This document shows positions 1-64,000 of a DNA stretch of 64,000 bases, in pieces. The first letter of the stretch is position 1. Each line of letters starts with the position of its first letter. This stretch comes from an uncultured Candidatus Altimarinota bacterium (GTDB lineage: Bacteria > Patescibacteriota > Gracilibacteria > BD1-5 > UBA6164). Below the pieces are notes generated by a model. That model was not told where the DNA came from. It did no database searches and saw only the letters and a program-made list of their open reading frames with translations. Location: the NCBI GenBank assembly GCA_937944145.1, contig CALDZK010000001.1, forward strand, positions 124,001 to 188,000, given 5' to 3'. A program made the translations under genes and the position numbers.

Positions 1-872
1 TGAATTATTTCTTTTTCTTTTCCACCAAACGGAGGATTTGCAAGTATGACATCGAATCTATCTTTTTCCTGTATTTGTCTGATATCAGTTGTAAGGGTAT
101 TGGTTTTTACAATATTTGGATTACTAATACCGTGCAAGATCATATTCATAACTCCCATAATATAGGCTAGACCTGTTTTTTCATTTCCGTGAAATGTATC
201 ATTTACCAAGAAATCTAGCTCTTTTTCAGTCTTATCTTGTTTCATCATATAATCATACGCTTGTATCAAAAAACCTCCACTTCCAACAGATGGATCATAT
301 ACGGTTTGCCCTACTTTCGGATCAATAGCCTCAACCATCATTTTGATAATAGATCTTGGAGTATAGAACTCCCCACTATTTCCTCAGTCAGATCCCATAC
401 CTCGCAAGAGATCTTCATATACTTGTGAAAGCTCAAACAGATCCTCAGATTTTTGAAAACTCAGATCATCGATAATATCAAGTATCTCTCTAAGTGTATG
501 CCCAGAATCGATTTTGTTATCTATAAAATGAAATATCTCCCCAATCTTATATCTCAAGGTATGATAGTCCTCATTCACTCCTCTGAGTGATTTAAAATAC
601 GGAAACAATTCATGATTCACAAAGTCTTTCAGATCATCACCTGATGTATCTTTATTATCTCCATGAGCCCAATGACTCCATCTATACTTTTTTTCAACCG
701 TATAGTTATACTCACGTCCATCCAGCAAAGCATTATCTGCTTCTCTACGTTCAAAGTCATCTAAAAACTTCAAAAAGAGTATCCAGCTGATTTGTTCTGT
801 ATAGTGCATAGCTCCAGAGATTCCATCGTCTCTCCTGAGTATATCTGTGATTCTATTTATTTGTTGTTTCAT
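1..872 (-). CDS. hsdM: Type I restriction-modification DNA methyltransferase subunit (HsdM), C-terminus cut by window start
   Basis: N6-adenine methyltransferase subunit of a type I restriction-modification enzyme; it works with HsdS to methylate host DNA and with HsdR to restrict foreign DNA. The ATG at 870-872 opens a frame that runs off the window edge (about 290 codons seen). An N-terminal HsdM-type helical domain (residues 1-160) is followed by the SGEFYTPR motif, the SAM-binding DPSVGSGGFL motif and the catalytic NPPFGG motif. The codon between SD and GNSGEFYTPR (384-386) is UGA, at a position where the family has small residues or Gly. It is the last gene of the hsd operon, 22 bases after hsdS. 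Family assignment is firm. Confidence 0.95.
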
Positions 873-894
873 AGTTTTTTATATTTCCAAAATA

Positions 895-2001
895 TTAATC
901 CTTCACCAATCTCCCCTCAAATGCCTCCTTTAGCAAACTCTGTTTCATCTCCTTCAGTCCGTCTATCTTCTCTTTATATAACTCTCTCAACTCTTTATTC
1001 TTCTCAAAGACTCTATCCAAATACTCCACGATTTCTTTTTGTTTTTCGAGTGGTGGGAAATAAGTGTGATATTCATCTAGAATAGTTTTATTTACTCAAG
1101 ATTGTCATGCTGCTCTTTGTGATTTAGAGATAATGTAGTTTTGAATAATAGGGTTTTGTAAAAACCAATATAAATAATCGCTAAAAATTTCATTATCATC
1201 AAATACTGATTTCATTAAAGCAACATTATACGCTCATTCGATTCATCTTAAAATTTGAAAAATAGGTGGTCAATATCTTCACACCATAATATCGCATTTT
1301 CCACAAAATTTCTTGGTTGATTTTTCGTCGACATAAACTAAAAATTTATCTGTTTTGTAATCTCTTATCTGAATTAATCGAACATAACCATCTTTTTTCT
1401 CATAAATAAATGTACTCTTAGGTGGTTGTGATCATCAAATAAATTTTACATAATCTGATAACCTTTCCTTTACTCATATTCATTGAAATGAAGAAAACAC
1501 TTGCTCCAACACACTCTTCTCCATCTCCTCAATCTCCTTCAAACTCTTCTCAGCAAGATCTATACTTGCATCAATCTTTTCAAAAGCACTATCAAGTTTT
1601 TGTACGATTGCTTTTTGGGTTGGGAGAGGTGGGAGTGGGATTTTTTGGTCATAAACATGATTTCTATTTATTCATGGTTTAACTCATTGAGCTAGGCTTG
1701 GTAAATTTAAAAATACAAGAGCATTGAAAATATAATCTAAATCTGCTTTTCATGAAGTAGTAACAAAATATGTGACATCTGATGCCCAAAATTTTCAGCT
1801 TACTCGAGTTAATGCTCATGCACTTCATTTTCTTCAAATAATTATACTTTCTCACTCAAACAAAAATTTATCTGAATTATACATAACTCCATTTGCTCAA
1901 TAGACTTGATATAATCAATTTTTATTTTTATCTTCTTTTAAAACTCACTTTCAGTAATTTAATACAATTATTTCTCAAAGTCTTTTTAGTGGGTATGGCA
2001 T
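895..2001 (-). CDS. hsdS: Type I restriction-modification specificity subunit (HsdS)
   Basis: Target-recognition subunit of the type I enzyme; it sets the DNA sequence recognised by HsdM and HsdR. 368 residues with the usual duplicated plan: two target-recognition domains (about 1-150 and 200-330), each ending in a conserved spacer helix region (IPLPPLPTQKAIVQKLD near the middle, FPPLEKQKEIVEYLD near the end) and the terminal EAFEGRLVKD. Motifs such as IIGRKGSAGAL and AQGVKPGINRN have their glycines encoded by UGA; at least 15 UGA codons lie in frame. The ATG at 1999-2001 overlaps nothing and lies 14 bases after the OLD ATPase stop. Specificity cannot be read from sequence. Confidence 0.93.
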
Positions 2002-2015
2002 GGGGTTTTGTGTTT

Positions 2016-3689
2016 TTAAAATGGTAGATTTTCAACTGAGACTTCTTTTTGCTCTTCACTTTCTCTTCCACTATTATCTATATTTCAATCCTTTATATAT
2101 GAGATTATAGATTTAAAATGAGAAGGAATTCAATATTTTTTCTCAGATTGAGTCCAGTTATAAGCATTCAGAATCTTATCATCAGAATTATTATAGTCTG
2201 AGTATCATAGTTTTAACATTTCATCTTCTAAGTCGTCATCCATTTCAAATCATATTCATGAATCTATACAGAACTTAAAATTTCAGTGAATATCATTTAC
2301 TTTAGCATTTTTTTTGTTCTCATCTTTATCCCAAATTGCAGTAAAATTTATTCATGACAATCTACAAACTCAAATAAAATATAATACTCATGTTTTTCAT
2401 CAACACTCAATTATAGAAACTCATTTTGAATAAACATCTAGATTCTCTGACTTGCACAATTCATGTAATATCATCTTTTCAGATGGTCATTCAACTAATA
2501 CCACTCTTTTAGAGAAAAATATTTCATTCCTTTCAAAGTTAAAATGAGTATAAACTCTCATCTTATCCTCTATTGTAAATGAAATATTTTGCTTCGATAT
2601 TTCATTAGTTCAATCCTTGTCTTTTTGTAACATGATAATATTATCAGGTTTTGACGCGTCTAAAAAAACTGGATTATGGGTTGTATATAATATTTGTGTT
2701 TCTTTTGATAATTCAATAAAAGAATTATATAGTGCTCTTTGAGCATTTGGATATAAAAAAAGTTCTGGTTCTTCAATTCAAAAAATAACTTTTCATGACA
2801 TAAGCTCTGCATATGTTTGAAATATCGATAAAAGCAAAAGATTCTGCATACCTGATCAAACATCATTTGCATTAAAGCTCTTCTCTTTATTCCATTCTTC
2901 AGAAATATTAATTTGCAAAGTTTTATAAAACCAATTCACATCATAAATATCTAATTCAGGACTAAACTTATTAGCAAGTCCTAAGCTATTATTACAACAG
3001 TTCTTAGTAAAAATATCTTTAAATTTCTTAAAATTTAAGTTGCTACAAAAATCAGCTTCTAAAAAATCTTTAGCTGGTTCCATTTTCTCTTGAAATGCTT
3101 GTTTTAATTTTTGTTCACCTTCTTTTCTATTTACTTCTCATGTTTCGGGGTCTGTTCAATAATTATCGCTATAATCTTCAAATATCCTTTGCATAAGTTT
3201 TCAAAGCATAGTCCAACTAGACACTCTCATTTGAGAATTCAAATCTCTTTGAGAAGGGATATAAATAAAACTACAAAGTCTTTTGAAGTCTTCATCTAAA
3301 TAATATCATTCTCTTTTATGTTGATTACCAGAGATTCAATCATTATAACTATTCTCCCAAAGTCTATTTTCACATTTAAAAGATGTTCAATTACATTCCA
3401 TAATTAGAGAAGCACATTTTATTAGCTTTTCATTACCGTAATAGTTCCATCACTTAATTTTTTCTTCAAAATAAATTTCTATTTTTAGTATTTTTGAAGA
3501 ATCATAGAATAACTCTTTTTTTACAGTTCACTTTGTAGTCCATCATTCTCACAGGACTAAATCGATAGCCTTCAATATATTTGATTTTCAAACGCTATTA
3601 GGTCATAGAATTGCAGTTAAATCATATAAATTTAGCTCAAGTTCTTGAATAGACTTAAAATTTTCTATTTTTATTTTTTCTATCTTCAT
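2016..3689 (-). CDS. OLD-family ATPase with TOPRIM nuclease domain
   Basis: 557 residues. The N-terminus is an SMC/RecF-like ATPase head: Walker A GPNSVGKSN near residues 28-36, with its first and fourth-from-last glycines encoded by UGA; Walker B region IEEPELFLYP; H-loop YTTHNPVFLD. A C-terminal TOPRIM-like domain follows, with VEGPSEK (catalytic Glu) and GDKDEN (metal-binding DxD). This arrangement is that of overcoming-lysogenisation-defect (OLD) nucleases, many of which act in phage defence (Gabija GajA, or fused PARIS-type proteins). No UvrD-type helicase partner is seen nearby. It lies between the DUF3800 genes and hsdS on the same strand, so it probably travels with the restriction system. 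A defence role is inferred. Confidence 0.85.
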
Positions 3690-3727
3690 TTCTATACTTT
3701 TTTAATCATAAACTATTTTTCTAAACT
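3679..3727. repeat. Direct repeat, copy 1 (leader and start of OLD ATPase gene)
   Basis: A 49-base block nearly identical to 4045-4093, exactly 366 bases apart. It covers the 5' leader and first codons (ATG AAG ATA GA) of the OLD ATPase gene. The first 34 bases match perfectly and the rest differ at two positions. Confidence 0.85.
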
Positions 3728-3884
3728 GCTCGAGTCAAGTCACTTTATTTGACTATTTCTGGAAATTCATATAATCTTATACAAGAAAGGTCATAAACCT
3801 AAAGTATACTATTTCTTGGAATTCCTTGCATCGCTCGGACCTGAACAAGGACATCAAAAGGTATACAATGTAGGCCTTTTTTTG

Positions 3885-4055
3885 TTACCTAGAATCTTCA
3901 AACCAAACCTCATCATAAGAGATTTTTTCTTGAAATACAGAACACCATAAACTACAGGATTTGTTGTATTTCTCAAAAAATCAATAACAAAAGACATCAG
4001 CAATTTGGAGTTGTTTCATAGACTCACTTTTTTCATGCAAGATATCTATCTTCAT
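3885..4055 (-). pseudogene. 56-residue remnant resembling the C-terminus of a DUF3800 protein
   Basis: Short frame from ATG 4053-4055 to TAA 3885-3887. Residues LQIADVFCYGFFEKYN followed by a WCSVFQEKI stretch recall the C-terminal helix of DUF3800 proteins (QLADxxA pattern), but the N-terminal DES motif and core are absent. It begins within copy 2 of the direct repeat, so its leader and start codon are those of the OLD ATPase gene. The simplest reading is a rearrangement that left only the tail of a second DUF3800 gene under a copied leader. It could instead be a small functional protein. The DUF3800 link is an inference from weak similarity. Confidence 0.45.
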
Positions 4056-4093
4056 TTCTATACTTTTTTAATCATAAATTATCTTTCTAAACT
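4045..4093. repeat. Direct repeat, copy 2
   Basis: Second copy of the block at 3679-3727, covering the leader and start of the 56-residue frame on the minus strand. Confidence 0.85.
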
Positions 4094-4233
4094 CCCCCAC
4101 CCAGTCAGTTAATTTTGACTTTTTGGGTCTTTTCTCATATAATACTAGTGGAATTAAATCCCCTCTGAACTGTCGGCTTTATGCATGTGTGCGTTCCACA
4201 TATATTTGGATAGGAGGGGATTTTCCAATTGTG

Positions 4234-4860
4234 TTAATCACTCGGCCAATACTGCTCATATATCTTCCTGTGAGAGATGATCTGGATACTTCTATCTTTG
4301 TCATCTTTTTTTGTATATTTCCTATTTGTAGCAGATGCAACATAATCTGCAAGTTGAATACAATTAATCTTTTTAGAATCTATCATTTTTACTGAATGAA
4401 TTCTCTTGATAGATTCTGTATTCATCTTGTTACGAAGGTACTTTGCAAGTGACTGACGAAAAGCTTTATCCCCACTCCCGTCAATAATTATTCTCGCGTT
4501 CTCTAGTTTATCCTTTGCATTTTCAAATACAAGTGAAGTCGTGTATTTATAAAAACTTTGTTTGTTTTTAAATCCTTCTCAATAAAGTTTTTCTTTATTT
4601 AAGACAATACTATAATAGAAGAAATTGTAAGGAGCAACTGCAGAAAAGAAAGATTCTCTAATTTTAAAAGAATTGTGAGCAAAGTGAAATTCAAAATCAT
4701 CCTTGTATCCTAATTCTTTCTTTAGAAGCTGTATCCTATTTTCACATGCAAGATAATCTTCTTCCTCATTAAAAATAACAAGTCCTATAGTAAAAAATTT
4801 ACTAGAATTTTTATCAAATTTAAATCAACTATCTCAACTTTCATCTATAAAAACATACAT
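4234..4860 (-). CDS. DUF3800 domain protein
   Basis: 208 residues. It begins MYVFIDESGDSGF, the DUF3800 hallmark with its acidic DES motif (both glycines are UGA), has IIIDGSGDKAFR mid-protein and an IQLADYVAS motif near the C-terminus. The fold is RNase H-like in published comparisons; the biochemical activity is not settled, though DUF3800 genes are common in defence islands. Its ATG lies 8 bases downstream of the hsdR stop, so it is probably co-transcribed with hsdR. TAA at 4234-4236 ends it. Confidence 0.85.
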
Positions 4861-4868
4861 ATCTTCTC

Positions 4869-7184
4869 TTACTTACTATATAAACTCCTCTGCATCTCAT
4901 AATACGCTTCTACAAGTTTTTCCATACCTCAGAACTCCTCTGCGATCTCACGAGCTTGTCACTTATTAAAGAGCTGTATTTTACTTGAAAGCCCATCTTT
5001 ACGGAATTCTAGGATTCAGTTTTGTACATATATCCCGAGAAGAAACTCTAGAAAATCTTGAGCCTTGAGACTCTCGTAGTTTTCAAGTATACCTTTTGCA
5101 TATTCACTACGCTCTTTTCTATACTTGATATCAGCGTCAAAAGATATATGAGCGAGAATATCAAATATATCTGATTTCTCAGCGTGAAAGAGGGTACGAA
5201 GATCATCAAGTTGATCTTTTTCTATTCCCATACTTGCAAGCTGAGAAAGGAGTTTCTGTCTTGTTTCAGGGTTCGACCATAGCTCTCTGAGCTGATGCTC
5301 GTCTTGGTATATCTTTGGGAGCTCTCCCACTATCCTTTCCAAGAATGCTTCACTTGATAAATGTTTTCCCGTTACAGGATCAAGATAGCGAGTTTCTATA
5401 TCTATGACTTTTACCTCTCTACTTGCTCAAAGCTTTACGTATATTTTTTCTCTTTTTTCTTTTGGTGTAAAATCTGCTGATTCGTCTTCATTGTATTCTT
5501 CTTTCACTTTTTTTTGTTTTTCATCCTTGTCTTCTACGAGATTTTCTTCTTCTGGAGTACCATCCCAAAGCTCATCTCTAAAATCGTTAGTTGCTCACAT
5601 AAAGTCGTAGATCGTAAAAAAGTCTTTCCCTTCAAATACCCTTGTTCCCCTTCCTACGATTTGTTTATATTCAACAATACTTCCTATGTTTCTTACAAGA
5701 ACGATATTGCGAACATTGAGAGCATCTACTCAAGTGGTAAGCATTTGAGAACTCGTGAGAATTACAGGAATATCTTTATCGTTGTCTTGAAATTTTTCAA
5801 GATACTGTCTTCCTATCTCTCCTTCATTACTGGTTACGCGTACACAATAATCAGGATCTTTTATACTCTTGTATTTATTGATACTATCTCTGAGCCTGAG
5901 AGCATGTCATTGATCTACACAAAATACTATGGTCTTATCCATTTGCTCTATCTGTTGTAAAACCGTTTGAGCGATAATATCACTACGCTCATCTACAACT
6001 ATTTCTCTCTCCATATCTTTTGCGTAATACACATCTTTTTTTGCGTTTCACGAAGTAATCTCATCACCACTATTGAGTACCAATTCATCAATATTGAGTT
6101 TAATCCTTTTTATTTTGAAAGGAGTCAGGAAACCATCATCAATTCAGGCTTTGAGAGAGTACTCATACACAGGAGATCAAAAATACTCATAGGTATTTAC
6201 ATTATCATCTCTTTTTGGAGTTGCTGTGAGACCAAGATGGACAGCACTCTCAAAATGCTTGAGTATCTCAGTCCAATTTCCATCTTCTTTTGCCCCTCAT
6301 CTGTGACATTCATCTATGATGATAAGATCAAAGAAATCTTTTGGATATCTATTATAGTATGCTTCTTCTAAATATTCTCACTGCTCATCTTTTCCTCATA
6401 CTAGGGCTTGGTATATTGCAAAGAAAATGTTTGCATTTTTGGGTACTTTTCCTCCTCTTTTTTTGATCTCTACTCCATTAATTTTTAGAATATCTTTTTC
6501 CATTGGGTTAAAGGTATTCATTGCTTGATCTACGAGTATATTTCTATCTGCAAGAAGTAAAATACGTGGTCTTCTTTTCCCTATACCTTCTCTCGACCAA
6601 CGAGCCTGAAATAGTTTATATGCTGTTTGAAATGCAATAACTGTTTTTCACGTCCCTGTTGCCAATGTGAGGAGAATTCTTTTTTCTCCATCTCATATTG
6701 ATTCCATTACTTTTGTAATAGCATTTTCTTGATAATAACGAGGCTTTTTATCAGAGAGGAGATATGGCTCAGATAATAAAGCTTCTTTTATTGTATTTTG
6801 TTCTCAAAAGACTTTTTGGTACAACTCTTCAGGTGCAGGGAAAGACTCGATAATTGATCAAGTCCCTGTATCAGTATCAAATTCATATATTTCTTTTCCA
6901 TTTGTTGCGTATACAAAGCGTAGATTGAGACATTTTCCATAATCTTTCACTTGTTCGAGTCATTCTGTCACTGCAAGATCATATTTTTTTGCTTCAATTA
7001 TTGCAAGCTTTATCCCTTTATGAGTAAGAATATAATCAGCATATTTTCTTTTTCCCCTTTTTCCTCAAAGCCCTTTTCTTCCGTCGGTAAAATAGAGTTC
7101 TCGAATGATCTGAGACTCTTGCCATCCCGAGGACTTGAGCTTCGGATCTATGTATTTACTTCGTGTATCGGATTCTCAGTACAT
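4869..7184 (-). CDS. hsdR: Type I restriction enzyme motor/nuclease subunit (HsdR)
   Basis: 771 residues; SF2 translocase and endonuclease subunit of the type I system. The N-terminus MYGESDTRSKYIDPKL and the following AIIEAKKYDLAVTEG stretch belong to the HsdR nuclease domain (ExK motif). Helicase motifs are clear: ATGTGKT (motif I, second Gly UGA), DECHRG (motif II), LTATP (motif III) and VGRGTR (motif VI). The C-terminal helical domain follows. An in-frame TAG two codons upstream of the ATG at 7182-7184 fixes the start. It is the first gene of the hsd operon. Shorter than classical EcoKI HsdR (about 1,100 residues) but typical of the EcoEI/DEAD-type group. Confidence 0.95.
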
Positions 7185-7311
7185 ACTCTAACTAAATATT
7201 ATAATAATTTTATACTACTCATAAATAAGCTCCATACAAAGATATTTATTCCTTTAATAAGAAATTAATGCATGCACTCTTTTCTGTGTTTACTGCACCC
7301 CCGAAAAAAAC

Positions 7312-7333
7312 AAAGCACTTTCATCGGTGCTTT
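7312..7333. terminator. Bidirectional hairpin between divergent hsdR and gst
   Basis: Seven-base stem AAAGCAC/GTGCTTT with an eight-base loop, T-run on the plus side and G plus seven T on the minus side. No gene on either strand obviously ends here, since both neighbours start nearby and point away. Rest of 7185-7404 is AT-rich with no gene. Confidence 0.55.
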
Positions 7334-7404
7334 TTTTAAGAGTTGTAATTATCATAATAGTTATTAACATAGACACTCTAAAATACCTAAACACCCCTAT
7401 AACT

Positions 7405-8058
7405 ATGCCTACAAAACAAGCAATAGAACTCTACTCTCTAGCAACACCAAACGGACAAAAAGTATCTGTTATGCTCGAGGAAATACAAATCCCCTATAAC
7501 GCACATACGATAAATATCCTAGAGGGAGATCAATTCACCGATGAATATAAAAAAATCAGCCCAAACTCAAAGATCCCTGCAATAATTGACCCTAACGGAC
7601 CTGATGGAAAAGAGCTCAGTATCATGGAGTCAGGTGCTATCCTCATATATCTCTCTGAAAAGAGTGGAAAATTATTATCCAACGACCCTCGTGTACGCAA
7701 CGAGACACTACAATGGTTGTTTTTTCAAGTTGGTCATGTAGGTCCGATGTTTGGACAGTTTGGGCATTTTTACAAATACTGAAAAGCTGCTTGTGACCAT
7801 CCATATCCTGTGGAGCGTTACACAAAAGAAGCAAAGAGACTCCTATGAGTTCTCGATACACAACTCGCAGGGAATAATTATCTCATAAATAACACCTACT
7901 CTATTGCTGATATCGCAACATTTCCATGGGTTGACGCGCTCACTACTTTTTATGGAGCTCGCGAGACTCTCGGACTCGACTGATACAAAAACGTAGATAA
8001 GTGGCTCAAAACCTGCCTCAAACGTCCAGCAGTACAAAGGTGAATGAATGTCTGTTAG
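7405..8058 (+). CDS. Glutathione S-transferase family protein, YfcG/YghU-like
   Basis: 217 residues. N-terminal thioredoxin-fold domain (1-90) with ATPNGQKVSVMLEE, then SPNSKIPAIID and ESGAILIYLSEKSG, the glutathione-binding patterns of the Nu-class YfcG/YghU enzymes. The C-terminal helical domain has LQWLFFQVGHVGPMFGQ and SIADIATFPWV. YfcG-type members are disulfide reductases using glutathione. The ATG at 7405 is chosen over an upstream in-frame start because family homology begins just after it. A 13-bp perfect terminator hairpin follows. Confidence 0.9.
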
Positions 8059-8095
8059 CCTCAAAGGATCTGTAACCAGTACAGCATACAAAAAA

Positions 8096-8123
8096 ATACT
8101 TTGATATATCTATATCAAAGTAT
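8096..8123. terminator. Bidirectional terminator, 13-bp perfect stem
   Basis: Perfect inverted repeat 8096-8108/8111-8123 with a two-base loop, A-run on the left and T-run on the right; it serves the convergent gst and VOC genes. Confidence 0.85.
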
Positions 8124-8140
8124 TTTTTTGAAGTCTCAGC

Positions 8141-8509
8141 TTACCCAGCCATATGGAAAAAATTGAGTTTGTTTCCATCGAGATCACGAAAATACGCAGC
8201 ATAAAATCCTGGTATTCTCTCTCCTGGTTTCCCTTCACACGTAGCTCCGAGTTCGAGAGCTTTTTCATACATCTTGTCTACTTCTTCGTTTGAAGAAACA
8301 GCAAGAGCAGCCATGTTTCCATTTCCTGGATGAGCCTCCTCACCGTTGAAAGGCTCAGCCACAGCGAGTCCTGCTCATGATCCTGTCCCCCACATAACGA
8401 GTCTCCCTATATCAACAGTTTGTTTTGCTCAGAGTTCTCCGAGTAGAGTGTCATAAAAGGCCTTAGCTTTTCCCATATCTTTTGTTCCAATTGATGCAAA
8501 TCAAAGCAT
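8141..8509 (-). CDS. VOC-family (glyoxalase/bleomycin-resistance-like) protein
   Basis: 122 residues, a single vicinal-oxygen-chelate domain: start MLGFASIGTKDMGKAKAFYD, then RLVMWGTGSGAGLAV and the C-terminal AYFRDLDGNKLNFFH. Members bind a metal and act as small-molecule lyases, dioxygenases or resistance proteins; the substrate is unknown. The start ATG at 8507-8509 is the only one giving the complete first beta-alpha unit. Confidence 0.85.
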
Positions 8510-8628
8510 ATATCATATATGTTTAAAAAAATATTATATCGTTTTATCTAAAAAACTTTTTCCATTCTACTAGGCTATACTTAACTCTTCCTTAATTATC
8601 TCTTTATATTTTATATACCTATTCCTAC

Positions 8629-8656
8629 TTGAAAAAAAGTACTTTTTTCGTACAAT
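8629..8656 (+). promoter_or_regulatory. Predicted sigma-70-type promoter for the glycosyltransferase/hrcA unit
   Basis: TTGAAA, 16-base spacer, TACAAT, about 40 bases before the glycosyltransferase start. Confidence 0.55.
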
Positions 8657-8696
8657 TATGACCAACAATTTATAGAACTCTACAAAACAAAAACAG

Positions 8697-9794
8697 ATGC
8701 AAATCTCTCTTGATATCAGATGACATGATGAGACAACTCCGTATGGCAAATTTGTACTCCATCTCCTATGATCCCTCCTACAGTGAGAATCAGAGACAAA
8801 GTATATAGTCTATACACATCAAACTTCTTCAGTTGAGCTCCCAAGCAACATACAAATTCGTCATAGTTCCCGTAAAAAAGGAAAGTTTTTTCATGATATA
8901 TCATTTAAAAAACAACTCAATTCCGATACATCTCATCTATATATATTTTTTGATGAACATGTTCCCTATGGGTTCAAAAAAGACTATATTGTCCTGATTC
9001 CTAGTTTGACAGAAGTATTTTTTCCGAGTCACTGAGGTCTCAGAAACATACTCTATCAAAGAAAACTCTCCTACGCGATACACCACGCATCTCAGATACT
9101 CTGTCTGGACAAAAACACATCCAGAGAGCTCAACGAACGTCTCAATATACCAGAGTCAAAAATCTGAATTATTTCTGGATTCTTTCCTGATACATCAGTC
9201 TCTATCCCAAAAACAGATCTCAAAATAGATATAGAAGTCAAACACGGACTCGATGCTCCCTATTTTCTCTATGATGTAGAAAATACAAATAGCAGCAATT
9301 TCGAGCGTGTACTCAAGATATTTCAAAACATCTCAAAATCAGATACTCCAGCGCACCTTCTAGTCATATCAGAAGCCATAGCAAAGGAAGTACAACTCAG
9401 ACAAAAAGCGCTCGATATGTGAATCCAGAAACAAGTTCTATTCATCTGAGAGGTCGATCCTAGTGAACAGTATTATTACTATACGCAATCGAGCTGAGTG
9501 ATATTTCCAAGTATATATGGCTCATTTCCATTTGATTTCCAGAGAGCAATAGCTCACAAAACTCCAATTATTGCCAGTGATCTGAAATCAACTGTTTCAG
9601 TTATGGGAGAGAGTATATCATACTTCAACTCCCGTTCTACGAGCGAGGCAACAGATCAGATACACGATTTCCTCAAAAAAAATACACCTACGGGCACCTC
9701 CTACATAGATCTACACACAAAACTCAACCTCACCCATACAACTGCTGCCCTGAAAAAACACATCACCAACTGGGAAGAAAATCCTTGAAAATAA
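8697..9794 (+). CDS. Glycosyltransferase, family 1-like
   Basis: 365 residues. Starts MQISLDIRGHDETTPYGKFV; a central FPSIYGSFPFDFQRAIAHKTPIIASDL stretch matches the nucleotide-sugar-binding loop of GT-B enzymes, where a position before a Gly-rich turn is followed by an AxAxKxPII pattern. C-terminal helices end in ENPGK. The acceptor and sugar are unknown; surface glycan synthesis is likely. Followed 45 bases later by hrcA on the same strand. Confidence 0.75.
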
Positions 9795-9839
9795 GCTACT
9801 TCTTACTATACTAAAAAGTGAAATATATCTCCACAAGCT

Positions 9840-10538
9840 ATGACAACTCTCACACCTAGAAACATAGAAATACTCCGTATCATCGTCGAGGAGTACATCT
9901 TGACATGAGAAGTTCTCGGGAGCAAGCTCCTCCTAAAAAAATACGATCTCGGAGTCAGTAGTGCGACTGTCAGAAACGATATGGCTCTCCTAGAAAAACT
10001 CGAACTCGTATATCAACCATACAACTCTGCAGGGAGACTACCAACTGCCAAGTGACTCAGGGCATTTGTTAGTTATCTCATGTCTGAGACTCCAGATCAT
10101 TTTCTCGAAGAAAAAAGTAGTATGTCAATAGGGAGTGATATAGCAAAACTCTCTGATTTTGTACACAAGATCACTTATGAACTCGCAAAAAATACCCGAG
10201 AAATAGCTTTTTTTCTCATACCTGAAAAACATATATCAGAACATAGTGGGGTAGCTACTTTTCTGAGAAAAAATCACAAACGTATCGGTGATGACATCTA
10301 CAACATCATAAAAATGCTCGAAGACAAAGTAAACTTTTCGAGTTTCATCCAAGCTTTTCCTATACACGAAGGAGTGAATATATTTATCGGAGAAGAAAAC
10401 ATCCTCCCCTATCTCAAAGACTATACCATCATCCTCAAACCTCTATCGATCGAAGGACAAAAATGATATGTCGGAATCATCGGAGGACTCAAAATGAACT
10501 ATAGTTTCAATATAAGTGCTGTAAGAGGGATAATATAA
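9840..10538 (+). CDS. hrcA: Heat-inducible transcription repressor HrcA, short form
   Basis: Represses chaperone genes at CIRCE operators in families where it has been studied. The N-terminal winged helix is well kept: [33 protein letters not shown] and [16 protein letters not shown], with the Gly in LTGE and AKGL encoded by UGA. Only 232 residues against a usual 330-350, so the central inserted domain is largely missing; the C-terminal [20 protein letters not shown] matches the normal HrcA ending. No dnaK/grpE and no CIRCE inverted repeat were seen in the window. Confidence 0.85.
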
Positions 10539-10553
10539 AAACCTCTTTTTTTT

Positions 10554-10581
10554 TTGACATCAATTTTATCATTATTATAAT
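10554..10581 (+). promoter_or_regulatory. Predicted strong promoter upstream of the 97-residue gene
   Basis: TTGACA, 16-base spacer, TATAAT, ending 34 bases before the ATG at 10615. Confidence 0.75.
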
Positions 10582-10614
10582 AAAGTGGAAAACTATTCTA
10601 AAACATCATTTTTT

Positions 10615-10908
10615 ATGCTCACCCCTAAACAGATTAAAAGCTGAACAGATGAGGAAACAGTAGGTATTACAGCTTCTATAATTTGATATCTCAAAAGTGC
10701 TGAGTGAAGTATAGAGTCGCTGCAGTGAGAGATAAAAAATCTTATCGAAACAGCAGCCAGAGAATGAAACCAGGATTTACACCTCTCATTGTTGGGATTA
10801 GAGAAACTAATACTAGGAATAAAGTCTGAAGTATCAACTGTATCAAGTATCACAGAACAGAATAACCTAACACACCAGATCACCGATCCTGGTCTTAGAA
10901 ATAACTAG
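10615..10908 (+). CDS. Hypothetical protein, 97 residues
   Basis: Not recognised. Reads MLTPKQIKSGTDEETVG, then a predicted helical region with five UGA-encoded glycines, ending ITDPGLRNN. No signal peptide or membrane segment. It has its own consensus promoter and a good terminator, so it is probably a real, separately expressed gene. Confidence 0.7.
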
Positions 10909-10929
10909 TACCAAAGTTATTTGAATAAA

Positions 10930-10955
10930 AAACCTCTCAAGATTAAGAGAGGTTT
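10930..10955. terminator. Bidirectional terminator between convergent genes
   Basis: Nine-bp stem AAACCTCTC/GAGAGGTTT, eight-base loop, with A- and T-rich flanks; shared by the 97-residue gene and trxA. Confidence 0.85.
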
Positions 10956-10976
10956 TTATTATTTCAAAAGAAGAGT

Positions 10977-11276
10977 TTATTTATGTTTTTCTACGAGTCC
11001 TGTAAGAGTCTCGAGATCTTGTACTCCTGTCATCTGTTCTACTGCTTGTCCGTCTTTGAACAGTACAAGAGTAGGAATACTCATAACTCTAAATTGTCCT
11101 GAGAGTTCTGGTTGATTATCTACATTTACCTTTCCTACCTTCACCCCTGTTTTTTCCTCGAATTCTGCAAGTATTGGCATAGCTGCTTGACAAGGACCAC
11201 ACCATTCGGCCCAAAAATCTACAAGTACTAAACCAGTAGAAGTTTCTCCTTGGAAGTTTTCATTATTTAGTTCCAT
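10977..11276 (-). CDS. trxA: Thioredoxin
   Basis: 99 residues, a classical cytoplasmic thioredoxin: VLVDFWAEWCGPC with redox cysteines 26 and 29, the cis-proline MSIPTLVLF, and a Gly-rich C-terminal strand. Reduces disulfides in ribonucleotide reductase, peroxiredoxins and methionine sulfoxide reductases. Uses UGG for both tryptophans of the active site, direct evidence that Trp is not assigned to UGA here. Confidence 0.96.
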   Translation of the reverse strand: MELNNENFQGETSTGLVLVDFWAEWCGPCQAAMPILAEFEEKTGVKVGKVNVDNQPELSGQFRVMSIPTLVLFKDGQAVEQMTGVQDLETLTGLVEKHK

Positions 11277-11313
11277 AATTCTATATTAACAAAAATTAAA
11301 TTATTACTCTTGC

Positions 11314-11342
11314 ATTATAGGAACACACCTTAAAAAATCCAA
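11314..11342 (-). promoter_or_regulatory. Predicted trxA promoter
   Basis: On the minus strand TTGGAT (11342-11337), 17-base spacer, TATAAT (11319-11314). The leader to the trxA ATG is about 35 bases. Confidence 0.65.
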
Positions 11343-11518
11343 AAGAAATATAGAGTTTTTTATTCTACAAAGATGGTATATTTTGTTATAATTGCGTCAA
11401 TTAGTTTTACATTTTAAGTTCGACCTAACAGATAAAGAAAAAAGCTTATATTAGACGAACACAAAAGCAGCACCAATACTAGTAAAAGTAAAGGTGCTAA
11501 GTATGTTTCTTGTATTAA

Positions 11519-11594
11519 TGGTGAGTCATCCGGGGCTCGAACCCAGGACCTTCTCCTTAAAAGGGAGCTGCTCTACCAACTGAGCTAATGACTC
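11519..11594 (-). tRNA. tRNA-Lys (anticodon UUU), CCA encoded
   Basis: 76 bases folding as a standard cloverleaf: acceptor GAGTCAT/ATGACTC, D arm GCTC/GAGC, anticodon loop CTTTTAA, T arm with GGTTCGAGCC, and encoded CCA. The 11343-11518 stretch downstream holds a weak hairpin (AGCACC/GGTGCT) but no recognisable gene. Confidence 0.95.
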
Positions 11595-11621
11595 ATAACT
11601 TTTTTTTTAAAAAGCTTCGAT

Positions 11622-11649
11622 ATTGTATAAAAAAAACATGCCTTGGCAA
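11622..11649 (-). promoter_or_regulatory. Predicted promoter of tRNA-Lys
   Basis: Minus strand TTGCCA (11649-11644), 16-base spacer, TACAAT (11627-11622), about 27 bases before the tRNA 5' end. Confidence 0.6.
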
Positions 11650-11673
11650 ATCTTTTTTTATAGCAAGTAAAAC

Positions 11674-12549
11674 CTAAAGTATTTTCCTAACGGGAGTCAA
11701 AACTCATGACTCATACTTCACTATATATTGTATCTTATTTTCAAAGAAAAGGAAAATATCTCTCCCAACTGGAAAATCAAACTCCCCAGCTACTCTCTGT
11801 CCATTCTCCAGTCTCCATAATACCTCTGAATCCTGTAGTGGAAAAAACATATCTACTGAAAATAGAGAGCGTTCATCTAAATAGTTTTCTGTCGATATAT
11901 CGGCAAGTTGTATAGCCTGAGATATACATGCATACTCCCCTATCTTTGTTCTTCTCAGAGCAGATATATACCCTCCTGTCCCGAGGATATCTCATAGATC
12001 CTTTGCAATAGATCGTATATAGGTACCAGCACTGACAGACACTCTGAGCTGCAGTCTCGGATAACAAAAACCCAGTATCTCTATCTCTGAAATAGTTACA
12101 GGTCGAGTCTTCATTTCTGGAGTTTTTCCTGCACGCACGAGATCTACTGCTTTTTTTCAGTTGATTTTGAGAGCCGAGTATGCTGGAGGAGTCTGCTCTA
12201 TCTCTCAGAGAAAATGCTTCTCAAGTACCGGCTCTATATACTCTCTTGTCAGTTCGTTCTTGTATTTTTCCTGCTTGGAGTCAGATATATACTCGATCGG
12301 TGTATCGATGTCAAAAGAATCAGAAACTCCATTCAAGAGAATCTCGCAAGTATACTCCTTGGTATCTTTTTCAAAATATGGAATAAGTTTTGTGTATTTT
12401 CCTGTTGCAACTAAGAGGCACCCAGTCGCAAGTGGATCGAGTGTTCCAGTATGACCCATCTTTTTTTCACAGAGGGTTTTTCTCATCTCTCGAAGCGCTC
12501 AAAAGCTCGTTATACCAGAGGGTTTATCGATGAGATATAATGCGTCCAT
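11674..12549 (-). CDS. truB: tRNA pseudouridine-55 synthase
   Basis: 291 residues. Isomerises U55 in the T loop of tRNAs. The N-terminus MDALYLIDKPSGITSFG and the catalytic block GHTGTLDPLATG (Asp38 nucleophile) are conserved, as are SAGTYIRSIAKDLG and a C-terminal PUA-like segment. Begins 7 bases after the lepB stop, so lepB-truB form an operon. Confidence 0.95.
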
Positions 12550-12556
12550 ACAAGAA

Positions 12557-13267
12557 CTAGTTTGAATAATTATGTGTTCCAGGGGAACTGAAAAAACGAG
12601 GAACAGTCGAGAGAGGAACACCATCCTCAGTCACACTCGGATGCGCAAAAGAGAATTCTTTTATATTAAAATACCCTAGATCAACGAGTACTCTCCCCGT
12701 TACCATAGTCATATCTATATAGTTTTCTCGGATAGAACACGTCGAAAAACAGGTTCTGCTATCTGTCGATGCTTGCCTATTGTCCCCAATAACAAAATAC
12801 TTCCCTTCAGGGATATCGTATATATACTCTCACTGATCGTTTCTGACATAGGTTTTACCCCAGTTTGCTTCACTGAGATAGGGAGCTTCATCGAGCTCTA
12901 TGAAATCTTCTGAGTTTTCTTCTCTGAGAAATACTTTTCCTCCTTGGATTTTCAGAGTTTCGCCTGGGAGTCCGATAACTCTTTTTATAAAGTATTTTCT
13001 ATCCTTACTCACTCATGGTTTAAAAACCACAACATCTCATCTTTTGGGTTCACGAAACCTACCAAGTACTGGAAGGTCTTGATAAGAAAACCTATCTACT
13101 ATGATAAATTCCTTATCATAATAAGACTCATACATCGATTGACCATTTATCTGAAATGGCATAACAAAAAAAGTACGAACCACCATTACAACAGCTACAA
13201 TGATAATAAGGTCTTTAAGAAAGTCTCTTGCTTCTGTGAAAAAGCTCTTAGAAGGAGTATCTGACAT
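12557..13267 (-). CDS. lepB: Signal peptidase I
   Basis: 236 residues. Membrane-bound serine protease that removes signal peptides at the outer face of the membrane. One N-terminal membrane segment (about 18-36), catalytic Ser44 in INGQSM, general-base Lys95 in FIKRVIGLPGE, the KRGDVVVF box with Gly from UGA, and the VIGDNRQASTDSR box. Serves the many secreted proteins in this window. Confidence 0.95.
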
Positions 13268-13340
13268 GAATTTTTTCGCACAATAATATTATGCTAGTAT
13301 TATAAAGGAGAAGAATAAAAACACAAAATATTAAAAAAAT

Positions 13341-13374
13341 AAAACTCTTTTAGAATATATTCTAAAAGAGTTTT
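13341..13374. terminator. Terminator, 17-bp perfect palindrome
   Basis: Bases 13341-13357 are the exact reverse complement of 13358-13374, followed on the minus strand by a T-rich tract; ends the transcript of the giant surface gene. Confidence 0.85.
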
Positions 13375-13381
13375 ATTTTTA

Positions 13382-16300
13382 CTAATCTCATGTTTTGAGC
13401 CAGTCAGGGACTTTCATCCCATCATCCCAGAGTTCGTTGTTAGATTTTTTATTTGTAGCAGCTTCGTCTTTTGTATCAGGGGTTTGTTTTGTTTTTGTAG
13501 GAACAGGTTCCTTAGGTTTTGTGGTTTTTTTCTCAGTTGCTTTTTTGTCTTTTGAAACTGGAGCTTTCTTTTTTTGAACTCTTTTTGGTTTTGGGCTCTT
13601 TGGAGTTTCAGTTACACTCTCGCTCATATCTTCTTGAGCTTTTGTTTTTACAGGAGATTTTTTCTCTGCTTCTTGTTCTGGTTGTTTTTCTTCTACAGTA
13701 TCTGATGACTCAGGACTATCCTCTACTACCTCGGATGTATCCTCATCGAAACTCCCAGCTAACCAGTCAGGGATACTCTCATCAGTATTAGTTTTTACTT
13801 CACTATCTACTGCCTCTGGAGTATCTGAGGACTGTTTTGTATCAGTACCCGCAGACAGATCCTGCTTGAGCCAGTCTGGTACCTCATCATCAGCGATTTC
13901 TGTTTCTTCCTCTATATCTGGAGTTTTTGTATTTTCTAGATCTGGAGTTGGAGCTGGATCTACTTGATCATCTACTTTCTCTTGTACTGGTATAGCGGGT
14001 GTCTCCTCTATTGGTTCTGGGATATCCTGAGATGACTCTGGAGTATCTGTTGGCTCTATGTTTCCAGAGAGCCAATCTGGAACAGAAGTATCTTCTTCGG
14101 TTGGTACTTCTATAGTATTTTCTGTAGTTTCAGAGAGAGGATCAGGGATAGGATCTAGTTCTTGTTTTGGATTTTCTAGAGGATCTGTTTGCGTAGATGC
14201 TTTTGGAGTAGGAGTATCTGACAAAGGGTCAGCAGCTGGTGTCTCCTCGAGTATATCAAGCGCATTATCAGAGAGAGCTACCCCTGATGTTTTTGGAGTT
14301 TTTGATTCTTTTTTGAGAGCTGTTTTATTGATAATAAAATCCTGAAACCCTTGTGTTTCGTCTTTATTTGTCAGTTTATAGTAGAGGAAATACAAAGCAA
14401 TTATCCCAATACATAGGAGAAAAAATAATCCAAGGTAGTACAATACTTTTATCAAGATATCAATAATACCTCAACCAGAACTTGGTTCTGGTGCTGTGGC
14501 GATAACTTCATTGCGTTCTTCCTCAGGAATATTTGCAACATCACCATATACGAGAGAAGAAAGTATCTCTTTAAAATCGAGCTTTTGGGCATTTGTCATC
14601 GTGTCTGTATCAGCTATAGAAGAGAGTATACTACTTCCAAGTATTTTATTGGCTTCTATATCATTGCTATCTCTGATACTATCGAGTCTGGAGATAAGCA
14701 TCTCCTGACAGCTTGCAAACTCTCACTCTACAGGACAATCTATAGTCTCAGGTATGAGGTTTCTCAGAGCATTATAAGCTACATTTTTTGCAGACGAATC
14801 CTCTTGTCATTCTACGAGTAGTGACTCTAAAACGGTGATGATCTCATCTGTGTTTTCTATATCCTGATCAAAGAGATAGGTCTCAAACTCTATAATAACT
14901 CTTGTTTTTTCTGTATCATCTGACCACCCTTCTTGCATTCTCTTTATGAAATTCATAGCCTCAAGTCTCTGTATCTGTGGAAGTTCACTGAGAAGTTCTT
15001 TGAGCTCTGCGATTTTTTGTTTTTCTGACTGTGTGACATTGAGGAATTCTATAGAGTCTAGATCTATATCTTGTTCCTCTATATATGATTTCGTGATAAC
15101 TATATCCTGAGATTCGATCACTGCGTCATTTGCTCCGAGAAGAAAAACACGAATTGACTGTGTTCTGAGACTATCAAGAGGAACTTCTATCACATCTCCT
15201 GAAGTAAAACTCGATGTTCCCTGATTGTCTCTGTCATCATCACTTGCTCCACTAAGATCACTATCTACTTCTATATTGTAATCAATAGCATATCCTTCTA
15301 TATCTCCTTTACTCGCTCAGAGGTAGAGATAGAGTTTTTGAGTTTCTTGCTCGAGAATGATATTTCCTTCTGCGTTTAGAGTTGGAGCACTAAATATATT
15401 GAGTCCATCAGAACGAGCTAGTAGAACATTTTTTACATTTTTAACTACCTTTTTCTTTACCTGTTTTACGTTTGTTCCCTCAGAAACTTTGAGTATTACT
15501 TCGTGAGAAGATGCTTTGTCTGTATACTCATGTACAAATGTGCTTCCTGACTTCTTTGTTCCATCACCGAGATCCCAATCACGGGTATCAAGCTCTCCAT
15601 TACTCGTATCAAAAAATACAAAAGTATTCCCAATAGAAATATAATCAAAGTCTGGAAGTATCTTATTAGATACATTGACCGTGACAGTTTTAGTACTACT
15701 GATTCCTTTATGTTTTACTTTTACTTTTGCGTGAAATTCTCCTGATTTTTTGTATTTATAACTAACACTTTGTTCACTGGTCTCTATATCATAGAACCCG
15801 TCTCCATCAAAATCCCAACTATACTTTGATTTTTTTGAGAGATCTTGCCCCAGTATATCTTTTACTTCAGTACTAAAAACTATCTCATCTCATATAGAGA
15901 GAGAAGTATCATTTACTTTGAGATCGATCAGAGGAGTATTTATATTATCTCCAGTAATTGTTGTAAAGAATTTTGATCCTGTTGCCTCCTCAGAGTTTAC
16001 ACGTGCTTCATTATTGTCTTTCATAATCACCACAAAGAAATATTGTCCGGTGATTTTTGGAAGAACAAATGTTGTATTTGGTTTTACTGATGAACGGAAA
16101 TCCTGAGGAGTAGAATCGGTATCGGTGTAATAATACCAAAGATATGATTGTATCACTCCATCTGGGTCTTTTGCTCCGAGAGCCGATACGTTTACGATAA
16201 GAGGATCTGCTTCTTCATTTTCTATTTGTACATCGAGAGTTGATACGATTGGAAGCTGATTTGAGATATCTATCATCACTTGCCTCGTACTCGTTCTCCC

Positions 16301-18373
16301 ACTCTTTTTACTCTTTACCGTGAGTTTCACAGGAAAACATCCTATCTCATCAAATTTATGATTGATGCTGGTAGAAGTCGCAAATTTTGAGTTCCCTATT
16401 TTCCAAGAATACTCAAGTCCACTCGTACTTCCATCTACATTTATAGACTCCAGAGCATCAAATCTGAGACCAGATACTCTACTAGCGAGAAACGCTCCCT
16501 GTCCACTACAGGCACCTGCATCATATTTTATGAGTTCATTACTATCACTATTTACATTGAGTACAGCCACAGGGCTGTCAGACTCTCCTACATATACTGT
16601 TTTTATAAACGTATTTCTCTTATTATCTGCATCGATCACCGTGAGTTTGACGTCAAAAGAACCACTCTCTTTATAGGTATGATTAATAGAGTCCGTACTT
16701 CATCATTCTTTTGTACCATCTCAAAAATCCCATTCATAGATCTCTGCCTGCGGTGACTCTGCTACAAATCTGATAAATGATTCTCTCTGAATCACTCTCG
16801 GAAACGCAAACATCTCTACCGAGAGAATAGAATTTATTCTGACTTTTCATTTTTTTATAGCAGGTATTCCATCTGGATCACGGACCTCTAGAGTCACGTC
16901 ATGGTTTCCGATACTATCAAATACATAGTACCCAACTGATCCTGAAGTATTCGCGTCTTCCAGATTTACCCTCTCTCCATCTATATACCAAGTATAACTG
17001 AGTTTTCCATCATCAGAAAAATCTGGATCAAAACTACGAGAAGCGTCAAGCAGTACTCTATTTGGTTTATTTGGAAGTGGTACTGTCGAGCTAAAATCTG
17101 CAACGGGAGGTTTTGAGTTGATATATACGATACGTGTATCTATATCTGTTTCTCCTGATGGTTCTGTGATTCTCAGACGCGTATTAAATCTTCATTTGTC
17201 AGTAAACACATAAGTAAAAAGTTTATCATTTTTTCTGTGAATCACCTCGTCATTATCTATATCAATGATCTCCCACGCATAACTCAGTCTGTCAGCATCT
17301 CATCCAGTCTGAGCAGAAAATGTAAACGTATCTCCGATAAATCATTGATCTGTCACACTATGGATAGTCGCGACTGGATCATGTACCGAGATATCAAATC
17401 CTACTTCTATTGTTTTTCATTCATTTGTTTTGAGTCTGAGAAATGCTATATAGTCTCATTCTCTTGCATATTTTACTCTCTCTACTCTTGGACCTCCATT
17501 ATAACGTCTGGTGATTCCATTTCAAAAATCCCATTCTGTCGATGTAAACCTTGCTCCTCCAGTAGGAGTAGAACTCGTTGCATCAAACAAGAGTCCATAT
17601 CCTGCTTCGTTTGGAGTAAACTTGAGTACACCATTATCAGTGACCTGTTGTCCATTTACCTTTACTATGAGCGAAGCTATTTTTTCTTCTACGATGATAT
17701 CAGCTCTACTACGAAACGGGAGTACATCTATATTTCCCAGTTCATTTCTATGATTTGATACTACGTCGAGAAATACAGAGTAATTCCCTTCTTCTCTAAA
17801 AGTATAGTTGAGAGATATACCTCTCCCGATAACCACTCTCTCACCACCGACATCAAACCACCAAGTATAATTATGAGAAGGTATCACAGCTCCAGTTGGA
17901 TCCGTGATATCTGCTCTGAGAGTAGCATTGAGTGGAGCATTTCCGACTTTAGGATTTACCTCAATGCCCCCTTTGAGGAAATCGATATCTGCATTATCAA
18001 GATAGTCTGAGATTGCTTGAATCACCTCAGTATAGTTCGAATCATTTGTTGGATATTTTACTCATCTCTGGAGTGCTGTTAAGAGTTTCTTGAGAAGATT
18101 TTTATTCTCGAGATTATCAGGAAGATACTTGTATCCTCTATCAGCTAAAAGCCCTATTTCCTCGAGTGTTTTCTTCTTGAGTTCCCCATCTATCTCCCAT
18201 CCATCTCTCAGAAGAAAGAACTGCTCCGTGATCCTATACCTGTACTCGTTAAAAGTCCCGAGATCCACACTCCTAAGTGTAGTGTATGACGACTCGGTGG
18301 CAGCTGTAGAATACACGTAAAGTGGAGTACATAGAGACACAAAGAGCGTAAACACAAGTAGTAATTTTTTCAT
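13382..18373 (-). CDS. Giant membrane-anchored surface protein with PKD-like domains and PDWL-repeat tail
   Basis: 1,663 residues in one frame, broken only by UGA codons. Signal peptide at 1-22, then a helical N-terminal part and several beta-sandwich PKD-like repeats, recognised by SYxWxxG and WDFGDG-type patterns (YSWDFDGDG, RDWDLGDGTK, YEWDFGDGTK, YTWYIDGE) and by repeated FxxxGxxxVxLxV strands. One membrane segment near residues 1309-1330 (LYYLGLFFLLCIGIIALYFL) separates a cytoplasmic tail of about 330 residues rich in Pro, Thr, Glu and Asp. The tail holds four copies of a V/I-PDWL-S/K/A motif, near 14075, 13868, 13760 and 13395. PKD domains mediate protein or glycan contacts outside the cell; the tail repeats look like docking peptides. 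Function unknown. Confidence 0.85.
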
Positions 18374-18514
18374 AACGTTATAACAAAAAATACATATTCA
18401 AGTATAAGCGTATCATAAAAATCATAGCCGAGCAAAGAGTCAAGAGTCGAAAAGTATGATTATATATTGACTTTATTTATTTTTATATTTCAAATACTGA
18501 TATCCAACAAAATA

Positions 18515-18542
18515 TTGACTCCGTATATATCATGTATATACT
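18515..18542 (+). promoter_or_regulatory. Predicted ssb promoter
   Basis: TTGACT, 16-base spacer, TATACT, 64 bases before the ssb ATG. A second TTGACT occurs further upstream without a good -10. The rest of 18374-18606 is AT-rich without a gene. Confidence 0.6.
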
Positions 18543-18606
18543 GAGACTTGTATCGTTTACACAATATGAGACAAACATACATTTTTATTAGCTTATTACA
18601 TACATT

Positions 18607-19056
18607 ATGGACCTAAACAAAGTACAGATCATCGGGAGAATCACTCAGGATATAGAGATGAGACAAACTCCAAACGGACAAAACGTGACTACTCTCTCTA
18701 TAGCAACCAACAGAAACTGGACTGATGGAGCTGGGATGAGACAAGAGCAAGCCGAGTTTCACAACGTTGTCCTCTGGGCAAAACTGGCAGAGATAGCAAA
18801 CCAGTACCTCCAAAAAGGAAAAAAAGTATATATAGAAGGAAGACTCCAAACCCGTAACTGGGAAGCGCAAGATGGATCAAAGAGATATAAAACTGAAATA
18901 GTCGGAGAAAACATGATCATGCTCGATGGGCCTGGAGGGAACTCCTGAGACATGCCAGCAGCCAGATCAGACACTCCTGCAAATCAGAGTGCTCCCGTAA
19001 AGAAATCATCTCCTAAAAAAGAAGAAGAGATTTCAGTGGAGGATTTACCATTTTAA
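18607..19056 (+). CDS. ssb: Single-stranded DNA-binding protein
   Basis: 149 residues. OB fold at 1-105 (MDLNKVQIIGRITQD, EFHNVVLWAKLAEIA, KVYIEGRLQTRNWE), a short Gly/Ser/Pro linker and the acidic tip DLPF that recruits replication and repair proteins. Ends at TAA 19054-19056. Confidence 0.97.
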
Positions 19057-19069
19057 GAAGAAATTATCA

Positions 19070-19099
19070 AAAAGACCTACAGTAATTGTAGGTCTTTTT
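19070..19099. terminator. ssb terminator
   Basis: Stem AAAAGACCTACA/TGTAGGTCTTTT with a five-base loop and flanking A/T runs. Confidence 0.85.
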
Positions 19100-19232
19100 A
19101 TAATATTAGTTCCTACAGATCTTTATATATTAGAACCTTTCTTATTTTTGACTCAAGTTTAAATCAGAACTTCTTATGAAACTCAATACTTGATACACTT
19201 AGTTGAGATATATTACTTGTATTACATCACAA

Positions 19233-20282
19233 TTAATAATTATCTAACACATACCCCTCTCCTCCAGCCATAAAAAATACCTGCTCATCTCTGATAAATA
19301 TCTCAGTGATATCGAGGTTTGTACTATACAGGATATATCTCTCCTGAGTATCTGGATCATAGGAAATAATGAGATTCCCAGAGTTCTCTTCTAGATTGTA
19401 GTTACGTTTCTTTTGCTCTTCGTCATCGTATATCACCCCTATATACCTTTCCCCTACAAAAACAAAGTCTCGAAACAAGTAAAAATACTCAAAGACTCAT
19501 GTCTCAAGACTATACTCAAACGCACCGATATCGCTGATAAACACAAACTCTGAGCTCGTATTTCAGGGTTTTATGTAGCGTATTTCTGGTACGAGATCGA
19601 GTTCTATCAGGGACTGAGAAACCGTATTGTAAAAATACGTATCACTCCCTACAATAAGACCAAGATAGTCACTCTCTCTCACAGGAAGTACTCTGATATC
19701 TCGAGATATCGCGTCAAAACCTCATATATATATTTCTTGTTCTCCACCCAGATAGTACACTTCTAGAGTAGAGGAAATCCTCCTGACTCATATATCATCT
19801 CCTTGATCACTCTGAATAATAAAATCAAAATTTCTCTCTCTTCTGATTTGTTGTATTCTCTCTTGTGGGGAGATACTCGGTATATCTGCTACCGTCGTCG
19901 ATCAACTGCCACTCTCAGGTTCTTCTTGTTGGGTTACTCGCTCTATCTTTTTCAGAGTCGTATCTTTCTGAAAATCTAGCTCCAAGCTCTGAGTGGTTTT
20001 TGGAGCGATACTGATACTCTGGGTAATACTCTTGTATCACTCTGATGATATCGTCATAGTATAGTCTACTGGAGATATAGGTCCTATCTGACACTCGCTC
20101 AAAGGACAAGAGTGAAACGTCGATTGTGCAACACTCTTTGCGTAGAGTTCGACAGTATAAGGAGATACGTTGGCACGCACTACAAGCGTAGAAGTATAGT
20201 GTACAAAAAAATAGAGGTAGAGAAGCACAAACATCCCTACAACTCACACAAGAATCAAAACAGACAGAAGTCTCGAAGACAT
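19233..20282 (-). CDS. Membrane-anchored PEGA-like protein
   Basis: 349 residues. One N-terminal membrane helix (about 5-28). Residues 35-110 look like a PEGA domain: VSPYTVELYA, CQIGPISPVDYTMTISSEGYKS, then a SLELDF strand. The C-terminal 200 residues are beta-rich with repeated YxLGG, YIGGFD and YFYNTV stretches that recall a beta-propeller. Signal-anchor topology puts the bulk outside the membrane. PEGA domains are found in surface proteins of CPR bacteria; the role is unknown. Divergent from folD. Confidence 0.7.
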
Positions 20283-20393
20283 AAAATAACAGTAATATAT
20301 AGTAGTATGATTTGAGTATATCAGAGCTGGAAATATTTGCAAATCAGTGGGTTTTTTATATCCTGTATCGGTAAAAATAAACCCTATACACTG

Positions 20394-21233
20394 ATGATAC
20401 TCGATGGAAAAAAAATAGCAGCAGAAATATATAGTTCTCTCAAAATACAAGTCCAAGAACTCCCTACCCCTCCAACTCTAGGAATCGTCCTGATATGAAG
20501 TGATCCTGTGAGTATGAGGTATATAGGACAAAAAGAAAAATGGGCAAAATACCTAGGTATCAACTTTGAGCTCTACAAATTTCCTATAGATATATCAGAA
20601 GAACATCTCAAACAAGAAATACAAAACCTCAACCAAAACCCCAAAGTATCAGGCTATATCATACAATTCCCTCTCCCAAAAACCATAGACCTTCATAGTA
20701 TCACCCAGGAAATCTCTCCACTCAAGGACGTAGATTGATTTCATCCTGAAAACCAGGGAAAAACTCTGATCGGAGATACCTCAGGACTGACAGCCTGTAC
20801 TCCAGCAGGAGTTATGGAACTCCTATCTACCGAAAATATCGATGTTGTCGGAAAACACGTAGTAGTTCTCTGAAAAAGTAATATAGTGGGAAAACCTCTG
20901 ACAATGCTGCTGATAAACGCAGGGGCAACCGTCACGAGCTGCAACTCAAAAACATCTAATATATCTACCTATACAAAACACGCTGACATAGTTATAAGCG
21001 CAACAGGAATAGCTGGCATCATCACAAAAGATATCATCCAAGAATCAACTATTGTCATAGATGTAGGGTTTTCTCTATATGATGGAGTTATTATGGGGGA
21101 TGCGAACTTTACAGAAATACACGAGCAAGGAAACCTCATAACTCCTGTTCCTGGTGGAGTTGGACCTATGACCGTTGCGATGCTGATGAAAAATACTATC
21201 ACAACTCATAAAAGACAGCTATGAATACTCTAA
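20394..21233 (+). CDS. folD: Methylenetetrahydrofolate dehydrogenase/cyclohydrolase
   Basis: 279 residues; interconverts 5,10-methylene-, methenyl- and 10-formyl-tetrahydrofolate. Catalytic region YIGQKEKWAKYLGI (active-site Tyr and Lys), IIQFPLP, the KDVDGFHPEN motif with Gly from UGA, TACTPAGVMELL and the C-terminal TPVPGGVGPMTVAML. The last codons overlap the next gene by 13 bases, implying translational coupling. Confidence 0.96.
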
Positions 21234-21463
21234 AAAAGGATATACTCAAATGATCTATTAGCGCATTTCTCATAATAGCTTCTTTTTTTCTCTGATCTCT
21301 TTTCACTCTAAAAAATACCTCCCTCCAATCTAAAAACACAAAAACAAATTATGTCGTAATAGAAACCAAAAAAGACACTATAGAGATAGTCTCAGTTCCA
21401 GATGGGGTGAGTATAATAGTAGACGGAGAAGAGGCAGGATCTAGGAGTATAGAACTCAGATAA
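21221..21463 (+). CDS. Small membrane protein, 80 residues
   Basis: One N-terminal membrane helix (about 10-30, with two UGA glycines), then a short soluble part ending in a PEGA-like strand pair (VPDGVSIIVDGEEAGSRSIEL). Starts inside the folD 3' end. Not recognised as a known family; it may share ancestry with the PEGA-like protein at 19233-20282. Confidence 0.65.
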
Positions 21464-21480
21464 AAACGTCTAAAAAAACT

Positions 21481-21508
21481 TTGACATCACTGTCAATATT
21501 TATAAAAT
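21481..21508 (+). promoter_or_regulatory. Predicted promoter of the tRNA cluster
   Basis: TTGACA, 16-base spacer, TAAAAT, 25 bases upstream of tRNA-Gly. Confidence 0.65.
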
Positions 21509-21533
21509 ACGCAAGCTTAATATAAATGATTTT

Positions 21534-21610
21534 GCGGGTGTAGCTCAATTGGCTAGAGCATCTGCCTTCCAAGCAGAGGGTTGTGGGTTCGAGTCCCATC
21601 ACCCGCTCCA
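21534..21610 (+). tRNA. tRNA-Gly (anticodon UCC), CCA encoded
   Basis: 77 bases; acceptor GCGGGTG/CACCCGC, anticodon stem TCTGC/GCAGA, loop CTTCCAA, discriminator U, CCA. It reads GGA/GGG and not UGA; the UGA-reading tRNA-Gly(UCA) expected in this lineage is not in the window. Confidence 0.95.
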
Positions 21611-21682
21611 TTATATCAAGCAGTGAACTTAGAATTTAGGAGCTAATTCTAATCTCTAAGTTTTTTTTATAGAAATACCCAC

Positions 21683-21759
21683 CGGGGACTGGCGCAATTG
21701 GCTAGCGCACACGCTTTGGGAGCGTGGGGTTGTGAGTTCGAGTCTCGCGTCCCCGACCA
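21683..21759 (+). tRNA. tRNA-Pro (anticodon UGG), CCA encoded
   Basis: 77 bases; acceptor CGGGGAC/GTCCCCG starting with C as usual for tRNA-Pro, anticodon loop TTTGGGA, CCA encoded. Confidence 0.94.
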
Positions 21760-21896
21760 AAATTTCTACAAATTTTGATCAAAAAACTAAGAAAGTTCAA
21801 GGAAAATAAAACTTTTTTGAAATAAGCGTATGTATATACGAGTTTGAAAAAAAGTGAAGTTTGACGAAGAAATTTGAAAGTTTTTTAGCAAAATGA

Positions 21897-21973
21897 GGGC
21901 GTATAGCTCAGTTGGTTAGAGCGCACGACTGATAATCGTGAGGTCGGAAGTTCAAATCTTCCTATGCCCACCA
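21897..21973 (+). tRNA. tRNA-Ile (anticodon GAU), CCA encoded
   Basis: 77 bases; acceptor GGGCGTA/TATGCCC, anticodon stem ACGAC region with loop CTGATAA, CCA encoded. The 137-base spacer after tRNA-Pro is AT-rich with no gene. Confidence 0.94.
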
Positions 21974-21990
21974 TTTGACAAATTTTAAAA

Positions 21991-22020
21991 AAAATATTAT
22001 TTTATATAAAATAATATTTT
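21991..22020. terminator. Terminator of the tRNA cluster
   Basis: Fourteen-bp AT-only stem 21991-22004/22007-22020 followed by a T-run. Confidence 0.7.
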
Positions 22021-22034
22021 TTTGTTTTAAAGAA

Positions 22035-22670
22035 ATGAAAATAAATTTTAATGATATAAAGTTATCGCTAAAGAATAAACCTAGGGAATGATATAGAGCT
22101 AGAGGTATCCCAGCAGAAAAATGTGAATCTATTTGGGATCATTCCAATAGAACAAAGCAGGCTTGTAAAGCACTTATAACCGGAACTCCTAATCGTGTTT
22201 TCGATAAAGAAGGTTTTCTGCTTATGTGATGGGGACATGATTTTATAGAATGGGATATTCCCGATATTACCCCAAATTGTCCTTATACAAGTCAAGAAAA
22301 GAAAAAAATAGAAAAAGAAAGTCTAATCAGATTAGAAAAAGGACTATGAGATGAATATAAATGAATTATTATGAAAATAAGGGAATATCAATCCTGAGAG
22401 ACATCTGACTCAAGGGAATTATTTTACATAGATAAATCTCTTGCTTGAGTAGGTGCTCTCGAATATGAAAGACAATGATTTCCAAACATGAGTGACTTTC
22501 ATGAGTACGCATTAGAAAAACTTGCCTGAGATATATATCATACTCAGATATATAATTCTTTATTAAAAAGAGAGTTCTCAACAGTAGATTTCTTTACTCA
22601 ATATTTCTTACTACTACAAATGGCATGAAACTATAAAAAATTCTCCAATTTGTTAAACAAACAGAGTTAG
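22035..22670 (+). CDS. HD-domain phosphohydrolase-like protein
   Basis: 211 residues. The HD signature is present: His in WDHSNRTKQAC, the HD pair in WGHDFIEWDIPDITP, and a later conserved Asp in LAGDIYHTQIYN. Members hydrolyse phosphate esters such as 5'-deoxynucleotides or (p)ppGpp; the substrate is not predictable here. Nine glycines come from UGA. Confidence 0.7.
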
Positions 22671-22707
22671 TATTCAAACATATAAAGCCCATCATGAGAT
22701 ACAAAAA

Positions 22708-23256
22708 TTATACATCTTTTTTCGTTACAAATATATCACGTTTTCCTGAGAGATCGAGTCACTCGGCTTCGAGGTCTACGCGAACCTGCCATGTATAATT
22801 ACTATTAGTCATATGCTTAAGAGAGTATCTGGCTAGTTTCCCAAACACACTCTTTCAGAGGTCTGGTACAGACTGATCTCCAAATACCTCTCCCACAGAA
22901 GGAATATCTAACTGAAAATCATAATCACGTCTCAATCATGATTCATAAACTACTCCTGACTCTATAGATTGTGTCACACGAAAGAACTCCACATTGCGAG
23001 TATTTTTCTTTCATTTTGAGTAACTAGTCTCTTTCTTGTATCAAATAAGATGAACCACAAGCTCATGTCCAGTAATTTGTTTTTTCGCAAAAAGAGTAAA
23101 CGTTCCTTGTATCATTTCTCCATAATAAAAATTTCTCGTACTGAGGCGAATTTTTATATTTCCTTTCATATATTTTCTGAGAAGTACTGCAGATATGCTT
23201 CCTACTCCTCACAGAAATAATCCCAAGAACATATACAAAATAAAAGTATCCGACAT
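22708..23256 (-). CDS. Membrane-anchored arrestin-like (sporulation protein SpoOM-type) protein
   Basis: 182 residues. N-terminal membrane helix (about 4-26), then a beta-sandwich with GEMIQGTFTLFAKKQITGHELVVHLIGY, the GxFxLxAKKxIxGxxLxVxLxG pattern of arrestin-like and SpoOM-type folds. C-terminus YTWQVRVDLEAEGLDLSGK also fits such domains. Function unknown; probably a scaffolding protein at the membrane. Confidence 0.55.
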
Positions 23257-23332
23257 GCAAAAAATACTAGAAAATAATCTTGTATCCTAGTCTATGAATT
23301 TCCTAGAGTATTACAATACTCTAGAAATATTT

Positions 23333-24787
23333 TTATAAATCCAAATACTGATCCATACGTATTTGCCAAACAAACTCGTCGACATGGGAAACAAGTATCA
23401 TTCCTCACTCAAATGCGTCGAGTGCAGAAGCAATGACTGGAATATGACGGAAATTTATATGATTAGTCGGCTCATCAAGTATCAATATACCAGGACGAAG
23501 AAACACCAGCCTACAAAATGCTACGAGTCCTTTTTGTCCTTCTGAGAGAGTTCCGATCTTGGCTTTCATGATATCACCTGTGATCTGAAATCCTGCAGCT
23601 GTAGAGCGGAGTTGTTGCTCGGTCATGTCTTCACTTGCTGCTTGTCTGAGACAATCATACACTGTTTGTCAAAAATCTAGATTCGAAAAATCCTGTCTAT
23701 AGTACCCTATTTTCACTCACTCTGCCACCTTGCACCCTTCTTCATCTCCATTGACTATTTTCTCTAGAAGTGTTGATTTCCCGATACCATTAGGTCCAGC
23801 GAGTTGGAGGTGATCGTCTTTTCTGAGTTGTACTTCTACAGGTTTTACGGTTACTTCATCATCTTTTATAATATGTACTGAGTGTACCTCCAGGAGTACT
23901 CCTCCTATACCTTCTTGGAGAGGGATTTTGAAATCTTTTATCGGCTTATCTTCTCTTCTATTATCGACCATTTCATCCTCCATTTCTGCAGCTGCTTCCT
24001 TCATCTTTTTTGCAACAGCTCTGAGTTTTCATCATTTATGTGCAAATACATTTGCCTGATCTTTTTTTGCTTGGGCTTCTTTTTTGAGTCTGGCATTTGC
24101 CATATTATCCTTCTCGATTTTTCTTTTTACCTGTTCTACCACATCATGATAATTCCCAACAAACTGTTCTACCTTCTGGGTATATCTATCGAGATACAAT
24201 ACTCCATCAGTGAAACTATTGAGGAAATCTGCGTCATGGGAAATAACCAGAACAGTATTACTATAACTCTTCAGAAACTCTGTGAGGTGATATATTCCTT
24301 CTGAGTCGAGATTATTGGTTGGTTCATCTAGGAGGAGTATATCTGGATTTTGGATCAGTGCAGCAGCCAGTAGGAGTCTTGCTTGTTGTCATCCAGAAAA
24401 TGCCTGAATCTGTTTATTCAGTGGAGCTTTGAGATTCACTACTCTCAGTATATTTGTTATTTCTCTTTCAAGGTTAAACTTTTCGTCTCCTCCATGATAT
24501 TTTTGGAAAAAATCCTTCACCGAGAGTTCTTTATCCTCCGGAAGTACTACCTGATACCCTGTCGCGATAGTGAGTTTCTGACTTACATTCACTGATCAGA
24601 GATTTGGCTGCAATGCTCCATTTATGAGTTTAAATATAGTTGATTTTCCAGCTCCATTTTGTCCCATAATGGTGATCTTTGAACCTTTTCTCACGTTGAA
24701 ATCTACCTCATCCAAAATAGGTCTCTTAAGGTCATAATAAAAATCTACGGATTTAAAACTGATAACGGTTTCTGCTGATGTTGCCAT
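23333..24787 (-). CDS. ABC-F family ATPase
   Basis: 484 residues with two ATP-binding cassettes and no membrane segments, as in ribosome-associated ABC-F factors (EttA, Uup, YfmR). NBD1: Walker A GQNGAGKST, signature FSGGQQARLLLAAAL (second Gly is UGA), Walker B LLLDEPTNNLD. The charged linker helix pair (KKMKEAAAEMEDE) is typical. NBD2: GPNGIGKST, LSEGQKGLVAF, LILDEPTNHINF. NBD2 lacks the canonical second Gly in its signature. Subgroup not determined. Confidence 0.92.
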
Positions 24788-24863
24788 GTATAATTGTTGA
24801 ATTCTAAAATCTGTAGGAGTATATAGAAAAGTCTGTAAAATGCTAGGTTTATGTTATATAATA

Positions 24864-24895
24864 AAAAACCCTCTACCAAGAGATAGAAGGTTTTT
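24864..24895. terminator. Terminator of the 99/40-residue gene pair
   Basis: Minus strand AAAAACCTTCTA...TAGAGGGTTTTTT, right after the TAG of the 40-residue frame. Confidence 0.75.
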
Positions 24896-24896
24896 G

Positions 24897-25019
24897 CTAC
24901 ATAATCTTTTCAAAAGAAAATCATTTTGGAACTCAGCGTTTTTTATACTCATAAAACGCGTACATTCTGAGAGCTGTTCACAGCTTTGACATACGATGTG
25001 AGATTTTTTGTACGGTCAT
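24897..25019 (-). CDS. Small basic protein, 40 residues
   Basis: Begins MTVQKISHRMSKLGTALRMY two bases after the preceding gene's stop and ends just before a terminator. Three UGA-encoded Gly, high Lys/Arg. Not recognised; spacing argues for a real gene, its size argues for caution. Confidence 0.45.
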
Positions 25020-25021
25020 GG

Positions 25022-25321
25022 TTAAATCTTAGAAAGTATATATTGATCTATGATTTGTTGGTATTTTTGTGATAATGGATCTCCATCAGAAAAAGACCTA
25101 CTCATGATACCACTCTGATCAAAATAAATAGCTTCTCTGTGTGCAATTCATCTAGGCTGTCATTGTATAAACCATTCTACCAATACTTGTATAGCATACT
25201 TGCTATCAGCAGACATAGTATCAAGCATAGCTCTATATTGTCCTTCAATATCTTGAGGATTTCCTAGAGTTTCCCATGTTTCAAATATTTGTGTCTGTAT
25301 TCACGTTGTAAGTGTATTCAT
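25022..25321 (-). CDS. Hypothetical protein, 99 residues
   Basis: Reads MNTLTTGIQTQIFETWETLG, helical throughout, ends IDQYILSKI; no signal peptide or motif recognised. First of a two-gene unit closed by the terminator at 24864-24895. Confidence 0.65.
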
Positions 25322-25386
25322 AGTTTTTTTCAAAGGTTACAAAGAGGATTATAAGATAAGAGCTTAAATAAACCCTAACACCAAAT

Positions 25387-25419
25387 AAGCCCCAAAATAC
25401 TTATAGTATGTTGGGGCTT
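25387..25419 (-). terminator. Hairpin downstream of the DEAD-box gene
   Basis: Stem AAGCCCCAA/TTGGGGCTT with an inner ATAC/GTAT pairing; weak T-tract on the minus side. Confidence 0.6.
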
Positions 25420-25435
25420 GTTCATGTCGTGTATG

Positions 25436-27175
25436 TTATCCTTTTCTATGTCCGTATCTACTTCATCCTGAACTACTTAAAGAACCTCTAGAACCACCTC
25501 ACCTATAACCTCCTCATCCACCAGAAAACCCTTTCCCACTTCATCTTCCTCCACTGAAACCTCTTCTATTTCCTCCTCATCCTCCACCAGTTCTCGCTTT
25601 TGCCTGAACTACGAGTGGTTTACGTCTGTTTTGAGTTTTATAATAGTCAAGCACTACAGCAGCAACATCTGCTTGGACATTGATATATGAAAAGCCTTCG
25701 AGTATATCTATTTTCCCTACGTCTCAAAGAGATATCCCCACCTCCTTTTCGATAAACTGTATAAGACTTCCTGGGTTCATTCTATCTGCCTTTCCTTTTG
25801 CGACAAAGAGTCTCTGTTCTCCAGAAACAGTTTCTCTAGATTTTGGTCCTTCATCTATATTGTTATAAGTCTTTTCATCAAATCTATCCTTGTGAGCATC
25901 TCTGAGAAGCGCTGATATAACGACTTTTGGATCACCAAGTCCCATGAGATGATCTGCCATCTCAGAAAAATCATGTATTTTTTCATCATTCATCAGGTTA
26001 GCAACTCCTTCGAGAAGTCTCTTTTTTTGGATTTCTACCACATCTTTTGCATTTGGAACCGTTCCTTTTGCGATTTTTTGCTTGATCACTCTCTCAACGG
26101 CAAAGAGTTTTCTCTGATCTGCTCTCGATATAAAACTAATTGCTGTTCCTGTCTTTCCAGCTCTAGCAGTTCTCCCGATACGATGAGTATAGGTTTCTGG
26201 ACTATCTGGAAGAGAATAATTCACAACATGACTCAGGTCATCTACATCTATACCACGAGCTGCAACATCAGTTGCAACGAGTACGAGTGATCTTTTTTGT
26301 TTAAATCTCGCAAGAATTTTTTCTCTATGTTTTTGATCTATATCTCCATGAATTCCTTCTGCCTTGAGGCCACGAGACATAAGTTTTGAAGCAACATCAT
26401 CTACATCCATTTTGGTTTTACAAAAAACAATTCCATAAAAATCCTCTGTCATATCTATCACTCTACACAGAGCTTCAAATTTATTTCTTGGAGCTACTTC
26501 ATAGTATTTTTGATCGATTCTATCACTGATAGTCGTTTTTGATTCGATTTTTACCGTATCATAATCCTTCATATATTTTTTTGCAATAGCGAGAATTTCT
26601 CTCGGCATCGTTGCAGAAAAGAGAAGAGTTTTTTTATCTTCTGGAGTATGAGTAAGTATTTCTTCTATTTCTTCTCTAAAACCGATATTGAGCATTTCAT
26701 CAGCCTCATCGAGGATGAAATAATCTATATTTGAGAGATTCAGGGTTCTCTTGGTGATAAGATGATCCTTCACTCTCCCTGGGGTTCCTACAACTATATG
26801 TGGACCTCTTTTGAGTGCCATTATTTCCTCACGAATATTTTGTCCTCCATAGAGAAGTTGGATCTTGACTGATCTATCTGTGAATGATTCTATTTCTTTT
26901 GCTACTTGGATAGCGAGTTCACGGGTAGGTGCGAGTATCATTGCTTGTACTCATTTTTTGGACGTATCGAGTCTCGAGAGCAGAGGAAGACCAAAACTCG
27001 CTGTTTTCCCTGTACCTGTCTGAGCTTGTCCTACGATATCTTTGTCTCCATTGAGAAGAAGAGGGATAACTCCTGCTTGAATTTCTGATGGGAATTCATA
27101 TCCCTTTTTCTCAATTGCTGCGAGAAGTGTTTCACTAAGACCAAGGTCACGAAACGTTGTTTTTTGTTCTGTCAT
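25436..27175 (-). CDS. DEAD-box RNA helicase with RGG-type tail
   Basis: 579 residues, DeaD/CsdA-like. Unwinds structured RNA in ribosome assembly and mRNA turnover, especially in the cold. Motifs in order: Q motif region ([10 protein letters not shown]), [21 protein letters not shown] in [36 protein letters not shown] DbpA-like RNA-binding domain (about 470-530) follows, then a Gly/Arg/Ser tail of about 50 residues ([19 protein letters not shown] and on) where many glycines are UGA. Preceded by a long structured leader. Confidence 0.95.
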
Positions 27176-27380
27176 GTTTGTATTAAAAAAGACCTAAAAT
27201 ATGACACCTTCAAGAATAATTCTTGAAGAACCTGTATTACAATCATGTTGAGAAAATCTCTCCATCTATCATCTCTACCAAGAGTAGAATTGTAGCATTG
27301 TGAAGAGATTTTCCAGTCGTAAGTGCAATATAGGAATGTCTCTTCTAGGTCGTGTTCTAAGTAACTCAGAACTATATGTC
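27176..27380 (-). promoter_or_regulatory. Structured 5' leader of the DEAD-box helicase mRNA
   Basis: About 205 bases between the predicted start site and the ATG. Contains at least two strong hairpins: GGAAAATCTCT pairing with AGAGATTTTCTC (about 27250-27315) and CTTCAAGAAT/ATTCTTGAAG just before the start region (27208-27233). Long folded leaders are known for cold-shock helicase genes (csdA, deaD), so temperature or feedback control is a reasonable inference. Confidence 0.5.
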
Positions 27381-27386
27381 GACGGG

Positions 27387-27414
27387 ACTATACAAATATA
27401 TTTGTATAATGCAA
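27387..27414 (-). promoter_or_regulatory. Predicted promoter of the DEAD-box helicase gene
   Basis: Minus strand TTGCAT (27414-27409), 16-base spacer, TATAGT (27392-27387). Confidence 0.6.
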
Positions 27415-27432
27415 ATTATTTGATAAATCATC

Positions 27433-28263
27433 CTAAGAAATCCTCTTTCTTAATTCTGACCACTTAGAGTTTTTTGGAAATCTTTTAAATATTTCTTCTG
27501 CTTCTTCCCTCTTTCCATTATGTTGAAACATAAATGCTTCCCAAAACATAAACTCTTCATTGTCTGGATCTATCTGAAAAGCTTTGTCAAAAAGTTGTAG
27601 AGATTCTTCTATTGTTCCAGTAAAACCTGCTTCCTCTGCTTGAATAACAAGATTATATGCTTTTTGTATATTAAGTTGTCTTTTCAATTCTTGAAGTGGT
27701 TCAAGATGATCATCAATTCGTAAGTTCATAATATCGTGCTCATCTTGCACTGATGAAACTATTCTAAGAGCTGCAAATTGTACTCATCGAAGTTCTCATC
27801 AAGCATCTTCTCATGCTTGAATACAAAGATATAATCTCTCCGCAAAATCTTTATGTATATTTTTTTCATATGCCTCTTTCATAGCAGGAACGACATTCTC
27901 ATTCGTAAGAGTATTTCCCTGAACTATAAAGTCATCTCAGATTATATAATCCGCATATTTCAGACATCATTCTCATGTATGAGCAAAGACATTTCCCTGA
28001 GCGTCAATCATAGCTACTTGTCGTACATGAAGTGCATCATCATCTTGAGAGATTATATCGAAAACCTCTTGTATACTTTTCCCAGACTTCATTAATTGTA
28101 GTCCTATCTTTCAGTAATCCATATTTGTTTGAGCTTGGGTTGCAACAGCTCAAACACCTGCCTCAAGCCATGGAACATTGTTTCCAACACCAAACCAATG
28201 CGTTTGTACAGCAACTCATAATTGTCCTGTCTTCTTATCTCGTGCTACTATAGAATATGTCAT
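27433..28263 (-). CDS. DUF1028 protein with TPR-like C-terminal extension
   Basis: 276 residues. N-terminal 1-185 is DUF1028 (Ntn-hydrolase-like): MTYSIVARDKKTGQLGVAVQ, GVGAVATQAQTN, HTGEGCLKYADYIIGDDF, GEDAGGELRGVQFAALRIV. The C-terminal 90 residues hold a TPR-like helix pair (ESLQLFDKAFQIDPDNEEFM and AEEIFKRFP). Enzymatic activity of DUF1028 is unproven. Glycines at conserved sites are UGA. Confidence 0.85.
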
Positions 28264-28272
28264 AAAAAATAG

Positions 28273-28536
28273 TTACTTATAAATATCTCCCCTACCTCCA
28301 GCCTTGAAAAAAAGAAATAGAAATAGTTTCCTGAAGTACCTCATACAAAAACGATACTTTCAGATACGTATTCTATAACAATTTGGAAGTCATGCGAGCA
28401 TCTTAATATCAAGAGAATTATCATAGGGATCCAAAGCAAGCTCCATGAGAGTCTTCTCAAATTGGAAAATAATCTCTTGTCACTTATGCTTTTCTAAAAA
28501 TTTCTGAACTTGTCTCTCCAAGATAATCCTATACAT
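28273..28536 (-). CDS. RelE/ParE-superfamily toxin
   Basis: 87 residues. Begins MYRIILERQVQKFLEKHK; central MLAGLPNCYRIRIGKYRFCMRYF and C-terminal FFKAGGRGDIYK match the RelE fold (YRxRxGKYR and RGDIYK). RelE enzymes cleave mRNA on the ribosome. Its ATG is one base after the antitoxin stop. Three in-frame UGA codons include the Gly of the RIGKYR motif, so the toxin would be truncated in standard-code cells. Confidence 0.85.
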
Positions 28537-28537
28537 A

Positions 28538-28807
28538 CTACTTCAAAGAGTCTAAAAAGCCAAATGCTTCTACTCCTGCGTCCCCATGAGAACTTTCCCT
28601 GTAAGCTTTTTGATCATCTTTGGTAGCCTGTTCTTTCAAAAAAGCAGTTTTCCTGAGAGCATTATATCTCTCTACACTTAGAAAGACTCCTACAGGTTTA
28701 TTCTGAGAAAGTACTATTTTAGTTCCAGTAGTATCAAGAGACTTTATAACACTCGCTGTTTTATCTCTCACATCTGATATAGAGACAAAGGCTTCTTTCT
28801 GGATCAT
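28538..28807 (-). CDS. Phd/YefM-family antitoxin
   Basis: 89 residues. N-terminal VSISDVRDKTASVIKSL and NKPVGVFLSVERYNAL are the Phd/YefM DNA-binding fold (SxxRxxxxxxxxxL and PxxVxxxxEY patterns); the acidic C-terminus would wrap the toxin. Antitoxin first, toxin second, the usual order for autoregulated pairs. Confidence 0.88.
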   Translation of the reverse strand: MIQKEAFVSISDVRDKTASVIKSLDTTGTKIVLSQNKPVGVFLSVERYNALRKTAFLKEQATKDDQKAYRESSHGDAGVEAFGFLDSLK

Positions 28808-28890
28808 GATTATATATTATGGGTAATATTACCTAATGGTTATAGGTTTTTTTACTAAAAAATGCAAATTATTTTTTCCTATACACAAAA

Positions 28891-28919
28891 AAAAATACTC
28901 CTAAAGAAAGAGTATTTTT
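28891..28919. terminator. Terminator downstream of the pilin-like gene
   Basis: Ten-bp stem AAAAATACTC/GAGTATTTTT with a nine-base loop. Confidence 0.8.
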
Positions 28920-28938
28920 ATTTTATGATAATTATGAT

Positions 28939-29694
28939 TTAGTTGAGACTATACGGAACAACACTGCTATCAGCTGTAACAGGAGTATCAACGGTCCCTA
29001 CTCCAAGAATAAGCCCTGCTGTTTCTTGTTCTGCAAGAGAGACTTGCGTCACTGCTCATATAAGTGGAGTATCGATGTTGAGAGTCAAACCATCACCTGA
29101 TACAGTAGTCACTGTTGTACCAGGGGCTATTCCTATGCCAGTGATAAGATCTGACGCAAAGAAATGACCTATACTCGAAATATCAGGAAAAGTAATAGAG
29201 ATATCTCCGATATCTCCACTAGCAGGAAATGATGTAGGGGGTCTTGGGCTGTACGTACCGGCTATTTTTGCGACATCAAGACTTCACTCACGTATAGTTG
29301 TAGCTACTTCATACTCTGTTGACTTTCTAGTAGTTATACCAAGTTTATAAGAATCTCCTGTTACAGGGTCACTGAACTGTCTGAGTTGTACGCTCACAGC
29401 CGTAGGGTTTATATCTCACGCTATATAGTCAATACCTATGATTGATGGAGCTCCAGATACACTTGCAGTTGGTATCTCTTGTCATCCATTACTATATCAC
29501 AGTAAACTCTTTCCTATGGTTTTTTCATTTTCTAGTATAGTTGCAACTTTTGAAATACCATCCAAACGAATAGAGTTTCTTGCTCACTGATTATACGAAG
29601 TAAAAGAAATAAACGAAATCGTCCCTAGAATCGCAAGTATCGTTATCACAACGATCAGTTCTACAAGAGTAAAACCTTTTGAAGCAAGATTCAT
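28939..29694 (-). CDS. Type IV pilin-like protein
   Basis: 251 residues. Prepilin leader MNLASKG followed by FTLVELIVVITILAILG, the class III cleavage site and hydrophobic helix with Glu5. The globular part is Ser/Thr/Gly-rich and beta-rich, ending SSVVPYSLN. It would be processed by a prepilin peptidase and assembled in a pilus or pseudopilus. Assembly genes are not in the window. Confidence 0.85.
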
Positions 29695-29829
29695 AATTAT
29701 GCAGGTAAAATATATATTATTACTGAGAAATATACGAAAAAATACTTCTTTTAACAGAATTTGAAATTGACAAGAAAGTAAAGAAGTTTATAGATCTTTA
29801 TCTTTCTATATCCCAAATAATTATCTGAT

Positions 29830-31650
29830 CTACTCTACTGTAACACTTTTAGCGAGATTTTTAGGCTTGTCCACGTCTCTATCTAATTCCTCAGCTAAAT
29901 ATAAAGCAAATAAATAACTCGCAACAAGGGATGTAAATACTGAGATAATTTCTGAAGTTTTTGGAATCTCTATAATATCATCATACAAGTCCTCTTGTTC
30001 CTCTCACTTGGTTACAAACCCTAGAACTGTACCTTCTCTAGCACGAATTTCTTTGATATTTGAAACTGTTTTTATATAGGACTTGCCCTCTGGATTGAAA
30101 ACAATACAAGGAAACTCTGGAGAAACAAGGGCAAGAGGTCCATGTTTGAGCTCTCCAGCACTGTAACTCTCCGTATGTATATAACTCAGTTCCTTACACT
30201 TGAGGCTTGCTTCTCCAGATACTGGGTAAAATATATTTCTTCCTAGCACAAACATACTCTGGTATTTTGTATATTTTTTTGCGATCTCACGAATACGTGG
30301 TCATTGCACAAGTACCTCATCTATTTTTGAACCAAGTTCCGAGAGTTCAGCTATGAGTGCACGAGCTTGACTATACTGGAGATTTCTCTTGAGTCAGAGA
30401 CTCATTGCCATCATGAGCAGTACCCCTACCTGAGCTATGACGTTTTTTGTACTAGCTACTCATACCTCCACTCCTGCGTGAGAATACAGACCCATATCCG
30501 TCAAACGAGCTATGGTACTTCCCACCACATTTACAATTCAAAAAGTAAGACATCATTTTGCCTGAACTATTTTGAGACTTTCACGTACATCTGCTGTTTC
30601 TCACGACTGCGACAAAAATACGTATAGTGTCTTGTCATCTGGTAAAAATATGTCAGCTAAGAATTCACTACTAATAGTAACTTGAACTGGTATTGCAGCC
30701 ATATCTTTTATCATATAACTCCCGATCATCCCAGCATAGTAACTCGATCCACTCGAAATGATTTCTATACGGTCTATGTCATGCTCAAAGAGCTCTTCAA
30801 GAGTTTCATTATGCAAAGACATATCAGAGAAGTTCATTCTTCATTGAAACACATTTTCAAGTACACTTGGGATATCATGTATCTCTTTTTCTGTATAAGT
30901 AGAAAACGCTCCAAGTTCATCAACATCATACTCGATATCCATATCCTGCGCGTCTTTACGGATCATCGCTCCTGACATATACACTTGATATTCTCATGAC
31001 TCTATGATGACCATTTCGTGATCTTCGAGTGTTGCGTAACTACCAGCAACACTCGCTAGAGCATTTACATCACTTGATATAAATACTCCATTACTTGACT
31101 TCCCAACAATCAAAGGACTCCCAAGTTTTATACCTACAATCATATTTGGTTTTTCTACATCTATAACAGCCAAAGAATATGCTCAAGTGAGTAGAAGAGA
31201 AACTTTTTCCAGGGTAGTTTTGAGATCTGTTTCATAATTGTCTTCTATGAGTTTTGCAACGACCTCTGTATCGGTATCGGAATAAAAGTGGTATTTCTGC
31301 GAAAGTGATTTCTTGAGTTCCTTGTAATTCTCTATAATGCCATTATGAACGATATAAAACCTCTGATTTTCAGAAGTATGTGGATGGGTGTTGGCCTCAG
31401 TAACTGTTCCATGGGTGGCCCATCTGGTATGTGCTATCCCTGTTGTATATATTGACGAAGTTTTATGTTTCTCTACTTTTGTCGCGAGATTTGAAACCTT
31501 TCCTATAGCTTTTTGGGAAAATACATCTCCAGCACTATTTACACCAACGACTCCAGCACTATCATACCCCCTATACTCGAGAGTACGAAGTCCATCAACC
31601 AAGAGAGGAATAGAGTTTTTAGTTCCTTGGTAGGCAAAAATTCCACACAT
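29830..31650 (-). CDS. glmS: Glutamine-fructose-6-phosphate aminotransferase
   Basis: 606 residues; makes glucosamine-6-phosphate for peptidoglycan. N-terminal glutaminase with Cys2 nucleophile (MCGIFAYQG) and RGYDSAG, HTRWATHG, HNGIIENY. Two SIS domains follow (SGSSYYAGMIG, SQSGETADV with the Gly from UGA, ELKHGPLALV), and the C-terminal AKSVTVE. Length equals E. coli GlmS (about 609). Third gene of an operon with the methyltransferase and the 123-residue protein. Confidence 0.97.
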
Positions 31651-31674
31651 ATATATCTATGTTAATAATAAATT

Positions 31675-32046
31675 CTAACAAAGGATACTTCAAAGTTGCT
31701 TCTCTGTCAAAGTATATATCTGCGTATCGTTATCTAAATCCCCTACAGAAAACACTCGTGTATCCTCTATATAGAGGGCTGATTTCGACTCCAAAAAAAC
31801 GTGAAATATTTTTTGATACTCAGGAGTTTGAGCAATATACTTAAAAAATTTATGAAGTCCTATATGGCTCACATTGTAACCAAGAGCTATCTTTCTCAGA
31901 GAACGTTTCTCGAGTTTATGGTGTATGAGGGATTTAGCGTACACAATAGGAGGTATATGACGGGTTCGAAAACCAGACTTTTGTATCAGACGAGTGAGTT
32001 TATTATAATCCTTTGTTTGGAGTTTTTGGAAACGGATAATCCACAT
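31675..32046 (-). CDS. Hypothetical protein with possible helix-turn-helix, 123 residues
   Basis: Not recognised. A very basic N-terminal half includes KRSLRKIALGYNVSHIGLHK, which has the spacing of a helix-turn-helix; the C-terminal half has strands SALYIEDTRVFSVGD. Starts two bases after the methyltransferase stop and ends 25 bases before glmS. A transposase N-terminal domain was considered but there is no catalytic core or terminal repeat. Confidence 0.6.
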
Positions 32047-32048
32047 AA

Positions 32049-32561
32049 TTATCTTGTTAGGACGTGAATAGTCTTTTTATCTCTTTCTTCATAACTCTTG
32101 AGGGTTCCTGGAGCGTCACTCATAGAAAATACATAAGAAATAAGTCGAGTTCACTTTTGTGCTTCTCTTTCAAATTTTGGAAGGACTTTTTTCTTGAGAC
32201 TATCAGGCATCGCAAAAAGGTAAATACTATCAAAATCTCAAAAATTCTTTTTAAAGCCACTTCAAAACTCAATAGTCAGGTTTGGGAGTGGCCAAATAAG
32301 AGACTTTATCTTTGCGATCACAAACATAGGAAGAGCAAGTTCTATACCCGTCACTTTGATGTCAGGGTTATGTTTTGCTATATAGTGACTCACTCTCGCA
32401 TCCCCACAACCAAACTCCAAAAACCTACGTGTCTTTTTAGTAGATACTACATCCTGAACTCTACGTAGATCTGAAGAAACCGTTGGAACCCAAGGAGCAA
32501 GTGATCCTCCCGCAAGAGCAAGAGGCACCAAAATACACAGCATGAAGATGGACCATCACAT
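32049..32561 (-). CDS. SAM-dependent methyltransferase-like protein
   Basis: 170 residues. An N-terminal hydrophobic stretch (about 3-22) is followed by a class I methyltransferase core: FLEFGCGDARVSHYIAK (motif I), VTGIELALP and later SIYLFAMPDSLKKKVLPKF. The start at 32559-32561 adds six residues before the hydrophobic stretch. Substrate unknown; similar small membrane-tethered methyltransferases are common in CPR genomes. Confidence 0.75.
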
Positions 32562-32639
32562 AAGCAGTCTCTTATAAGGATATATATATTTCTACTATAG
32601 TAAAAATACAAAAAAACAAAAGACTTCTATTTAAAAAAA

Positions 32640-32666
32640 CTCCCTCGAGTTATAAACTCAAAGGAG
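32640..32666 (-). terminator. Terminator of the cupredoxin-fusion gene
   Basis: On the minus strand a 12-bp stem (with G-T pairs) CTCCTTTGAGTT/AACTCGAGGGAG, loop TAT, followed by seven T. Confidence 0.75.
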
Positions 32667-32767
32667 GAAAACATGTTTTTGAAAAAACACAGTATACGGG
32701 CATATATTTTTTGACTGATATGTTTGTAATTTAGACTATATCCGTAGCACTTAAAACAAGCTTAAAC

Positions 32768-33784
32768 TTATTTCTTCATCTCTATTTTTATATCAGAGAG
32801 TACCTGTATAAAGAGATCCAATATTTCATTATATTGAGCTTTTTTAGAATCACTGATGTTGAGATCTTTTACTCTTCCTCTAAAAGCTGTAACTCTCTGA
32901 AAGAGGTTTCTTACTTGTTTTTCAGATATGTTTGGGATTGCTTTGTCTATTCTGTCACGTATGATTTTTTTTCTCGGATCTAGAGGTGATTTTGCGAGAG
33001 ATTTTTGTTTTGAGTCTTTTTTAGGAGTTGAAACACTAGCCTTTCCAGTATCTTGTACTATGAGTTTTCCTACCATTCATGCTGCACGGTGATTTCCTAC
33101 ACTACAATAATACTCAAATACTCCAGCCTTATCAGCGACAAAAGTAACGCTTGTCTTTCCTCATGTACTTACCTGATCAGTAGCTGCGTCAAACTCATCT
33201 ACCACCCAGTCATGAAATCCATCTGTACTTTCAAAGTTGATAGTCACTTTATCTCATGTATTTACACGGATTTCTTGTGTCGAAAACGCAAAGTTTTTTC
33301 CTGTAATATCAAATACTTTATGATTTTTTGAATCTGTCTTATCTGCGACTGCTACAAAATCCTGAACATCCCCTTCTACGATATGATCTGCTGGTGCTGG
33401 GTTTCCATCATCTGGTTCCAGAGTCAAAACATAAAAATCATAATCCGTATAATCGGTAGAACTTGTAAAGTTATTTACGTACTCACCATTTTCTTTTTCG
33501 AGTTTTCCTGTAGATATAAACGCAAATGGATTTTTACGAACTACCCATCCTTCATAAAAATCAGATCCTTTAGGATCATTGAGTTTTTTGAAATCCGCTT
33601 CGAGAGTATATCTCCCATCTGTATATCCAGCATGAGCTTTTCATACTGCATCACTTGGGGTAGAAACTCCACGAAACACTTCACCATTTGTAACATCTAC
33701 TATATTGTAATTATTTGCAGAGACAACTCCGGCTGTAAATACCACACTGACAAAAGCTACAAGAGATATAATACTTTTTTTCAT
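32768..33784 (-). CDS. Secreted cupredoxin-domain fusion protein
   Basis: 338 residues. Signal peptide (1-23). Domain 1 (30-130) has FYEGWVVRKNPFAFISTG and YVLTLEPDDGNPAPADHI, resembling the extracytoplasmic part of RskA-type anti-sigma factors. Domain 2 (140-235) is a type 1 copper cupredoxin: His in GFHDWVVDEF, then EYYCSVGNHRAAGM supplying Cys, His and Met ligands. The C-terminal 80 residues form a basic helical domain shared with the 35702-36931 protein. Likely an electron carrier or copper sensor at the surface; redox partner unknown. Confidence 0.8.
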
Positions 33785-33830
33785 AACATGAAAAATTATT
33801 AAGATAAACTAAGTAGGAGCCATCATAGTT

Positions 33831-33861
33831 AAAAACTCTTAAGCAAAGCTTAAGAGTTTTT
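33831..33861. terminator. Terminator, 14-bp perfect stem
   Basis: 33831-33844 is the exact reverse complement of 33848-33861, loop AAA, ending in T-run; lies after the Arg/Asp-rich gene. Confidence 0.85.
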
Positions 33862-33886
33862 TGGTAAAAAGTCACAAACAAAGAAA

Positions 33887-35155
33887 CTAGAAGTTAAAGA
33901 AGTGTTTTTTCGTAGAACTGCTTGATGAACTCGCAGGAAGTATTCTTACATTCCTTCCGTTTATGTCATCGATAAATCTATTTCTCGCATCGATACCTCT
34001 TTCTATTTCTAGCTGTTGTTGACGTAAACGTACATCTCTAGAAAATGTAGTATCCTTGTGGTGAGGATCATGATCGAAACGATCATCAAAGAGTGAATCT
34101 ATTCTCTTGTTTTGCTCTATGACATTTCTCTCTCTATCTAGCTGGTCGAGACGAAATCACTGTTCTCTTCCTGCAAAGTCTCTACGTTTCTCATCTCTTC
34201 TTATATCATTTTCAAGTCTATTAATCCTATCTGCCACTCTATTATCTTGTATTACATCTTTTTCTCTCTCTATTCTATCAATACGAAAACCATTTTCTCT
34301 GTCAGCAAAATCCCTACGTTTCTCATCTCTTCTCGTATCATTTTCAAGCCTATTGATTCTATCTGCTACTTTATTATCTTGTATTACGTCTTTTTCTCTC
34401 TCTATTCTATCAATACGAAAATTATTTTCTCTATCAGCAAAATCCCTACGTTGTATCTCTCTTTGTCTCTGGTTATCACGTCTATTTATACTATCGATTC
34501 TTCTGTTATCTCTGAGTATATCTCTTTCTCTATCTCTTCTCTCAAAACGAACATCATCTTCTCTCCTAAGAAAGTCTCTACGTTGTATCTCTCTTTGTCT
34601 TTCATTTTCAAATCTATTTATATCATCAATTCTTCTATTTTGTTGTCTGATTCTGCTCTCTCTGTCTAGCTGATCAAAACGAGAGTTCCCTCCTGTAAAA
34701 TGAGATCTACGATCATCAAAATGAAAGTCTCTCCCAAAAGATCTACGGTCATGAAAATCATCTCTAAAAAACCTGTCATTATGAAATCTATTTCTAGAAT
34801 CTCTCGAAGAGAGAAAACCTCTACGGTGAGAATCACGTCCAGTATAGTTTGGATTTCTGAGGTTAATAGAGTTGCCTATATAATCATATGGATCATAAAA
34901 CTCATCATGTACTACAGAGTTATCAAAAAAATGCTGACTTGATATTTTTTTACTCTGATTTGAAACTCTAGAACCATGTATTTCATGGTGGTCATAATAA
35001 GAAACATTTCCAAACTCATCCACCTCTGTATGCATATGATAGATCTTTCCTCCGACATTGAGATGATCATGTCTCCCTGCATCTGCAGATACACCAAGTA
35101 CACCTACAAACAAGAAACAAAGAAATCCAAGTATCATAACTCTTATATTTTTCAT
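33887..35155 (-). CDS. Secreted Arg/Asp/Glu-rich repeat protein
   Basis: 422 residues. Signal peptide 1-23, a His-rich segment (HDHLNVGGKIYHMH), then an extremely charged region. Units of about 44 residues of the type RRDFADRENxFRIDRIEREK plus DVIQDNxVADRINRLEND occur about three times nearly intact between 34150 and 34440, with diverged copies up to 34680. Long charged helices or coiled coil are expected. Ends TKKHFFNF. Homologues are unknown to me. The start at 35153-35155 is preferred over an upstream in-frame start because the signal peptide begins there. Confidence 0.8.
34150..34690 (-). repeat. Coding repeats of about 132 bases in the Arg/Asp-rich gene
   Basis: Blocks starting CTACGTTTCTCATCTCTTCT and ending TCTCTGTCAGCAAAATCC recur with few changes; they encode the 44-residue charged units. 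Confidence 0.75.
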
Positions 35156-35221
35156 AGTTTTTATAATAAATAAATAATTTATTAAATATACTATAGATAT
35201 TTTTAACAAAAAAGCAAATAT

Positions 35222-35610
35222 TTATTTATTTTCTTTTATAGGGTCTAAAAATAGCAACTTTTTAAAAGAATAACGAGAAGTTTGATCGGTAATTCAGAGC
35301 TTGAAAATATCTTTTTGATGCGGAGTATATGTCCTAAAAATATAATCCCATATCGAGAGAAAAAATTCATATCTATATCATTATGATGAACATTATGAAA
35401 CTTCCAAAATAAAGGTATTTTATGAAACGCTACATGTTCTGCATATATAACCAACTCCAAAATCAAAAACCCTACAATACTCGAAAATACATACCCAACA
35501 GAAAATACATGAAATATACCAATATTATTATCTGCAGCATAGAGTGCTACAAATATAGGAGTAATAAAAAGTTCTCTATCCTCCTGATAGCCTGAATATC
35601 AGTTGTTTTT
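35222..35610 (-). pseudogene. Fatty acid hydroxylase/sterol desaturase remnant with frameshift
   Basis: A membrane segment followed by EHVAFHKIPLFWKFHNVHH, a di-iron His motif of this superfamily, is read in one frame up to a run of six T (35360-35375 region). The expected C-terminal signature FFLSIWDYIFRTYTP continues in another frame and ends DPIKENK at TAA 35222-35224. Adding one T to the run would join them. No ATG begins the frame, the N-terminal half and other His clusters are missing, and the upstream terminator abuts it, so it is probably a decayed gene. Confidence 0.7.
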
Positions 35611-35630
35611 CTATAAGCAAAAAAAATCCA

Positions 35631-35651
35631 GAGTAGCAAATAATGCTACTC
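35631..35651 (-). terminator. Terminator of the tandem-domain gene
   Basis: Stem GAGTAGCA/TGCTACTC, five-base loop, then TGGA and eight T on the minus strand. Confidence 0.75.
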
Positions 35652-35701
35652 CAGAAATAAAAACTCAGAGATTTATGATGTAGAGTTTTTCTACGATGTA
35701 C

Positions 35702-36931
35702 TTACTTTGTAGCTATTTTTTCTTGTAGTATTTCTATAAGTATTTTCAAAATAGGTTCATACTGTCTCTTTTTTGTATCTGAAAACTTTGTGTTACTAAG
35801 GTTATCTCTAAAACGAAGAATCCTATCTAATAATCTCTCCTGGTCTATATCTAGGGTATCGAGTCTAGAACTAATAGTACTACGGAGTTTTTGTTCTTGC
35901 TCAGTTGAGAATCATCCTGACTGAACCTTCTTTACAGTATCTTGTTTTGGAGCTTTATCTATGATATCTGCTTTGGTTTTTGTAGTATTCTTTGGTGGAG
36001 TGACTGCCGGAGTAGACTGGTTAGTAGTAGCTGGAGTTTTTCTGACAGTGTCTTCAGGAACATTTCAAAAAACTACTTCTCCTTCAAATATATGATCTGC
36101 TGGCTCTGGATCACCATCGTTTGGTTCGAGTGTCAAAACATAAAAGTCATAACTACGATAGTCTATATCACTCGTAAAATTATTTCTATATTGCCCGAGT
36201 GATCTTTTTTGGAGTTCTCCCGTAGATATAAACTTAAAAGGGTCTCTCTGAACGAGCCATCCTTCATAAAAATCATCCCCTTTTGGAGTTCCTAAACTAT
36301 CAAATACTGCCTCCAAGCTAAATTGTCCATTTTCATAATCTACTTGAGCATATCCACTCGCTCTTTTGGGAGTAATGAGACCTTTTACGATTTTTCCATC
36401 AGTAACATTTTTGAGATTTTTTACAAATATGTTATTTACAACTGATTCATCTTTTGATTGTACTTCTCCTTCAAATATATGATCTGCTGGTGCTGGATCA
36501 CCATCGTTTGGTTCAAGAGTCAAAACGTAAAAATCATAACTACGGTAGTCTATATCACTCTCAAAAGTATTAATAAAATCTCCGTTTGATTGTCTTTCGA
36601 GTTCTCAAGTTGAGATAAATTTGAAAGGATCTCTCTGAACGAGCCATCCCTCATAAAAATCATCTCCCCTAGGAGCAGACAAATCATGAAAACCAGCAAA
36701 AAGTTCAAACTGTCCATTTTCATAAAACACATCTGCATGTCCTCATGATCTACTTGCTGTTCTGATACCTCTCACTGTAGCTCTTTTTGTTACATCCGTA
36801 AGAGTATCCTCTGAGAGAGTTGGAGCAAACTTTTTTGTAAACGTCTCTGTGTTAAAAGTCGCAGCAAATCCTGTCTGCAATAACATAAACCAGAACATCA
36901 CTAAACTAAAAAATGCAATTATTCTTTTCAT
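35702..36931 (-). CDS. Secreted protein with two RskA-like domains
   Basis: 409 residues. Signal peptide 1-23; two tandem copies (about 45-145 and 160-270) of the FYEGWLVQRDPFKFISTGEL ... YDFYVLTLEPNDGDP ... ADHIFEGE domain also found in the cupredoxin protein; a Pro/Thr linker; and a C-terminal helical domain (SDTKKRQYEPILKILIEIL) paralogous to that of 32768-33784. The two domain copies are also near-identical at DNA level (36085-36260 and 36475-36670), so the duplication is recent. No copper ligands. Role unknown. Confidence 0.8.
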
Positions 36932-36977
36932 AGGTATAAAATAAGTAAATAAAAATAGTACTATAGTTATAGTATAA

Positions 36978-37018
36978 AAAAGCCCTTAAATCAAGCTTAA
37001 CTCAATATAAGGGTTTTT
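36978..37018. terminator. Terminator of the Ser/Arg/Phe repeat gene
   Basis: Imperfect stem AAGCCCTTA/TAAGGGTTT around a long loop, with A and T runs on both sides. Confidence 0.6.
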
Positions 37019-37043
37019 ATATACTACAAGGTATTGAGTAAAA

Positions 37044-37466
37044 CTATCTGTATACTCTTGAGCTTCTACCACTATGAAATCTACTACTAGAACTTCTATG
37101 AAACCTACTGCTTGACCCTCTGTGGAATCTGCTAGAGTTACGAAATCTACTACTAGAACTTCTATGAAACCTACTGCTTGATCCTCTGTGGAATCTGCTA
37201 GAGTTACGAAATCTACTACTAGAACTTCTATGAAACCTACTGCTTGATCCCCTGTGGAATCTGCTAGAGTTACGAAACCTACTACTTGATCCTCTATGAA
37301 ACCTACTAGAAGCTATCAGATTATTATGTTTTTTGATATCTAGATGATGAGAGAGAGATGATGATTTCGAGGTAATATGTGATGAACTATGATCTGCTCC
37401 AACTGAAGCAAAAAGACCAATAAAAACTCAAATAAGCAAAAAGAATCTGACATATGTTTTTCCCAT
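37044..37466 (-). CDS. Secreted Ser/Arg/Phe/His repeat protein, 140 residues
   Basis: Signal peptide (1-24, one UGA Gly), then three tandem copies of a 22-residue unit (RNSSRFHRGSSSRFHRSSSS plus RF) and partial copies, ending GRSSRVYR. Strongly basic, low complexity. Could bind nucleic acid or polyanionic glycans outside the cell, by composition only. Confidence 0.75.
37075..37272. repeat. Three tandem 66-bp coding repeats
   Basis: Unit starting GAAATCTACTACTAGAACTT repeats at 37075, 37141 and 37207 with one to three changes per copy, then a partial unit. Confidence 0.85.
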
Positions 37467-37548
37467 AATACAATATATTATTTGTAAAGTGATTTTTATT
37501 ATAAGAGATTATACTTAAACGTTTCTTAATAAAATACAAAATTACAAA

Positions 37549-37576
37549 AAAGTCTCTCTTAAAAAAGAGGGACTTT
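37549..37576. terminator. Terminator of the aldehyde dehydrogenase operon
   Basis: Stem AAAGTCTCTCTT/AAGAGGGACTTT with four-base loop; T-run on the minus strand. Confidence 0.8.
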
Positions 37577-37596
37577 AAAAAACATAAAACCACATA

Positions 37597-38967
37597 CTAT
37601 TTTGAATAAATAATAGCTTTTTTATTCGTAAACTCTCTGAGTCATTCTCTTCCATTTTCCTTTCCGTATCCAGATTTCTTTACTCCCCCAAAAGGCAGAT
37701 GTGGTTTAGATGCTGCTCATTCATTTATAAAGATCATCCCTCCCTCGAGTTGATCTGCTATCTCTCTACACTGCGTTTCATCATCACCATATACCACAGC
37801 TGAGAGTCCAAAATCACTATCATTTGCGATTCTAATAGAATCTTGTATATCCTTTGATTTGATGATGCTCGCTACTGGACCAAATATTTCTTCGTTATAC
37901 GAAGTCATCTCAGATGTGACATCAGCAAGGATAGTCCCTTCGTAAAATTGGTCTCTATCTCCAGATTTCTTTCATCCTACTATCAGTCTGGCTCCCTCAG
38001 AAATAGATCTCTGAACTTGGTCATCTATATCATTTACGAGCTTGAGTGAAGACATAGGTGGTATCTGAGTTGAGGCTTCCATTGGGTTACCTGTTTTCAT
38101 AGTTTCCATGTATTTTCCCATCTCTTCTACGAACTCATCATAATGTTTTTCCATAACTATAAATCTCTTAGAAGAGTTACATTTTTGTCCTCCATTTGAT
38201 ATACGGCAAGCTGTTGCCTCACGAACCATTTGTTTTGTATCGCTGTGATCAGCGAGTACAAATGCATCATTTCCTCAGAGTTCTAGTACAGATCTCTTGA
38301 GATATTTCCCAGCAAGGGACCCAACAGCACTTCCAGCTCACTCTGAGCCTGTGAGATTTACTCCTGCTACATGTTTATTTGCGATGATATGTTCTGATTG
38401 GGATCCTGAGATAAATATGTTTGTATATATTCATTTTGGAAAACCAGCCATATCAAAGAATTTTTCTATCTGCTCAGCACACATAGGAACAATAGAAGCA
38501 TGTTTGTATACGGTAGTATTTCCTGCGAGGATATTTGGTACTGCAGCTCTGAGGACTTGGTTATATGGAAAATTCCATGGTCCTACACCATATATAACTC
38601 CCAAAGCATCGTGTTTGTATTTTCCTTTTGTTCCATTTTCGTCAAACTCTTTGTCTCCGAGAGTATCCTCAGCATTATCAGCAAACCATCTAATAAGACT
38701 TGCTGTTGATTTCACTCCACTGAGAGAAGCACTATAGAGCATTCCCATCTCGATAGTCTGGAGTTCTGCGTATTTTTCTGCATCTGCGTCCATGATATCA
38801 GCGAGCTTGTGAAACAATTGTTTTCTATGTTCCCAACTCGTCTGCTTCCACTCTAAGTGCGCGTCATGGGCTCTCTGTATAATAACATCAAGTTCATCAT
38901 TACTCAGAGTCTGAAACTCTGCATTTACTTCTCCATTGTATGGATTTATGGATTGGATCGTTCACAT
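37597..38967 (-). CDS. NAD(P)-dependent aldehyde dehydrogenase (succinate-semialdehyde type)
   Basis: 456 residues. Oxidises an aldehyde to its acid. VGPWNFPYNQVLRAAVPNI and LTGSEGAGSAVG are the cofactor-binding parts, VLELGGNDAF holds the general-base Glu (second Gly is UGA), GGQKCNSSKR the catalytic Cys, and EEIFGPVASI the C-terminal motif. The motifs resemble the GabD/Sad group; substrate not certain. Starts 12 bases after the ribH-like stop. Confidence 0.93.
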
Positions 38968-38979
38968 AGTATATTGTAA

Positions 38980-39423
38980 TTAAGAAATATTTTTATGTAC
39001 TTTAATAATCTCAAGACAGGACTGCCCTGCTTCTTGTCATTTGATCTTCATATGTTTACTATAAAACTCTACATCTCGTGGATTTTCTCTATCAAATTTC
39101 ATAGGAGAAAGGCAAGATGACAAAATAGGAACTCCCGTCTCTACACTTACACGGATAATGTTCTCTACCACACTAGAAGCTACAAAGTCAAACCTATAAA
39201 TAGGGTTTTCGCATACAAATGCCACAGCCACTATAGCACTATAGTTTCCAGCTTCTGCGAGTTTTTTTGCAAGCAGGGGAATCTCTACTCCACCTGGAAC
39301 TTGGATAACTTCTATATCAGATTCTTGGATTCATTTTTCTTGAAGTGTAGAAACACATCATTCCACGCATGGTCCTACAAATTCGGGGTTCCATCTCGTG
39401 GTTATAATAGCAATTTTTTTCAT
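38980..39423 (-). CDS. Lumazine-synthase-like protein (RibH family)
   Basis: 147 residues. MKKIAIITTRGNPEF and VPGGVEIPLLAKKLAEAGNY follow the 6,7-dimethyl-8-ribityllumazine synthase pattern, as does ETGVPILSS. However the catalytic-loop segment reads AFVCENPIYRFDFV, so Arg stands where lumazine synthases have the general acid/base His, and the Gly-rich turn is lost. No other riboflavin genes are in the window. Either a divergent enzyme or a paralogue with another role. It precedes the aldehyde dehydrogenase in an operon. Confidence 0.7.
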
Positions 39424-39482
39424 TTAAACATTATATAAATACCTGCACTATAGTATAGATAAAGCTCTTTATTTCAAGGCTA

Positions 39483-39665
39483 TTATCTAAGCGCATAATT
39501 CTCTTTTAGTTCGTGAAACACAAAGCACTCCTGATTTTCTACTGCAGGACTCTTCTCACTACACTTTTTGCATTGAAATATCAGTAGGTCACGACTCTTT
39601 CTGTCTCATATAGGTTTTTCAAATCCACAATGAGGACACTCAATGACACAAACTTTATGAGTCAT
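39483..39665 (-). CDS. Zinc-ribbon protein, 60 residues
   Basis: Two CxxC pairs (ECPHCGFEK and QCKKCSEK) predict one zinc ribbon; then ENQECFVFHEL, which recalls small GDCCVFCSY-type proteins where a cysteine pair follows. Function unknown. Stop is TAA 39483-39485. Confidence 0.7.
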
Positions 39666-39737
39666 AGAATAAAAAAGAAAAAATAATAATTCTAAGGGTA
39701 ATAATAGACCTTAAAGGGAGGTTAAAGAGAAATATCT

Positions 39738-41363
39738 TTACGTTATCTTCCCATCTCTTGGATATTCAAAATCCAGATCTATAATCGTCAGTCCTTTTTG
39801 TTTCAGACTCTCCTCTAGTGCTCATTTAAAATCTCATTTTTTTTCTACCTTCACTCCCCTAGCACCAAAACTCTCAGCGAGTTTTACAAAGTCGGGATTT
39901 CCAAAATCAAGTCCATAGTCTCCAAAACCTGCATCTTCTTGCTTCCATTTTATCATTCCATAGTTACTGTTGTTGAGAACCACAATAACCATATCAAGCT
40001 TCATACGAACTATGGTTTCTATATCTCATAAATTCATCACAAATCATCCATCACCAGTAACACACACAACATTTTGCTCTGGATGAAGTCTCTTTGCTTC
40101 CATAGCAGATGCGTATCCTGCACCCATAGTTGCAAGCGCATTATCAAGCAAAATAGTATTTGGGGCACGAGCAGGGTAATTACGAGCAAGCCATACTTTA
40201 TAGAGCCCATTATCAAGAGTAAGTATATCTTTATCATCGAGAACTTCCCTGAGGTCTTTTGCGAGCCTGCGAGGCATCATGTATGGGAAATCATCTTCAA
40301 GCGAGAGACTATCTGCTATTTTTTTATGATTTTCTACATTGATTTTGTATATCTTACTAAAGTCCCAGTTGCTCGTATTTATCTCTGACTGGCAAAGTTC
40401 CCAAAACACATTTCCTATATCTCCTATAACATCCATATATGGACTATAAACATAATCAAAATGAGATTTCATAAAGTTTACGTTTATCACTGGAATTCCA
40501 TTGATACCAAGCATTTCTGTTGGTTTCTCTGCGTTATCATAGCCAACTGAGATAATGAGATCCGAATGTGCAAGTGCGTCATGGATATAATCCCCTGATG
40601 TCAAAGCAGCTGTTCCGAGATAATTTTCTTGTCTCCCTTCTACCACTCATTTTCCCATCTGAGAGGTAAAATATGGAATATTATACTTTTCTATAAACTC
40701 TGTAAGATATCTTGTAATACGCTTTCTATTGGCTCCAGCTCCTATTAAAATGACTGGAGATTTTGCTTTTTCCAGCTCCGTTACCAAAAGAGGGATCGTT
40801 TTATAGTCAACTACTGGACGACGAATAGTTTGAGTTTTTAGATCTACGATAGAGTATTTTTCTGGTACTTCCTCTGCTGCTATATCTTCTGCAAGTTCTA
40901 TATGAACAGCTCCTGGTTTTTCTTCCTCTGCTATACGAAAAGCATTTTCGAGAATATAAGGAATACGCTCCCCCGATGGAATATCTGTTGCGTACTTAGT
41001 AATTGGTTTCATCATCCCAACTACATCTATGATTTGAAATGCTCATTGTTTAGAGTGATTTTGAGGTTTTTGTCCGGTGATAACCATCAGTGGCATCCCA
41101 CCGAGTTGTGCGTAGGCTACTCCTGTCATCATGTTGGTTGCACCAGGTCCAAGAGTCGCTATCGCGACACCAGTTTTTCCAGTAAATCTCCCATATGTCG
41201 CTGCCATAAACACGGCTGTTTGCTCATTACGAGTCAAAACAAGTTTGATTTTCGAATGAGAGAGTGACTCAAGTATATCAAGATTTTCTTCTCCAGGAAC
41301 ACCATAGATTGTGTCTACTCATTTGCTCTCAAGAATCTTTACAAATAAATCAGAAGCTTTCAT
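39738..41363 (-). CDS. Thiamine-pyrophosphate enzyme, acetolactate synthase large subunit type
   Basis: 541 residues. MKASDLFVKILESKGVDTIYG and VPGEENLDILE form the PYR domain with the catalytic Glu region; LGPGATNMMTGVAYAQLGG and GAVHIELAEDIA follow; the T-motif GDGGFVMNLGDIETIVRMKL with LNNSNYGMIKWKQ binds TPP-Mg (third Gly of GDGG from UGA). Closest in pattern to AlsS-type acetolactate synthases, which condense two pyruvates. No regulatory subunit or later branched-chain genes are nearby. Confidence 0.88.
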
Positions 41364-41449
41364 AAAAAATAATAAATTTAGAAAATAATATTACACATAA
41401 TAATAAAATAGAGTATATAATACAAACTTAAATCAAAGTAAAAGCAAAA

Positions 41450-42154
41450 TTAGTTATAATTCTTGTTATACCCCACCTTCTGCTCATATACCTTATTCAT
41501 TTTTTTATGATCTTTCCCTAAAAGAAAACAAATCTTTAAGTATTGATTTAAAAGTCATTGTTTGAGTATACCTCGTTTTTGAAATCTACGGGCTGAAGTC
41601 ACGATTTTTTCAGAGATTATTTTTGGTTTCCCAAACTGCAGCATATTGTAAGAAAAAATAGTATCCTCAAATATATCATCTTCACCAAAAAGAGATGTCT
41701 TTTCTAGCTCCAAACGTCTGGCAAATATACAGTGATCCAGATACAAGATACCTCTACGACCACGAACAAAGTTCGAATACCAAGAAGTAAATCTCAGTAT
41801 AAAATTATCCAGGTCAAAACTATGCAGGTGTCCTCACCATGTAGCTCCCGCTCTTACAGCACTATCTATTGCTTTGAAACTATTTTTTGGAAGGAGAGCA
41901 ACACTATGATGAAATAATACAATATCTCATGATGATTTTGAGAACCCATAATTGAGCCTCTGAGCTCTATTTGAATCTGGAAGTTGAAATACATAAGGAG
42001 TATAGTTACGACACAATTCTACTGTTCCATCCGTACTTTTGTTATCAACGACTATTATCTCATACCCTCACTCTTGCAGTACAATAGCCTCAAAGATCTT
42101 TTCAAGATAGTGATTACGAATTTCATTGTTGGTCGAGAGAATTACTGATATCAT
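41450..42154 (-). CDS. Family 2 glycosyltransferase, TIGR04283 (arsenosugar cluster) type
   Basis: 234 residues. MISVILSTNNEIRNHYLEK start, EIIVVDNKSTDGTVE, the FHHS segment, RRGILYLDHCIFARR, EDDIFEDTIFSYNML and the C-terminal IVTSARRFQKRGILKQGLLN stretch match the TIGR04283 pattern (TSxRRWxxxGxxRTxLxN). Expected to move a sugar onto the product of the radical SAM enzyme. Fourth and last gene of the cluster beginning at 44779. Confidence 0.75.
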
Positions 42155-42160
42155 ATATCC

Positions 42161-42925
42161 TTAATCAAATCTATAAACAAATCCCTCAAAGCTATAATCA
42201 TTATTTTTCTTACTGAGGGATTCTATTATTTTTTGAAATACTTCCCTAGATTTTGCTATATTTTCTCCAAGTTCTTCCATAGAAGTATTTGTTTCCATAA
42301 CACCATTTGCATAATCTACGGCAAAACAAACCTGAGCAATAGGGATCTCGAGTTCATTTGCCAAAATAATCTCTGGGCCACAGGTCTGACTCACGAGATC
42401 TCAACCGCAATTTCTATACATACGGATCTCTCATTTTGAATTAAAACGAGGTCATACAGCATACGCGTAACAAGCAGTATCTATAACCGAAGAACCAAGT
42501 ATATCTTGTATATCTGACATGATTTGCGAGTTATAAAAACTCCCTGCTATGAGATGTCCTCTCCCTGGTTTTCAAGCAGTATCAAAAAAACTACATATCT
42601 CTCCATTTGGGAGTCTATTTTCCAAAAAAAGCAGATCATCCACCAAGTATGGTTCTGCGAGTTTGTAGTCAGTATTGAGAACTCCTGCAACTGAAAAAGA
42701 AACTATTTTTGTAACTCCAACATTTTTGAGTGCTTGGATACAAGCTTTATAGTTTATATGATGTGGGAGGTACTCGTGGTTTTTTCCGTGTCGTGGGAGT
42801 ATCGCTACAGGAGTAGCGTGTATATCTCAAAGCAAAAGAGTGACTTCTCCAAAGTCAGTTATTATTTTTTTTTCCTCGAGTCCAGGATAATCATAAAATG
42901 AGGTTCCTACTATAAATCCAAACAT
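42161..42925 (-). CDS. Methylthioadenosine/purine nucleoside phosphorylase family protein
   Basis: 254 residues. AILPRHGKNHEYLPHHINYKA is the MTAP/PNP phosphate and base-binding signature; GPRFNSKGEIRMYRNCGGDLV and the SQTCGPEIILANELEIP segment are also typical. Cleaves a purine nucleoside such as methylthioadenosine or deoxyadenosine. PNP-like genes are recurrent partners of ArsS, where a 5'-deoxyadenosyl donor is used. Confidence 0.85.
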
Positions 42926-42949
42926 AGTAAAAAAGTTATAATATAAATA

Positions 42950-43936
42950 CTAAGTAATCGCTCCACCACAACTCGTACCAGCTCACGCAGTACAACCAAA
43001 ACAATAATCTCGCACCATAATGTTTTTAATAACATCTAGACTCCCTGCGTTTAAAATATCTTTGAGTGTAAGAGTTTTTCCATCCTTCCCTATAGCTGGG
43101 ACAGACTCTACTTGATTAAAGTCACAATCGTAGATATTTCCATTATAATCTACCGATAAAAACGTACGGCACATCAGAGAATCGAGAGTAGAATGGTTAT
43201 AATTATCAGCCAAAAAATCTATGTATGGATCATAGAGATTTTTGACTTTGAGGTATTTTTTAAACCTTCCACATGGTATATTTGCAAAGGCAAAGAGGTT
43301 GTGAAACTCTATACCAAAATTTTTTCTGAGAAATTTTTTGTAATCATCCTGGAGTTTCATCTGATTAGGAGCGAGAGAAAACTCATCTACGGTATTTGGA
43401 ATTTGTGTGTTATACACGAGGTTCAAAACGAGATTATCTTGTTTTCCATATCAGAGCTCATTGAGTTTCTGAAGCGCTGTTATAGATCCTTCAAATACTC
43501 AATCTCCTCTCATAGAATCTACATTGTCTTGTGTATAACATGGTAAACTCGCTGTTACTTCCAGACCATGTTCACGGAAAAATTCTGGATAATCAGTATA
43601 TCCATCCTCAAGAAGTACTACCAAGTTTGAACGAACAATTACACGTTTTCATTTTTTTCTAGCAGCGAGAGCTATTTCTTTAAATCCATTATTCATCTCA
43701 GGAGCTCATCCAGTCAGATCGACAGTTTGTATCTGATCAAACCTCTCAATAATCTCAAGTATGTCTTCTAAAGCTCCCGTGTTTAATTCCTCAGTTCTAT
43801 GTGGCCCTGCGTCAACATGACAATGAGTACAAGTAATATTGCATATCTTTCCAAGCTGAATTTGCAATGTATCTATACTACGTTTCTCTAATAGCTTTCC
43901 TTGTAGCTTCTTTAAAAATTTTAAATTGGTTTCCAC
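42950..43936 (-). CDS. arsS: Radical SAM protein of the ArsS (arsenosugar biosynthesis) family
   Basis: 328 residues. IQLGKICNITCTHCHVDAGP binds the [4Fe-4S] cluster through Cys32, Cys36 and Cys39. Further family marks: TVDLTGGAPEMN, TASLPCYTQDNVDSMRG, LVYNTQIPN, DYKKFLRKNFGIEFHNL, LMCRTFLSVDYNGNIYDCDF and the C-terminal CFGCTAGAGTSCGG. These match ArsS closely. ArsS builds the 5'-deoxyadenosyl-arsenic intermediate of arsenosugars. No arsM methyltransferase is seen, so the substrate may not be arsenic. The Gly of LTGGAPEM is UGA. Confidence 0.88.
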
Positions 43937-43945
43937 TCTTGTGTA

Positions 43946-44779
43946 CTAAATAAGTATTGTTTGTTGTTGTATCTTTTGTCCTTGTTGTTTGGTTTCTATC
44001 TCTGGCAGTATATCACAGTTATCCCAAAGTCCAGTAGAAAACGTCTCTATATACTCTGGAGAAAGATGGAACTCTATCATCTTACATGCAGTAGTACTTG
44101 CATCATACAAAAATGATTTTTGTTGCACTTCTATAGTCTCATCAGTTTTTGGAATCAAAAGCACATACCACCCTCTGAGTGTTCCATCATTTGCGGGCAT
44201 ACCGATAACTCACGTATTGATCCACGTATGATCTCAAGACGACTGTATAAATGGTATCCCACTATGTCATCCGATGATAATATCAGCTCTGGTAGCATCA
44301 AATTCTCCTTGTTTTATATCCCATGGAGTAGAGTAAAAAACAAACTGAGAAACATCACTATAACTCCCATGGACAAGTACTATATTCTTTCATTGCATCT
44401 CAAAAGATATGTTTCTGGCAATAGTAGAAAAATACTCTTTTGAGTCGTGAGACAACTCCTCTCTGGCATAATTATACCAAATAGAAGAGAGCCTGTCACA
44501 CTTACTCCCTGACTCAAAACCACAGCCACAATTATCCTGATCTGCGATGATTTGTTCTTCTGTATTCCCAAGAATCATACGCACCCCCCAGTCTTTCAAA
44601 AACTGTACTGTCTGTTCTGGTTGTCCACAATAGGCAACACTATCTCCAGTACAAAAGGTATGGTCTGGATCTATTCCTAGCTCTATAGATATATCTCTGA
44701 GTTTTTGAGTCGCTTGCAAGTTACTATAGGGTCATCAAAACACAAGAACTGGATGATTCAATTTTCAAAGATGCTTCAT
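43946..44779 (-). CDS. Calcineurin-like metallophosphoesterase of the ArsS cluster
   Basis: 277 residues. FGGPYSNLQATQKLRD, TFCTGDSVAYCGQPEQTV (metal-binding GD), ILGNTEEQI (GN[H/E]), CGCGFESGSKCDRLSS, VHGSYSDVSQFVF and GHSGIPF give the metal site set. The whole pattern, including GMPANDGTLRGWYVL, is that of metallophosphoesterases often encoded beside arsS. First gene of the four-gene unit, ending 9 bases before arsS. Confidence 0.85.
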
Positions 44780-44851
44780 GAGGTCAAAAAAGATCTATGA
44801 TAAAATACATGCTCAATTATATAGAAGATAAAAATCAAACAAGCAAAAGTT

Positions 44852-45946
44852 CTATTGAAATGATTCTATGTATTCTTCGTATCCTTCTTCTTGTAATTTA
44901 TCTACTGGGATAAACCTAAGTGCTGCAGAGTTGATACAGTGACGAAGTCCTCAAAACTCTTTTGGTCCATCTGGAAATATGTGCCCCAGATGAGCATCTG
45001 AAGAAGCAGATCTAGCTTCTATGCGGGGTATAAAAAGTTTGTTATCTCTGTGTTCTGTTACTACACCTTGATCTATAGTCTTTGTAAAACTCGGCCATCC
45101 TGTCTTTGAATCAAACTTATCAAGTGAACTATATAGAGGAGTTCCATCAACAACATCTACATAAATTCAAGCTTTTGTATTGTTCCAATATTCATTTTGA
45201 AAAGGTGGTTCTGTCCCCTCTTGTTGAGTTACATAATATTGAATGGGAGTAAGACGTTCTCTCAGTGAATCATCACCATACACACTTTCTGTCACTTCAG
45301 CTATACGCTCTTTCCAATTCTCCTCTATAAATCATTTTCTCCCACTGAGACGAGCATAGGTCTTGTATCTTGTAGGAGATTTTTTATAATAGTCTTGATG
45401 ATACTGTTCAGCTATATAAAAAGGAGTGAGTGGGATGATTTTTGTAGCAATAGCTGATGTAAATTTTCCTGAGTCTTCGAGAGATTTTTTTGATGCTTCT
45501 GCGATCTGTTTTTCTTCAGATCCATCATAATAAATAGCTGTTGTATACTGAAATCCTCTATCAGCAAACTGTCATCCTGGATCTGTGGGATCTATCTGTG
45601 TCCAAAACAATTCGACTAGAGTCTCATAGTCTATAACTTTCGGGTTATAAATAACCTGTACTCACTCTCTATGTAGAGTATCTGGTGCTGAACTTCCAGC
45701 ATATGTTGCTGTTTCCTCAGGTCATCCTATATACCCGACTATTGATTCTACTACTCCGTCTTGTGATTCAAATATTCCTTCCATACACCAAAAACACCCT
45801 CCAGCAAAATACGCAGACTGGGTCGGCCCTGTAAAAACAGGTTTTTGTAAGTCGTTATTTGGTCTCTGATCTCCAAAAACCATAGAAACTACGACTATCA
45901 GTAGTACTACGATCCCTGCTACTGAGATATCTTTTAATCCACGCAT
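44852..45946 (-). CDS. msrAB: Membrane-anchored bifunctional methionine sulfoxide reductase A/B
   Basis: 364 residues. An N-terminal membrane segment (8-24), then MsrA with [17 protein letters not shown] (Cys51 nucleophile), then MsrB with [23 protein letters not shown] and [13 protein letters not shown] (nucleophile Cys). Repairs S- and R-methionine sulfoxides, here facing outward. Electrons probably come from the thioredoxin-fold lipoprotein and DipZ-like protein encoded upstream. Confidence 0.94.
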
Positions 45947-45971
45947 TTCTATCTGTAATGAAATAAATATT

Positions 45972-46575
45972 TTACTGCACTATATACTCTTCACTTAAAA
46001 GTTCCTTAACTGATTGTTCTTTTTCTTCATATGCTCATTCTCAAAAATGCGTATAGCGAATATTTCCAGACTTATCTATCAAATACCATGCTGGCCAATA
46101 CCTATTATTGTAATCCCTCCATGTTGTAAAGTTGTTGTCCTGTACAACGGGGAAGCTTAGATCATATTGTTTTACAGCATTTGCTACGTTTTTTATATCT
46201 CTTTCATAGGAAAATTCTGGAGCATGAATACCAATAACTTTAAAGCCCTGATCTTTGTATTTTTTGTATAGTGCCTCTGTTTCATCTAGTGTACGTATAC
46301 AATTGATACAGCTAAATGTCCAAAATTTTACAGCAACTACTTCTCACCTTAACTCTTCTAAAGAAGTAATAGGATCAGTATTGAGCCAGTTTTCAAGACC
46401 AGCAAAATCTGGTGCTCTATATCAAGTTGGAGCTACTACAGACCCCCTCTCTGGTTTAAGTATGTCTTTAGGATTCAAAAATCAAAAGAGACTCTTAGAA
46501 ACATCTTCACATTTTCCATCTTCACACTGGTATCTTTGTCAATCAGTCGTGTTACGAATCTCTAGTTTTTTTTTT
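45972..46575 (-). CDS. C-terminal redoxin half of a DipZ-like protein, in a shifted frame
   Basis: No start codon begins this frame; it opens after a TAA upstream of an A10 run. It reads LEIRNTTDGQRYQCEDG, LRGEVVAVKFWTFSCINC (redox CxxC), PVVQDNNFTTWRDYNNRYWP and IRYTHFGEGAYEEKEQ, the AhpC/TSA-like domain of DipZ and NHL-redoxin proteins. It should be fused to the CcdA half; adding one A to the run joins the two. See the slippage site entry. If slippage does not happen it is dead. Confidence 0.65.
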
Positions 46576-47317
46576 CTTCTATCTTATCAAGTTCGAGATT
46601 ATCTATAATACTTTGCTCAAAATTTGTAGTATTGAGAAAACCAGCATCCAAGATAGCTGCTTCTATCTTTTTGTCATATCCAGATATGATAGCAATACCT
46701 ACAAAAATAAATATAACTCAAAGGATCTTTTTGAATATACCATTTGGATCACTTGCCCACTTGAGATTCTTGACAAGTTTTTGTCCAAATATAGCAATCG
46801 CAAGGAGTATAGCAGCAAGTCAAAGAATATAGGCAATAAGAGAAGTTATCCCTATCAAAAATCCTGCTGGGAGAATAATAGCAAGTATAAGAGCATATGT
46901 AGGACTACAGCTACTAAAAACTGGTCCAAGAGCAAAACCCATAAGTACATACTTCAGTGTTCCATTTTTTGATGAGCTCTTATTTAGGAGCTTATTAGAG
47001 TTATCTGAAAATCCGAGCTTTGTAGAGAGGTTTTTCCACAGGTTTGGAAAAAGTGTAATAATCCCCAGACCTATAATCAATCATCCTGAAAAACTCTTCC
47101 AAAAAGTCGGAGATACTCCGATCAAAACAGTAGAGGCTTTGAGAAGAAGTGAGAAAATCAAAATAGATACACTCAAAGAAGCTATAATAATATAGGGAGT
47201 GTATTTGTTTTTATCATCTTCTACACTCGCTCCGAGTATAATAGGAAGTATCGGAAGCACACAAGGTGCAAGAACCGTAAGTACTCCAGAAAGAAAAGCA
47301 ATAATTAAAAGCGTCAT
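46562..47317 (-). CDS. CcdA-like disulfide transporter (N-terminal half of DipZ-like protein)
   Basis: 251 residues as read, with about six membrane segments. Redox cysteines appear in VLAPCVLPILP (Cys19) and GPVFSSCSPTYALIL, as in CcdA/DsbD. Passes reducing power from cytoplasmic thioredoxin across the membrane. The reading ends KKKN-TAG just after the A10 run. In DipZ the CcdA part continues into a redoxin domain, which here lies downstream in another frame. The start ATG at 47315-47317 is the first residue of the first helix. Confidence 0.85.
46566..46575 (-). promoter_or_regulatory. A10 homopolymer, candidate transcriptional slippage site
   Basis: Ten consecutive A on the coding strand at the CcdA-redoxin junction. 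A10 gives the stop; A11 (or A8) restores one frame through both domains. Confidence 0.55.
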
Positions 47318-47351
47318 AATAACAATCTAAAAAATAAAATCATCTCTCACT

Positions 47352-47380
47352 CGTCATCGTAAGAGTTTCTCACGATGACG
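47352..47380. terminator. Hairpin after the triple-thioredoxin gene
   Basis: Nine-bp perfect stem CGTCATCGT/ACGATGACG with an 11-base loop; no strong T-tract, so it may be an mRNA-processing or stability hairpin. Confidence 0.5.
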
Positions 47381-47393
47381 TAAACAAATGAGT

Positions 47394-48599
47394 TTAGAGT
47401 TTCTCAGTAATCGATTCAAGAGTGTTTCCACCAGCCCACTTTGTAAGCAGATTTCCATCACTATCAACACTTACGAGTGTATGCTGAGATACAACTCCGT
47501 ATTTTTTTCTGAGTTCTAAGTCTGTATCAAAATCAGCCTTTAAAATAGTAAGTCCCTCAGGTATATTTGCAGCCTTGAGTTGAGACTCAAGGGCCTTACA
47601 GCTTGCACACCACTCAGCGTGGAAAAATACAACTGTATTTTTCGCGTCACCTACAAGTGACTCATCATAATCTACAAATGAACCCGCAAGTTCTGTAGTT
47701 GTCTCAACTATTTTTTCTTCTGCCTGTACTTCCTGAGTCGGAGCGCTTGCAGTTGGTTGTGGTTTAGATTTTCCACCCTTATGTTCCCCGAGACTCTCTA
47801 TAATATCATCTACTGTGAGAGATCCTTGCCACATACCGAGTTTGTTCATTTTCTTATCTACTTCTACGAAAGTATGTTTTGTAACAACCCCAAATTGTTT
47901 TTTAAGCTCTGTTTGTGTGTCATAATCTAGCTGAAATACACTCAGTCATGGAGGAACTCCTGACTCTTCGAGATTTGCTTCTGTAGTTTTACAGGTTCCA
48001 CACCATTCAGCGTGAAAAAATAAAACTCTTCTTCATTGTCCAGCTTTTACTGCTGCTGCTACATCTTCTCCAGTAGAGATTTTTTCATATACTCATTGAG
48101 TATCTGTAACATCTGTCACTGCTGTAACACCGAGTTCTCCTTGGATATCTTCTACTGACTTTCCTCAGATCCATTTCTTGATCATATTTCCCTCATTATC
48201 TACTTGCACAAAAGTATGTTGTGCTACGACTCCATATTTTTTTCTAAGTTCAAAATTGCTATCATAGTCTACACTCAAAAGTGTAAGATTGTCTGGTATT
48301 GTTGATTGTCATAATGTCTCATCAAGAGCGTTACAACTCGGACACCATGCAGCGTTAAAGAACAACACTACATCATCTGATCCACTTGCTATAGCTTCTG
48401 GAGTATACTCTTGGTATACTGCAGATATAGGAGTTACTAACTCTGTATCGAGAGCAACTATATCTTCTTGCAAGGACTCTTCTTGTACTTCTGGGAGGTT
48501 AGCAACAGGAGTTTCTACTACCTGAGCTACTTCACTTTTACCACATGATATAAGAAAAATTGGAAGAACAAACAATGCAAAAATTAGCTTTTTACTCAT
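47394..48599 (-). CDS. Lipoprotein with three thioredoxin-like domains
   Basis: 401 residues. Lipoprotein signal with lipobox LISC (Cys19). Three thioredoxin domains with motifs AAWCPSC (Cys86/89), AEWCGTC (Cys200/203) and AEWCASC (about Cys331/334), each followed by a KKYGVVxQHTxVxVD cis-Pro-less strand in which the usual cis-proline is replaced by His-Thr. Tethered outside the membrane, it probably relays electrons from the CcdA protein to MsrAB or surface proteins. Confidence 0.9.
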
Positions 48600-48647
48600 A
48601 GCTATTTCTTTAGAATTATAAAATAATAATTGGATCTAAATATTATA

Positions 48648-48680
48648 AAAAAAGACTTAAATCAAGCTTAAGTCTTTTTT
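48648..48680. terminator. Terminator of the response-regulator transcript
   Basis: Thirteen-bp stem AAAAAAGACTTAA/TTAAGTCTTTTTT, seven-base loop. Confidence 0.85.
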
Positions 48681-48692
48681 ATAATATTTTCT

Positions 48693-49367
48693 CTATTCTC
48701 AGAGGGTATATCCTACTCATTTTATAGTTTTTATGACAGCTTTTCAGAGCTTGCTCCTGAGGTTGGAAATATATACATCAAGTTTATTGTCCCCTCACTC
48801 AAACAGGGCATCTGTTCACCAAAGGTACTCTATAATATCGCTACGACTCACCACGCTCTGTTTTTGGTCAATAAGTTTTTGAAGTATAAGAAATTCTTTT
48901 TGTGTGAGGTGTACTTCTTCTCATTCTTTATTCCGAAATGTTCTCTTTTCCGTACATATCTCAGCCCCTGCAACCATAATACAGGCTTGTTCTTGGTTTA
49001 CTCCAGTAGTCTCACTCGAGAGATGAACACGTATACGAGCAAGTAACTCTCTGAGATCAAAAGGCTTCACGAGATAGTCTATAGCTCACATCTCAAAACC
49101 GAGTAATCTATCATCAACGCCCCCCCTTGCAGTAGTCATAATAATAGGAGTATTTTTCTTTTGAGAAACCTTACGAGCAATAGTAATACCATCAACTTCA
49201 GGAAGTGAAAGATCTAATAGAATAATATCATAATCTCCTCTTGTAGCTTTTTCTATACCAACTTCCCCATCAAAAGCCTGATCTACGCAGTAATCTTCCA
49301 TTTCTAAATATTCTTTTACATTTTGGGAGATATCTTTGTTGTCTTCTATCAGAAGTATATTCTTCAT
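48693..49367 (-). CDS. OmpR-family response regulator
   Basis: 224 residues. Receiver domain with phospho-acceptor Asp52 in DIILLDLSLP, acidic pair EDN, and conserved Thr/Lys (MTTARG, LVKPF). The C-terminal winged helix ends IKTIKGVGYTLGE, the DNA-contact hairpin (three Gly are UGA). Its kinase partner is probably the product of 55122-56450, separated by the two giant pilin-like genes. Confidence 0.94.
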
Positions 49368-49389
49368 ATTTCTTTAATTTAATATTTTA

Positions 49390-51720
49390 TTATCTATAAA
49401 ATAATTCTAACCTCAGTCACGTAAAATACAAATCTTTATTATTATTCGCATCTAGTCACAGATACCAATCAAAACTCTCTGGGGCTTTATATATCCTATG
49501 ACGAACCTGTTCACGAGCCCATACTCTCGGTTCTCCACCATCATCTATAACTTGAGTTGCCAGAGTTCGAACCTGTCCATTTGTAGAAAATGTTCCATCA
49601 TCATAATGAACTCTGTTATGAAATACGTATCACTCATACGGATTGATATCTGCTGCTGTTTCTATAGCAAAAGTCATAATATTTGCTGCTAAAACTGTTT
49701 CTAAATCATTAGTATCAAAAGTCGGAGTATTTGCCATATCTTTAAATATTCCATCTCCACTAGTTATGAGTAAATATCCTCTTCCATGTCGACGAAGAAC
49801 AACTGTTGGAGTGAAAGGAGCTCTATTTTCTCGAGCTATGACAATATCCTCTGGTCATACATTGAGATCAAGTGCGCTACGTCTATATGGTCCTGTTAGG
49901 AGTTTTCATCTCAGATCAATTCACAAACCAATACTTCCGTTTACGATAGGATGATCCACATCCTGTACAATCCACTGTTCCCCCCTAACACCATTAGTAA
50001 CAGCAATACCATTAGCATTATACTCCTGTGTAGAAACACCATAAAACTCACCAAGTGGATCATAGTCCTGTTCATCATTTGTTGATATCAAAAACCCTCA
50101 TGCCTGTACCCACTCATCTATTGCTTGTTTTTCCGAGTCAGAATACGTACTAGTTCCAAAACGATCTATCCCTGAACTCGGAGTAAATCAGTCAAAAAGT
50201 ATCTCCCCATCAAGGTAAGAAGTAGTAACATTCGAAACCGGTTCCACAACGCTATAAAAGAAATTTGTCAGATTTCACCCTGGTCAAAAATTGGCTGTAT
50301 TTGCTAGTTTTCTATTAAATCAAACAAATTTACATCATGGGTTATTGCTATCATTCGTACAAGTTCCTATCGTCCAAGGATTACTTTTTCATCATAGTAT
50401 CGTAACCTCATCACTGTCTGAAGTACTGTTTGATCAAGTTCCTGAACCAAAGTCAGATCTCCACATAGTCATACGTAGTTGATACCCCTGTCTGAGAAGA
50501 GTCGGATCACCAAACTTGATTCTATAGTTTGAAGAATAGTTTCCTGTCTGACGAAGTGCAAAATTATTTCCATCAAGTTGAGCAGGAAGTGGCACTATCT
50601 GGTGATTAAGTATATCATTTTCTATAGCTCCTACCACACCAAGCCCTCCAGCAAAATCTCCATTTTCGAGATGGTTATCTCAAACACGGGTCCATCCTCA
50701 TCACTCAGAAGTCATATCACAATACACCTCATAAGGAGGGTTTGCTCCACTTCCATCATCATCAATGATATAGTTTCCATCCCCTATACTCTTTCCATTA
50801 TCTAGTATATCTTTACAGTTAAAGAAAAACTTGAAGCGAACTCTAAAAACATCTGCAAGAAAGTTTTTGAGCTTTGAAACCGTATCATCTTCGCTCAAAA
50901 ATCTATATCTATCAAAACTCTCGGTTGGACTTATAGCATATATAAACTTGAGATTATCTGAAAAATCCTGTATTCATTGATCTGTTTTAAGTTCTAAAGT
51001 AGAGCCAGAAAATACTACTGGATCACTCACATTGAAATCAAAGCCTCCATTTGTATCTAAAACACCATTGTAAACCTCAGGAATATTGTAAAACTGATCA
51101 TATACCAAACGTGTTTGAGTAATAATATCAATAATGTCAGGGGAAGAAAAGTCACTTGTTATGATGGAAGGACTCGCTATATAATGAAAATCATCTCACA
51201 CAGGAATACGAACCATGAGTTCATTATAATTTCATCTTACATACGCAGTTGGGATACTCGCATGAGCTCTTGGTACTACTAGTCACGCAATATCATCAAA
51301 AGCATCAACGTCCTGTATGTTTTCAATCATTCCTCCGACCTGGTATTCTGTCGCATTATTTGTTATAGAGTAGGTGTATTCAATATCGTCATAGAGGGGG
51401 TCAGTCGGATAATCCTTTCCAAAGACTCAGATGTTATGGTTAACTCTTTCTCAAAAAACTCACTGAGTCCAAGCTACTGAGCCACTATAGGTAACATCTC
51501 TAGATTTATCAGGATTGGGATATACGTTTCTCTTGGTATAAAATATATCAAGATTCCTACTGATAGTATCTATATCTGTGATACGTCACGCATCACGAGA
51601 ATCACTAAAGTTCTGAAAAAAATACACAGTCGCAAGGGTCGATGTAATAGCTACTATTGTCATAGTAATAACGAGCTCTACAAGGGTAAAACCAAGAATT
51701 TTTTTGTGTAGTGTATACAT
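49390..51720 (-). CDS. Giant pilin-like adhesin with fibrinogen-like domain
   Basis: 776 residues. Prepilin N-terminus KKILGFTLVELVITM with cleavage after Gly. After a pilin-like domain, residues near 300-450 include CKDILDNGKSIGDGNYIIDD, VYCDMTSEGGGWTRVGDN, the GGGWT hallmark of fibrinogen C-terminal-like domains. A later part (about 550-680) has DEWVQAGGFLISTNDE and RRHGRGYLLITSGDG, resembling a glutamine-amidotransferase-like or DUF4350 fold. Ends at TAA 49390. Translation is continuous through many UGA codons. Starts three bases after the stop of pilin B. Probably a pilus-tip or surface adhesin. Confidence 0.8.
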
Positions 51721-51723
51721 ATG

Positions 51724-54700
51724 TTATCTATAATAATTTTCCATTTCAACTCCAGTAATAAAAAATGGTCCAGCGATACCGTTTCCTATATCCCAACTAA
51801 TACTCTTTACGGGACTCTCTAGATCTACTCTCGCAAGGTGTCTCTCCCAATCACCATCTGTATCCATAACTTCAAAACTGGCAGTTCCAGATTCGTTTGT
51901 TCCATCTATATACTCGATATTATATGCAAATATAGAATCAGAAGTACCACTTACCCGGGCTGAGAGCCTTACTTCCTGTATCAAAAACTCTCATGGAACT
52001 TCTGAGAAGAACAGTTCATATCACTCAGAACTATCTCCCAGATGTCTCAAAACATAAGCACTCGGAATAGAACTCGGAGGAGATTTGACCGAAGGGCCAA
52101 CAACGACGTTATCACTGGGGCTATTGTAACCAGAAAAAGTATGCTCGTGTATATGAGATTGTTCTGAAAATTTCCCGTTGTTTACGTAGTTCTCTCCTAT
52201 CCTGGTCCAACCTCCACCATCTGTTTCCATGTCACAGTATACATTGTATGGGCTCTGTCATCCAGCACCATCTCTATCTACTCTATATACTCAGCTCGAT
52301 ATACCTCATCACAAATATATCTCTACTTCACGCAGGTTGATAAAGTTATTAGAAGTTGATTCTATCTCGAGTTTTTTAACGTTATGTATTTGTCCAATTC
52401 ATGCAAAGTCTAGATCTATAATAAAATCTCCCGAGGTATCCCAAAGAGGGTGGGTATATACTACAGCTCAAACGTCGTTATAGAGTCTGACAATAGCTCC
52501 AGAGAGTCTGTTACTACAACAACCTACTCTATTAAATATTCTCAAAAATCCTATCCTTTGAGAGGTATTCCACTCAAAATCTATCTTTGCTCCTCTATCT
52601 GCAGAATGATACTCAAAATCTAGATCTCCCTCTGTAGAAGTTACTCCATTAGCAATACCTCCTGTTCCATAGTTATTGAAACCAGAAGGACTCGCAGTGA
52701 TAGTAGCAAGAGGAGCAATGTTATTAATAAGTTGTGACTGGAGTATATCATTACAGAAGTACGGTCTAATAGGGTTGATCCCTATAGTATTTCCAAGAAT
52801 ATCTTCGAGATATCAAAGAGAACTATTATCCAAATGACGAGCTATATCTCTATAGATTATAGAATTATCATACAATCATCTGACTTCACTATCAACCTGT
52901 TGGAGTCCATCATAAGATCAAAGTGTAGACCTATCTCACTCATATATCAGTGGAGAATCTATATCAAAATCAAATCCTCCATCGAGATCTAGAGAAGTAT
53001 TTGAGTAACTCGCTGGGATGTTATCAAATCAGTTGTATACAAATTTTTTGTTTCGAGCAATACTCACAAGATCCGTATCTGAAGTATCATAAGTGATAAT
53101 AGAAGGAGTCGCAAACACATAATGCGTGTCCCCATCTCGAGCATGAGTAATAAGTCCGTTATAATCCCCAACTACATAGGTATCAGATGTAGGAAGTGCT
53201 GGAAGTGGGATAGAAGCAGAAACTACCTGTTTGGTAGTAATATCATAACTGGAACTCACTCATCATATAGAAAGAATCGTCGAAGCAACACTCGTCTGTT
53301 CAGGGGCTGATACTCTTCTTACTCTCACTTGTTGTCCACTCTCGATACTTCCGTCTAAGGAAGTAAATCCTCAGCCATTTATACTATACTCTCAACCAGA
53401 TACAGAAATAGGAGAAGGGGTATTTGTACCTGTTACTGTAATAATATCAGACTCATACAAAACTCCTACTTCAGCATCTAAAACCGAAGAAAAAGAGAAA
53501 GGATCTGGAGTACTATCTGGTGGTGGAGCTGGAGCTACAGTAGTAATACTAAAATCACTACTTACTCAACTAATCGTCAAAGTAACACTACTCGTAGTAG
53601 AATTATTACTAGAGGAATTTTGTCTTACAATAACACTGTCTCCATCTGAAACAGTAGAAGCTCCTGACCTAAAGGCTGCTCTATTTACACTGTATTGACC
53701 TCAACTACTTATAGATATAGGACTCTGTGTATTTATACCACGTATCACTATAGTATTAGAATCATAGGAAGTACTGAGTTCTGCATCTGTGATACTATCA
53801 ATAACAAATGAGTCAGGAGTTGTATCTGGCGCTGGTGGTGGAGCTGCAGATTCAGGAGGATTTGATTTGAAAGGATGACTATTGGGTAAATTGTCTTCTT
53901 GTCACCATTTATGCGCGAGATATCACTCTACTCTATGTCTATCCCCTATTGAGAGTTTGGAGTCAAAAATAAGTATTTCTCAAACAACAAGCTCAGAACT
54001 CTCTTGTGGAGCATGTCCATCTCGGTTAAATGACCAAGTTCTCCCAGAAATTGATCTCGTAGCTCACTGAGAGATTCTCCTTCAGATATTATAAAAAGCG
54101 TAGTTTATATTATCGGTATGAAACCCATATATAAAAGTACGACTCGTACGTCCTCCTGTTCTCGCAGGAGAACGGCTAAGATGTCTCGGGGCTCATCTAA
54201 TATTTAACGCATTTCTATAGGAACCATGATATCCTATGACATAATTTCCTCGTGTTGCCTGAAGTCAACGACCGTTACTATCTGTAGAACTGTGAAATGG
54301 ATCTATGTTACGAACTACATAAAATATATCCCCTGAAGTAATATCTGAATTGGTAAGTGTCATTCAAGTATCATCATCGAGATATACTCCCGGTCTGTTT
54401 CATCACAGAGTACTCGTAGCATACTGGATACTTCATCCCGAAAAGGTAGGGTCATTTGTCGATCCTGCAGGTGATTTATTTTTCCAAGAAGATATAGTTG
54501 CTCCATCAGAAGGATTGTCAGTTGTATCTCCATCTCCATCTATATCATAGCCATCAAGCCATATAGATGGGGAAAGCTCTAAAGGAGAAAAATCTGTACT
54601 TGCAAATGCTGTTGGAATCCCAAGATCTACAGTTGGGGTCTGAGCAAATAGCTGTAGAAGAGAATTTTCTCATTCAAATTGAGCTGCTATCTGATATTCT

Positions 54701-55056
54701 TTGAGATTCGCTGTAGTAGAATAGGTATATTTATTACCATGTTGTGGATCCTCGAGTTCCCCAAAAACTTTTCCAGTAATTCTCTGACTGAGTTCTCCAA
54801 AAACTCACTGAGTCCAGACAGTCGCTCCAGAGTAGGTGATACCTATAGGCTCAGTTACAGAAGGATATGCTCACTTGAAGTTACGATACAGTTGTAAAAC
54901 TGTCTCTACTTTATTGAGATCTGATTTGCGCTTGGTATCACGGGCATCAGAAGTATATCCTGTATACGCAAAAAAAGCTACTGATGAAAGTATAGCTCCT
55001 ATACTTATAACAACTAGTAGTTCTATAAGTGTAACTCATTTTCTATTTTTTGACAT
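51724..55056 (-). CDS. Giant pilin-like adhesin with LamG-like, discoidin-like and fibrinogen-like domains
   Basis: 1,110 residues. MSKNRKGVTLIELLVVISIG is a prepilin leader whose cleavage Gly is UGA. Then a LamG/concanavalin-like domain (about 165-395; SIWLDGYDIDGDGD, GEILIFDSKLSIGDRHRVEG), two Ig-like repeats of about 95 residues (DPFSFSSVLDAEVGVLYESD; SPISVSG), a discoidin F5/8-like domain (IGFLRIFNRVGCCSNRLSGA) and a fibrinogen-like domain (VYCDMETDGGGWTRIGENYV). All are carbohydrate- or protein-binding folds, so adhesion to host or substrate is likely. Ends at TAA 51724-51726. Confidence 0.82.
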
Positions 55057-55121
55057 GCAAAACAAAATGATTTCTATTAATACAAAACTATACTATAAAA
55101 ATCTGTAAAAATAGAAACGTT

Positions 55122-56450
55122 TTATGTAAACTCTATAATGACTTTTGTTCCTTTTTGTCTCTCAGAAACAACCTGTATCTTCCACTTATATAAATCCAAA
55201 ACTCTCTTCACAAGAAATAATCCGATTCAAAAACCTTCTTTATTGGAGTTTCCTTTATAAAACTTGTCATACATCTTGTCTACCTGTGACTTGGTCATAC
55301 CTTCTCCATTGTCCTCAACCCAAAAAGATGTTTCATCACAACCAATAATAACTTTTGGTCTATCGTGGTCTGCAAACTTAACAGCATTAGTAATGAGGTT
55401 TTCTATAATAATATTACAAGTCGTATCATGGATATTTATATTAATACCTGGATTAATGTTTTTTTCAAAAGCTACATGAGGAGTATTTTCTGAGAGCATA
55501 TCGATACGATTTTCGAGATATTTTGAAAAATTAGTAGGCGAAGTATCAAACTTTTGGATACTATCCTCAAAACGGGATAAAAGAAACAGAGTCTCTAAAA
55601 GGGTATTGAGTCTCTTGGTTTGGTTTTTTAGATACAAGAGGAATTCTCTTTGTTCTTGTTTTAAAAACTTTCCTTTCTCGAGTTTTCTTTCTACCAAATC
55701 TACTTTTGAATTTACCGACATAAGTGGAGTTTTAAACTCATGACTCACATCCGTAATAAATTGTTTGAGGTTCAGAGTTTGGGTTTCTATCTTTTTAAAT
55801 GATTTATTGATAGTTTGGGCTAATATCTGTATCTCATCATCTTCGGGACCATCAACACGAACTTTTGGGAGTCTAGAGTCGAGATCAATTCACTGGAGTT
55901 TTTGAGATATCCCTTTTAGGTCCGACAAGAGTCTACGAGAGACTATTTTTCCAGCAAAAAAACTCAGAAACAACGCAATGACAATAACAAAAAAACTAAT
56001 CTTCAAGATAATGATTTGCGAGCTAATATACTCTGTCGTATCAAAAAACACCTTTACGCGACCTACTCATTCATAGCTTCGAGCGTATACAAAATAGAGA
56101 GTGTTATCGATAGTGTAAAACCTCTTTCACTGGGTATCGCGTAAATCATCGTTGAGTTTCAAAAATATCCCTGGAGAGAAAATAGGAGCCCCCTCATCTG
56201 GAATAATAATAGTATCACTCTGCAGTAAAAAATTCTTAAAGTTATCGGTACTCCCCTTGTCAGTTGGAATATATGATTGAGAATAATCCTGTTCCATATT
56301 GAAAAAACTCTGCTCTTTTTGATCGTTATACCAGATAAAAAAGTAGGTGATATTTATAGCTATCAGGAGAAGAATCAGCATCAAAAAACTAAAGAACGAA
56401 AAGCTCAAAGAAAATCTATCTGATGTTTTGAGGTTTTGAAAATACTTCAT
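55122..56450 (-). CDS. Sensor histidine kinase
   Basis: 442 residues. Two membrane segments (about 14-38 and 140-162) enclose a sensor domain of about 100 residues; a HAMP-like linker follows; H-box VSHEFKTPL with the phospho-accepting His near residue 237; N-box NLITNAVKFADH; DNGEGM; GIGLFLVKRVLD. Class I HK of the OmpR-type pairing. Encoded just upstream of the pilin-like adhesins and thus in the same stretch as the regulator. Confidence 0.93.
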
Positions 56451-56468
56451 AATTTATATATTCATAAA

Positions 56469-57728
56469 CTATACTGCCCCCCTATCCTTCATAGCGTCAA
56501 ATATACGTTTCATAGCTACGATATATGCAGCAGCCCTATAGGTTGTCTTGTATTCTTTTGCTGTATCATGTACGCTTTTTGCTGCATGAGTAATCTTTTT
56601 ATAGAGTTTTGTATCTACTTCCTGCTCTTCCCAATAAAAGTTTTGATTGTTTTGTACTTGTTCAAAATAACTCACCATAACCCCACCAGCATTTGCAAGT
56701 ATATCTGGTATAACATCGATCTTCATATGTTCTAGTTCGATATCAGCTTCTGGAGTTATTGGTCCATTTGCGAGTTCTAGGATAACTTTGGTTTGGAGAT
56801 TTCTTACATTTTCCTCTGTTATTTGGTTTTCGAGTGCTGCTGGAATGAGGATATCACATTTTTTTTCTAGTACTTCTTTCTCACCGAGTACTTCTCCATC
56901 GGTATACTCTGTTACCGACTTTCTTGCAGATTTGATTTTAGATATCTTTGCAACATCGAGTCATGCCTCATTATACATACCTCATTTTGAGTCAGAAATA
57001 GCGATGATTTTTGCTCCGAGATCTACGAGAAGTTGAGCCATAGTCAGACCGGCATTTCAGGCACCTTGAAGAGCAACTGTTTTTCCTTCGATTTTTTCTC
57101 ATTTGAGTTCTAGTATTTTTTGGAGTACATATACTCCTCCTTGAGCTGTTGCTGATCATCTTCATTTTGATCCTCCGCTAGTCAAGGGTTTTCCAGTGAA
57201 ACTTCCTGGAGAGTATTTTCCTACGAGTTCCGAGTACTCATCCATCATCCATGCCATGATTTTTGGGTTGGTATTTACATCAGGAGCAGGTATATCTGTG
57301 TCTGGTCCTATGTATTTATATATCTCACGAACATAGGCCCTTGAGAGTCTTTCGAGTTCTCCTTCTGAAAGTTCTTTTGGGTTGACTATAACTCCTCATT
57401 TCCCCCCTCCTAGTGGTATACCTATAACGGCACATTTAAAAGTCATCCACATAGAAAGAGCTTTTACTTCTGATCTATTTACATCCTGATGAAAACGGAT
57501 TCATCATTTGAACGGTCCCCTTGCATCGTTATGCTGACTACGAAATCAGTGAAATATTTTGATATTTCCATTATCCATTCTCACAGGGATACTCACCTCC
57601 AAAATCCTCTTTGGATGAGAGATTACTTCATATTTATTTTGATCAAGTTTACATTCTCAGTAGAGATCGCAGGCTTTACGGATCTGGGCTTGAGCATTTT
57701 CAAATGCGTCTTGTATATTGTGTTGCAT
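56469..57728 (-). CDS. gdhA: Glutamate dehydrogenase
   Basis: 419 residues; interconverts glutamate with 2-oxoglutarate and ammonia. [33 protein letters not shown] (catalytic Lys region, two UGA glycines), [16 protein letters not shown] (dinucleotide fold) and [13 protein letters not shown] match the hexameric family. Length is normal. The cofactor cannot be told from sequence. Confidence 0.95.
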
Positions 57729-57796
57729 AGTATTTGGATAAGGGGAATAAAATCTAGATGGAAGTATAATAGAAAAACAGCTTAAGGGAATCTAAA

Positions 57797-58483
57797 CTAT
57801 CAAAACTTACTATATTTTTTGAGTATTTTAGAAAAAATAATCAGAAGTACAAAAAACACTACAGCACTATAGAGATATGTGTAATTGATATTATTGGTCA
57901 GATCTGCAAAAGAGGATATCTCTTGTCCATAAAACGCTGATCCTGCCAGCACAAAAGTAGAAGTACTCGGGACACCAGCTACTGTTGCCAGCACGTACGG
58001 GATAAGTGGGATTTTGAGTATACCGCAGATATAGTTAGTGAGGTCAAAAGGAAAGGACAAAAGTCGCATCATCGCAACCGAAGAAAATGTATTTTTTTCG
58101 AGTGAAGACTGGAGTTTTTTTACACGATGAAATCACTCTCTAGACTCTATCACCTTCCCTCCAGTAGCGTATCATACATAATAGGAAAAGATAGTAGAGA
58201 GCATATTTGCAATAGTACAGATAATAATCCCCCAAAAAAATCAAAACAGTATACCAGAAAATATCACAAAAGGAGAAGCTGGAATAAAAAATAAAGGACG
58301 AAGTAAATAGAGTGCAATAAAAAGCAATACTCCTATATACGAGCTCTCCTGGATAAAGAGATACAAAGAGAAAGTAAACTCTTCTACTGTTTGTCCTGTC
58401 TGAGAAAGACACACATAAAACAAAACGATAATAAACAGCCATATACTCGTCAGCAAGAGAGGAAGAAAATATTTTTTATTCAT
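57797..58483 (-). CDS. TVP38/TMEM64-family membrane protein
   Basis: 228 residues, about six membrane segments. RPLFFIPASPFVIFSGILFG and MMRLLSFPFDLTNYICGILK are the two conserved reentrant parts of the DedA/TVP38 superfamily; VATVAGVPSTSTFVLAGSAF follows. Likely moves lipids or small molecules across the membrane. Closely related to the C-terminal domain of the following fusion protein. The final codon before TAG is UGA (Gly). Confidence 0.88.
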
Positions 58484-58509
58484 CCTAGAAAACTACTTAC
58501 ATATATATA

Positions 58510-60561
58510 TTATTTTTCTGCCATTACCTTTTTGAGTACCTTTGCAAAACCAATAGTTATAACAAACAGTCCTGCTGCGTAGTACAAAAGTGTAATATCT
58601 ATATCTTTGAGTGCATCTGAAAATGAGGTAAGTGTCTGGTTATGAAATGCTGCTCATGCAAGTATAAACACAGCAGATCCTGGGATAATACCGAGAAAAG
58701 TTGCGAGTGTAAATGATTTGATTTTTACTTTCAAGAAACCACAAGCGTAGTTGGTGATATCATATGGGAAAAATAAAAGTCTGGTCATAAGTACCGATAC
58801 GAAAGGTTCTTTATCTACTTTGGATTTTAGTGATCCGATAATTCATGCCTGATCTCCACTGAGGAGCTTTTTACCAAATACTCCTCCCAAGAAGTATGCA
58901 AATAATGCAGAAAATGTCGCTCCTACCAACGTATATATCATCCCTCCTACAAAACCAAAAAGCGCTCCACTCATAAATGTCATAAACGTTCCAGGGAAAA
59001 GTATTACTGGTCTAATTGCATAAATCAAGATATAGAGTATTGGTCCCCATACTCCTACTCAGAGGAAGTTATAGAGAGACAATGCCATATCTTCGAAACT
59101 CAGCCCATGAGCCCCTTTATAGGAAAGAAAAGAAATCATAATAACCCCCCACAATATAGCTGTTCCTATTTGAAGGATATTGTCTTTTAAAAAGAATGAA
59201 ATCTCACTCTTTATATTTGAAATAGTCCCGACTACAAACTGATCACAGACACGTTTTATGAGGTCTGATTTCGTTGGATATGCCTGAATAGTCTTTGCTA
59301 TTTTGTAAGCTGAAATGTTGTTATCCATCGCAAGTGTAAAGGGTGAGAGCATTTCTCCTGCTCATTTTCAGAAAACTGTAGCTCAGAGGATACGTCCAGA
59401 AAGTCTCTTGAAATGAACTTTTACAAATCACTGAGTATCATTGGTCACTTTACTCCTATCATTTGACTCAAAATACATAATTTTAGAAACAAATTCTTCT
59501 GGATCATGACGCTCGCAGAGTTCCTTGTGAGCTCTCCCGACTCTTGCAACTTCTAGGTGTGTATAGAGTACCCCTGGAAGAGTAGCACTACGTACAGATG
59601 ATTTTGGAAACGGAACGAGGATGTTTCTAATAACTCCTCTTCCTTCATTATTTGCCCAGTGAGTGAATTGAAAATTTCCTTTTACACAATCACCAATCGC
59701 AAAAATATGTTTTTTATTGGTACGATTATAGGCATCTACAACTATTCATTTCACGTCATACTCTATACCTGCTTTTTCTAGAGCTAATTTCTCTACGTTT
59801 GGGATTCTCCCAAGAGCAATGAGGATCTTATCATATGGAAGTGATACTTCCTTATCTTGATCGTTCGTAATAATCAATTTCTTTTTTTCTGTGCGCTCTA
59901 CGTGCGCTCCGGTGTAGACTTCTATTTCTTTTGATTCAAATATCTCTCTGAGTAACTCTGAAGACTCTACTTCCTCGCGAGGTATGAGACGAGTATTTCT
60001 CTGAACAAGACGAGTTTTTACTCAGAAAGTAGCGATACTCTCAGCGAGTTCTGATCCTATATATCATCCTCAGATAACTACTATGTTTTCTATATCTTCT
60101 GTCTGCTCAAAAATCGTTTCATTTGTCAGTATATCCTCCGGAGAAACCCCAGGAATACTCAGAGTCATAGCGTGAGACCCTGTTGCAAGAATAATCTTTT
60201 CAGCAGAGATATGTACATGATCTTGTCACTCTGTATGGAGAGTGTGTTCATCTACGAAACTCGCATATCACTGGATAACTTTTAGACCATGGGACTCTAC
60301 TTTTTCTACGGTTTCTTCATCTTGGATTACTTGTCTTCTCTTGCGTACTTCTTTGAGTGCTTTTTTTAGGGAACTATATTGTCCACTTTTTGCTACGTCT
60401 ATCAGTGCTTTTGACGGAATACATCAAAAATTCGTACAATCCCCTCCTATAGGTCCTCCCTCTACAAGTGCTACTTTTTTACCTGCTGCTGCAAGTCAAA
60501 AGGCAACAGTGAGTCATCCTGAACCAGCCCCAACTACAATTATATCATAATCGTATTTCAT
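58510..60561 (-). CDS. Flavoprotein disulfide reductase fused to a TVP38/TMEM64 domain
   Basis: 683 residues. Residues 1-460 form a pyridine-nucleotide disulfide oxidoreductase like mercuric reductase: VVGAGSGGLTVAFGLAAAGK, GGDCTNFGCIPSKAL with the CxxxxC redox pair (the Gly is UGA), ILATGSHAM, IGSELAESIATFG, AIGDCVKGN. The dimerisation domain follows. Residues 475-683 are a TVP38/TMEM64 membrane domain (FPGTFMTFMSGALFG; MTRLLFFPYDITNYACGF). Fusions of these two are known mostly in the opposite order. The CxxxxC active site suggests real reductase activity coupled to membrane transport. Confidence 0.87.
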
Positions 60562-60670
60562 GATGTATGTATTAAAAAAATAAATCTAGAGTACATGAAC
60601 GAATTGTGATATACATGTTTCGTTTATATAGGACATGATAATAAAAAAAGACCTTAAGTGAAGCTAAAAA

Positions 60671-61021
60671 CTAAATCTCTATATTTTTGTAATGCGTCAC
60701 TCTATGTGACGTTTTTTGTTTAACGATAGCAATTGCGTCAAACTGGATATTTTCTATATCGACTTTATGCGTAAGGCAATAATACTCAATCGTTTTTCTA
60801 CACTTACTGAGTTTATATTTGGTCAGTGATTCTTCTGGAGTCCCGTATCATAAATGACTCCTATACTTTACCTCTACAAAATAATACTTTCCATCTTTCT
60901 CAGCGATAATATCTACTTCCCCAAAACGACCAAATTTGAAATTAGTATCTTTGATATGATAGTCATGTTTTTGGAGATACTCTATGGCAATCACTTCTCC
61001 TATGTCTCCTGTTTTTTTCAT
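60671..61021 (-). CDS. UPF0102 (YraN) nuclease-like protein
   Basis: 116 residues. GDIGEVIAIEYLQKHDY, FGRFGEVDIIAEKDGKYYFVEVKYR is the GxxGEVDxIxxxxxxxxFVEVKxR nuclease-fold signature. Function unknown, conserved across bacteria, often near rnhB or dprA. Ends at TAG 60671-60673. Confidence 0.92.
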
Positions 61022-61069
61022 AAAATCTTATTTATAGCAGTAGCTCCTCCCTCTGTTATCAAGAGAGGG

Positions 61070-61717
61070 CTAGGGGTGAGTTATGCAACGAAGTATCTTC
61101 TCAGTTATAGATTCTCTATCTAACAACTCTCCATTTTCTTCACAATCAATGAGTATCCATCACTGCTGAGCAGATATATCATGTGCTGTTTGCCATGCTT
61201 TTCTCATATACTTGGTATCTCGTTCATGAAGATCAAGCTCTGTTGTTCCAGATTCATAGGCTCGTTTTTGGAGGAGTTTCTGGTTATTTTCAAAACTCAT
61301 AGACAGAAAGAGTATCTTGTCTGGTTGAGGGATACCACATATTTTGTATTCTAGATTTTGTAGCCGTTTTAGGAAAATACCTCTCTGAGTGATATCATCG
61401 ATCTTACAACCATGGTGAATCATGCTCGAACTGACATATCTATTTGCGATGATATAGTCATACTTCTCCATATCATCTCTGAAATCATAGTTCGCATCAA
61501 ACCTATCTAGTGCAAAAAAGAGTGAACTCATTTCTGCAGATACGTTCTTTCCATAGTCTCCGTTTAGGTATTTTCTGACAAAATAACTACTCTCCTGATC
61601 ATATCTGGGGAAGTCGAGAACCTTTACAGTCTTTCACAGTCGAGTAAGCTCTCATGATAAAAGCTCTACCTGTGTGGATTTCCCTGATGCGTCGATACCA
61701 TCTATAACGATAAACAT
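61070..61717 (-). CDS. tmk: Thymidylate kinase
   Basis: 215 residues; phosphorylates dTMP to dTDP. P-loop DGIDASGKST, then FPRYDQESSYFVRKYLNG, LFFALDRFD and ANRYVSSSMIHHG (DRY/F-type), ends CITHP. Typical length 200-215. Confidence 0.95.
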
Positions 61718-61727
61718 AAAATTTCTA

Positions 61728-61756
61728 TTGAAAATAAAGAACTTTCCTAGTATAAT
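61728..61756 (+). promoter_or_regulatory. Predicted promoter upstream of the first 135-residue gene
   Basis: TTGAAA, 17-base spacer, TATAAT; 28 bases before the ATG at 61784. Confidence 0.7.
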
Positions 61757-61783
61757 TATACGTATAGTTACAAAAAAAGAAAT

Positions 61784-62191
61784 ATGAAGCCGAAAAATAC
61801 CTGAGATCTCCTCATACTGACTGATATAGGAAAAGACCTCAATCTCATAGAGGACCTCCTACAAAAAAATAGTCCTGAGGCAGACCTAGGAATACAAGAG
61901 TTTATAAACTATCTCCGAGATCTGTGACAACACCAAGAAAACAGTGATATCGTAGAACACTCTAGTCAAAAACTCAGAGAGATACTGATCCTATATCAAA
62001 AAAATAATCCAAGTCTATCCTGATATATCAACCAACTAGACAATATAGCTAGTCCCTCCCTCTCTCTACGTCCAAAAAGTGAAATCATAGTTCCTCCCGG
62101 GATAATGGAGCAGGTATATATGGGAAAAGATATAGTATCAGATCTAACAACACTCCCTCCCGGTGCGACCCATAAAAATCAAGTAAACTAG
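61784..62191 (+). CDS. Hypothetical protein, 135 residues
   Basis: Not recognised. Helical, Leu/Gln/Glu-rich, reads MKPKNTGDLLILTDIGKDLN; the C-terminal third has many prolines (SEIIVPPGIMEQ). No signal peptide or membrane segment. Preceded by a consensus promoter. Confidence 0.65.
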
Positions 62192-62194
62192 ATT

Positions 62195-62223
62195 TTGACG
62201 AAAAAATAGAGATATGATATCAT
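62195..62223 (+). promoter_or_regulatory. Predicted promoter of the second 135-residue gene
   Basis: TTGACG, 17-base spacer, TATCAT. Confidence 0.5.
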
Positions 62224-62253
62224 AGACATGTATTATAAAATAACCTATACATC

Positions 62254-62661
62254 ATGTCAGAAATAGGAGGAAACTGGGAGCTCAGAGGAGCAGAAGAAAT
62301 CGATCAAGCAAATCAACTCATAGCACAAAATGAAAAAACTCAATGAGATATAATCACAGAAAATGAATGACTTGGTGTAGAGGATGGACAAGAAGCTCCA
62401 GCTCATATACTCGAACACCAAGCAGAAGTAGAACATCAGAGAAAACAAGAACACATACAAAGAATTACTAACCTCATCGACAAGGAAGAATATGCTCATG
62501 CATTATTTTGATTATTTCATGAGTGAGATATTACCGAGGAACAATATGCAAGATTTCAAGAGATGGAAGAATGAGAAGTAGTTTATGAGATAAAAAAAAT
62601 ACTAGATCTCTTAAATACTCCAGCAGAAGAAGTAGAAGAACCTGAAAAAGAAAATATATAA
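62254..62661 (+). CDS. Hypothetical acidic protein, 135 residues
   Basis: Not recognised. Very acidic (Glu/Gln about a third), helical: LRGAEEIDQANQLIAQNEK, a weak EF-hand-unlike ITNLIDKEEYAHALFG, ends EEPEKENI. In frame UGA at five Gly positions. Own terminator follows. Confidence 0.7.
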
Positions 62662-62670
62662 AATATAAAA

Positions 62671-62697
62671 AGGAAGATATCATTCTTCCTTTTTTTT
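62671..62697 (+). terminator. Terminator of the acidic gene
   Basis: Stem AGGAAGA/TCTTCCT, six-base loop, T-run at 62691-62697. Confidence 0.85.
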
Positions 62698-62743
62698 GTT
62701 TTTCTACTACAATAGAGTCCAATTATTTCATAGCTATTACCCC

Positions 62744-64000
62744 TTGGGATTTGTTGACGATCTAGAAAATAGTATCGATATCGTAGAACTCGTCGGGAGA
62801 TATACGAAACTCAAAAAAACAGGAGCCAACTACAAGGCTCACTGTCCTTTTCCTGGCCACTCAGAAAAGACTCCGAGTTTCGTCGTGAGTCCTGCAAAAC
62901 AAATAGGGTATTGTTTTGGATGCCACAAGTGAGGAGGTCCAGTAAAGTTTATCATGGATATGGAAAACTGTGAGTTTCGAGAGTCCATGGAAATACTGGG
63001 GCAAATAACTGGGAAAGAAATAAAATGATTCACTCAGTCAAAAGAAGAAATACAACTCAAAAAAAGTATTTACTCTCTGTATAAAGACGCAACGAATTAT
63101 TATAAACAGGCTCTTGGAAAAAATCCAAATATAAAAAAATACCTGACTGACAGAGGTATGACTGAGCAGTCTATCTCTCAGTTTCATTTTGGGTATGCTG
63201 ATAGTGGTATAGGACTCTATAACTATCTCAAGGGAAAATGATATGATGACAACATCATACGTACCTCACAGATATTTTTAGATGTCGGAGCAAAAAAAGA
63301 CAAATTTATCGGGAGAATTATCTTTCCCATACAAAATCTTCGAGGGGATTTTGTAGCATTTGCGGGAAGAATAACCGGTCCAGGAGAACCCAAGTATCTC
63401 AACTCCCCTGCAAGTAAAATCTATGACAAATCAGCTATCCTCTATGGTCTTTATGACGCAAAGAGTTCTATCCTAAAAAACGACTCTGTCATCATCACCG
63501 AGTGATATATGGACACGATCGCACTACATGAAGCAGGTTTTACAAATACTGTAGCTGTTTCAGGAACAGCTCTGACAGAAAAACACATCCAGATACTCAA
63601 GCGTCTCACCCACAAAATATATCTGTGTTTTGATGGGGACAAAGCAGGGCAAAATGCAACGATATCGAGTCTCGAAACTCTGAAAAACAAAGGACTAGAA
63701 GTAAAAATTATCACACTCCCAAAAGGAAAAGATCCAGATGAGATAGTAAAGTCTGGAGGAGATTTTCAGAAACTGATCGATACCAGCAGAACTCCTGTAG
63801 CATTTTATATAAGTCACTCAGAGATAAACACTGAAAGTCTCGATGAAAAAAAGAAGTTTTTATCAGAAATACTCTGAGTTATAAAAAGCTATAGCGACGA
63901 AATAGAACGTGACTCCTACATAAAAGAGGTATCAAAAGTCCTAGATATCCCCATCACTCTGGTATATGACGAACTCAAAAAAGTAAAACTCAAAAAACAA
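62744..64000 (+). CDS. dnaG: DNA primase, N-terminal part (cut by window end)
   Basis: Synthesises RNA primers for replication. About 419 codons seen. GFVDDLENSIDIVELVGRY opens the family homology. Zinc-binding CHC2 site from CPFPGHSEKTPSF and CFGCHKGG. The TOPRIM motif EGYMDTIALHEAG has its Gly from UGA, and CFDGDKAGQNA supplies the metal-binding DxD. No ATG is present in the N-terminal region; the TTG at 62744 best fits the family start, another TTG lies at 62696. Confidence 0.93.

Follow-up and report, generated by a model that had tools for sequence, protein, structure and literature searches.

What does a CPR bacterium do with an arsS gene when its near-complete genome encodes no recognisable ArsM, the arsenite methyltransferase? 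We addressed this question in a window of 64,000 bases, the whole stretch of DNA analysed here, which corresponds to bases 124001-188000 of the 204-kb contig C1 in a 1.18-Mb assembly (18 contigs, 98% complete). The open reading frames of the window are long under translation table 25, in which UGA encodes glycine, and broken under table 11; this code usage is that of Gracilibacteria and Absconditabacteria. Four co-directional frames run on the minus strand from 44779 to 41450, separated 5' to 3' by 9, 24, and 6 bases, and form one operon, bearing out the contiguity described in the initial annotation. In transcriptional order, preceded by the upstream gap and with lengths under table 25, the features are as follows.

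44780..44851, minus strand: gap upstream of the operon, 72 bases
43946..44779, minus strand: Car1-like metallophosphoesterase homologue, first gene of the operon, 277 aa (Metallophos_2, CxC alignment, context of plasmid homologues)
42950..43936, minus strand: ArsS, radical SAM DDMAA-synthase family, 328 aa, GTG start (TIGR04167, alignment, tree)
42161..42925, minus strand: MTAP-like purine nucleoside phosphorylase, 254 aa (TIGR01694, 142 bits; PF01048)
41450..42154, minus strand: family-2 glycosyltransferase, TIGR04283-like, 234 aa (TIGR04283, 134.5 bits)

Promoter and terminator scans of the 72-base gap stayed at chance level, and an Rfam search of the 39-50 kb portion of the window gave no match. 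UGA is read as glycine 7, 5, 5, and 4 times in the four genes, in operon order, and four of these codons in arsS fall on invariant glycines of the family. The operon is thus a long resident of this genome, and we rejected bin contamination on the same grounds, together with the position of the genes within a 204-kb contig.

The radical SAM protein matches TIGR04167 over profile positions 2-303 of 303 with 392.8 bits (E = 1e-117; curated cut-off 300 bits), and the next-best NCBIfam radical SAM model reaches only 44 bits. A viperin-like reading was tried and rejected, the matches being weak (27.9 bits). The protein has Radical_SAM and DUF3641 domains; the CxxxCxxC [4Fe-4S] site (C32, C36, and C39) and the ending YCFGCTAGAGTSCGG, two features named in the initial annotation, are both present. 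Cysteines C312, C315, and C323, in a cysteine-rich motif near the C terminus, are invariant among 15 ArsS, as part of a pattern in which every position invariant across these aligned proteins is kept. Compared with the cyanobacterial ArsM-ArsS pathway, in which ArsS is the DDMAA synthase, the operon protein is a close counterpart (~53-57% identical), yet one encoded in a genome without ArsM. In a tree of 44 sequences, including three from CPR, the latter (from the operon genome, from G235, a UGA-recoded member of the same family, and from G036, a member of the same class using the standard code) form one clade (support 98/81), sister to the main cyanobacterial clade of 29 sequences (96/95). 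A branch of length 1.14 (100/100) parts this assemblage from proteobacterial, bacteroidete, verrucomicrobial, and planctomycete ArsS as well as from a second cyanobacterial type. No clade of a different substrate takes in the operon protein, in keeping with its initial assignment. The topology agrees with one acquisition by the cyanobacterial lineage, or an exchange with it, and fixes neither direction nor root.

ArsS is rare in CPR: within the class, 3 of 288 genomes have it, and across the phylum this genome alone does (1/380); in one cyanobacterial order it is found in 189 of 196 genomes. Both arsS and the phosphoesterase homologue are absent from the one other genome of the genus and from most genomes of the family, and viral contigs yielded two partial ArsS fragments and no relative of the phosphoesterase. 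G235 keeps arsS alone; ~5 kb away it encodes an ArsR-type regulator and a low-molecular-weight protein resembling ArsC, whose score does not reach the ArsC cut-off (L021, 14461-15331). In a cyanobacterial endosymbiont of a diatom, arsS is retained in an obligate-endosymbiont genome of 3.1 Mb (L014, 5989-6984), where ArsM was found neither near arsS nor with one cyanobacterial ArsM query.

The methyltransferase, first reported missing from the neighbourhood, is missing from the genome as a whole: a search with the NF008823 profile returned no match. As a check of sensitivity, five different ArsM proteins encoded in arsS clusters are all detected by this profile (E ≤ 5e-35), and each of 14 control genomes gives at least a weak match. 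A cyanobacterial ArsM protein used as query found nothing in three CPR genomes, and nothing either in one other genome searched, so that this result has little weight alone. As for transport, acr3 is likewise absent from the whole genome by profile search, and the initial claim that no arsenic transporter is visible stands to that extent; it has to be qualified by two permeases of the ArsB/NhaD superfamily detected with PF02040 on other contigs. Their identity as ArsB was rejected, the MamN model fitting better and the scores lying far below every curated ArsB cut-off. Since neither a methyltransferase nor a definite arsenic transporter could be recognised, the source of a methylated substrate is hypothetical. 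Elsewhere, 13 of 20 cyanobacterial regions and 4 of 5 loci of Verrucomicrobia and Planctomycetes have ArsM within ~10 kb of arsS, which ties the ArsS family to methylarsenic. The remaining 7 of the 20 cyanobacterial regions, and some plasmids, have no arsM adjacent to arsS, so such an absence is not in itself exotic. What is unexpected is that a near-complete genome should have arsS and yet no ArsM that can be recognised.

The main addition to the earlier reading concerns the first gene of the operon, its Car1 lineage, its CxC pair, and its lost metal site 1. The predicted protein matches Metallophos_2 with 33.7 bits, above gathering, and no specific NCBIfam family. Although an associated metallophosphoesterase is present as described, it is not a generic accessory: sequence comparison assigns it to the ars-operon phosphoesterase lineage that includes the arsenate reductase Car1, with a degenerate metal site. 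Of five Car1-type plasmid homologues whose gene context we viewed, from Mucilaginibacter, Paraclostridium, Rubrobacter, Adhaeribacter, and Hymenobacter, every one belongs to an ars operon, next to arsR and acr3, arsM or arsC. PMC12124457 describes a gene of this type as ~40% identical to Car1, the arsenate reductase of Rufibacter tibetensis, and its Cys74 and Cys76 as essential for As(V) reduction. In our alignment the CxC pair C84/C86 falls on C74/C76, the CGC cysteines of the Paraclostridium homologue. Following the established metal-ligand scheme of the phosphoesterase superfamily, the ligands of site 2 are kept (D46, N72, H137, and H172), whereas the three that serve site 1 only are lost, motif I having changed from DxH to GxY (G16 and Y18) and GHxH to GHxG (G174). 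The homologue resembles the Car1-type arsenate reductases of ars operons (Rufibacter and Paraclostridium) in its CxC pair and site-2 ligands, but differs from them in lacking the site-1 ligands and in having a radical SAM gene as partner rather than arsR/acr3.

Two distant relatives share the exact pattern, with site-1 ligands lost and CxC kept, and both are encoded beside radical SAM genes. A loss common to two distant homologues that keep the cysteines points to an old subfamily trait: redox cysteines were kept, half of the metal site is gone, and radical SAM genes are neighbours. One member, on plasmid p546-1 of Roseomonas haemaphysalidis (L025, 1432-6834), sits in the cluster of an unassigned radical SAM pathway, together with a TIGR04282 glycosyltransferase, DUF547, a phosphonate-type ABC transporter, and two radical SAM genes, of which one is Rv1681/ArsS-like. 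In an Acidobacteria MAG (L016, 5956-7711), an Rv1681-like radical SAM gene is followed directly by a gene of the same subfamily (GGxYSN, CNCG, and HTG). We infer that the operon protein is a putative reductase working with radical SAM pathways. Reduction of DMAs(V) to DMAs(III) by such an enzyme would fit a pathway without ArsM. The predicted structures of this protein and of the phosphorylase (pLDDT 42 and 37, respectively) were too low in confidence for use.

The labels first given to the other two genes are correct as to the best-matching models, TIGR01694 (MTAP) for the phosphorylase and TIGR04283 for the glycosyltransferase, and too firm as to family membership, the scores of 142 and 134.5 bits lying below the respective cut-offs of 274.85 and 182. 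Aligned with human MTAP, the phosphorylase keeps T18, R60, H61, T197, and D220 (here T8, R45, H46, T181, and D204) and changes M196 to Q180 and D222 to A206. Residues T18, R60, H61, T197, D220, and D222 of the human enzyme are its contacts with phosphate and the 6-aminopurine; the phosphate- and main purine-binding residues thus appear to be retained, with ribose and purine contacts predicted to be altered. The same changes occur in the MTAP-like homologue of G036, which is 46% identical and overlaps arsS by 4 bases. The genome also encodes a separate MTA/SAH nucleosidase, which leaves the operon enzyme free from the recycling of SAM by-products and makes a housekeeping MTAP unlikely. In the glycosyltransferase, the motif that reads HAD in three homologues and HDD in a fourth is HHS, lacking its acidic residue; the ED pair (E163 and D164) is intact, as are other invariant residues. 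Glycosyltransferase activity is possible on this evidence and is not to be assumed. Scoring below their cut-offs and with changed active-site residues, both enzymes may have a different substrate.

The genes next to the operon on its upstream side, at 44852-48599 of the window, make up a thiol-redox module.

44852..45946, minus strand: MsrA-MsrB fusion
45972-46478: TlpA-like protein
46562-47317: DsbD_TM/CcdA protein
47394-48599: lipoprotein with three thioredoxin domains

Plasmids of Acinetobacter and Burkholderia (L023 and L030) likewise have CcdA and thioredoxin genes close to arsS. Downstream, an 86-base gap separates the operon from an acetolactate-synthase-like TPP enzyme (39738-41363; PRK08322, 694.8 bits), which has no convincing homologue in the incomplete genome of a genus-mate (G001). 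On contig C6 of the same genome (L002, 340-1773), another radical SAM gene adjoins one for a small Gly/Ser/Cys-rich protein with a (GS)n-repeat end (CGSGGCGCG), possibly a peptide-modification system.

An association with arsenic clusters elsewhere is seen for all four gene types, and the operon shows a trait of arsenosugar clusters in that genes for a nucleoside-cleaving enzyme and a glycosyltransferase adjoin arsS. Close parallels are found in Proteobacteria, in Cupriavidus KK10 and on plasmids of Burkholderia glumae and Acinetobacter portensis, where MTAP and/or a TIGR04283-family glycosyltransferase accompany arsS. In the B. glumae plasmid the MTAP gene directly precedes the TIGR04283 gene, as in the operon, and in Cupriavidus MTAP, TIGR04282, ArsM, and ArsS stand together. 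These clusters add TIGR04282, DUF547, TVP38/FAD oxidoreductases, and often ArsM, whereas the operon consists of four genes only; their MTAP, moreover, reads GMT/TDYDCW where the operon protein reads SQT/DYANG. None of the 20 cyanobacterial regions examined combines a phosphorylase, a glycosyltransferase, and a Car1-like gene beside arsS. A further likeness, in logic, is with the hopanoid pair HpnH/HpnG: HpnH is a radical SAM enzyme that adds 5'-deoxyadenosyl to the hopanoid, and HpnG, of the phosphorylase family, then removes adenine. However, HpnH belongs to another radical SAM family, and it is MTAP rather than HpnG that the phosphorylase of the operon matches.

From these comparisons we suggest, with a probability of roughly 60%, that the operon encodes a putative arsenosugar-type pathway starting from methylated arsenic that the cell does not make; this is the best supported of the readings considered. 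Weighing against it are the hypothetical origin of the substrate, the low scores and residue changes of phosphorylase and glycosyltransferase, and the lack of arsS and the phosphoesterase gene in the genus-mate and most of the family. Its substrate, the order of its chemical steps, and the source of methylarsenic are inferred here as follows. Dimethylarsenic, or another methylarsenical, would enter from the environment or a host. Through its CxC pair, the Car1-like protein would maintain arsenic in the trivalent form or convert it to that form (or reduce arsenate), rather than act as a two-metal phosphatase. ArsS would then combine the 5'-deoxyadenosyl radical of SAM with As(III), to yield 5'-deoxy-5'-dimethylarsinoyl-adenosine (DDMAA) or a closely related compound, an adenosylation of the kind published for arsenosugar biosynthesis (cited in PMC12159101). 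The MTAP-like enzyme, for which adenine removal from DDMAA would be the natural role, would split off adenine by phosphorolysis, and the glycosyltransferase would act on the freed arsenic-ribose unit. The end product would be an organoarsenic sugar, either of lower toxicity or with a structural role.

The absence of arsM and acr3 would also suit an operon in which the adenosyl group goes not to methylarsenic but to some other acceptor, such as a compound of selenium, sulfur, or carbon. Phosphorylase and glycosyltransferase would then be fitted to the resulting product, in analogy to HpnH/HpnG. Active-site positions of these two enzymes indeed differ from those of their arsenic-cluster relatives, and the nearest phosphoesterase relatives adjoin radical SAM proteins other than ArsS. 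Nonetheless, we regard this as unlikely: an ArsS that has all the family-invariant residues and groups with cyanobacterial ArsS argues for the familiar substrate, as does a phosphoesterase lineage tied to arsenic operons with its CxC pair kept.

Some of the same residue changes could instead reflect decay, the operon being the remnant of an imported arsenosugar cluster in which ArsS survives while the accessory genes lose function. The aspartate missing from the HAD motif, the vanished metal site 1, the solitary arsS of G235, and the patchy distribution all agree with such a history. Yet under code 25 none of the four frames is broken and their spacing is tight, the metal-site loss is common to two distant homologues with the same CxC, and the changes in the phosphorylase recur in G036, so that we consider decay improbable. 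We give still less credence to simple relief of arsenic stress with no sugar pathway, in which the MTAP-like enzyme would salvage 5'-deoxyadenosine or MTA and merely share the operon, and the phosphoesterase homologue would simply reduce arsenate for detoxification. Detoxification is the role of Car1-type reductases, and the MTAP family acts on 5'-modified adenosines, both as this explanation would have it; but the genome has its separate MTA/SAH nucleosidase, reduction of As(V) without Acr3 would leave As(III) inside the cell, and MTAP genes stand within the arsenosugar clusters of Cupriavidus and Burkholderia.

The arsenosugar-type pathway can be taken further, as a tentative extension that we would not call probable, to a streamlined form of arsenic scavenging: a redox-only Car1 relative without site 1 would supply ArsS with DMAs(III) by reducing dimethylarsenate taken up from outside, an ultra-small host-dependent bacterium would build arsenic ribosides from the methylarsenic of another organism, and further radical SAM pathways, as at the Roseomonas and Acidobacteria loci, would draw on this phosphoesterase subfamily too. 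The four-gene set is small and contiguous, and can be tested in the laboratory once UGA is recoded. If the arsenosugar reading is true, it would supply candidate enzymes for adenine removal from DDMAA and for the supply of trivalent methylarsenic, steps for which a limited literature search found no assigned gene. Arsenic methylation and arsenosugar assembly would then be split between two organisms, and a host-dependent CPR bacterium would be a participant in the organic arsenic cycle.
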